NCBI GenBank assembly: GCA_019359235.1
Contig: JAHHHT010000053.1
Location: forward strand, 1 to 32,128
Length of the DNA: 32,128 nt
Origin: Oscillatoria princeps RMCB-10
GTDB taxonomy: Bacteria; Cyanobacteriota; Cyanobacteriia; Cyanobacteriales; Oscillatoriaceae
Reading direction: 5' to 3'
Part shown: one piece after another, positions 1-32,128 of the stretch
Position numbering within the stretch: the stretch's first letter is position 1
Layout: the number at the start of each line of letters is the position of its first letter
Notes under the pieces: generated by a model
What the model saw: only the letters and a program-made list of their open reading frames with translations
What the model was told of the DNA's origin: nothing
Database searches by the model: none
Program-made: the position numbers and the translations under genes

Positions 1-94
1 GGCCAAAGGCGAGGGGAAAAGTTGTTGCCCAATGGGCAACAAAATGGCGGGTCAAAGTGTCAAGTCCTCAACCTGTTACTGACGCCCCAGCTGA

Positions 95-186
95 TATAGC
101 AGTATTCACTTAGATTAGGACATTAATGGCATGGCGCATGGGGCATGGCGTATGGGGCATGGTTCCCAATATGACTACTGCTATAG
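95..186. repeat. MITE-like element, copy 1
   Basis: The left end is TATAGCAGTATTCACTTAG and the right end is AATATGACTACTGCTATAG, which form imperfect terminal inverted repeats. The interior is an impure tandem of short GGGGCATGGCGTATGG-like words. The same ends recur at 182-286, 14066-14173 and 21655-21794 with different interiors. No transposase is encoded, so this is a non-autonomous element by inference. The sequence from 1 to 94 shows no gene. Confidence 0.65.
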
Positions 187-286
187 CAGTAGCCACTTCG
201 GGAACGGACATTCCGGCCTCCCTTGCTCCCCCGCCTCCCTTGCTCCCCCGCTCTTCCTGTCCTAACCAATATGACTGCTGCCATAG
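182..286. repeat. MITE-like element, copy 2 (abuts copy 1)
   Basis: It starts in the shared TATAGCAGTAG end that closes copy 1 and finishes with AATATGACTGCTGCCATAG. The inner sequence GGAAC...GTCCTAACC echoes the TTAGGTTAGGAC left arm of the 14066 copy. A 17-base word (CCTCCCTTGCTCCCCCG) is repeated twice inside. Possible ATG codons upstream of 316 lie inside this element, which is one reason to start the next gene at 316. Confidence 0.65.
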
Positions 287-315
287 AATGTGAAATAAAA
301 TTGGGAAGACTATTA

Positions 316-1020
316 ATGAGCGAAAATTTAGCTAAAACTCTTGAGGATTCTGCGCCGGTTGCAATTCTCTTGATAGAAGACAGTCTGGAAGATGCTGAAC
401 TGATCCAAGAAATTTTAGGATACACCACTTCGGCTCAGTTTGAGGTTACGCACGTCAAGCAGGTCAGCGAAGCGCTGCAACTTCTGGCTGAAGAATGTTT
501 TGATGTCATCTTGCTGGGGATAGAGTTGACAGAGCCTAAGCAACTCGATAGCCTGGTGCAGCTGCAAAGCGCAGCTCCCACCTTGCCTGTGGTGGTGCTG
601 GTTGAGAGCGATGATGAACAGCTCGCCGCTGAGGCACTCCGGGAAGGTGTCCAGGATTATCTGCTAAAGGGTGAAGTTGACTGCCGCTTGCTGGTACGCG
701 CCCTGCGCTATGCTGTGGAGCGCAAGCAATCAGAAGTTGCCGTTCGCCAGGCTTTGAAACAAGAACGAGAGTTCCAAGAACTCAAATACCGCTGGATTTC
801 TCTGGTTTCTCACAAGTTCCGCAATCCGCTAACCACAATCGTCGCTTCTGCTGACTTGCTCGAAGAGTGTTCCGACCACTTGACTGAGGAGAAAAAACAC
901 GATCTGTACCGGCGAATTCAATCTGCTTCGCAGAGGATGAACGAGTTGCTAGATGATTTTATCCTAACCGACACAACTGAATCCTTAGAAGATTTTTTCA
1001 ACCCAGACCGGAAGATTTGA
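316..1020 (+). CDS. Pseudo-receiver/HisKA protein lacking an ATPase domain
   Basis: The protein has 234 residues. Residues 14-135 are a CheY-like receiver related to the cyanobacterial response regulators that precede kinase domains. The acidic pair E21-D22 and the lysine K118 are present, but the phosphoacceptor position in FDVILLGIEL is glycine (G68) instead of aspartate. Residues 150-215 look like a HisKA dimerisation helix with the candidate histidine H166 in SHKFRNPLTT. The protein stops there, with no N, G1 or G2 box of an HATPase domain, and the 230 bases downstream show no remnant of one. The start at 316 is chosen because the in-frame starts at 223 and 271 fall in a MITE-like repeat and the receiver fold begins shortly after residue 10. 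It could be an adaptor or dimerisation partner for another kinase, or a decaying gene. The domain calls are firm; the function is not known. Confidence 0.75.
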   Translation: MSENLAKTLEDSAPVAILLIEDSLEDAELIQEILGYTTSAQFEVTHVKQVSEALQLLAEECFDVILLGIELTEPKQLDSLVQLQSAAPTLPVVVLVESDDEQLAAEALREGVQDYLLKGEVDCRLLVRALRYAVERKQSEVAVRQALKQEREFQELKYRWISLVSHKFRNPLTTIVASADLLEECSDHLTEEKKHDLYRRIQSASQRMNELLDDFILTDTTESLEDFFNPDRKI

Positions 1021-1112
1021 CTGCTTGTTCCCACAGCCGGGGGCAGATTTCCCATCTTGGGCGCACCTAGCTCATGTGCGGTGAATTGGCCTTAAAAAAT
1101 ACCCTCACCCCG

Positions 1113-1141
1113 CTCCCCTCTACCATTTTGGGAGAGGGGAG
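1113..1141. repeat. GC-rich hairpin in the 1021-1249 spacer
   Basis: CTCCCCTCT and AGAGGGGAG form an inverted repeat around a short loop, followed by an A-rich run. The surrounding CCCTCACCCC and CCCCTCCCC words belong to the C-rich spacer repeats also seen near 19360. It could form a transcript hairpin between the two convergent genes, but it lacks a T-tract on the plus strand. Nothing else is recognised in the spacer. Confidence 0.4.
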
Positions 1142-1249
1142 AAAAAATCCAGTCTTTTTCTCGATCCCCCCTCCCCTCCATCCCCAGAGGGGGCCCCGAG
1201 CCTCCCCTTGTGGTCGAGGGGGTTGGGGGGTGCTGTCGCTTTTGTACGG

Positions 1250-2125
1250 TTAATCAACCTGACACGATATTATCTCTGACCAGGTGCCGGTGCCGATCTG
1301 CCGGCTGCCGGCATACTGGACTTTGCCGTCAGGGTAGACGCGAAATGTCCAGATGCGACGCTGAATGCAAACTGGCTGGCAATCGCCAGAACCGAGAATG
1401 TAATCGAGCTCCCAGTAACTGCCTTTGAATTGTGCCTTGATGTCGTCTCCGTCACCTCCTGGGTTATTAGGCTGTGCGTAACTGACTCCGGGGATGCCGG
1501 CGAACTGTTTGGCCACTGCCACCGTGTTCAGCGGTCCCGATGAGCGCAAAATTGCTGCGCTAGACCCTGCCAAATATCTCTGCAGTTGCAGAGAGAAGGT
1601 TTCCATCAAGATATCAACTTGCCGGTTGCCGGTCAGACGCTGGCCATTTGACCAAGCGTCGGCCCATGCTGGCTTGCCACCTACGCCAACGACGATCTCG
1701 CGGGTTGATGGGGAGGGAAAGGTGTGAATTCGGTAGATTTCAACTTCCGCCAGGGGAGGGGCAGCGATGCCGGCATTATACACGTGAATCAGAGCGCTGT
1801 AAAGGGCGCTCACGAGGTCAGCCGGCAATTCGACTTGCTCGCTGGCGCTTCCACCTGCTTGCAGGATGAAGCGCAGGGCGAGCCGTGCGGCGTCTTCTTG
1901 ATACAGCCAGCGCAAAGAGTCAGGCACTTGAGAGTCATCTGCCGGTGGCCAGAGTTTTTCCATGCCGGCAATCCCTGGGCGGTTTTCAACAACCTGCTGA
2001 GGGAAAATTTGTCTGCAAATTGCCGACAAATTTCTGGATGGAGCAGTGTGCGCTATCTCAGGTTGAAGGAGGAGGGCACTTGTGGCTGCGCCCAAAGCTA
2101 GCAGTAATCTCGCTGCCGGTTGCAT
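1250..2125 (-). CDS. Secreted protein of unknown function
   Basis: The product has 291 residues and begins with a clear signal peptide: MQPAAR, a hydrophobic LLLALGAATSALLL core, and a likely cleavage near A-H-T-A at about residue 28. The mature part has no motif that I recognise. Four cysteines are visible: one near the mature N terminus (AICRQIF), two close together (GDCQPVCIQ) and one near the C terminus (ISCQVD), which would suit disulfides outside the cytoplasm. The C-terminal 50 residues, around YWELDYI and WTFRVYPDGKVQYAG, look like a beta-rich module. The gene is convergent with the pseudo-receiver gene and has the same orientation as the large CBS-GGDEF-EAL gene, but the 333-base spacer with repeats argues against a tight operon. 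Coding is supported by length and a good signal peptide; function is unknown. Confidence 0.75.
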   Translation of the reverse strand: MQPAARLLLALGAATSALLLQPEIAHTAPSRNLSAICRQIFPQQVVENRPGIAGMEKLWPPADDSQVPDSLRWLYQEDAARLALRFILQAGGSASEQVELPADLVSALYSALIHVYNAGIAAPPLAEVEIYRIHTFPSPSTREIVVGVGGKPAWADAWSNGQRLTGNRQVDILMETFSLQLQRYLAGSSAAILRSSGPLNTVAVAKQFAGIPGVSYAQPNNPGGDGDDIKAQFKGSYWELDYILGSGDCQPVCIQRRIWTFRVYPDGKVQYAGSRQIGTGTWSEIISCQVD

Positions 2126-2176
2126 CTGATTGGTGATCAGTAAGCGGACATAAATAAATGTAACGTGCCCCCTGTC

Positions 2177-2209
2177 AGAAACCCGGTTTCTTAGAGAAAC
2201 CGGGTTTCT
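2177..2209. repeat. GAAACCGGGTTTC palindromic repeat pair
   Basis: AGAAACCCGGTTTCT is followed at once by AGAGAAACCGGGTTTCT. This small palindrome recurs at 6715-6784, 9594-9632, 21620-21634 and 21811-21825. It lies in the 2126-2458 spacer between two minus-strand genes. The rest of that spacer is AT-richer sequence with no convincing gene, tRNA or terminator. Confidence 0.7.
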
Positions 2210-2458
2210 CAGAGCGCCGTTTATTTCTGCCGCTGTGCTACTTAGATTGCAGGACGCTGTGGAATTGCGGTCGTTTCGGGAGAAAGATTAACAATTCTGG
2301 CGAGCTGCGAAAATGATACAATATAAAGCTGGGTGAATTACTTGGTGATTGGGATTGAGGGGGGAGTGGGTTGCTCTCGGAGGGGGGATGCTTGCAAGAG
2401 CAGGTTTTTTATTATAGTAGGGCGAGCTTGCCCTCAATCTGCCGGGAACAAAGATTAT

Positions 2459-5400
2459 CTATAAACCCGCCCCAGCAACCGGCGGGACAGAGACGCGACA
2501 TGTCGGAGACGCGACTTGGAGTTCTACAGGATTTTCGTCAATTATCTCCTGAAAGCCCTCGGCAATTCTGCCCTGAGATACCAACATAAGATGCGCCGGT
2601 TGCGGTCGAGCGATAGCATACCCTTGGGCGTAATCCACCCCAAGTTCCTTGAGTTTTTCGACAATGGCGTCAGTCTCCACAAATTCGGCAATGGTTTTAA
2701 CTCCCAGGGCGTGAGCGATCCGGTTCATGGCTTCTACTAAGGCAAAATCTATGGGATTTGCGGCTATATTTTTTACCAAATTGCCATCTATTTTGATAAA
2801 ATCAGCCGGCAGAGTTTTGAGATAAGCGAACGAAGACATGCCGCTGCCGAAATCATCTAAAGCGATGCGGCACCCCAGTTCCTTGAGATCGCCAATTAGC
2901 CCGGCAGCCCGGTTAATGTTAGCGACAGCTACTGTTTCAGCGATTTCAAAACAGACAAGCTGGGGCGGGATGCTGCTGGTAGAAAATTGCTCGCAGAGAA
3001 ACTCAATAAACCGCTCGTCATTGAGACTGGCAACCGAGAGGTTGATGGCGTAAAGAAATGGAAAATGTTCGATTTTATATTTGAGATTGAATTGAGAATC
3101 TGAAATGCCGGAGCCTGAATTGGCCAGAGTGGAAAACAGGGTGCGGATCACCCAGCGGTCGATGGAGTGCATCATTTCGTAGCGCTCAGCGGCGGGAATA
3201 AACGCCATCGGCGACACCAGCTCGCCGTTTTCATCTTCCAAGCGCAGCAGGATTTCGCAATAGTGCCGGTGGGAGTGGGGGTTGGCGATTGGGACAGCCG
3301 GCTGGAAGTAGAGGCGGAAGCGGTTTTCTTGCAGGGCTCGGTTAATCCGCACCGGCCACTCGGTTCCGCCGCACGACTGCCCCACTTCACCAGAGCAGGC
3401 GCAACTGACGTGTACGCGGTGGCGACCTTTGTCTTTTGCTGCGTAGCAAGCCGCATCAGCCGCATTCAGGACAGCGGTGGCGCTGTTAGCGCTGGCATCG
3501 ATGGCCACTAAACCGATACTGACGCCGATGGAAAAGGTTTTATCTTGCCAAGCAAACCGGAACGCGCCGACACTGTGCAAGAGTGCCTCAGCAATCTGCA
3601 ATCCTATCTCCTCGGGGCAGTGGTAGAGCAGGACAGCAAATTCATCGCCGCCGAGACGGGCGAGGATATCGGTTTTGCGAATCTTGCTTTTAAACAGCGC
3701 CGTTACTTGGCGCAGCAGTTCGTCACCGGCAATGTGACCGGAGGTGTCGTTGACAGTCTTGAACTTGTCGAGATCCAGGTAAAGCAGGATGTGTTGCTGG
3801 CTTTCGTTTTGGGCGCTGGCGACTGCCGCCTCCAGCTGGCTGTTAAATTCGCGCCGGTTGATCAAACCGGTCAGGGGATCGTGCGTCGCTTGCCAGGACA
3901 GTTGCCGCGCTTGGCTGCGAACCTGGGTGACATCTCGGAACACCAGAACCGCGCCGACAATTCGACCGTCACTGGCGTGAATTGGTGCGGCGGTGTGGTC
4001 GATAGCAAATTCGTGACCGTTGCGGGCAATCAGGACACAGTGGTTTACCATGTCCACCACCCGGTTTTCGCGCAAGGCTGTCTCGGCGGTATTTTCCACC
4101 GGCACGCGCGTGGTTTCGCTAACAATCCGAAACACTTTGGTGAGCGGCTTGCCTTTGGCTTCGGTTGCTTTCCAGCCGGTGAGGCGTTCGGCGGCGGGGT
4201 TGAGTTCGGAAATGCGGGCACCGGCATCGGTGGCAATCACCCCGTCCCCGATGGACTGCAGCGTCACTTGGGCCAGCTCTTTTTCTTCAAACAGGGCCTG
4301 TTCCATGCGCTTGCGCTCAGTAATGTCCCGCTGCACCGAAACCCAGTGAGTGAAGTTTCCCTGTGCGTCCGTCACCGGCACGCTGTTGAGCTCCACCCAG
4401 TATTCAATACCGTCTTTGCGGTAGTTGATTAACTCAACTCGCAGGGGCTGCCGGCGCGACAGGGCGCGGCGAATTTTGGCCACCTGTTCCGGGTCGCTTT
4501 TTGGCCCCCGCAAGCAACTCGGTGTCTTGCCAGCGATTTCTTCTGGGGTGTAGCCGCTCATCTGGGTAAAGGCTTCGTTGACGTAGACGATACTGGGATC
4601 TGAGGCGTCCTCCTGTCCGGCATCCATAATCACGATGGCGTCGTTGGCGTTGATCACGGCGGATTGCAGCAGGCGCAGGCGCGACTGCACGCGCTCGCGG
4701 GCAACTATCTCGCTTTCTAGCTGGGCGACCGCTTTTTGCAATTCTTTGGTGCGCTGCTCGACGGCTAGGTGCAGGGCATCGATGATGCCGGACATTTCCA
4801 TCGGGTCGAGCACCCGCAGCAAGCTGCTCTGGGTGACGATTCCGAGCACTTCTCCCCGACTCCCAGCGACAACCAAGCGCCGCACGTACCGCTGCTGCAT
4901 TTGTTGGTGCGCCTCCCACAAAGAATCTTGCGGGTTCAGACAAAATAGCGGCGTGCTCATGACGGTTTGCGCCTGCAGCTGGCATAAATCCAGTTCCAGC
5001 GCCTGAAACTGCACTATATCTCGCTCTGTGACCATGCCTACGGGGATTGGGGTGTTCGGCGGAGATTTGTCGCAAGCCCCACCAGACTCTCCCGATTGCT
5101 CTACAATTACTACGCAACTGACCCGATGTGCCGTCATCGCCCGGGCTAAACTCATCACTGAGGCTGTTGCCGGTGCCTGAATCACGTCTTCGGTCATCAC
5201 TTCCTCCACCCGTCGCATCTTCAGGAGATTGGCCGGTTGCAGCATGGCTTGGCGAATGCTCTCGGGGGTGACCACTCCGAGCAGCTTCCCCCGATCGTCG
5301 AGAATGGGCAGGTGGCGAATCCGGTGCTGGCGCAGCAGGATTAATACGGTGAAGACGTCCTGAACTTCCGATTCTGTCAGGGCAATCACCGGCTGGGTCA

Positions 5401-5746
5401 TGACTTCGGCGATCGTGAACTGTTTTAAGTTCTGACCGGAGGCTATCAGTGTGACGATATCCCGCTCGGTGAAGATTCCCTGTATGGGGGAACCGAGCTG
5501 GGATTGGGAGGCTTTGGCGTCTATCACCAAGACGCAGCTGGCTCTGGCTTCTCCCAGTAAAGGGGAGGCTGGAATTGTCCCGACGCCCGCTGCTGGGTTG
5601 AGTTCTCCGAGAGGGCAGCTGCTGCGGAGCTGACCCATGAGCGCAATCACCTCTAATAGGGGCGTCTGGGAAGTAACGATCAGGGGATACCGGTCAATGA
5701 CGTCCCCTAGGTTTGGCAGGTAGATGGGTGGGTTGTTCCGCTGCAT
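2459..5746 (-). CDS. CBS-PAS-GGDEF-EAL c-di-GMP signalling protein
   Basis: The product has 1095 residues and no clear transmembrane segment. Residues 10-315 hold two tandem pairs of CBS domains, with repeated G-(I/M)-(F/V)-T-E-R-D-I motifs. Residues 355-480 and 485-610 are two PAS domains, the first ending in the PAC-type RDITERKR. Residues 615-785 are a GGDEF domain with an intact GGDEF at 699-703. Residues 800-1065 are an EAL domain in which the signature is EIL (831-833). The other metal and substrate residues are visible: N902, E936, D964-D965, K985, E1021 and Q1041. It may both make and degrade c-di-GMP, with CBS ligands and PAS signals as input. The start at 5746 is chosen because the fold begins soon after it; an open extension runs to 5932 but resembles no domain. 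Domain order is firm; net activity is an inference. Confidence 0.93.
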   Translation of the reverse strand: MQRNNPPIYLPNLGDVIDRYPLIVTSQTPLLEVIALMGQLRSSCPLGELNPAAGVGTIPASPLLGEARASCVLVIDAKASQSQLGSPIQGIFTERDIVTLIASGQNLKQFTIAEVMTQPVIALTESEVQDVFTVLILLRQHRIRHLPILDDRGKLLGVVTPESIRQAMLQPANLLKMRRVEEVMTEDVIQAPATASVMSLARAMTAHRVSCVVIVEQSGESGGACDKSPPNTPIPVGMVTERDIVQFQALELDLCQLQAQTVMSTPLFCLNPQDSLWEAHQQMQQRYVRRLVVAGSRGEVLGIVTQSSLLRVLDPMEMSGIIDALHLAVEQRTKELQKAVAQLESEIVARERVQSRLRLLQSAVINANDAIVIMDAGQEDASDPSIVYVNEAFTQMSGYTPEEIAGKTPSCLRGPKSDPEQVAKIRRALSRRQPLRVELINYRKDGIEYWVELNSVPVTDAQGNFTHWVSVQRDITERKRMEQALFEEKELAQVTLQSIGDGVIATDAGARISELNPAAERLTGWKATEAKGKPLTKVFRIVSETTRVPVENTAETALRENRVVDMVNHCVLIARNGHEFAIDHTAAPIHASDGRIVGAVLVFRDVTQVRSQARQLSWQATHDPLTGLINRREFNSQLEAAVASAQNESQQHILLYLDLDKFKTVNDTSGHIAGDELLRQVTALFKSKIRKTDILARLGGDEFAVLLYHCPEEIGLQIAEALLHSVGAFRFAWQDKTFSIGVSIGLVAIDASANSATAVLNAADAACYAAKDKGRHRVHVSCACSGEVGQSCGGTEWPVRINRALQENRFRLYFQPAVPIANPHSHRHYCEILLRLEDENGELVSPMAFIPAAERYEMMHSIDRWVIRTLFSTLANSGSGISDSQFNLKYKIEHFPFLYAINLSVASLNDERFIEFLCEQFSTSSIPPQLVCFEIAETVAVANINRAAGLIGDLKELGCRIALDDFGSGMSSFAYLKTLPADFIKIDGNLVKNIAANPIDFALVEAMNRIAHALGVKTIAEFVETDAIVEKLKELGVDYAQGYAIARPQPAHLMLVSQGRIAEGFQEIIDENPVELQVASPTCRVSVPPVAGAGL

Positions 5747-6209
5747 AGTTGATTCAGGTTGCGTTCGCTTGCCTTCTGTCTGAGAGATTGACGAAGCGTT
5801 TATGTGGAAGATGCACCAAGGGGTTGCGCTGCTGAGATGTTCTCTCTTAAACAGCTTCGGTTTAAGTGCTGTTTGTTTTTTTATGCTAGCGAAGGCTGTG
5901 AGGTGCCCGAGCCAGTCCAAACTTTCTTGCAAGATAGCCTGAAATCGCTGAATATTCTCTATCCGGCTGGAAATGTTAACAGAAAATAAATTATTATATC
6001 ATTTCCGGCGGTATAGCGATTGAAAGCAGTGGGGGCGGGGTCCCCCCCCAGGGGTGCCCCGCCCCCAGGGGTGCCCTTGGCCCTAACCTCTTTCCCCGAC
6101 TCCGCTAGCGTTGGGCACCGCCCGGCTCTTTTTAGGACAGGCTGACTCTTTTTCTTGCCGGCTCCAGCTTCTATACTAGATTTTGCAGCACACAGGAATG
6201 GTACTGAAA
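5747..6209. other. Spacer with G/C-run direct repeats, no gene seen
   Basis: Between the divergent CBS-GGDEF-EAL gene and the peroxidase gene there is an AT-rich promoter-like stretch around 5980-6005. It is followed by two near-identical copies of CCCCCAGGGGTGCCC at about 6046-6075. No gene is supported. The first 186 bases could code for an N-terminal extension of the CBS protein, which I consider unlikely. Confidence 0.5.
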
Positions 6210-6695
6210 ATGAGCAATACAGTCTCGGACATTACAGTAAAGACTATTAAAGGTGAGGAAAAGCAGCTCGGCGAGTATGCCGGCAATGTGCTGCTGATTG
6301 TCAATCTGGCTTCCTACTGCGGCTACACGCCCCAGTATGCCGGTCTCGAACTGTTGCACCAAAAGTACAAGGACTCGGGACTGCGGGTTTTGGGCTTCCC
6401 GTGTAATGATTTCGGGGCGCAGGAACCGGGAACCAATGAGCAGATTGTGCAGTTCTGCAGCAAAAATTATGGCGTCACTTTTGAGCTGTTGGATAAGGTT
6501 CACGCTCTCGGCGGTCAGAAGCACCCGCTCTACGCCCGCCTCACCCAAGCTGTCAACCCTCCCGGCGATGTCTCTTGGAATTTTGAGAAGTTTTTGGTTG
6601 GCAAGCAGGGTGAGGTTATAGCACGTTTCCGCAGCAGTGTCAAGCCTGACTCGCCGGAATTGGTGGGGGCGATTGAGAAGGAGTTGAGCCGGTAA
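6210..6695 (+). CDS. Glutathione peroxidase family protein
   Basis: The product has 161 residues, the usual length for the family. The peroxidatic site is NLASYCGYTPQY with cysteine C37 in place of selenocysteine. The second conserved block is FPCNDFGAQEPG with C65 and the QEPG turn. The WNFEKFLV block carries the conserved tryptophan and asparagine (W123, N124). C83 in QFCSKNYGV is a possible resolving cysteine. Cysteine-type members usually reduce lipid or organic hydroperoxides with thioredoxin rather than glutathione; that is family knowledge and is not shown here. There is no signal peptide, so it should be cytoplasmic. I start at 6210, about 13 bases after an AGGA. In-frame ATG at 6198 and TTG at 6183 are less likely. 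It appears to be a single-gene unit, followed by a repeat cluster. Confidence 0.93.
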   Translation: MSNTVSDITVKTIKGEEKQLGEYAGNVLLIVNLASYCGYTPQYAGLELLHQKYKDSGLRVLGFPCNDFGAQEPGTNEQIVQFCSKNYGVTFELLDKVHALGGQKHPLYARLTQAVNPPGDVSWNFEKFLVGKQGEVIARFRSSVKPDSPELVGAIEKELSR

Positions 6696-6714
6696 GAGAG
6701 GACTATTAGAGAGA

Positions 6715-6784
6715 AAGTTTCTCAAAGAAACCGGGTTTCTCAAAGAGCAAAAAACCCGGTTTATTAAAGAAACCGGGTTTCTCC
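6715..6784. repeat. Cluster of GAAACCGGGTTTC palindromes
   Basis: Three copies of the AAACCGGGTTT word occur in alternating arrangement with short spacers, so several hairpins can form. The cluster sits between the convergent ends of the peroxidase gene and ruvC and may end transcription from both sides, but this is only an inference. Confidence 0.7.
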
Positions 6785-6832
6785 GGTTTCTCACCCACCG
6801 CCGGCCTTAACAATTACTTTATAAACAGTCTC

Positions 6833-7318
6833 TTAGCGCTGAAACCACGCCGTCAGCGCCACCGCCAGCCCATCTGCAGCGTCATCCGGTTTGGGAATTT
6901 GCTGCAAATTCAACTCCCTCGCCACGGCTTGCTGCACCTCGTACTTATCCGCATTCCCGTAGCCGGTGAGCGCTTGCTTAATTTGCGGGGGGCTGAATTC
7001 CACGACCGGCAATTTGTGTTGCGCCAGCACCAGCACCATCACACCCCGCGCCTGCGCCACCAAAATTGTATTCCCCATTTGGTGGAAAAAGAGTTTTTCC
7101 GCTGCAACCATGTCAGGTTGTATTTGGTCTATTAATGTGTGTAAATCCTCGTATATGGTACAAAGTCGCTGCCCAATTTCCTGCTTAGCCGGCGTTTGAA
7201 TGACGCCAAAATCTATTGCGGAGACGGCGTGAGTCCCTGCTTTATCAGTCTGGCAGGAAATCACGCCAAATCCTAGAGTGGCTAACCCCGGATCTAATCC
7301 TAGAATTCGTTTCTCCAT
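6833..7318 (-). CDS. ruvC: Holliday junction resolvase RuvC
   Basis: The product has 161 residues. RuvC is the dimeric endonuclease that cuts Holliday junctions after RuvAB branch migration. The RNase H-like fold is recognisable from [16 protein letters not shown] at the N terminus with D9, from [10 protein letters not shown] with E74, and from [13 protein letters not shown] with D146 and D149. These match the catalytic acidic tetrad known for the family (D7, E66, D138, D141 in Escherichia coli numbering). Length and motif spacing are normal. The gene lies downstream of chlI on the same strand, about 100 bases away across an inverted repeat, so cotranscription is possible but not certain. Confidence 0.97.
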
Positions 7319-7343
7319 TGGCGCTGATTTTTTGAAGTTTTTT

Positions 7344-7416
7344 GAACCGCAGAGGGCGCAGAGGGCGCAGAGGGATGAGATAATTATCTGCGTTTATCTG
7401 CGTTCATCTGCGGTTC
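7344..7416. repeat. Inverted repeat of GCAGA words between chlI and ruvC
   Basis: The left arm begins GAACCGCAGAGGGCGCAGAG and contains three GGGCGCAGAG-like units. The right arm TTATCTGCGTTTATCTGCG and CATCTGCGGTTC is its imperfect reverse complement. The arms resemble the palindrome at 11579-11657, so this is a dispersed repeat. It begins a few bases after the stop codon of chlI and could form a transcript hairpin. Confidence 0.65.
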
Positions 7417-7420
7417 GTTC

Positions 7421-8536
7421 CTAGCGCTTACCGGCAGCCGACGGCTTGCTGTCTTCCGGTTCGGGGAGTCCAAACACCCGGCAAAAGACTTTCTCAACTT
7501 TGTAACCGGAATCGATGGATTCGAGGGGATCTTTGCGCAGCCGGTGCCGCAAACACATGAGGATGACGCGGCGGATATCATCTGCAATAACTTCCGCGCG
7601 ACCTTCAAGAGCGGTTAGGGCTTTGGCGGCGCGGTTGGTGACCAAATCGCCCCGCAAACCATCGACATCGAGTTCGGAACAAACCCGGGAAATTTGCACG
7701 CGCAGGTCGTAGTCCATTTGAACTGATTTCAGCAATTCTTGGGCGTTTACAAGTTTCTGTTTCAGTTCGTCTTGCTGCTGCTGGTACTGGTTGAGATACT
7801 CCAGGGGATTTTGGTCAAAAGCGGATCGCTCTTCGACAATTTGCACGCGCCGCACCGGCTCTTTGACTGTGCGAATTTCGCAGCACAAGCCGAAGCGGTC
7901 GAGCAACTGGGGTCGCAGTTCGCCTTCTTCAGGGTTGCCCGATCCGACTAGCACAAATCGAGCGGGGTGTCTGACAGAAATCCCCTCGCGCTCTACCGTG
8001 TTCCAGCCAGATGCGGCTGAGTCGAGAAGCACATCTACCAGGTGGTCGTCTAGCAGGTTAACTTCATCAATATAGAGAATGCCCCGGTTGGCTTTGGCGA
8101 GCAGTCCCGGTTCAAAGGCTTTGACGCCTTCAGAAAGGGCTTTTTCAATGTCAATGGTGCCGCAAACGCGGTCTTCGGTGGCACCCAAGGGCAGGTCTAC
8201 CATTGAGACTTTTTTCTGGACAGCCGGCACTACTTCGAGTCGCGCCAGCCTTTCGCGCACGTCATCGCTCATTAAGTCTGGGTCGCTGGGGTGGCTGTTG
8301 AAGGGGTCATCCGCCACGACCTCGATTTCGGGCAGCAGGTCTGCCAGCGCCCGGATAGTGGTAGATTTGCCGGTGCCGCGATCCCCCATGATCATCACCC
8401 CGCCAACCTTGGGGTCAATCACATTCAGCAGCAGCGCCAATTTCATCTCTTCCTGCCCAACAATGGCAGTGAAGGGAAACACGGCGCGACGGGCAGTTAA
8501 ATTCAGGGCAGGGCGGACTGTGGCAGTGAGAGTCAC
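7421..8536 (-). CDS. chlI: Magnesium chelatase ATPase subunit ChlI
   Basis: The product has 371 residues. It is the AAA+ motor subunit that works with ChlD and ChlH to insert magnesium into protoporphyrin IX, the first step committed to chlorophyll. The Walker A motif is GDRGTGKST (51-59), Walker B is ILYIDE (153-158), and the block [19 protein letters not shown] (198-216) contains the sensor and arginine-finger region typical of BchI/ChlI. The N-terminal [20 protein letters not shown] is strongly conserved in the family. The start is a GTG codon at 8536 with a GGA about 9 bases upstream; no better ATG exists nearby. The C-terminal tail beyond the helical domain is short and polar. Neither chlD nor chlH is in the window. 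Confidence 0.97.
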
Positions 8537-8867
8537 GAGAATTCCTGGTGGTTAAGCATCCTTGATTACCGTCTTTTATTGTGCCACACTGGGAACGAAC
8601 TTTTATGCCTTCCTTGGGAAGAATCTGCCGGCAGCCGAAGCGCACCCGCTGACACCGCTTTTCCCGGATGCGCTTATCTGCAAAAAAAGTGGTAAAATCC
8701 ACAGGGACATTTTACAGCCAGTGCCGGTCAGTTGCGCAGTTCCAACAGAGCTGCCACTTGAGAAATGCCGGCACGAGCGCTAGCTGTCTGAACAGCGGAG
8801 CGAGCTGAAGGCCAGAATTAAGAAACCGGGGAAAATCCAATCCGGTTAATTAATAGCATAAATATTA

Positions 8868-8917
8868 GTCCGCGAAGGCGGACGAAAGTTTGTATAGCGG
8901 CAGAATTAATTCTGCCG
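8868..8917. repeat. Dispersed double-hairpin repeat
   Basis: GTCCGC-GAAG-GCGGAC forms a perfect stem with a four-base loop, followed shortly by the perfect palindrome CGGCAGAATTAATTCTGCCG. This arrangement resembles a common dispersed cyanobacterial repeat. It lies in the chlI upstream region; from 8537 to about 9030 I see no gene and no clear promoter. Confidence 0.6.
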
Positions 8918-9034
8918 GATAATAAGCATACAGCCGGACATAATAGGAGTGACGCCGGGATGGCCACGGTTGTTGGCTGCCGGTGGCCCGGGGGGAGCGG
9001 ACAGCACTGTCCTCATCTCCCCCTGGACTCGCCA

Positions 9035-10438
9035 GCAGCACTGGCGATCGCATCTTGATGGTGAGCCGGCAAGGGAGGGATGCTTTTTCGGCGGCCAGAC
9101 AGAAGACTGGCCAGACAGAGAATTTGGCCTGCTGTTTGTAGCCTGGGCTACAGCGGAGTAGGCGATTGTTTGCTGCAATACCAAAAAAGTGTTTCTGGAA
9201 ATACAGATGGTGCAAACAGCATGGCTTGGAGAGCCGGTTTGTGTGGCTTGTTGGCGAGACATCAGTCGCCGCACGCTCGCTCAGCGCTGCGATCGGACAA
9301 AGCTAAGTGCCGCGCATTTGTCGAACCGGTGCCGGCTACTATTTATATGGCCGTGTTTGATGAGGTCGCCCCCACCCTCTGCAGTCCGCAAGTGGAGACG
9401 GTGCTGGGGCGCGAGCGCGAGCGAGTGGCTGAACAGTCCCGCTTTGTGGGAGCTGCCGAGAGCAGTCTAGCCCGAAACAGAGCTGCGGTTCCGCCAGCCG
9501 GCAGACAGCATCCAGGAGATTTTCAAGGGTAAGTTTTTAAAATATAACGGAAGCGAGTTGTGTCAGTCCTGCCGTGCGGCTTAGGGAGGGGTAAGAAACC
9601 GGGTTTCTGTTCCTACCAAAAGAAACCCGGTTGCTGGGAGGTCATTGGGCCAGATCGGGGAGCCAGCTTTTCCAGTGTATAATGAACAGAGATACATTTA
9701 CCCCCTGGCTGGAATGGCGGAGGAGAACACCCACCGCTCCCCAGCAGAAGATGAGCGCGACTGCTTCTGTACTATGTCTCTCAACCGGCTGTCAATCATC
9801 AGTTTCGATGGCTATTTCAAGCGCGTCCCCCCAGCCGGCACCCAGATTATAGGCTGCGAGAGGAATTTTTTGCGTGCGCCTTCATCAAATTTTTCCATCC
9901 GGAAGCCGCGACCGCACCGTTAGCGAGATAACCCAGCTCAGCCAAGGCAAGAAAAACAGCTCCGGCTCAAGTAAATTCCCCACGGCGTCCAAAACAATAT
10001 GCAGGGCGCTCACTCAGGAGAAATTGTCTCGGTCGCAAGACTTGCGCCCAAATAGAGCTGACTGAATAAGTTCCCGGTTGGAAAAAGAATTTGTTTCTGG
10101 GTTTCCGGGTTTTTGTAGCGGGCGATACCCCCCCTCTTGATTTATGCTCAAAAATAGAGTTACAATTTACTTCAGCTAGCCTTTCCTAGGGAAAGAAGTG
10201 GCAAGATTTGCAGAGACAGTGAGAGCCCCAAAATTTTTATGATAAAATTCCCGTGACAGTCAGCGATAATGGCACCGGCATGCGGTCGGATTTCCACTCC
10301 CACAAGACCGAATCATTAGGGTTGCAGTGGGTTGCCACCTTAACCGAGCAGCAGTCAGCCACTTTTGAGCTTTAACGCAGCAAGGGAACGCTATTCAAGC
10401 TGAATTTTTATCAACTCCAATCCAAAAAGAGGTTAAAA
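9035..10438 (+). pseudogene. Relic of a multi-PAS sensor histidine kinase
   Basis: No open frame survives, but segments in all three plus-strand frames resemble parts of one PAS-rich kinase in the correct order. GGQTEDWPDREFGLLFVA (about 9090-9145) is followed, after an in-frame stop at 9159, by FLEIQMVQTAWLGEPVCV and RDISRRTLA, as in a PAS domain and its C-terminal PAC part. From 9283 a second PAS reads ALRSDKAKCRAFVEPVPATI and SPQVETVLG, then shifts frame to SASEWLNSPALWE. Next comes LRFRQPADSIQEIF (about 9478-9530). A further PAS reads AEDERDCFCTMSLNRLSIIS and FDGYFKRV (about 9745-9830) and shifts frame to SRDRTVSEITQLSQGKK. Finally 10253-10430 reads VSDNGTGM and TESLGLQWVATLTEQQ, the end of an HATPase domain, with a stop at 10373. 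Frameshifts, stops and internal deletions show long decay. A GAAACCGGGTTTC repeat at 9594-9632 lies inside it. It probably once formed a pair with the downstream receiver-kinase gene. Confidence 0.8.
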
Positions 10439-10440
10439 AA

Positions 10441-11562
10441 ATGGCTGCCCGTAAAATCCTCGTAGTAGAAGACGAATTTCTAATTGCTAAATATTTACAA
10501 TTCAGATTGCCAAAGCTGGGCTATAATGTGGCCGCTGTTGTTTCGTCCGGTGAGGCAGCACTTGAAAAAGCGGCAGAAACCCAGCCGGATTTGATTTTGA
10601 TGGATATTGGCCTAAAAGGAAAGATGGACGGTGTGGAAGCGGCGGCGCAAATCCGCACTCTTTTTAATATTCCCGTTGTCTATCTAACGGCTTGCGCAGA
10701 TGAACAGACCTTGAACCGAGCTGGGATCGCAGAACCTTTCGGCTATCTCCTCAAACCTTTCCAAGACAAACAATTACAAACAACCCTGGAAATTGCGGTG
10801 CGCCGGCATCAGGCAGAAGCCAGACTTGTGAGCGGATTAGAAACCTCGGAAAAACTCAGGAAAGAAGCCGAAGAACTGAGCGAGAAAAAAACGCGCCATC
10901 TCTCCATAGCCTCCCACGAGTTGCGCAACCCGCTGACGACGATTTTACTTTCTGCCGAAACCCTGGCATGTAACCTGGACAGATGGGACGATCAGAAAAA
11001 ACTGAGATATCTTCATTTCATTCAAGGCGCTGCCGAAAATATGAACCGGGTTATCGAGGATGTTCTGGTGATAGGGCGTGCGGAAGCCGGCAAACTGGAG
11101 TTTAAACCGGCACTCCTGGATCTGGAAAATTTCTGCCGCAATTTGGTGGAAGAGTTGCTACTGGGAAGCGGCAAACATCACCGGCTGATCTTTACCCGCA
11201 CCGGCACCCACCGCCCTGCAGTGATGGACAAACAGCTGCTGCGGCACATCCTGATCAATCTCCTTTCCAACGCCATCAAATATTCCCCCACCGGCAGCAC
11301 CATTAATTTTACCCTAACTTATCAGGCTGGCTTGGCTGTGTTTAGGATTCAAGATGCGGGGATCGGCATACCCCCGGAAGAAATGCACCGGCTGTTTGAA
11401 CCGTTCTACCGGTGCAGCAATGTGGAAAGCATCTCTGGAAACGGGCTGGGTTTAGCCATAGTCAAAAAGGCCGTCGATTTACACCGGGGTGAAATTGCTG
11501 TAGAGTCGGAAGTAGGATCAGGCACCACCTTTATTGTGACGCTACCCTTGAATGGGGAGTAG
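10441..11562 (+). CDS. Hybrid response regulator-histidine kinase
   Basis: The product has 373 residues and no membrane segment. Residues 4-120 are a receiver with the acidic pair E10-D11, phosphoacceptor D55 in LILMDIGL, T83 and K105. Residues 150-215 are HisKA with H159 in ASHELRNPLTT. Residues 255-371 are an HATPase domain with the N box around LINLLSNAIKYSP (N277), the G1 box DAGIGIP, an F box LFEPFYR and the G2 box GNGLGLAIVKKA. All key residues for phosphotransfer are present. An N-terminal receiver controlling a C-terminal kinase is common in cyanobacteria. It starts directly behind the eroded end of a sensor kinase, which was probably its upstream partner and is now lost, so its input may be orphaned. 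A purine-rich AAAAAGAGG precedes the start codon. Confidence 0.95.
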   Translation: MAARKILVVEDEFLIAKYLQFRLPKLGYNVAAVVSSGEAALEKAAETQPDLILMDIGLKGKMDGVEAAAQIRTLFNIPVVYLTACADEQTLNRAGIAEPFGYLLKPFQDKQLQTTLEIAVRRHQAEARLVSGLETSEKLRKEAEELSEKKTRHLSIASHELRNPLTTILLSAETLACNLDRWDDQKKLRYLHFIQGAAENMNRVIEDVLVIGRAEAGKLEFKPALLDLENFCRNLVEELLLGSGKHHRLIFTRTGTHRPAVMDKQLLRHILINLLSNAIKYSPTGSTINFTLTYQAGLAVFRIQDAGIGIPPEEMHRLFEPFYRCSNVESISGNGLGLAIVKKAVDLHRGEIAVESEVGSGTTFIVTLPLNGE

Positions 11563-11578
11563 GGTAATAAGCCGTTTA

Positions 11579-11657
11579 TTTTAACCGCAGATGAACGCTG
11601 ATAAACGCAGATAGCACCGGGTTATCAGCGTTTATCTGCGTTTATCAGCGGTTAAAA
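11579..11657. repeat. Long imperfect palindrome
   Basis: Two arms of about 35 bases pair with roughly four mismatches. The left arm starts TTTTAACCGCAGATGAACGC and the right arm ends ATCAGCGGTTAAAA. Each arm is built from GATAAACGCA words like those at 7344-7416. It lies between convergent genes and ends in a T/A-rich flank on both strands, so it could act as a bidirectional terminator, although its repeat nature is clearer. Confidence 0.7.
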
Positions 11658-11691
11658 TTCCGGGCTTTTGCTTTGGGTAAAACACCCCTTA

Positions 11692-12726
11692 CTATTTACT
11701 TAATATGAGTTCCGCCCCTATCGGCAGATGCTCTGAACCCGCTGCCGGCAGCACCTTTGCCCAGCGCGATCCCCAGTGCGTAGAATACCAAATATAGTCA
11801 ATCCTCACCAGGGGAAAGTTTAATTCCCCGTTTAACTTTTTACTGAGTAAATTCAGAGCCCACCCGTGAGGCCAATTAAAGCCAAAGCCCACTCCTGCTG
11901 TGCGGAAAGCATCTCGCATCACAGCACTCAAATCATGGTAGTCTTGAGACTGGTCTGTCATATTAAAGTCGCCGGCGGCAAGAACCGGCAGCGTTTCTTT
12001 CTGGAGTCGCCCCACTAAATCTTTAATCTCTGCAGAGCGCTCTGCGTACTCGTAAGCGGGTACTGTAAGGAAAGGCAAAACTTTATGGGTGTAAATCCAG
12101 GGTGAGGTCATTGAAATATTATAAACCGCCACGTCTTGCCGGTTCATTTGGATGACAGCTCGTTGCTGAACTTCTCGATGACCAGCAAGGTGTATCATTT
12201 CCGAAGACTGGATAGGATATTTGCTGAGAATGGCCACAGGCGGCTGGCTAAATTGGTACGGGTAGGATGCTTTTAGCCAGACAAAAGCTCTTTGGGTGTG
12301 TTTGAGAACAATTTCTTGCAAAAAAATCAGAGCGGGTTGCTCTTGCTGAATTAGGTTCGCCAAATTTTCCGAGCTGGTTTTATACCAGCCGCAGTTTAGA
12401 GACAAAACCTTGATGCTTGTCGAGCCATTCATGGGAGAAGGCTGGGGAGAAAAATAGGTAACGTGCAGCCAACCCAGCAGGCAGAGGCAAGCCACAGATG
12501 AAACAATCGCGAACCAGCGTTTCTTTATGATAAAAAATGCTAGAATTGGCAGGAGGAAGATTGGCAAAAAAATCCAAGGAACCAAAGTGCCGGCAAAGGC
12601 AACCGGCCACAGCCTGTCCCAAAATATCAGTCTCAGAATCAGATAGCCGGCAATCAGTGCTGAGTAGGTGTAGGCGAGCAGTTGAGCAATTAGCTGCAAA
12701 AGCCGGTAAGGCTGAATTTTTGGCAT
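11692..12726 (-). CDS. Membrane-anchored EEP-family protein, paralogue A
   Basis: The product has 344 residues. The first 90 residues hold three hydrophobic segments (about 12-33, 44-66 and 70-88) ending in WLHVTYFSPQP. Residues 104-342 are an endonuclease/exonuclease/phosphatase fold with N111 (LSLNCGW), E138 (FLQEI), D253 and N255 (AAGDFN) and D310 (RIDYIW). The family's final SDH motif reads S-E-H here (331-333), and the usual NxH motif reads YNIS. The membrane topology would place the catalytic domain at the membrane surface, probably outside. Substrates for this membrane subgroup are not known; a nuclease or phosphodiester hydrolase is the family expectation. It is a tandem duplicate of the gene at 12794-13825, from which it has diverged substantially. 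Confidence 0.9.
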   Translation of the reverse strand: MPKIQPYRLLQLIAQLLAYTYSALIAGYLILRLIFWDRLWPVAFAGTLVPWIFLPIFLLPILAFFIIKKRWFAIVSSVACLCLLGWLHVTYFSPQPSPMNGSTSIKVLSLNCGWYKTSSENLANLIQQEQPALIFLQEIVLKHTQRAFVWLKASYPYQFSQPPVAILSKYPIQSSEMIHLAGHREVQQRAVIQMNRQDVAVYNISMTSPWIYTHKVLPFLTVPAYEYAERSAEIKDLVGRLQKETLPVLAAGDFNMTDQSQDYHDLSAVMRDAFRTAGVGFGFNWPHGWALNLLSKKLNGELNFPLVRIDYIWYSTHWGSRWAKVLPAAGSEHLPIGAELILSK

Positions 12727-12793
12727 GAGTTTGCCCTAGATTGAAAATATCTTCATTTCTCTAAAATTCCTGGTGCTTTAATAACTACCCCAC

Positions 12794-13825
12794 TTACGGC
12801 AGCATCCGCAGTTCCGCCTCCACCGGCATATGGTCTGAACCGATTCCCGGTAAAACCTTGGCTGATTTCGCCCCCCAGTGCTGAGAGTACCAAACATAGT
12901 CAAGCCTCACCAGGGGAAAAGTTAATTTCCAGTTTAACTTTTTAGTCAGTAAATTCACCTCCCATCCCTGAGGCCAAGTAAAGCCAAAGCCCAGTCCTGC
13001 TGTTCGGAAAGCATCTTGCATAACCGCTCTCAAATTATGGTAGTCTTGAGACTGTTCTGTCAAATTAAAGTCGCCGGCGGCAATAACCGGCAGTGTTTCT
13101 TTCTGGAGTCGCCGCACTAAATCTTTAATTTGTGCCGGTCGGTGGGGGTAATCGTAAGTGGGGATGCGGAGGAAAGGCAAAATTTTATGCAGGTTAATCC
13201 AGGGTGGGGTTGTTGAAATGTTATAAATAACTACATCTTGCCCGTTCATTTCGATAATAGCTCGTTCCTGTGGTTCGTTCAGACCGGCTAGGTGTAACCC
13301 TTGGAAAGATCGAATGGGATATCTGCTCAGCATGACGTGGTATCCGCGCCCCCGGTGGTGCGGGTATAATGCTGCCAACTTAGAGAAGACGGCTTCGGTG
13401 TCATCCTCATTAATTTCTTGCAAACAAATGAGGTCTGGTTTTTCTGACTGAATTAGATCAACCAAAGCTTGTGGTGATTTGGTATGCCAGCCGAAGTTTG
13501 CAGAAAAAATCTTAACGCTGAGCTGGGAGTCACTTATATTAGCCGGCTGGGGAGAAAAGTAGGTGACGTGCAGCCAACCGATAAGCCAGAGGCAAGCCAC
13601 AGATGAAACAATCGCGAACCAGCGTTTCTTTAGGAGAAAAAATGCTATAATTGGCAGCAGGAAGATTGGCAATAAAATCCAAGGGAGAAAATCACCGACA
13701 AAGCCAACCGGCCACAGACTGTCCCCAAATATTAGTCTTAGAATCAGATAGCCGACAATCAGTGCTGAGTAGGCGTAGGCGAGCAGTTGAGCAGTTAGCT
13801 GCAAAAATCGGTAAAGCTTAATCAT
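12794..13825 (-). CDS. Membrane-anchored EEP-family protein, paralogue B
   Basis: The product has 343 residues and the same architecture as the downstream paralogue: three hydrophobic N-terminal segments (about 10-32, 43-65 and 69-87), then an endonuclease/exonuclease/phosphatase domain. Visible active-site residues are N110 (SANFGW), E137 (CLQEI), D252 and N254 (AAGDFN), D309 (RLDYVW) and the canonical S-D-H at 330-332 (GSDHMP). The two proteins align without large gaps from the first residues to the end, so the pair arose by tandem duplication. About 67 bases separate them and both are on the minus strand, so they may be cotranscribed with this copy first. This copy keeps the canonical SDH motif and is the better candidate for full catalytic activity. 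Confidence 0.92.
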   Translation of the reverse strand: MIKLYRFLQLTAQLLAYAYSALIVGYLILRLIFGDSLWPVGFVGDFLPWILLPIFLLPIIAFFLLKKRWFAIVSSVACLWLIGWLHVTYFSPQPANISDSQLSVKIFSANFGWHTKSPQALVDLIQSEKPDLICLQEINEDDTEAVFSKLAALYPHHRGRGYHVMLSRYPIRSFQGLHLAGLNEPQERAIIEMNGQDVVIYNISTTPPWINLHKILPFLRIPTYDYPHRPAQIKDLVRRLQKETLPVIAAGDFNLTEQSQDYHNLRAVMQDAFRTAGLGFGFTWPQGWEVNLLTKKLNWKLTFPLVRLDYVWYSQHWGAKSAKVLPGIGSDHMPVEAELRMLP

Positions 13826-14065
13826 AGCGCCGCGACCATAGCTTCCTATTACTGGTGTGGGGACAAAAGACTGGATACTGCTCAGATAAGATTAACTGAA
13901 ATGGCAGATCCCCTGCGGAGGCTAGGCAATACACGTCTCCTGTGTCCCGCTCTTTTAATGTATACAGACTTCTGGCTGGAAACAGTGATTTCAATCTGAA
14001 TGATAAGTGAATATACTCACCGAGCTTGTGTGATTCGTATCACAAGTAGGGTGCGCGATAGCGGC

Positions 14066-14173
14066 TATAGCAGTAGTCACTTAGGTTAGGACGTAGGACA
14101 GGCGTTCCCTCCGCTCCCTATCCCTACTAGCAAGTGAGATGCCTTGTTCTAAACTGACTGTCTATTGCTATAT
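14066..14173. repeat. MITE-like element, copy 3
   Basis: The left end TATAGCAGTAGTCACTTAGG is an imperfect inverted match of the right end, which ends CTGTCTATTGCTATA. The interior contains GGACAGGCGTTCCCTCCGC, which also occurs inside the 21655 copy. It lies in the 13826-14189 spacer, 16 bases beyond the stop codon of the CHASE2 gene. No other feature was recognised in that spacer. Confidence 0.65.
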
Positions 14174-14189
14174 CACGCACCTGACTCCT

Positions 14190-16751
14190 TCAAAATTCAA
14201 AGGGTTTGGACGCAAGCATTGCCTCTGCAGCCTCAGCCGGCACCGGCTTCGCGAAGAAATAGCCCTGAGCGTATTCGCAGCCGAGTTCTCGCAGCACAGC
14301 CAGCTGCTGGGCGGTTTCCACCCCTTCTGCAATCACATCCATCCCCAAATTGTGAGCGAGCGTCACAATCGCCCGCACAATCTCCACATATTCGCTCCCC
14401 TTCTCCAGCCGGCTGACAAAAGAGCGATCGACCTTCAAAGTATTGCTGGGAAATCGGTGCAAATAACTCAAAGAAGAATAGCCGGTGCCGAAATCATCAA
14501 TCCCCAGCTGAACATTCAGCGCTTTGAGTTGCGACAGCATAGCCAGCGCCGATTCGATATCATCCATCACCACACTTTCCGTAATCTCCAACTTCAAACA
14601 GCTGGCATCCAAACCCGTCTGTTGCAGCGTTTGTTCAATTTCTGCAATCAAACCTGCGTGGGAAAACTGTTTTCCAGAAAGATTAACGCTGACGCTCAGC
14701 GCTTGGTGGGAGTGAGGTTCTGCACCGATTTCTCCTGCTTTAGGATAAAATTTATCCAGCCACTGACGCATCTGCCGGCAAGCTTCGCGCATCACCCACG
14801 CTCCCAAAGGCACGATCAGTCCCGTTTCTTCCGCCACCGGGATAAACTCCCCCGGGAAAACCATACCCCGTTGCGGGTGCTTCCAGCGCACCAGCGCCTC
14901 AAAACCGGCAATTTTTCCACTTGACAAAGATACGAAAGGCTGGTAAAAAACCACAAACTCTTCGCGGTCGATTGCCCGCCGCAGGTCAGCCTCCAGGAGC
15001 AAGCGCTTCGCCCCATCGCCCTGCATCGCCGCCTCGAACACCTGATAGCGCCCGCGCCCCTGCGCCCGAGCTCGATACATGGCCGTTTGGGCGTTGCGCA
15101 GCAGGTCTGGGGCGTCAGCGCTCTTGCCCACAGCAATGCCGGTGCTGGCGGTAATAAACACTTCCAGTCCGCTGTGGTGGAAAGGTCGCTCCAGCTCCCC
15201 GTGCAGCCGCTGGGCAACGCTGGTCGCCGCGCTAGCATCATTAATATCCTTGAGGAGGATGGCGAACGCATCCCCCTCAACCCGCGCCACTGCACCGGCA
15301 CCCCGCACGCACTCGTGCAGGCGCTTTGCAATCGCCACCAGCAGCTCGTCGCCGCGCTGGTCTCCGAGAGAGCCGCTCACCGCGCCGAAGCTGTCCAAAT
15401 CCAGAAACAGCACCGCACAAGAATCATCCTTCCCTCTGCTGGCGCGAGCCTGTTGCGAGGCCAGGAGCCACCCGAACTTGGCCCGGTTGGGCAAGCCGGT
15501 CAGGGTGTCGTGAAAGGTGTCATAGCGGAATTTTCCCCAGCGCACACCGGCACCCCCCGCCAGAAATGCCAAAACCGGCGGCACCACCGGCACCCACCCC
15601 CCCAGAAAAAACAAGCTCGTGCCGGTGGCAAACAAGACCCCCAGACCGGCGATTGCGCCGATCCCCAGCTGCAGGGGGTGGCGCACCAGCAGCACCAGCA
15701 CGCCGCCGGCGAACGCCCATCCCCCAATCCAGAGGGCTTCCAGCCATTCTGGCCAAAACCAAAACAGGGGGCGCGAGCCGGTGACGGCATCGAGAATTTG
15801 GCTCACCATCTGAGCGTGAATCAAAACCCCGGGCATCTTGGGGATTTCTCGATCGCCGGCGCTGTAGGGAGTCAAGTACAGGTCTTTGAGACTGGGGGCG
15901 GTGGTGCCCACGAGCACGATCTTGTCTTTCACCCAGTCCGGGTTGAGCTCGCCGTTCAAAACCTGGCTGAGGGTGACAGTTCGCGCCACATTGGAGCCAC
16001 AGCGGTAGTTGAGCAATATCTGGTATCCTTGGGCGTCAGCGCCGGCATACCCGCCAGAATTGGCCTCTAGGGGCAAAAACCGGGCTTGACCCCACAAAAT
16101 CAGGTCAGGAGCGCTGTCGCGGTTCTTCGGCAACAGCCCTCGATTTTTCAGATAGGTTTCGGCTAGCCGCAGGGAAAATGAGTGGAGAACTTTTGTCTGA
16201 CCGTCTTTTGTCTGAAAGGAGGCAAACATCAAATTGCGGCGAATCACCTCATCTGGGTCAAGCAGCACGTCGTTAAACCCGACTCGCTCCGCCGGCACAG
16301 CGGTGGGGGAGGGCACGCCGCCTTTCGCTCCGTCGCCGATATGGGTAATGGCAATCACATTGGAGTTTTTCAGCCGAAGACCCAGTTCGGCACTCCCTGG
16401 CTCTTGGGGGAGGTCGCGATACAAATCCAAACCGATAGCGTGGGGATTGAACTGGGATAATTTTGCCAAGAGATCGGCTAGAACCCGATCTGTGAGCGGC
16501 CATTTTTTTTGGGCCCGAATGTCTTCTTCGGTGATTTCCACCAGGAGCAGGCGGGGATCTGGGCCATCTGGCGGGCGCAGGCGCACCATCCAGTCAAAAG
16601 CGGCCAGTTCCAGAGGCTGGAGTCCGCCCAGCTGCCGCACCAGAAGCAGCAAGGCGGTGACGGTGACGCTGGCGAGGCTGAGGTGGCGGCCAAACATGCG
16701 CAGGCCGGTCGCAGTTGACAAGGCAGAACGAATGTTCACAAGATCTGACAC
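14190..16751 (-). CDS. CHASE2-GGDEF-EAL membrane protein, probable c-di-GMP phosphodiesterase
   Basis: The product has 853 residues. A first hydrophobic segment (about 24-42) is followed by a CHASE2 sensory domain (about 45-330), which should face the periplasm. It is recognisable from ELAAFDWMVRLRP and from DKIVLVGTTAPSLKDLYLTP. About three hydrophobic segments follow at 336-405. The GGDEF domain (410-575) has VEGDAF at 491-496, so the active-site signature is EGDAF and cyclase activity is unlikely. The EAL domain (590-848) is intact: EAL at 618-620, N690, E722 and E725 region, D752-D753 in IDDFGTGYSS, K773, E809 in AEGVET and Q829. It should hydrolyse c-di-GMP in response to an extracellular signal, with the degenerate GGDEF perhaps binding GTP as a regulator. 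The start is the first ATG before the conserved hydrophobic segment. Confidence 0.95.
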   Translation of the reverse strand: MSDLVNIRSALSTATGLRMFGRHLSLASVTVTALLLLVRQLGGLQPLELAAFDWMVRLRPPDGPDPRLLLVEITEEDIRAQKKWPLTDRVLADLLAKLSQFNPHAIGLDLYRDLPQEPGSAELGLRLKNSNVIAITHIGDGAKGGVPSPTAVPAERVGFNDVLLDPDEVIRRNLMFASFQTKDGQTKVLHSFSLRLAETYLKNRGLLPKNRDSAPDLILWGQARFLPLEANSGGYAGADAQGYQILLNYRCGSNVARTVTLSQVLNGELNPDWVKDKIVLVGTTAPSLKDLYLTPYSAGDREIPKMPGVLIHAQMVSQILDAVTGSRPLFWFWPEWLEALWIGGWAFAGGVLVLLVRHPLQLGIGAIAGLGVLFATGTSLFFLGGWVPVVPPVLAFLAGGAGVRWGKFRYDTFHDTLTGLPNRAKFGWLLASQQARASRGKDDSCAVLFLDLDSFGAVSGSLGDQRGDELLVAIAKRLHECVRGAGAVARVEGDAFAILLKDINDASAATSVAQRLHGELERPFHHSGLEVFITASTGIAVGKSADAPDLLRNAQTAMYRARAQGRGRYQVFEAAMQGDGAKRLLLEADLRRAIDREEFVVFYQPFVSLSSGKIAGFEALVRWKHPQRGMVFPGEFIPVAEETGLIVPLGAWVMREACRQMRQWLDKFYPKAGEIGAEPHSHQALSVSVNLSGKQFSHAGLIAEIEQTLQQTGLDASCLKLEITESVVMDDIESALAMLSQLKALNVQLGIDDFGTGYSSLSYLHRFPSNTLKVDRSFVSRLEKGSEYVEIVRAIVTLAHNLGMDVIAEGVETAQQLAVLRELGCEYAQGYFFAKPVPAEAAEAMLASKPFEF

Positions 16752-16890
16752 AGAGAGCTAGTGCTGCACGCAGCATAACAGCATATTTGCGCCGGCAGGC
16801 ACCGCGCCCGGCACCCGGGCACTGCTGTGAGTTCTCCAAGCTAGTCTAAAATTCGCTTGTTGGGTACTTTGACACTTTTTTACCAGATCC

Positions 16891-17718
16891 ATGACCAGCT
16901 CTAACCCTATCCCTGTTGTTGTTAACGGTGCCGCCGGCAAAATGGGCCGCGAGGTCGTCAAGGCGGTGGCGCAAGCCCCGGACATGACCCTAATCGGGGC
17001 GATCGACCGCGATCCCCAACATTTTGGCCAAGATGCGGGCGAGCTCGCCGGTTGCGGGGTGCTGGAAGTTCCCATTACCAATGAGTTGGAGTCGATGCTG
17101 GCGTTTGCCGGTCAGCAAAAAGAGCTGGGGGTGATGGTGGATTTCACCCACCCCAAATCGGTTTACGATAATGTCCGCTCTGCGATTGCCTATGGCATCC
17201 GCCCCGTCGTCGGCACCACCGGCATGAGCCCGGAACAGATCCAAGATTTGGCTGAGTTCGCCGACAAAGCCAGCACCGGCTGTCTTATTGTTCCCAATTT
17301 TTCCATCGGCATGGTGCTGCTGCAGCAGGCTGCTGTTGCGGCGTCCAAATATTTTGACTGTGTGGAGATTATTGAGCTGCACCACAACCAAAAAGCCGAC
17401 GCCCCCAGCGGCACCGCCATTCAAACCGCCCAGATGCTTGCCGAAATGGGCAAAACCTACAACCCGCCACAGGTTGAGGAAACAGAAAAACTTGCCGGTG
17501 CCAGAGGCGCTTCCGCAGACGATGGCATTCGCATTCACAGCATCCGCCTCCCCGGTTTGATTGCCCACCAAGAGGTGATCTTCGGCGCATTAGGTCAAGT
17601 GTACACCCTGCGCCACGACACCACCGACCGGTCTTGCTACATGCCCGGCGTCTTGCTGGCCATTCGCCAAGTCCGACCGCTGAAATCTCTGGTTTACGGT
17701 TTGGAAAAGATCCTTTGA
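16891..17718 (+). CDS. dapB: 4-hydroxy-tetrahydrodipicolinate reductase DapB
   Basis: The product has 275 residues. DapB reduces the product of DapA with NAD(P)H in the diaminopimelate pathway to lysine and peptidoglycan. The nucleotide-binding loop is [12 protein letters not shown] (11-22). Other family blocks are MVDFTHP (82-88), [11 protein letters not shown] (106-116), [11 protein letters not shown] (134-144) and [15 protein letters not shown] (162-176), with the catalytic histidine pair H164-H165 and lysine K168. Length is normal. It is transcribed away from the CHASE2 gene and is probably monocistronic. No riboswitch-like element was recognised in the 139 bases upstream. Confidence 0.97.
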
Positions 17719-17874
17719 GACGGAGCTGCAGTCCGGTTGAATACTTTTCTATATGGTGTTGCCGTTCGCTAGTTGGCCACCATTTGCAAGCTTTTTAACG
17801 CTCGCTTTTGTTGCCGCCAGCCATTAACAACCACATTTTAATCAGAAAAGTAATTAACCGGACATTAAGGTTCT

Positions 17875-18315
17875 CTAGCCTCGGTTCTTAATCACCATAA
17901 CGTCCATTACGGTTTGAGCAGTCTGCTTTGGAAGCTCCAGTTTTTGAGCGATATCGCTCAAATAATCCTTTTCTGCTGGGGTGAGGACGCCATCTGCCAA
18001 AATAATATCAGTGGCTACAGCAAAAGCTGTTTCCCGCATTTCAGGTGAGAGAACTTCTGTAACGGAGCTAAATAGCTCCTCGACCGTTTGCTCTTCGAGC
18101 AATTCTGAGACATCCTGGAAGATGACTGCCATCTCCTCATCGGAATAATCCTGAAAGAGGTTCATGCCATTGAGGGTGATAAAAGCCTCCAGCGCCTCCT
18201 CCTCTGATATTTCCTCGTCCGCGTTCATGGCGAACACTATGACGCTGCTAAAGGCTGTGCACTCGTCCATTTCCCATTCTACTTCCAAAAGTTCGTCGTC
18301 GTCGTGGTAATTCAT
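17875..18315 (-). CDS. TerB-like acidic protein
   Basis: The product has 146 residues and is strongly acidic, especially over the first 70 residues. The C-terminal part, around TAFAVATDIILADGVLTPAE and KDYLSDIAQKLELPKQTA, matches the TerB (tellurite-resistance B-like) helical fold, with its typical D-G-x-x-x-x-E metal-binding-like turn. An earlier, weaker copy of the same pattern (FAMNADEEISEEEALEAF) suggests two helical halves. Cyanobacterial proteins of this type are common and their role is not established; tellurite resistance should not be assumed. The start is well supported by a GGAGG four bases upstream (18320-18324 on the plus strand reads CCTCC). Confidence 0.88.
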   Translation of the reverse strand: MNYHDDDELLEVEWEMDECTAFSSVIVFAMNADEEISEEEALEAFITLNGMNLFQDYSDEEMAVIFQDVSELLEEQTVEELFSSVTEVLSPEMRETAFAVATDIILADGVLTPAEKDYLSDIAQKLELPKQTAQTVMDVMVIKNRG

Positions 18316-18429
18316 AAAACCTCCAAGACAATTGGATATCCAGCCCGTTATTGTAGCTTTAATCGCGCCCGCAGTCGGAGGGCCAGATAAAAAAAACTTA
18401 TAGTAGCAGGCGGTAAGCGCCTTGTACCT

Positions 18430-19092
18430 ATGCTGATCCCCTTAACTCGCAAAACATTTGAACGACTGATTCCCGCCGTTGCCACCGGCGCTCAATACGC
18501 CTACTGCTCGGGCAAGTTCTCAGATTTTTTAAAGCGGCTGTTGATTTCTGTAGTCAGCGTGCTGCTGATTTTTCTGCTGGGACTGGCGTTAGGAGGCAGA
18601 GGCGGGGGGCAGTTGGAGCTGATCGTGGGAATCGCCGCCGGTCTGTACTGGCTTTGGGGACCGGTGGCTGCGGCCAGTTTCCGCAACGCTGAGTGCCGGC
18701 GCTATCTCTATTGCGGATTTTGGCAAGGACGGGTATTGGATGTATATATCACAGATGAAGTGGTCGGTCAAGAGGAAACCGTCAACGCCAAAGGACAGCT
18801 GGTGATCGTCGAGAACCGAGAGCGGCGGCTGAATCTGGCAGTCGGCGACCGCACTGGGTTTTCGACCGAGCTGCAAGTCCCCCTGCGCAAAGAACACTCC
18901 AACATCGCGTCGGGTCAGCTGGCTCTGATGCTGGTGATGTCCAATGAACCCAACTTGAGCCGCATTGCGAAATTCTCAGATATTTATATTCCCAGTCAAA
19001 AAGTTTGGGTGAGTGACTATCCCTACCTGCGGCGGGATGAATTTGTTGAGGTCAGCCAGCAATTGCGCTCCCGCAAGAAATCCGCAGGTTAG
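18430..19092 (+). CDS. Conserved cyanobacterial membrane protein, function unknown
   Basis: The product has 220 residues. Two hydrophobic helices are visible (about 36-55 and 63-83), separated by a glycine-rich GGRGGGQLE loop. The remainder, from about residue 95, is a soluble domain starting YLYCGFWQGRVLDVYITDE, with alternating beta-like stretches and no motif that I can assign. Similar proteins are sometimes labelled phosphate transporter permeases, but no ABC permease loop is present, so I do not use that name. It lies divergent to the TerB-like gene with about 115 bases between the starts. The next 495 bases downstream are repeats. Confidence 0.75.
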   Translation: MLIPLTRKTFERLIPAVATGAQYAYCSGKFSDFLKRLLISVVSVLLIFLLGLALGGRGGGQLELIVGIAAGLYWLWGPVAAASFRNAECRRYLYCGFWQGRVLDVYITDEVVGQEETVNAKGQLVIVENRERRLNLAVGDRTGFSTELQVPLRKEHSNIASGQLALMLVMSNEPNLSRIAKFSDIYIPSQKVWVSDYPYLRRDEFVEVSQQLRSRKKSAG

Positions 19093-19180
19093 GGGTCAGG
19101 GGTCAGGGGTCAGGGGTTAGGGGTTAGGGTTAGGGGTTAGGTGTTAGGGGTTAGGTGGTAGGTGGTAGGTGGTGTGCCTA
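19090..19180. repeat. GGGGTCA/GGGGTTAG tandem repeat
   Basis: The stretch reads as three GGGGTCA units, then several GGGGTTA and GGTGTTA units, then GGTGGTA units, a degenerate seven-base tandem. The opposite-strand form (CCCCTAA) occurs at about 19556-19588, 20459-20520 and 27065-27330. Short telomere-like tandems of this kind are common spacer repeats in this window. Confidence 0.75.
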
Positions 19181-19210
19181 ACTCCTAAGAGGTCATTTAT
19201 AAAGAAAATC

Positions 19211-19320
19211 TAGATCCCCCCAACCCCCCTTAAAAAGGGGGGCTTAAGAGTTCCCCCCCGTTTTTTAGATCCCCCCAACCCCCCTTAAAAAGGGGGGCTT
19301 AAGAGTTCCCCCCCCTTTTT
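19211..19320. repeat. Two direct copies of a 55-base C/G-run repeat
   Basis: Each copy starts TAGATCCCCCCAACCCCCC, passes through TTAAAAAGGGGGGCTTAAGA and ends in a C run followed by a T run. CCCCCCTT and AAGGGGGG can pair within each copy. A related sequence has entered the drmMI reading frame at 29242-29302. The rest of the 19093-19587 spacer consists of C-rich repeat words around 19360 and 19480; no gene is seen. Confidence 0.8.
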
Positions 19321-19587
19321 TAGCTACTGTTTATACATATCTTGGGCAAGTGACTGCAGCCTCGCCCCTCACCCCCCAGCCCCCCTCTCCCACTTTGGGG
19401 TGAGGGGGGAGAAAGAGGTTCTTCCAACTTCATGGAAAATTGGCATCACAGGGATTTGTGTGTGAACCGTAGCCTTTTTAAGGGGGGGGTAGGGGGGGGA
19501 TCTTTTCCCGATCTGGGCGCTGACTGGCATTTAATATTTACTTTATAAATCAGCTCTAACCCCTCACCCCTGTCCCCTAACCCCTAA

Positions 19588-20220
19588 TTACAAACCGCTC
19601 CTTCCTTCTTGCCCGTATGCTTGCCACGCCAGGTCTACCAGTCCATTGACAATGGCCACCGCCACCACCGCACTGCCCTTGCGTCCCTCAATGCGAATGT
19701 GAGGGACGAGGGAGTCATTCAGCCTAGCTTTGGCTACATCCACATCCACAAAGCCGGCAGGGGTGCCAATCACGAGGGCGGGTCTGATCTCCTCCGCTTC
19801 AATCAGCTCTACTATGGCGGTTAGGGCCGTCTGGGCCTGACCCACCACAAAGATTGCCTCCGGATAGCGTCTGGCTAGGGTTTCAATGCCCCAAGCGGCG
19901 CGAGTTTTTTCTTTTTGGGGGCGCGTCAGTGCTTCCATGCTGCAGTACACCGGATTGGCAAAGGTGTTTTGGATCTGGGGCGCAATGCCAACCTGCACCA
20001 TCGGCACATCTACGACAATAGTGGTGCGAGCCGCCAGCGCCGCCGCCCCAGCTTGCAGGGCTTGCTCAGAAAAGTGAATCAGCGATTTGTACTCAAAGTC
20101 AGCTGTTGCGGAAATCACCCGCCGCAATATCTCGTATTCTGCCGGTGAAAAAGAGTGGTCGCCGATTTCTCGGTCAATAATTGCCAGACTCTGGGCGTCG
20201 GTTACGTGCCATTCGATCAT
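19588..20220 (-). CDS. cobH: Precorrin-8X methylmutase
   Basis: The product has 210 residues, the usual length. The enzyme moves the C-11 methyl group to C-12, converting precorrin-8X to hydrogenobyrinate, or the cobalt form to cobyrinate if this lineage uses the CbiC route. Recognisable blocks are ATADFEYKSLIHFSEQAL with the candidate catalytic histidine H49, VVDVPMVQVGI, NPVYCSMEA, FVVGQAQTALTAIVELI and GTPAGFVDV. I choose the start at 20220 (MIEWHVTD) over the upstream open extension to 20280, which is arginine-rich and unlike the family. No other cobalamin gene is in the window, so it is not in a cob operon here. cbiC would be an equally fair symbol. Confidence 0.95.
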   Translation of the reverse strand: MIEWHVTDAQSLAIIDREIGDHSFSPAEYEILRRVISATADFEYKSLIHFSEQALQAGAAALAARTTIVVDVPMVQVGIAPQIQNTFANPVYCSMEALTRPQKEKTRAAWGIETLARRYPEAIFVVGQAQTALTAIVELIEAEEIRPALVIGTPAGFVDVDVAKARLNDSLVPHIRIEGRKGSAVVAVAIVNGLVDLAWQAYGQEGRSGL

Positions 20221-20340
20221 AAATCTTCTCGGCGCTCTTCCCCTTCTTTCCCGCTGGACAGAAGGAGCGCTGCCCTCCATACGTTTAATGTTAAAAACTT
20301 TAAATCTTTTTAAGAAGCTTTAATAAACATTGTTATCTCT

Positions 20341-20387
20341 CGTTCCCAGGCAGAGCCTGGGAACGCAATCTGGAGGCTCTGCCTCCT
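20341..20387. repeat. Two adjacent perfect hairpins
   Basis: CGTTCCCAGGC-AGA-GCCTGGGAACG (20341-20365) has an 11-base stem with a three-base loop. GGAGGC-TCT-GCCTCC (20373-20387) follows. Both words share the AGGC-TCTGCC theme. This is a dispersed repeat in the 20221-20530 spacer, which otherwise holds only the CCTAACA tandem and the psb32 terminator. Confidence 0.75.
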
Positions 20388-20458
20388 TTCAACGGAAAAT
20401 CAGGTTAAAAGCCTAACAGCTTAGTTAGGGGATAGGGGATAGGGGTGATGTCTAACAT

Positions 20459-20520
20459 CTAAAACCCTAAACCCTAAAACCTAAAACGTAGCACCTAACA
20501 CCTAACACCTAACACCTAAA
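20459..20520. repeat. CCTAACA/CCTAAAA tandem repeat
   Basis: Seven-base units alternate between ACCCTAA, ACCTAAA and four regular CACCTAA units. It is the degenerate telomere-like tandem on the opposite strand to the one at 19090-19180. It ends directly at the A run of the psb32 terminator. Confidence 0.75.
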
Positions 20521-20547
20521 AAAACCGGCTTCAGGTTTCAGAAGCCG
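20518..20547 (-). terminator. Intrinsic terminator of psb32, overlapping its last codons
   Basis: On the minus strand the sequence reads CGGCTTC, an eight-base loop TGAAACCT, GAAGCCG, one G, and then seven T. The stop codon of psb32 (20531-20533) lies in this hairpin, so the end of the coding sequence also forms the terminator. Stem and T-tract are perfect enough for a confident call. Confidence 0.8.
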
Positions 20548-21331
20548 AGGATTGGCTGAGAACCGGCGTCAGGTAGGCGACTAAAATTCCGAGGATGAAA
20601 CCGACAATATTGCGGAATAAGGGCAGCCACTCGGCGGTGCGGCTGATCACTGGCCCAATGCCGAAGGCGACAAACAGGATGCCCCACAGGGGGGAGAAAA
20701 TCAGCGCCCACTGCCACGCAAAGATTTTTCCATCGCGGGGTTGAGCGGCAAATCCAAACACCAGCCCACCAATGACAGAAGTAATCAGAGTCAAAATCCA
20801 CTGCTCTCTGGGCAAACCGGGCACAACCCGGCAGCCGCCCTGGCGCAAACAAGTCTTGATCGACTCTAGGGACTGCACGATGGCTTGGTCTTCGCCCTCT
20901 TCGCGCACGAAGAACTGATTGCCGAAGCGAGTTTGCAACTCTACCCAGAAGGTGCGGGGCAGCAGCGGGTAGAGGTCATCCCCGACATTGAAGTTTAGCA
21001 GATTGCCGCCGCGCGGATCGGCAACCAGCAGCACGCTCTTGTTATCCAAACCCCAAAATTTCTTCACCGCCCGTCCTGGTGTCCGGTCATACTGGGTCAA
21101 AACTCGCAGTTTGAAGCCGGTTTCGGCTTCAAACTGCTGCAGGTCTTTGTCCAGCGCCTCTTCCTGTACGGCGGTCAGGGACTTGGCCAAGTCAATCACC
21201 GCTGTCTGGGTCTCGGGAAGCAAGTCCGGATTCTCGTAGGCCCGGGCCACCGGCGCTATCGCCCAAGCGGATACAGCCAGGAACACTGCGGCTAAGGATA
21301 CCAGAAGTCTTTGACCAAATAGCTGTTTCAT
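20531..21331 (-). CDS. psb32: TPM-domain photosystem II repair protein (Psb32-like)
   Basis: The product has 266 residues. A signal peptide is clear: MKQLFGQR, a hydrophobic stretch, then A-R-A before YENPDLLPE at about residue 31. Residues 38-165 are a TPM (DUF477) domain: VIDLAKSLTAVQEEALDKDL, FEAETGFKLRVLT, SVLLVADPRGGNLLNFNVG and FWVELQTRFGNQFF. Two cysteines follow (CLRQGGC). Three hydrophobic segments occupy about 177-198, 207-229 and 238-258, so the TPM domain would be lumenal or periplasmic and anchored in the membrane. This is the layout of cyanobacterial Psb32 and plant TLP18.3, which protect photosystem II or aid its repair. The assignment follows domain order; other TPM proteins are possible. 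An intrinsic terminator overlaps the 3' end. Confidence 0.88.
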   Translation of the reverse strand: MKQLFGQRLLVSLAAVFLAVSAWAIAPVARAYENPDLLPETQTAVIDLAKSLTAVQEEALDKDLQQFEAETGFKLRVLTQYDRTPGRAVKKFWGLDNKSVLLVADPRGGNLLNFNVGDDLYPLLPRTFWVELQTRFGNQFFVREEGEDQAIVQSLESIKTCLRQGGCRVVPGLPREQWILTLITSVIGGLVFGFAAQPRDGKIFAWQWALIFSPLWGILFVAFGIGPVISRTAEWLPLFRNIVGFILGILVAYLTPVLSQSSASET

Positions 21332-21654
21332 GGCAAGTTCTATAGTCTCTCGTGCTGGCCCTAACGGTTTGTCTTATACGTTAATAAAAAAGATAACATT
21401 TCTTTACACAATTTTAAGTTGCGCGACAGCGCTCACTTCTGAGACAGGCCGGCATGGCCCGCCCCCAAGGCCCTGCCGGCCCGACTCCTTCGTTCCAAGA
21501 GCCGGCCCCCAAGTCACCGCAATACCATATAATTGGCACAGCAGCGCTATATTAATTATTTTTTAATGCAGTGCCGGCACAGGGCCCACACAAGAGCAGG
21601 ACTTGGGCACAACCATGAAAGAAACCGGGTTTCTGGTGCGATACCCTGCGCTGA

Positions 21655-21794
21655 TATAGCAATAGACAGCTCAGTAATGGACACCGGGATACGAAGTATA
21701 GGCGTAGAGCAGGCGTTCCCTCCGCACCCTCTAGGTCTCTGGGACAGGCGAGACGCCTGTCCTACGTCCGTGCCCAATATGACTGCTGCTATAG
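21655..21794. repeat. MITE-like element, copy 4
   Basis: The left end is TATAGCAATAGACAGCTCAG and the right end is AATATGACTGCTGCTATAG. The interior has GGCGTTCCCTCCGC and a perfect inner hairpin GGACAGGCG-AGA-CGCCTGTCC. GAAACCGGGTTTC palindromes flank it at 21620-21634 and 21811-21825. The 21332-21865 spacer contains nothing else that I recognise. Confidence 0.65.
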
Positions 21795-21865
21795 TCTAGG
21801 GATCAGGTTGAGAAACCCGGTTTCTGCGTAAGCTCTAAAGAGATTCAAAACCTATTTAAGCGGAC

Positions 21866-22306
21866 ATGATGACTGTTCCCAGTTTCCGCTCCCTGCGGTT
21901 TCGCGCCTACCGCACCGTCCTGGCGATCGTCGCGCTCGCACTCATACCCGTGGGCTTGTGCACTAAGGCTTACCGGGGTCAGCTTGACTGGTGGGTGAAC
22001 GATTATGCCGGTGCGATCCTCTACGAAGCCTTCTGGATAGTGCTGGTGGCCTTCATCTGGCCACAGGCGTCGCCGGCCAAAGTGGCCACCGGCGTTTTCG
22101 CCGCCACGGCACTGCTGGAATGCCTCCAGCTGTGGCAGCCCCCATTCTTGCAAGCGATTCGGGCCACATGGGTAGGGCGCACTCTCCTGGGCACCACTTT
22201 TGTCTGGTGGGACTTCCTCTACTATGTTTTGGGATGCGCCCTGACTTGGCTAGCGCTGCGCTACCTCAAATCCAAGCTTGTGAAAGTTAAGGAAGAAACC
22301 GTGTAG
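21866..22306 (+). CDS. DUF2809 family membrane protein
   Basis: The product has 146 residues with about four hydrophobic segments (15-33, 46-66, 72-92 and 118-136). The family pattern is recognisable: GLCTKAYRGQLDWWVNDYAG, ILYEAFWIVL, ALLECLQLWQPPFLQAIR and RTLLGTTFVWWDFLYYVLGC. Members are small integral membrane proteins of unknown function. Two ATG codons start the frame at 21866 and 21869; either may be used. The gene is followed within 25 bases by a palindromic repeat pair, then msrA on the same strand. Confidence 0.88.
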   Translation: MMTVPSFRSLRFRAYRTVLAIVALALIPVGLCTKAYRGQLDWWVNDYAGAILYEAFWIVLVAFIWPQASPAKVATGVFAATALLECLQLWQPPFLQAIRATWVGRTLLGTTFVWWDFLYYVLGCALTWLALRYLKSKLVKVKEETV

Positions 22307-22330
22307 AGTGCCGGTGCGGCGCTACAGAAA

Positions 22331-22477
22331 GTAGGGTGCGTTCCGCGTCATCCATTCTCGGACAGATAATGGTGCTGACTCGCACGCGGAACGCACCGCT
22401 ACAGGAGGGGGGGTGCGTTCCGCCTTATCTATTTCCGCACACAAATAAGGGGTGCACTCAGGCGGAACGCACCCTAC
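22331..22477. repeat. Two GTAGGGTGCGTT palindromic elements before msrA
   Basis: Element 22331-22402 starts GTAGGGTGCGTTCCGCGT and ends ACGCGGAACGCACCGCTAC. Element 22411-22477 starts GGGTGCGTTCCGCC and ends GGCGGAACGCACCCTAC. Both have stems of 13 or more bases enclosing about 35-40 bases of unrelated core. They belong to the palindrome family that recurs from here to the end of the window. They lie just upstream of the msrA start and could affect its transcript. Confidence 0.9.
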
Positions 22478-22498
22478 AGAGTATGGGAGAAGAAAAAC

Positions 22499-22972
22499 AT
22501 GAATTTTGCCACATTTGCCGCCGGCTGTTTTTGGGGAGTAGAAGACAGGTTTCGCCAAGTCAAAGGGGTTATTGCAACTGCAGCCGGCTACACCGGCGGG
22601 CACTTTCCCAATCCCTGCCATCTCGATGTTTGCGCCAGAATTACCGGGCACGCCGAGGCGGTGCGGGTGGAGTATGACCCCAATCTAGTAACCTATGAAC
22701 AGCTGCTGGAAGTGTTTTGGGATTGCCACGATCCCACTCAACTCAACCGGCAGGGTCCAGACCGGGGGGAGCAGTACCGCTCTGCTATATTCTACCACAC
22801 TCCTGAGCAGGAAAAAGCCGCCCGGGCATCCAAGTTAAAACTGCAGATGTCAGGGAAATATGATAGGGATATTGTTACCGAGATAAAGCCGGCGGGAGAG
22901 TTCTGGGTTGCGGCGGAGGAACACCAGCAGTATTTTGAGAAGAAACGGCGCAGGGGTGAGGGAAAAATCTGA
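22499..22972 (+). CDS. msrA: Peptide methionine sulfoxide reductase MsrA
   Basis: The product has 157 residues. MsrA reduces the S-epimer of methionine sulfoxide in proteins. The catalytic motif GCFWGVE (9-15) carries C10. Other family blocks are [12 protein letters not shown] (28-39), [14 protein letters not shown] (48-61) and [20 protein letters not shown] (75-94), and the C-terminal [14 protein letters not shown]40 and C45 are possible extra redox cysteines. The C terminus is short, as in many bacterial forms. The start at 22499 lies just before the conserved N-terminal beta strand. It is the first gene on the plus strand downstream of a palindromic repeat pair. Confidence 0.96.
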
Positions 22973-23103
22973 TATAATGTGCGGTTGACTCACGGGAATT
23001 TGGAGCCGGCCCTGCGGATAGAGCCCGCAGGACAGGCGGAAATGCCTGTGCCAGTATTCTGTTGAGCCGATTGCTATATTGTGGGGATGCAACTGAAAGT
23101 GAT

Positions 23104-26100
23104 ATGATGGTAGAAACAGGTCAAATTGTACGGGTGCGGTCGCGACAGTATCTCGTGGAAGAGGTTGTCCCGAAACCGTCTGATACAGAAGACACTTTAG
23201 TGCGGCTCTCCTGTCTGGAAGACGAGGCGCTGGGGGAATCTCTGGAAGTGCTGTGGGAGCGAGAAGTGGATGCGGTTGGCGCGGGGGAAACTTCGTGGGA
23301 GTCTGTCGCCAGTCGGGGATTTGATGCGCCGAAATACTTTTCGGCTTACCTGCACGCGCTGCGCTGGAATTGCGTTACGTCTACAGAAGCTAGGCTTTTT
23401 CAAGCTCCCTACCGGGCGGGGATTGAAGTGAAGGCATACCAGCTGGAACCGCTGAGGAAAGCTCTGCTGATGCCTAGAGTCGGGCTGTTTATTGCCGATG
23501 ATGTTGGGTTGGGTAAAACCATTGAGGCGGGGCTGATTTTGCGGGAGATGCTGATGCGGCAAAAGGTGCGGCGTGTGGTGATATCTTGCCCGCCTTCTGT
23601 GGTTCGCCAGTGGCGAGAGGAAATGGAGAGCCGGTTCGGACTGACTTTTATTATTTTAGACCGGCAATTTGTCGCCAGCCGCCGGCAGGAGCGGGGGTAT
23701 GGGATTAATCCGTGGGCGACGCACACTCGTTTTATTATATCACATGCGCTGCTGCGAGATGAGACTTATGCGGCACCTTTAAGAGACTGGCTGGGGGAAT
23801 TTTGCGCCGGCTCGATGCTGATTTTGGATGAGGCTCACAACGCCGCACCGGCAAGCGGTGCCAAGTATGCGGTGGACTCGCAGCTGACGCGAACGGTTCG
23901 GGAGATAGCGCCGCGCTTTGAGCACAAGCTGTTCCTTTCGGCAACGCCGCACAACGGACATTCTAACAGTTTCGCGGCTTTGCTGGAAATGCTGGACTCG
24001 CAGCGGTTTTGCCGGGGGGTGCCGGTGCGGAATTCCAAGTTGCTGGATGCGGTGATGGTGCGCCGGCTGAAGCGGGATTTGCGGGAGGTGGGAGTGGATG
24101 ATTTTCCTAAGCGGGAAGTGATTCCGATTGTGATTGACGGTTTGCCAGAAGATGCGGTAGAATTGAAGCTATCTCGGCTGCTGCAAGAGTACCGGCAGTT
24201 GCGGGAGGAGCGGCTGAAAAATGAGTCGAAGTCAAGGCAAGCCGCTGCTTTGCTGGTGATCACTTCGCTGCAGAAGCGATTGCTGTCCTCGATTGAGGCA
24301 TTCGCCCGCACTTTGAGGGCGCACCGGCAGGCGATCGAGTCAGTAGGGTGCGTTGCGCCACCGGATGAAACACAGCAAAGAAGAATGGGGGCGAGCAACG
24401 CACCCTACATTGCTCAGGTAGGGTGCGTTGCGCCACCGGATGAAACACAGCAAAGAAGAATGGGGGCGAGCAACGCACCCTACTCGCTGCTGTCAGAATC
24501 GCCGGGGGCGGATGACGAGCGGGCGGAACTTTCGGATGAGGAAATCCAAGCGGAAGAAGACGCTGAAATGAAAGCAGCAACTCAGGTGGGGTGCGTTGCG
24601 CCATTGGATGAAACACAGCAAAAAAGAATGGGGGCGAGCAACGCACCCTACATTGCACCGGCTCTCACGCCGCGCGAGTTGGAGCTGCTCGCCGAGATGG
24701 CAGAAATTGCCGGTGCGGCGCGGTTTGAGGCGGACTCTCGCATCAAAAAGCTGGTAGAGTGGGTTCAGGAAAATCTCTGTCCGGATTTGGGAAAGCCAGA
24801 TGCGGCTTGGCTGGACCGGCGGGTGCTGATTTTCACGGAATACACGGATACAAAGCGCTATTTGCAGGAGATGCTGCAATCGGCAATTGCCGGCTCTCAC
24901 CGGGAAAAGGAGCGGATTGAGGTGTTTCACGGCGGGATTGGGGAAGAGCGGCGGGAAGCGATTAAGCTGGCTTTTAATACGAAACCGTCGGCACACCCGC
25001 TGCGGATTCTGATCGCGACTGATGCGGCGCGAGAGGGGGTGAATTTGCAAAATTACTGCGCGGATTTGTTCCACTTTGACGTGCCTTGGAATCCCAGCCG
25101 GATGGAGCAGCGCAACGGGCGAATTGACCGGAAATTGCAGCGCTCTCCTGTTGTGCGGTGCCACTATTTTGTTTTGCCGCAGCGGGCGGAAGATCGGGTG
25201 CTGGATGTGCTGGTGAGGAAGACGGCGACGATTCAAAAAGAACTGGGAAGTCTGACGCCGGTGGTGCAGAAAAATTTGTCGCGGCTGCTGGAAAAGGGGA
25301 TTGGATATCAGGAGGCGGACAGTCTCGCCGCCTCGATTGAACAATTGGGGGCTGCTGGAGATTTTGACAGCTCGCCTCACAGCAAAGTTATCGGGGAAGA
25401 GTTGGAAGCCGTCAAAGTGGGAAAGGCGGAGCTGGCTAAGCAAATTGAGGGCTTGCGAAAAATGCTGGAAGCTTCTCAGGATTGGCTGGGATTTGATGAC
25501 GGGCATTTTCGCGATGCGATCTCGGCGTCTCTGGAAATTTTGGGGGCGAAACCTATAGAGCCGGTGAATCCGCACTCGGCGGCGACAGCGCCGGTGGCGC
25601 AGTGGGCGCTTCCCGCGCTCTCAGAGCGGTTCGGGGCTGATCCCACTTGGAGCGCCACTCTGGACACGTTGAGAGCGCCCCGGAAAAAGGGGCAAAACCT
25701 GTGGGATTGGCGGCGGTGTGCGCCGGTGCGCCCGGTTGTTTTTCGCGATCCGGCTTCGCTGGATGGGGAGGTGGTGCACTTGCACTTGGAGCACCGGCTG
25801 GCGCAGCGGCTTTTGGGGCGGTTTCTGGCGCAGGGCTTTTTGCATGACGAGCTGACTCGCGCTTGCGTCTGCCTTACGGATGACCCCGTTCCAAAGGTGA
25901 TGGCGCTCGGTCGTCTTTCGCTGTATGGCGAGCGTGCGTCTAGATTGCATGATGAGGTGATTGCGGTGGCGGCGGAGTGGGCTGAGCCGAGTGCGAGGGG
26001 GCGCAAAAAGTTGCGACCTTTGGGGGAAAATGACAAGGAGAATGTGCTGCAGTTGCTGGAAATTTCTCTGGCGTCTCCCCGGTTGCGAGAGGTTCCGGAA

Positions 26101-26493
26101 TGGGTGAAGTTGCGGCTGCGCGAAAGTGCGGCGCAGGATGTGGGGGAGCTGATTCCGCATTTGAAATTGCGGGCTGAAAAATTGGCAGAACGGGCGCAGC
26201 GAAAGCTGTCGGCGAGAGGGGAAAAGGAAGCGGCGGAAATGGCGAGGATTTTGCAGGAACAGCGCCAGCAGATTTTGTCTCGCGAGAAGGAAACTGAGGC
26301 GGTGCAGCTGTCTCTATTTGAGGAAAACGAGCAGCGCCAAATTGAAGCTGACCGGCGCTACTGGAAAAAGCGTCTGGCGAGTCTGGAACAGGAGCTGACA
26401 GAGGAGCCACGGCGGATTGAGGCGACTTACCAGGTTAAGGCGGTGCGCGTCGAGCCGGTGGGGTTAGTATATTTATATCCGGTTACCGGTTAG
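23104..26493 (+). CDS. drmD: SNF2-family helicase, DISARM DrmD candidate
   Basis: The product has 1129 residues. An N-terminal region leads into FSAYLHALRWNCVTSTEARL and FQAPYRAGIEVKAYQLEPLR, then the SNF2 motor: Walker A DDVGLGKT (132-139), DEAH at 242-245, SATPHNGH (279-286), IATDAAREGVNLQN (637-650) and QRNGRIDR (669-676). The order and sequence style match DrmD, the helicase marking class 1 DISARM. Between the two motor lobes (414-516) there are three in-frame peptide inserts encoded by palindromic repeats, embedded in an acidic linker. A QLSLF pentapeptide at 1068-1072 matches the known sliding-clamp binding consensus. The start is the first of two ATG codons at 23104 and 23107; a TTG at 23062 is less likely. 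The next intact gene on the strand is a drmMI-like methyltransferase. Family is firm; the DISARM assignment needs the neighbours beyond the window. Confidence 0.85.
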   Translation: MMVETGQIVRVRSRQYLVEEVVPKPSDTEDTLVRLSCLEDEALGESLEVLWEREVDAVGAGETSWESVASRGFDAPKYFSAYLHALRWNCVTSTEARLFQAPYRAGIEVKAYQLEPLRKALLMPRVGLFIADDVGLGKTIEAGLILREMLMRQKVRRVVISCPPSVVRQWREEMESRFGLTFIILDRQFVASRRQERGYGINPWATHTRFIISHALLRDETYAAPLRDWLGEFCAGSMLILDEAHNAAPASGAKYAVDSQLTRTVREIAPRFEHKLFLSATPHNGHSNSFAALLEMLDSQRFCRGVPVRNSKLLDAVMVRRLKRDLREVGVDDFPKREVIPIVIDGLPEDAVELKLSRLLQEYRQLREERLKNESKSRQAAALLVITSLQKRLLSSIEAFARTLRAHRQAIESVGCVAPPDETQQRRMGASNAPYIAQVGCVAPPDETQQRRMGASNAPYSLLSESPGADDERAELSDEEIQAEEDAEMKAATQVGCVAPLDETQQKRMGASNAPYIAPALTPRELELLAEMAEIAGAARFEADSRIKKLVEWVQENLCPDLGKPDAAWLDRRVLIFTEYTDTKRYLQEMLQSAIAGSHREKERIEVFHGGIGEERREAIKLAFNTKPSAHPLRILIATDAAREGVNLQNYCADLFHFDVPWNPSRMEQRNGRIDRKLQRSPVVRCHYFVLPQRAEDRVLDVLVRKTATIQKELGSLTPVVQKNLSRLLEKGIGYQEADSLAASIEQLGAAGDFDSSPHSKVIGEELEAVKVGKAELAKQIEGLRKMLEASQDWLGFDDGHFRDAISASLEILGAKPIEPVNPHSAATAPVAQWALPALSERFGADPTWSATLDTLRAPRKKGQNLWDWRRCAPVRPVVFRDPASLDGEVVHLHLEHRLAQRLLGRFLAQGFLHDELTRACVCLTDDPVPKVMALGRLSLYGERASRLHDEVIAVAAEWAEPSARGRKKLRPLGENDKENVLQLLEISLASPRLREVPEWVKLRLRESAAQDVGELIPHLKLRAEKLAERAQRKLSARGEKEAAEMARILQEQRQQILSREKETEAVQLSLFEENEQRQIEADRRYWKKRLASLEQELTEEPRRIEATYQVKAVRVEPVGLVYLYPVTG
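24343..24408. repeat. In-frame palindromic element in drmD, copy 1
   Basis: The element is 66 bases (22 codons). It starts GTAGGGTGCGTTGC and ends GCAACGCACCCTAC, a perfect 14-base inverted repeat. It is read as V-G-C-V-A-P-P ... S-N-A-P-Y. Removing it leaves the helicase frame intact. Confidence 0.95.
24418..24483. repeat. In-frame palindromic element in drmD, copy 2
   Basis: It is identical to copy 1 in all 66 bases and separated from it by nine bases (ATTGCTCAG). The identity and short spacing indicate a recent tandem duplication. It is read in the same frame. Confidence 0.95.
24586..24651. repeat. In-frame palindromic element in drmD, copy 3
   Basis: It is 66 bases long with four differences from copies 1 and 2. 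These give one silent change (GTA to GTG), one proline to leucine and one arginine to lysine. It is preceded by ACTCAG, as copy 2 is by GCTCAG, and the host codons between copies 2 and 3 are strongly acidic. Confidence 0.95.
26305..26319 (+). other. Putative sliding-clamp binding motif QLSLF in DrmD
   Basis: Codons 1068-1072 encode Q-L-S-L-F in a polar, probably helical tail. This is the consensus pentapeptide by which bacterial proteins bind the beta sliding clamp. The motif is seen directly; binding is an inference. Confidence 0.45.
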
Positions 26494-26495
26494 GT

Positions 26496-26531
26496 GTAGG
26501 GTGCGTTCCCTCGCGCGGGAACGCACCCTAC
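26496..26531. repeat. Short GTAGGGTGCGTTCC hairpin after drmD
   Basis: It starts two bases after the drmD stop codon. GTAGGGTGCGTTCC and GGAACGCACCCTAC flank a small GC-rich loop, giving a stem of about 15 bases without a T-tract. It could stabilise the 3' end of the drmD transcript. Confidence 0.9.
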
Positions 26532-26679
26532 CGGCACATACGGAGGGAATTGCAATGACAGCAACCGAAATAAAACTGTGGACTGTGGATGAATATCACC
26601 GGCTGATAGACGCCGGCTTTTTGACTGAGGATGACAAAGTTGAACTGCTAGAAGGTAGAATTGTACAAAACAGTTAGTT

Positions 26680-26714
26680 GTAGGGTGCGTTCCCTAAGAG
26701 GGAACGCACCCTAC
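26680..26714. repeat. Hairpin element inside the Uma2 pseudogene, copy 1
   Basis: GTAGGGTGCGTTCCCT-AAG-AGGGAACGCACCCTAC is a perfect 16-base stem with a three-base loop. It replaces the centre of the Uma2 gene, so its arrival was linked to a deletion or the deletion came later. Confidence 0.95.
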
Positions 26715-26875
26715 CCCTGATTGAGGTGGCTTATACAACGCTGGAAATTGACCGCTCGGAAAAAGGTACTATCTACGCCAGAGCCAATATTGCGGATTAC
26801 TGGATTTTGGATGTGGCGAACCGGCACGCCTACATTTTCCGCAACCCCACACCGGCAGTAGGGGGGCATATAGTT

Positions 26876-26910
26876 GTAGGGTGCGTTCCCTAAGAGGGAA
26901 CGCACCCTAC
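26876..26910. repeat. Hairpin element inside the Uma2 pseudogene, copy 2
   Basis: It is identical to the element at 26680-26714. A 59-base direct duplication of Uma2 coding sequence flanks it (26800-26858 and 26919-26977). Confidence 0.95.
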
Positions 26911-27093
26911 GAGTTACACTGGATTTTGGATGTGGCGAACCGGCACGCCTATATTTTCCGCAACCCCACACCGGCAGGCTATCAATCTGAAACCGCTCTC
27001 CAGTATAATGGTGTTATCGCCCCGCTGGCGTTCCCGGACATTCCCATCCCCCTGTCGGAATTATTTCTCCCCCTAAACCCTAACCCCTAACCC

Positions 27094-27304
27094 GTAGGGT
27101 GCGTTCCCTATGCCAGCCTTCCCGATGGAGGTGCGTTCTCTGGAACGCACCCTACCCCCTAACCCGTAGGGTGCGTTCCTCTGGAACGCACCCTACCCCT
27201 ACTACCCCCTAACCCCTAACAATGGCAACAGTAGGGTGCGTTCCTCTGGAACGCACCCTACCCCTACTAACCCGTAGGGTGCGTTCCTCTGGAACGCACC
27301 CTAC
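27094..27304. repeat. Cluster of four hairpin elements before drmMI
   Basis: A composite element spans 27094-27155. Three identical 31-base hairpins follow at 27166-27196, 27231-27261 and 27274-27304, each with a perfect 14-base stem (GTAGGGTGCGTTCC) and a TCT loop. CCCCTAA tandem words separate them. A 70-base perfect direct repeat, 27161-27230 and 27269-27338, includes a hairpin, the CCCCTAA words and the ATGGCAACA start of drmMI. Confidence 0.95.
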
Positions 27305-27320
27305 CCCTACTACCCCCTAA
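27222..27320 (+). other. Duplicated start and short upstream reading frame of drmMI
   Basis: ATGGCAACA at 27222 is a second copy of the first three codons of drmMI. It is in the same frame, 108 bases upstream, and runs for 32 codons through two hairpin elements before a stop at 27318. It appears to be the original start region displaced by insertion and duplication. It might act as an upstream reading frame if transcribed. Confidence 0.7.
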
Positions 27321-27329
27321 CCCCTAACA

Positions 27330-30300
27330 ATGGCAACAGATCCAGAACTTCTCAGGCATAAAGAATGGCTAGGCTTCCTCCAGCCGGTGGGGCTGGTGGT
27401 GTCTCCCCCCGCTCTGGTAAAGGCGCAGGCGGTGGTGAGCCGCAATGTGGTGGAATTGCAGCAGACTTTGCGGGAAACCGTTGAGACGAGTGACGATTTA
27501 TATTGCATTTCTGATTTTGCTGCATTTGCTGTAAATGCTTTAGGTTGGCAGCCAACAGACTTAGTGCCGGCATCTGAATTGCCTACTGAGCTGTCAGTGC
27601 TGCTGCGAGAGTATGGCGAAATATTGGCCCCAAGTTTTGCGGTGCCAGACTCGGAAAGTGGGGGCTGGCTGATGTTAGTCCAGGTGATTCCCACCGGCAC
27701 CTGTTTGGATGAAGCCGGCACGGAGGCGGAGAAGTCTGGGAAGTGGGGCGCTTCGCCGCAAGCGAAGTTTGAGCGGCTGTTGCGGGAGACGGGAATTCCT
27801 GTCGGGGTGCTGTGCAATGGCGCGGATTTGCGACTGGTTTATGCGCCGAGAGGCGAGTCTTCCGGATACCTGACTTTTCCCGTTCAGGCAATGTGCGAGG
27901 TTTCCGGGCGTCTGATCCTGGGGGCGATGGAAATGCTGCTGGGAGCGGACCGGCTTTTTAATTACCCCAGCGAGCGCCGGCTGGCTGCTTTGCTGCAAGA
28001 AAGTCGCAAGTACCAGAATGAGGTTTCGACGAAACTGTCGGAACAGGTTCTCGATGCGCTTTGGGAATTGCTGCGCGGGTTCCAGATAGCAGATGAGGGA
28101 GAGGGTCGAACGGTACTGTCGCTACAGAAACTTGCCAAAACGGACCCGCAGCACATTTATGGGGGTCTGGTTGCGGTTTTGCTGCGGCTGGTGTTTTTGC
28201 TGTATGCTGAAGATGAGGGGCTGATGCCCCAAGATGCGATTTACTCGCGCAACTATTCGGTGACGGGGCTTTTTGAAAAATTGCGGGAAGATGCCGGCAA
28301 TTACCCCGATACGATGGATCGCCGGTATGGCGCTTGGGCGTGGTTGCTGAGTTTGTTCCGCCTGGTTTATGATGGGGGAGCGCACGGGAATTTGTATTTG
28401 CCGGCGCGTCACGGGCAATTATTTGACCCGGATGAGTACCCGTTTTTGGAAGGCAGAAGTCTCGCTGGGAGCGCTGCTGCATCTTCTGCTATTAATGTGC
28501 CTCGCATTTCCGATGGTTTCGCCGGGTGCGTTGCCAAATCTCCTGCTGAAGCTGCAACTCACTCCCGTGAAATGGCAACGCACCCTACTATTAATGTGCC
28601 TCGCATTTCCGATGGGGTGATTTTTCGGGTGCTGCACCGGCTGCTGGTACTCGACGGTGAGCGCCTTTCCTACCGCGCTCTGGATGTGGAGCAAATCGGC
28701 TCAGTTTATGAGGCTGTGATGGGGTATGAGGTGGAGCGAGCCGCCGCCCCTTGCATTGGGGTTTGGAGCAAGCCAAAAAGTGCCAAATCCTCTGTTACTG
28801 TGGTGGTGAATTTGCAGGAAGTGCTGGCGGCGAAACCGAGCGAACGCGCTAAGCTGCTGAAAGATTCTGCCGGTTGCGAGGTGTCGGGAAATGCTCTGGC
28901 GCAGTTGAAAGACGCCAAGACGGTTGAGGATATTGTGGCGGCGATCGGGCGCAAAGTTTCGCCAAGCACGCCGAATATTTTGCCGGCGGGTTCGCTATAT
29001 TTGCAGCCTGGAGAGGAGCGCCGGCGATCTGGCTCGCACTACACGCCGCGCAGCCTTACGGAACCGATTGTGCGCACTACTTTAGAGCCGGTGCTGCGCG
29101 AGTTGGGAGAAAACCCGACGCCGGAGCAAATTTTATCCCTGAAAGTCTGCGATCCCGCAATGGGTTCGGGTGCGTTTTTGGTGGAAACTTGCCGGCAATT
29201 GGCAGAAAAGTTGGTGCGGGCGTGGGAAAGACACGGGAATACCCCCCTTGAAAAGGGGAACTTAGAAAACATTCCCCCCGTTTTTAAGGGGGGGCTAGAG
29301 GGGGAGCGCCAGAATATCCCCGATGGTGCAGAGCTGCTCACCCACGCACGCCGGCTGGTGGCGCAGCGCTGTCTCTACGGGGTGGATAAAAACCCGTTTG
29401 CGGTGAATTTGGCGAAGCTCTCTTTGTGGCTGGTGACGCTGGCGAAAGACTATCCGTTTACTTTTCTCGATCACGCCCTCAAGTGCGGGGATTCTCTAGT
29501 TGGCGTGACTCGCGAGGAGATTCAGAAATTTATTAAGGAGTCGGATATCTACAACACGCCGCTGCTGTCGCTGCTCAAGCAGCAGGTTAGCCGCGCCAAG
29601 GCGTACCGGGATGAAATTGGCAAGTTGGGCGATGGGGAAGATGAGGAAAAGCGCCAGCGCTTCCAAAAGGCAGAGTCGGAGTTGCAAGAAGCGCGGCTGA
29701 CAGGAAATGTGGCGGTGGCGGCTTTCTTTGGGGAGGATACGGACAAAAAGCGCAAGGAAAAAAGGCTGGAGTTTTCCCAGAAAGTGAATGAGTGGCGCAC
29801 TGCTGGGGGCGTTGCAGCAGTAGGGTGCGTTGCAGCGAGTGGGCATCAACAAATGCCGGCAGTAGGGTGCGTTGCAGCGAGTGGGCATCAACAAATGCCG
29901 GGGAAAAATACAAGCAACGCACCCTACGAACTGGCCAAAACTTTACAGGAGTTGGAGGCAGTAGGGTGCGTTGCAGCGAGTGGGCATCAACAAATGCCGG
30001 GGAAAAATACAAGCAACGCACCCTACGAACTGGCCAAAACTTTACAGGAGTTGGAGGCAGTAGGGTGCGTTGCAGCGAGTGGGCATCAACAAATGCCGGG
30101 GAAAAATACAAGCAACGCACCCTACGAACTGGTGCAAATTTTACAGGAGTTGGAGAAACCCGTCACGCCGTTTCACTGGGAGGTTGAGTTTCCGGAAGTC
30201 TTCGACAAGGAAAATCCTGGCTTTGACGCCGTGGTGGGCAATCCGCCGTTTTTTGGAGGGAGCAAAATTTCCTCAAACTTTGGCAATGAATATCTGGAGT

Positions 30301-31817
30301 GGTTGAAGGTTGCCAATCCAGAATCCCACGGGAATGCTGACTTGGTGGCGCACTTTTTCCGTCGCGCTTTCGCCATTCTGCGCAAGTCGGGGTGTTTTGG
30401 GCTGATTGCGACAAACACTATCGCGCAGGGCGACACCCGCAGCACCGGCTTGCGATACATCTGCCAAAATGGCGGCGCGATTTACTGCGCCCAAAAGCGT
30501 TTTAAATGGCCAGGGATTGCGGCGGTTGTGGTGAGCGTGGTTCACGTTCAAAAAGTAGGGTGCGTTGCCAAGACAAGCGGAAGTACAGATGAAAAATCCT
30601 TGATGGCAACGCACCCTACTGTGCCCGCCATTCTTGACGGGCGCGAGGTTACCCAGATTTCTGCTTTTCTGTTTCATGCCGGTGGGAGTGAGAACCCCGC
30701 CGTGTTGCTGGCGAATGCAAATAAGAGTTTTACAGGGGCGAAGATTTATGGACAAGGTTTTACCTTTGACGATTCGGATGCAGATGCGACGCCCATCGCC
30801 GAAATGCGCCGGCTGATTGAGAAAAATCCCAAAAATGCCGAGCGGATTTTTCCTTATATCGGGGGTGAGGAGGTGAACTCCAGCCCAACTCACGCCCACC
30901 ACCGCTATGTTATCAACTTTGGCGAGATGAGCGAGGCTGAAGCGTGGGAGTATCCCGATTGGATGAAGATTGTTGAGGAGAAGGTGAAGCCTCAGCGATT
31001 GGCACAAAAGCGTGAGATTCGCGCCCGTTATTGGTGGCGTTTTGGTGAGACTACACCGGCTCTGTTTCAGGCAATCGCCCAACTCGATCGCGTGTTGGTC
31101 TGTTCCCTGCACTCTCAGTATCTTTCGTTGGCATTCTTGTCAACCAACACTGTGTTTTCACACGCAATGGCTGTATTTGCTATTGAAAGATTCGCTGGCT
31201 TCAGCATCATGCAATCCCGCGTCCATGAAATCTGGGCGAGATTCTTCGGCTCATCCCTGGAAGACCGACTCCGCTACACCCCCACAGACTGTTTTGAAAC
31301 CTTCCCCTTCCCGGAGAACTGGGAAACCAACCCCACCCTGGAAGAAATTGGCAAAACCTATTACGAATACCGCGCCGGCTTGATGGTGCGCAACAGCCAA
31401 GGACTCACAGACACCTACAACCGCTTCCACGATCCGGATGAGCGAAACCCGGAAATCCTGAAACTGCGGGAACTGCACGCGGAGATGGATCGCGCCGTGC
31501 TCGACGCCTACGGGTGGAAAGACATCCCCACCGGCTGCACTTTCCTCCTCGATTACGAGGAAGAGGAGGAGGAAGATTCCCCCGGTAAAAAGGGGGGATT
31601 TCGGGAGAAGAAAAAGCCCTGGCGCTGCCGGTGGCCAGAAGATGTCCGCGATGAAGTTTTGGCGCGGTTGCTGGAGCTCAACCTGCAGCGATCCAAGCAG
31701 GAAATTCTCGGCGGGAAAGCTGCAGAGGGGAAACCCAAGGGAAAAGGTGGGAAGAAGGCACCGGCGAAGTCTCGCAAGAAGGGATCGGATCAGCCAACTC
31801 TGTTTAACCTGGAGTAG
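27330..31817 (+). CDS. drmMI: Eco57I-type adenine methyltransferase, DISARM DrmMI candidate
   Basis: The product has 1495 residues. The N-terminal 560 residues, with FNYPSERRLAALLQ and VFLLYAEDEGLMPQ, resemble the N-terminal part of large Eco57I/PglX-like methylases. SAM-binding motif I is CDPAMGSGAFLVETC (D608) and the catalytic motif IV is GNPPF (NPPF at 971-974). CLYGVDKNPFAVNLAKLSLW and LDHALKCGDSLVG between them are typical. The C terminus is lysine-rich and ends QPTLFNLE. DrmMI marks host DNA as self in class 1 DISARM. Palindromic repeats add peptide inserts at about 388-420, 638-658, 831-932 and 1076-1097, which explains part of its large size. The stop codon TAG lies in another copy of the repeat. 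No Shine-Dalgarno sequence precedes the start, which lies in a duplicated repeat. A type IIG or BREX-like enzyme is the main alternative. Confidence 0.85.
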   Translation: MATDPELLRHKEWLGFLQPVGLVVSPPALVKAQAVVSRNVVELQQTLRETVETSDDLYCISDFAAFAVNALGWQPTDLVPASELPTELSVLLREYGEILAPSFAVPDSESGGWLMLVQVIPTGTCLDEAGTEAEKSGKWGASPQAKFERLLRETGIPVGVLCNGADLRLVYAPRGESSGYLTFPVQAMCEVSGRLILGAMEMLLGADRLFNYPSERRLAALLQESRKYQNEVSTKLSEQVLDALWELLRGFQIADEGEGRTVLSLQKLAKTDPQHIYGGLVAVLLRLVFLLYAEDEGLMPQDAIYSRNYSVTGLFEKLREDAGNYPDTMDRRYGAWAWLLSLFRLVYDGGAHGNLYLPARHGQLFDPDEYPFLEGRSLAGSAAASSAINVPRISDGFAGCVAKSPAEAATHSREMATHPTINVPRISDGVIFRVLHRLLVLDGERLSYRALDVEQIGSVYEAVMGYEVERAAAPCIGVWSKPKSAKSSVTVVVNLQEVLAAKPSERAKLLKDSAGCEVSGNALAQLKDAKTVEDIVAAIGRKVSPSTPNILPAGSLYLQPGEERRRSGSHYTPRSLTEPIVRTTLEPVLRELGENPTPEQILSLKVCDPAMGSGAFLVETCRQLAEKLVRAWERHGNTPLEKGNLENIPPVFKGGLEGERQNIPDGAELLTHARRLVAQRCLYGVDKNPFAVNLAKLSLWLVTLAKDYPFTFLDHALKCGDSLVGVTREEIQKFIKESDIYNTPLLSLLKQQVSRAKAYRDEIGKLGDGEDEEKRQRFQKAESELQEARLTGNVAVAAFFGEDTDKKRKEKRLEFSQKVNEWRTAGGVAAVGCVAASGHQQMPAVGCVAASGHQQMPGKNTSNAPYELAKTLQELEAVGCVAASGHQQMPGKNTSNAPYELAKTLQELEAVGCVAASGHQQMPGKNTSNAPYELVQILQELEKPVTPFHWEVEFPEVFDKENPGFDAVVGNPPFFGGSKISSNFGNEYLEWLKVANPESHGNADLVAHFFRRAFAILRKSGCFGLIATNTIAQGDTRSTGLRYICQNGGAIYCAQKRFKWPGIAAVVVSVVHVQKVGCVAKTSGSTDEKSLMATHPTVPAILDGREVTQISAFLFHAGGSENPAVLLANANKSFTGAKIYGQGFTFDDSDADATPIAEMRRLIEKNPKNAERIFPYIGGEEVNSSPTHAHHRYVINFGEMSEAEAWEYPDWMKIVEEKVKPQRLAQKREIRARYWWRFGETTPALFQAIAQLDRVLVCSLHSQYLSLAFLSTNTVFSHAMAVFAIERFAGFSIMQSRVHEIWARFFGSSLEDRLRYTPTDCFETFPFPENWETNPTLEEIGKTYYEYRAGLMVRNSQGLTDTYNRFHDPDERNPEILKLRELHAEMDRAVLDAYGWKDIPTGCTFLLDYEEEEEEDSPGKKGGFREKKKPWRCRWPEDVRDEVLARLLELNLQRSKQEILGGKAAEGKPKGKGGKKAPAKSRKKGSDQPTLFNLE
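28489..28615. repeat. Palindromic insert flanked by 28-base direct repeats in drmMI
   Basis: The inverted ends GGGTGCGTTGCC (28524-28535) and GGCAACGCACCC (28574-28585) enclose a core. The same 28 bases, encoding I-N-V-P-R-I-S-D-G, occur at 28489-28516 and 28588-28615. The total offset is 99 bases, so the frame is kept. Confidence 0.92.
29242..29302. repeat. C/G-run repeat read through in drmMI
   Basis: CCCCCCTTGAAAAGGGG and CCCCCCGTTTTTAAGGGGGGG words, related to the intergenic repeat at 19211-19320, are read in frame as T-P-L-E-K-G-N ... P-P-V-F-K-G-G. They lie between motif I and the next conserved block. A smaller relic (CCCCCGGTAAAAAGGGGGGA) lies at 31577-31600 beside an acidic run. Confidence 0.75.
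29820..30125. repeat. Tandem array of in-frame palindromic elements in drmMI
   Basis: A truncated 42-base copy (29820-29861) is followed by three identical 66-base copies at 29862-29927, 29961-30026 and 30060-30125. Identical 33-base host segments (E-L-A-K-T-L-Q-E-L-E-A) separate the full copies, giving an exact 99-base period. A diverged copy of the host segment follows the last element. Every copy is read as V-G-C-V-A-A-S ... S-N-A-P-Y. Confidence 0.97.
30555..30619. repeat. Single in-frame palindromic element in drmMI
   Basis: The ends are GTAGGGTGCGTTGCC and GGCAACGCACCCTAC around a 35-base core unlike the other cores. It is read as V-G-C-V-A-K-T ... A-T-H-P-T, so the right arm uses a different frame from the 66-base copies. 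No flanking duplication is visible. Confidence 0.92.
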
Positions 31818-32128
31818 GGTGCGTTGCCGTTTTACGTTTTGATGTCGGCAATTTTTTCGGGTGCCGGCAACGCACCCTACTGGGGGGTGCGTTGCCGTTT
31901 GGCGTTTTGATGCCGGTGATTTTGTCGGGTGCCGACAACGCACCCTACTGGGGGGGTGCGTTGCCGTTTGGCGTTTTGATGCCGGTGATTTTGTCGGTGG
32001 TGGGGTGCGTTGCCGTTTGGCGTTTTGATGCCGGTGATTTTGTCGGTGGTGGGGTGCGTTGCCGTTTGGCGTTTTGATGCCGGTGATTTTGTCGGTGGTG
32101 GGGTGCGTTGCCGTTTGGCGTTTTGATG
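31814..32128. repeat. Palindromic elements and 49-base tandem array after drmMI
   Basis: A first 67-base element (31814-31880) contains the drmMI stop codon in its left end. A second lies at about 31884-31948. From 31955 a 49-base unit starting GGTGCGTTGCCGTTTGGCG repeats at 31955, 32004, 32053 and 32102 and runs out of the window. The units keep the left arm and part of the core but lack the right arm. No gene is supported here. Confidence 0.95.

Follow-up and report, generated by a model that had tools for sequence, protein, structure and literature searches.

GTAG palindromes of REPIN architecture lie in frame in the DISARM genes drmD and drmMI of Oscillatoria princeps

Two DISARM genes and the elements inside them

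The window, by which we mean the whole 32,128-nucleotide stretch of DNA analyzed here, contains two adjacent genes that PADLOC assigns to class 1 DISARM. The first, drmD (23062..26493, plus strand), encodes 1143 residues from a TTG start (DrmD, E = 0); the second, drmMI (27330..31817, plus strand), encodes 1495 residues including in-frame inserts (DrmMI, E = 0). The contig (C24) extends 311 bp beyond drmMI and stops within a repeat array; the first gene of C7, a possible continuation, is not DrmA. Of the six loci scanned in relatives, five have DrmA downstream of drmMI and one has DrmB; the locus lacking DrmA there is L057, where the ORF scanned downstream of drmMI matched mad3. A search of the genome with the PF09369 profile, which we take to be the domain carried by DrmB, returned DruE of the Druantia system and another helicase. 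The DruE-type protein has 1902 aa and is encoded at G000:C41:92162-97867 (L253:7162-12867).

Within drmD there are three 66-bp elements on the plus strand. Copies 1 (24343..24408, VGCVAPPDETQQRRMGASNAPY) and 2 (24418..24483) are identical and are separated by 9 bp (24409..24417, ATTGCTCAG) that complete a 75-bp tandem unit. Copy 3 (24586..24651) is 94% identical, differing from copy 1 at 4 positions, and has the left arm GTGGGG. A sequence-only reading of this DNA had described all three as having perfect 14-base inverted ends, which is true of copies 1 and 2 (14/14) but not of copy 3 (13/14). It had also stated that the reading frame continues through every copy and that each adds 22 residues with one cysteine. 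We agree: the drmD frame spans 24343-24651 uninterrupted, and the translation of each copy has this composition. The predicted peptide is VGCVA...SNAPY, and its cysteine is encoded by the repeat's own stem (GGG TGC). Counted from the TTG at 23062, as throughout our analysis, the inserts occupy residues 428-449, 453-474, and 509-530, between SNF2-rel_dom (138-317) and Helicase_C (586-690); the residues 414-516 given earlier were counted from the ATG at 23104.

The sequence-only reading was silent on drmMI, yet drmD is not the sole host gene: drmMI carries in-frame elements of the same family at three places, all on the plus strand. At the first, a 68-bp REPIN (28521..28588, AGCVAKSPAEAATHSREMATHPT) with the left end GCCGGG stands between 27-bp direct repeats (left copy 28490..28516, TATTAATGTGCCTCGCATTTCCGATGG; right copy 28589..28615). 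The second is an array in which a truncated 42-bp element (29820..29861) precedes three 66-bp REPINs (29862..29927, 29961..30026, and 30060..30125) with a 99-bp period, each step including 33 bp of flanking gene. The third is a 65-bp REPIN (30555..30619, VGCVAKTSGSTDEKSLMATHPT). The insert peptides of drmD and of these three sites differ internally from one another. A further plus-strand REPIN (31814..31880) lies across the end of the gene, so that the TAG stop of drmMI falls within its GTAG foot; 3' of it come another element and then a 49-bp half-element array that runs to the contig end.

Other repeats surround these elements. The gap between the genes (26496..27304) holds seven intergenic REP palindromes of 31-62 bp with the GTTCC end type, and fragments at 26556-27060 look to us like a Uma2-type ORF interrupted by REPs. 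A second repeat type, unrelated to the GTAG elements, lies in frame on the plus strand of drmMI at a length-variable site of that protein family (29242..29303, CCCCCCTTGAAAAGGGG...CCCCCCGTTTTTAAGGGGGGG, or CCCCCC...AAGGGGGGG). A stretch resembling it is present elsewhere in the genome (L105).

A genome-wide family and its likely mode of movement

With up to two mismatches allowed, the window has 46 occurrences of the end motif where 1.75 are expected, and the drmD element folds with z = -5.8 relative to shuffles; the drmD elements are therefore not a product of chance. There is no Rfam match in 22000-32128, and we dropped a ribozyme or intron reading on that account. The ends belong to a family found all over the genome. 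Across 8.49 Mb, GTRGGGTGCGTT occurs 783 times, compared to 0 for a reversed control, and 61 exact inverted pairs GTRGGGTGCGTT...AACGCACCCYAC lie 25-55 bp apart, each with the GT[AG]G foot. Among the 50 of these 61 that were listed, the ends are constant and the interiors mostly unrelated. The plan is thus GTAG-GGTGCGTT...AACGCACC-CTAC, an inverted pair with a variable spacer, and the GTAG-tagged REPs of this genome are of the GTAGGGTGCGTT type. "Double foot" palindromes of 31-36 bp with identical ends are also frequent, and the five dimers whose hairpins we folded gave z values of -5.2 to -7.4. In the order as a whole, 225 of 291 genomes have at least one match to GTRGGGTGCGTT, with counts that differ widely: two congeners have 256 and 142, and five other family members have 1-7.

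These properties recall GTAG REPs and REPINs, which are described as having a GTAG foot, ends of approximately 14-16 bp, an inverted pair with a less conserved spacer, a length of approximately 66-71 bp, a hairpin, and a mostly extragenic location (PMC3116915, PMC3733652). Our elements share these features; they differ in the sequence of their ends (GGTGCGTT) and in being clustered in two defense genes. They may belong to one of the published cyanobacterial families GTAG-12/15/16. Because conserved ends, a variable spacer, an inverted pair, a hairpin, and a GTAG foot are features of a REPIN or GTAG REP dimer, we assign the drmD elements, by their sequence, to a genome-wide family of GTAG REP dimers with REPIN architecture.

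REPINs are thought to be moved as single-stranded hairpins by RAYT transposases of the Y1/HuH type. We surveyed 50 loci (L188-L237) around Y1 transposase matches in ten other genomes, a set in which some loci overlap and which covers part of the matches. The motif GT[AG]GGGTGCGT[TC] is present in five of them (L220, L221, L228, L230, and L231). Their RAYT genes, from four genomes of the order, form one clade with 58-96% identity and motifs such as DHFH and YIHYNP. Each is located no more than about 2 kb from this REP end, which some of them have on one side only. A sixth clade member (G044:C118) has only a one-mismatch REP copy nearby, so that five of the six clade genes are accompanied by the exact motif.

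PMC6006769 reports that tnpA_REP subclass 2.4 is abundant in Cyanobacteria and Bacteroidetes, and that frame-keeping REP insertions occur inside tnpA_REP genes of subclass 2.4 and some of the cyanobacterial subclass 2.8. The "double foot" REPs of subclass 2.4 have the same GT[AG]G / C[TC]AC ends and insert in frame into their own transposase gene, whereas the hosts here are DrmD and DrmMI, and the REP-adjoining RAYTs have DHFH and YIHYNP where NH[IFV]H and YIxNNP are tabulated. The window's genome has six Y1 matches and a seventh found with a clade probe; this last match is weak (E = 8e-5), has no adjoining REP, and was the probe's only hit, so we found no RAYT of the matching clade in this genome. 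The exact end motif lies within 1.5 kb of only two RAYTs, an intact one on C57 and a broken one on C40, and is close to neither. The C57 gene has two 67-bp dimers roughly 600-900 bp upstream and a different palindrome type at its close flank. With neither candidate closely flanked by the end motif, we assign none of the RAYTs found in this genome as the driver.

The elements might instead be ordinary MITEs, with terminal inverted repeats recognized by a DDE transposase. Their inverted repeats are indeed long and perfect, and one drmMI copy sits between 27-bp direct repeats as if between target-site duplications. However, by eye no such duplication is evident at the other drmD and drmMI copies, palindromes of 31-36 bp built of two feet with the same ends are common, and the GTAG foot points to REPINs, as does the fact that RAYTs of other genomes have this motif next to them. 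We regard the MITE reading as improbable.

Probable insertion and local multiplication in tolerant linkers

We compared DrmD with its relatives after merging proteins identical over residues 100-800, which reduced the set from 58 to 54. The linker between the two lobes measures 142 aa in the window's DrmD, compared to 85-100 aa in the 53 others, and the insert peptide is absent from all 53. The sequence-only reading had proposed this homologue comparison and had placed the inserts in an inter-lobe linker able to tolerate added peptide; the comparison bears it out, both insertion sites being at length-variable junctions. It also makes it hardly credible that the inserts are native to DrmD and were lost from its relatives, or that they are an artefact of assembly. 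The contig does end in repeats, and nothing further speaks for such a reading; against it stand the 53 proteins that lack the peptide, the occurrence of the family all over the genome, and the substitutions that set copy 3 apart from copy 1. The event at copies 1 and 2 was not a clean insertion, since approximately 10 residues of the native linker are absent next to them.

Both genes remain under purifying selection. For drmD, dN is 0.17 and dS about 3 relative to L057; across both genes dN is 0.17-0.24, with dS about 3 in three comparisons and saturated in the other five.

To describe where the inserts lie, we counted junctions at which any relative has an insert of at least 3 aa. In drmD there are 10 such junctions out of 1075 (45 relatives), and they include both insertion places of the window's gene, where 11 and 5 relatives, respectively, have inserts. 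In drmMI there are 21 out of 1323 (47 relatives); the window's gene has five inserts of at least 8 aa, each within eight columns of such a junction. The five include the CCCC-type repeat and two segments of a single array; for one of these segments no relative has an insert at the exact junction. By chance, a share of 0.112 of junctions would qualify in drmD (2/2 observed) and 0.182 in drmMI (5/5 observed). The inserts thus occupy stretches that vary anyway.

The flanks of the copies indicate local duplication in both genes. Copies 1 and 2 of drmD form the 75-bp tandem unit, and copy 3 is bordered on its left by CTCAG, as copy 2 is, and on its right by ATTGC, as copy 1 is; these are the two halves of the 9-bp spacer. 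In drmMI the 33 bp of gene sequence are repeated with each 66-bp element behind the 42-bp unit. All multiplied units (75, 99, and 42 bp) preserve the frame. A source copy for the interior of the drmD element was not found elsewhere among the candidates scored: in its own genome the 66-mer matched only the three drmD copies (40 of 88 candidates scored), and in the 290 other genomes it was absent from the best three or fewer candidates scored per genome among the matches listed.

We then asked how dimers are distributed, using 848,552 bp that comprise the window, the start of C7, and 40 stretches, 29 of which were chosen around listed dimers and not at random. Defined as 58-75 bp with two mismatches allowed per 12-base end, dimers number 68 in this sample, and their interiors are mostly unrelated. 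Sixty lie outside drmD and drmMI, in keeping with a high-copy and mostly extragenic family. The remaining 8 of the 68, in drmD or drmMI, are the only dimers with conserved gene sequence on both sides in this sample, which was partly chosen around elements. Fifteen of 16 other listed open frames spanning an element were scanned, with at least 120 bases of frame on each side, only sense frames in the window, and a crude test for a gene. Thirteen have no Pfam match; in the frames matching KsgA and AIM24 the element precedes the domain and probably lies before the true start of the gene. Because of local duplication, the eight dimers in drmD and drmMI are not independent and represent four interior types. 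Finding the intragenic copies concentrated in two neighboring genes goes beyond what neutral scatter would predict, unless local spread explains it.

Local spread is also how we read the GTTGC end variant (GTRGGGTGCGTTGC): the genome has 52 copies of it, and this locus accounts for 27 of them (21 on C24 and 6 at the start of C7). We rejected the notion of a "coding" subtype, because none of the remaining 25 ends (14 stretches, L085 and L116-L128) falls within a frame that matches Pfam. The 49-bp half-element tandem array ends C24 (window 31951-32128) and starts C7 (G000:C7:1-250, L025); as the two contig ends have 90 identical bases in common, they may be neighbors. On C7, an open frame for an NB-ARC ATPase (G000:C7:2-1666, minus strand, L025; Pfam match at 178-275 of 555 aa) extends at its 3' end across the repeat array and past the edge of the contig. 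Two further dimers (C7 109-175 and 177-243) lie at this open end, and we kept them among the 60 in the counts and in the hydropathy comparison below.

The explanation that we consider very probable is REPIN insertion followed by local tandem duplication, tolerated in linkers, with the peptide as a by-product. At least one REPIN would have entered the DrmD inter-lobe linker in frame, where relatives vary in length, presumably moved by a RAYT as a single-stranded hairpin. Further drmD copies would have arisen locally together with flanking bases, giving the 75-bp unit of copies 1 and 2 and copy 3 with its shared flanks, and the same process in drmMI would have produced the 99-bp and 42-bp units. 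Selection for working proteins would then keep the inserts at a total length that is a multiple of 3, free of stops, and hydrophilic. The insert peptides, with means of -1.1 to -2.0, are in fact the more hydrophilic when set against translated intergenic copies, whose mean is -0.53 (p = 0.009, n = 4 vs. 86). Near-duplicate drmD copy 3 was omitted, and the 86 are 43 dimers, reduced from the 60, read both ways with stops skipped. Adding five hand-chosen peptides from relatives gives p = 0.0024. If translated, the 22-aa peptide would be neutral, with no required function, and a function for it appears unlikely.

Palindromes in the linkers of relatives

A selected role could nevertheless attach to the inserts themselves, if hairpins in the mRNA or the frame-keeping tandem units (75, 99, and 42 bp) tuned how much DrmD and DrmMI is made or how long these proteins are, for example to limit self-toxicity or diversify the proteins. 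The strong hairpins, the unit sizes in multiples of 3, the restriction of all eight gene-embedded dimers to these two genes, and the recurrence of different palindromes in the same linkers of relatives would fit this idea. Nevertheless, we consider it unlikely, in view of the internal dissimilarity of the drmD and drmMI peptides and of the survey of relatives. There, inverted repeats with 12-bp arms occur in just 3 of 50 DrmD and 7 of 59 DrmMI nonredundant ORFs. Once ORFs sharing 95% identity or more had been merged (from 309 to 245, counting those of the window), inverted-repeat clusters number 15 in 351 kb of drmD and drmMI compared to 3 in 206 kb of neighboring ORFs, an excess that is not significant (one-sided p = 0.057). 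This count supersedes one made before merging (drmD 7, drmMI 16, and other 3, with codon-shuffle expectations of 1.0, 2.0, and 9.4). We rejected a general enrichment of inverted repeats in these genes on the basis of that p value, for which reason a special affinity of DISARM genes for palindromes is a suggestion rather than a result.

The individual cases are as follows. The DrmMI of G218 has GTCGC-type elements near residues 395 and 1078, the same sites as in the window's DrmMI; this end has 57 exact occurrences in G218 and 0 in the window's genome. In the DrmMI of G165 the second of these sites is occupied by a decayed element, and the element at 30555 of the window shares one junction, after VQK, with the G218 and G165 elements. 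We did not adopt shared descent for the three, because the ends in G218 are of the GTCGC type and independent insertion would look the same as later conversion of the ends. Other relatives have other repeats in the drmMI loops: a GCCGGGGAATTAATTCCCCGTC... element in frame near residue 1078 (L063 and L075), a tandem array bearing GCGATCGC near residue 645, presumably HIP1-like (L061), and a GGCTCTGCCTGGGAA element at both sites (L072). GTAG...CTAC palindromes lie in the DrmD inter-lobe linker of two other genomes, Dolichospermum sp. ST_sed8 (L064/L156) and an uncultured cyanobacterium (L169), and G218 has one elsewhere in drmD.

Different repeats in the same spots of related proteins were less expected than the repeat itself. 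As the linkers in question, in DrmD and in DrmMI alike, have received different palindromes in different cyanobacteria, there may be a route by which palindromes become tolerated or useful protein segments. The bolder proposal that cyanobacterial DISARM linkers are recurrent acceptors of host palindromes, and that in-frame, tandemly variable inserts are adaptive in varying DrmD and DrmMI length or expression and so diversifying an anti-phage system, seems to us unlikely, if slightly less so than the tuning role above.

The sequence-only reading had likened the situation to Rickettsia palindromic elements. The likeness stands for the way the inserts work, since both are palindromic and in frame in unrelated genes, but not for the kind of element, which here is a GTAG REP dimer and not a peptide element. 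As described in PMC10969869, the Rickettsia elements are approximately 150 bp long and encode a conserved peptide, whereas ours have 66 bp, a GTAG tag, and an interior and peptide that are not conserved between sites. A conserved peptide common to many unrelated proteins was not found: the 66-mer matched only drmD among the candidates scored, and the drmMI peptides differ.

According to PMC3733652, intragenic GTAG and CGTC REPs are in over half of cases dimers or grouped, encode 20-30 aa, and in many cases lie in DNA synthesis or repair genes; intragenic R. conorii repeats (CGTC REPs) are equated there with RPE-4/6. In-frame intragenic GTAG REPs, including cyanobacterial ones, are thus already in print, and what is new is their setting in DISARM genes: as the earlier reading had supposed, the open-access literature yielded no report of REP inserts there. 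The observation is real, the kind of element known, and the concentration unusual. It provides a compact case of non-autonomous repeats adding predicted coding sequence to defense genes still under selection, and a caution that "extragenic" palindromes are sometimes intragenic. Among the relatives, the locus L075 (G111:C1:231020-236849) has drmD matches in two parts approximately 3.6 kb apart, covering residues 15-299 and 694-1143.
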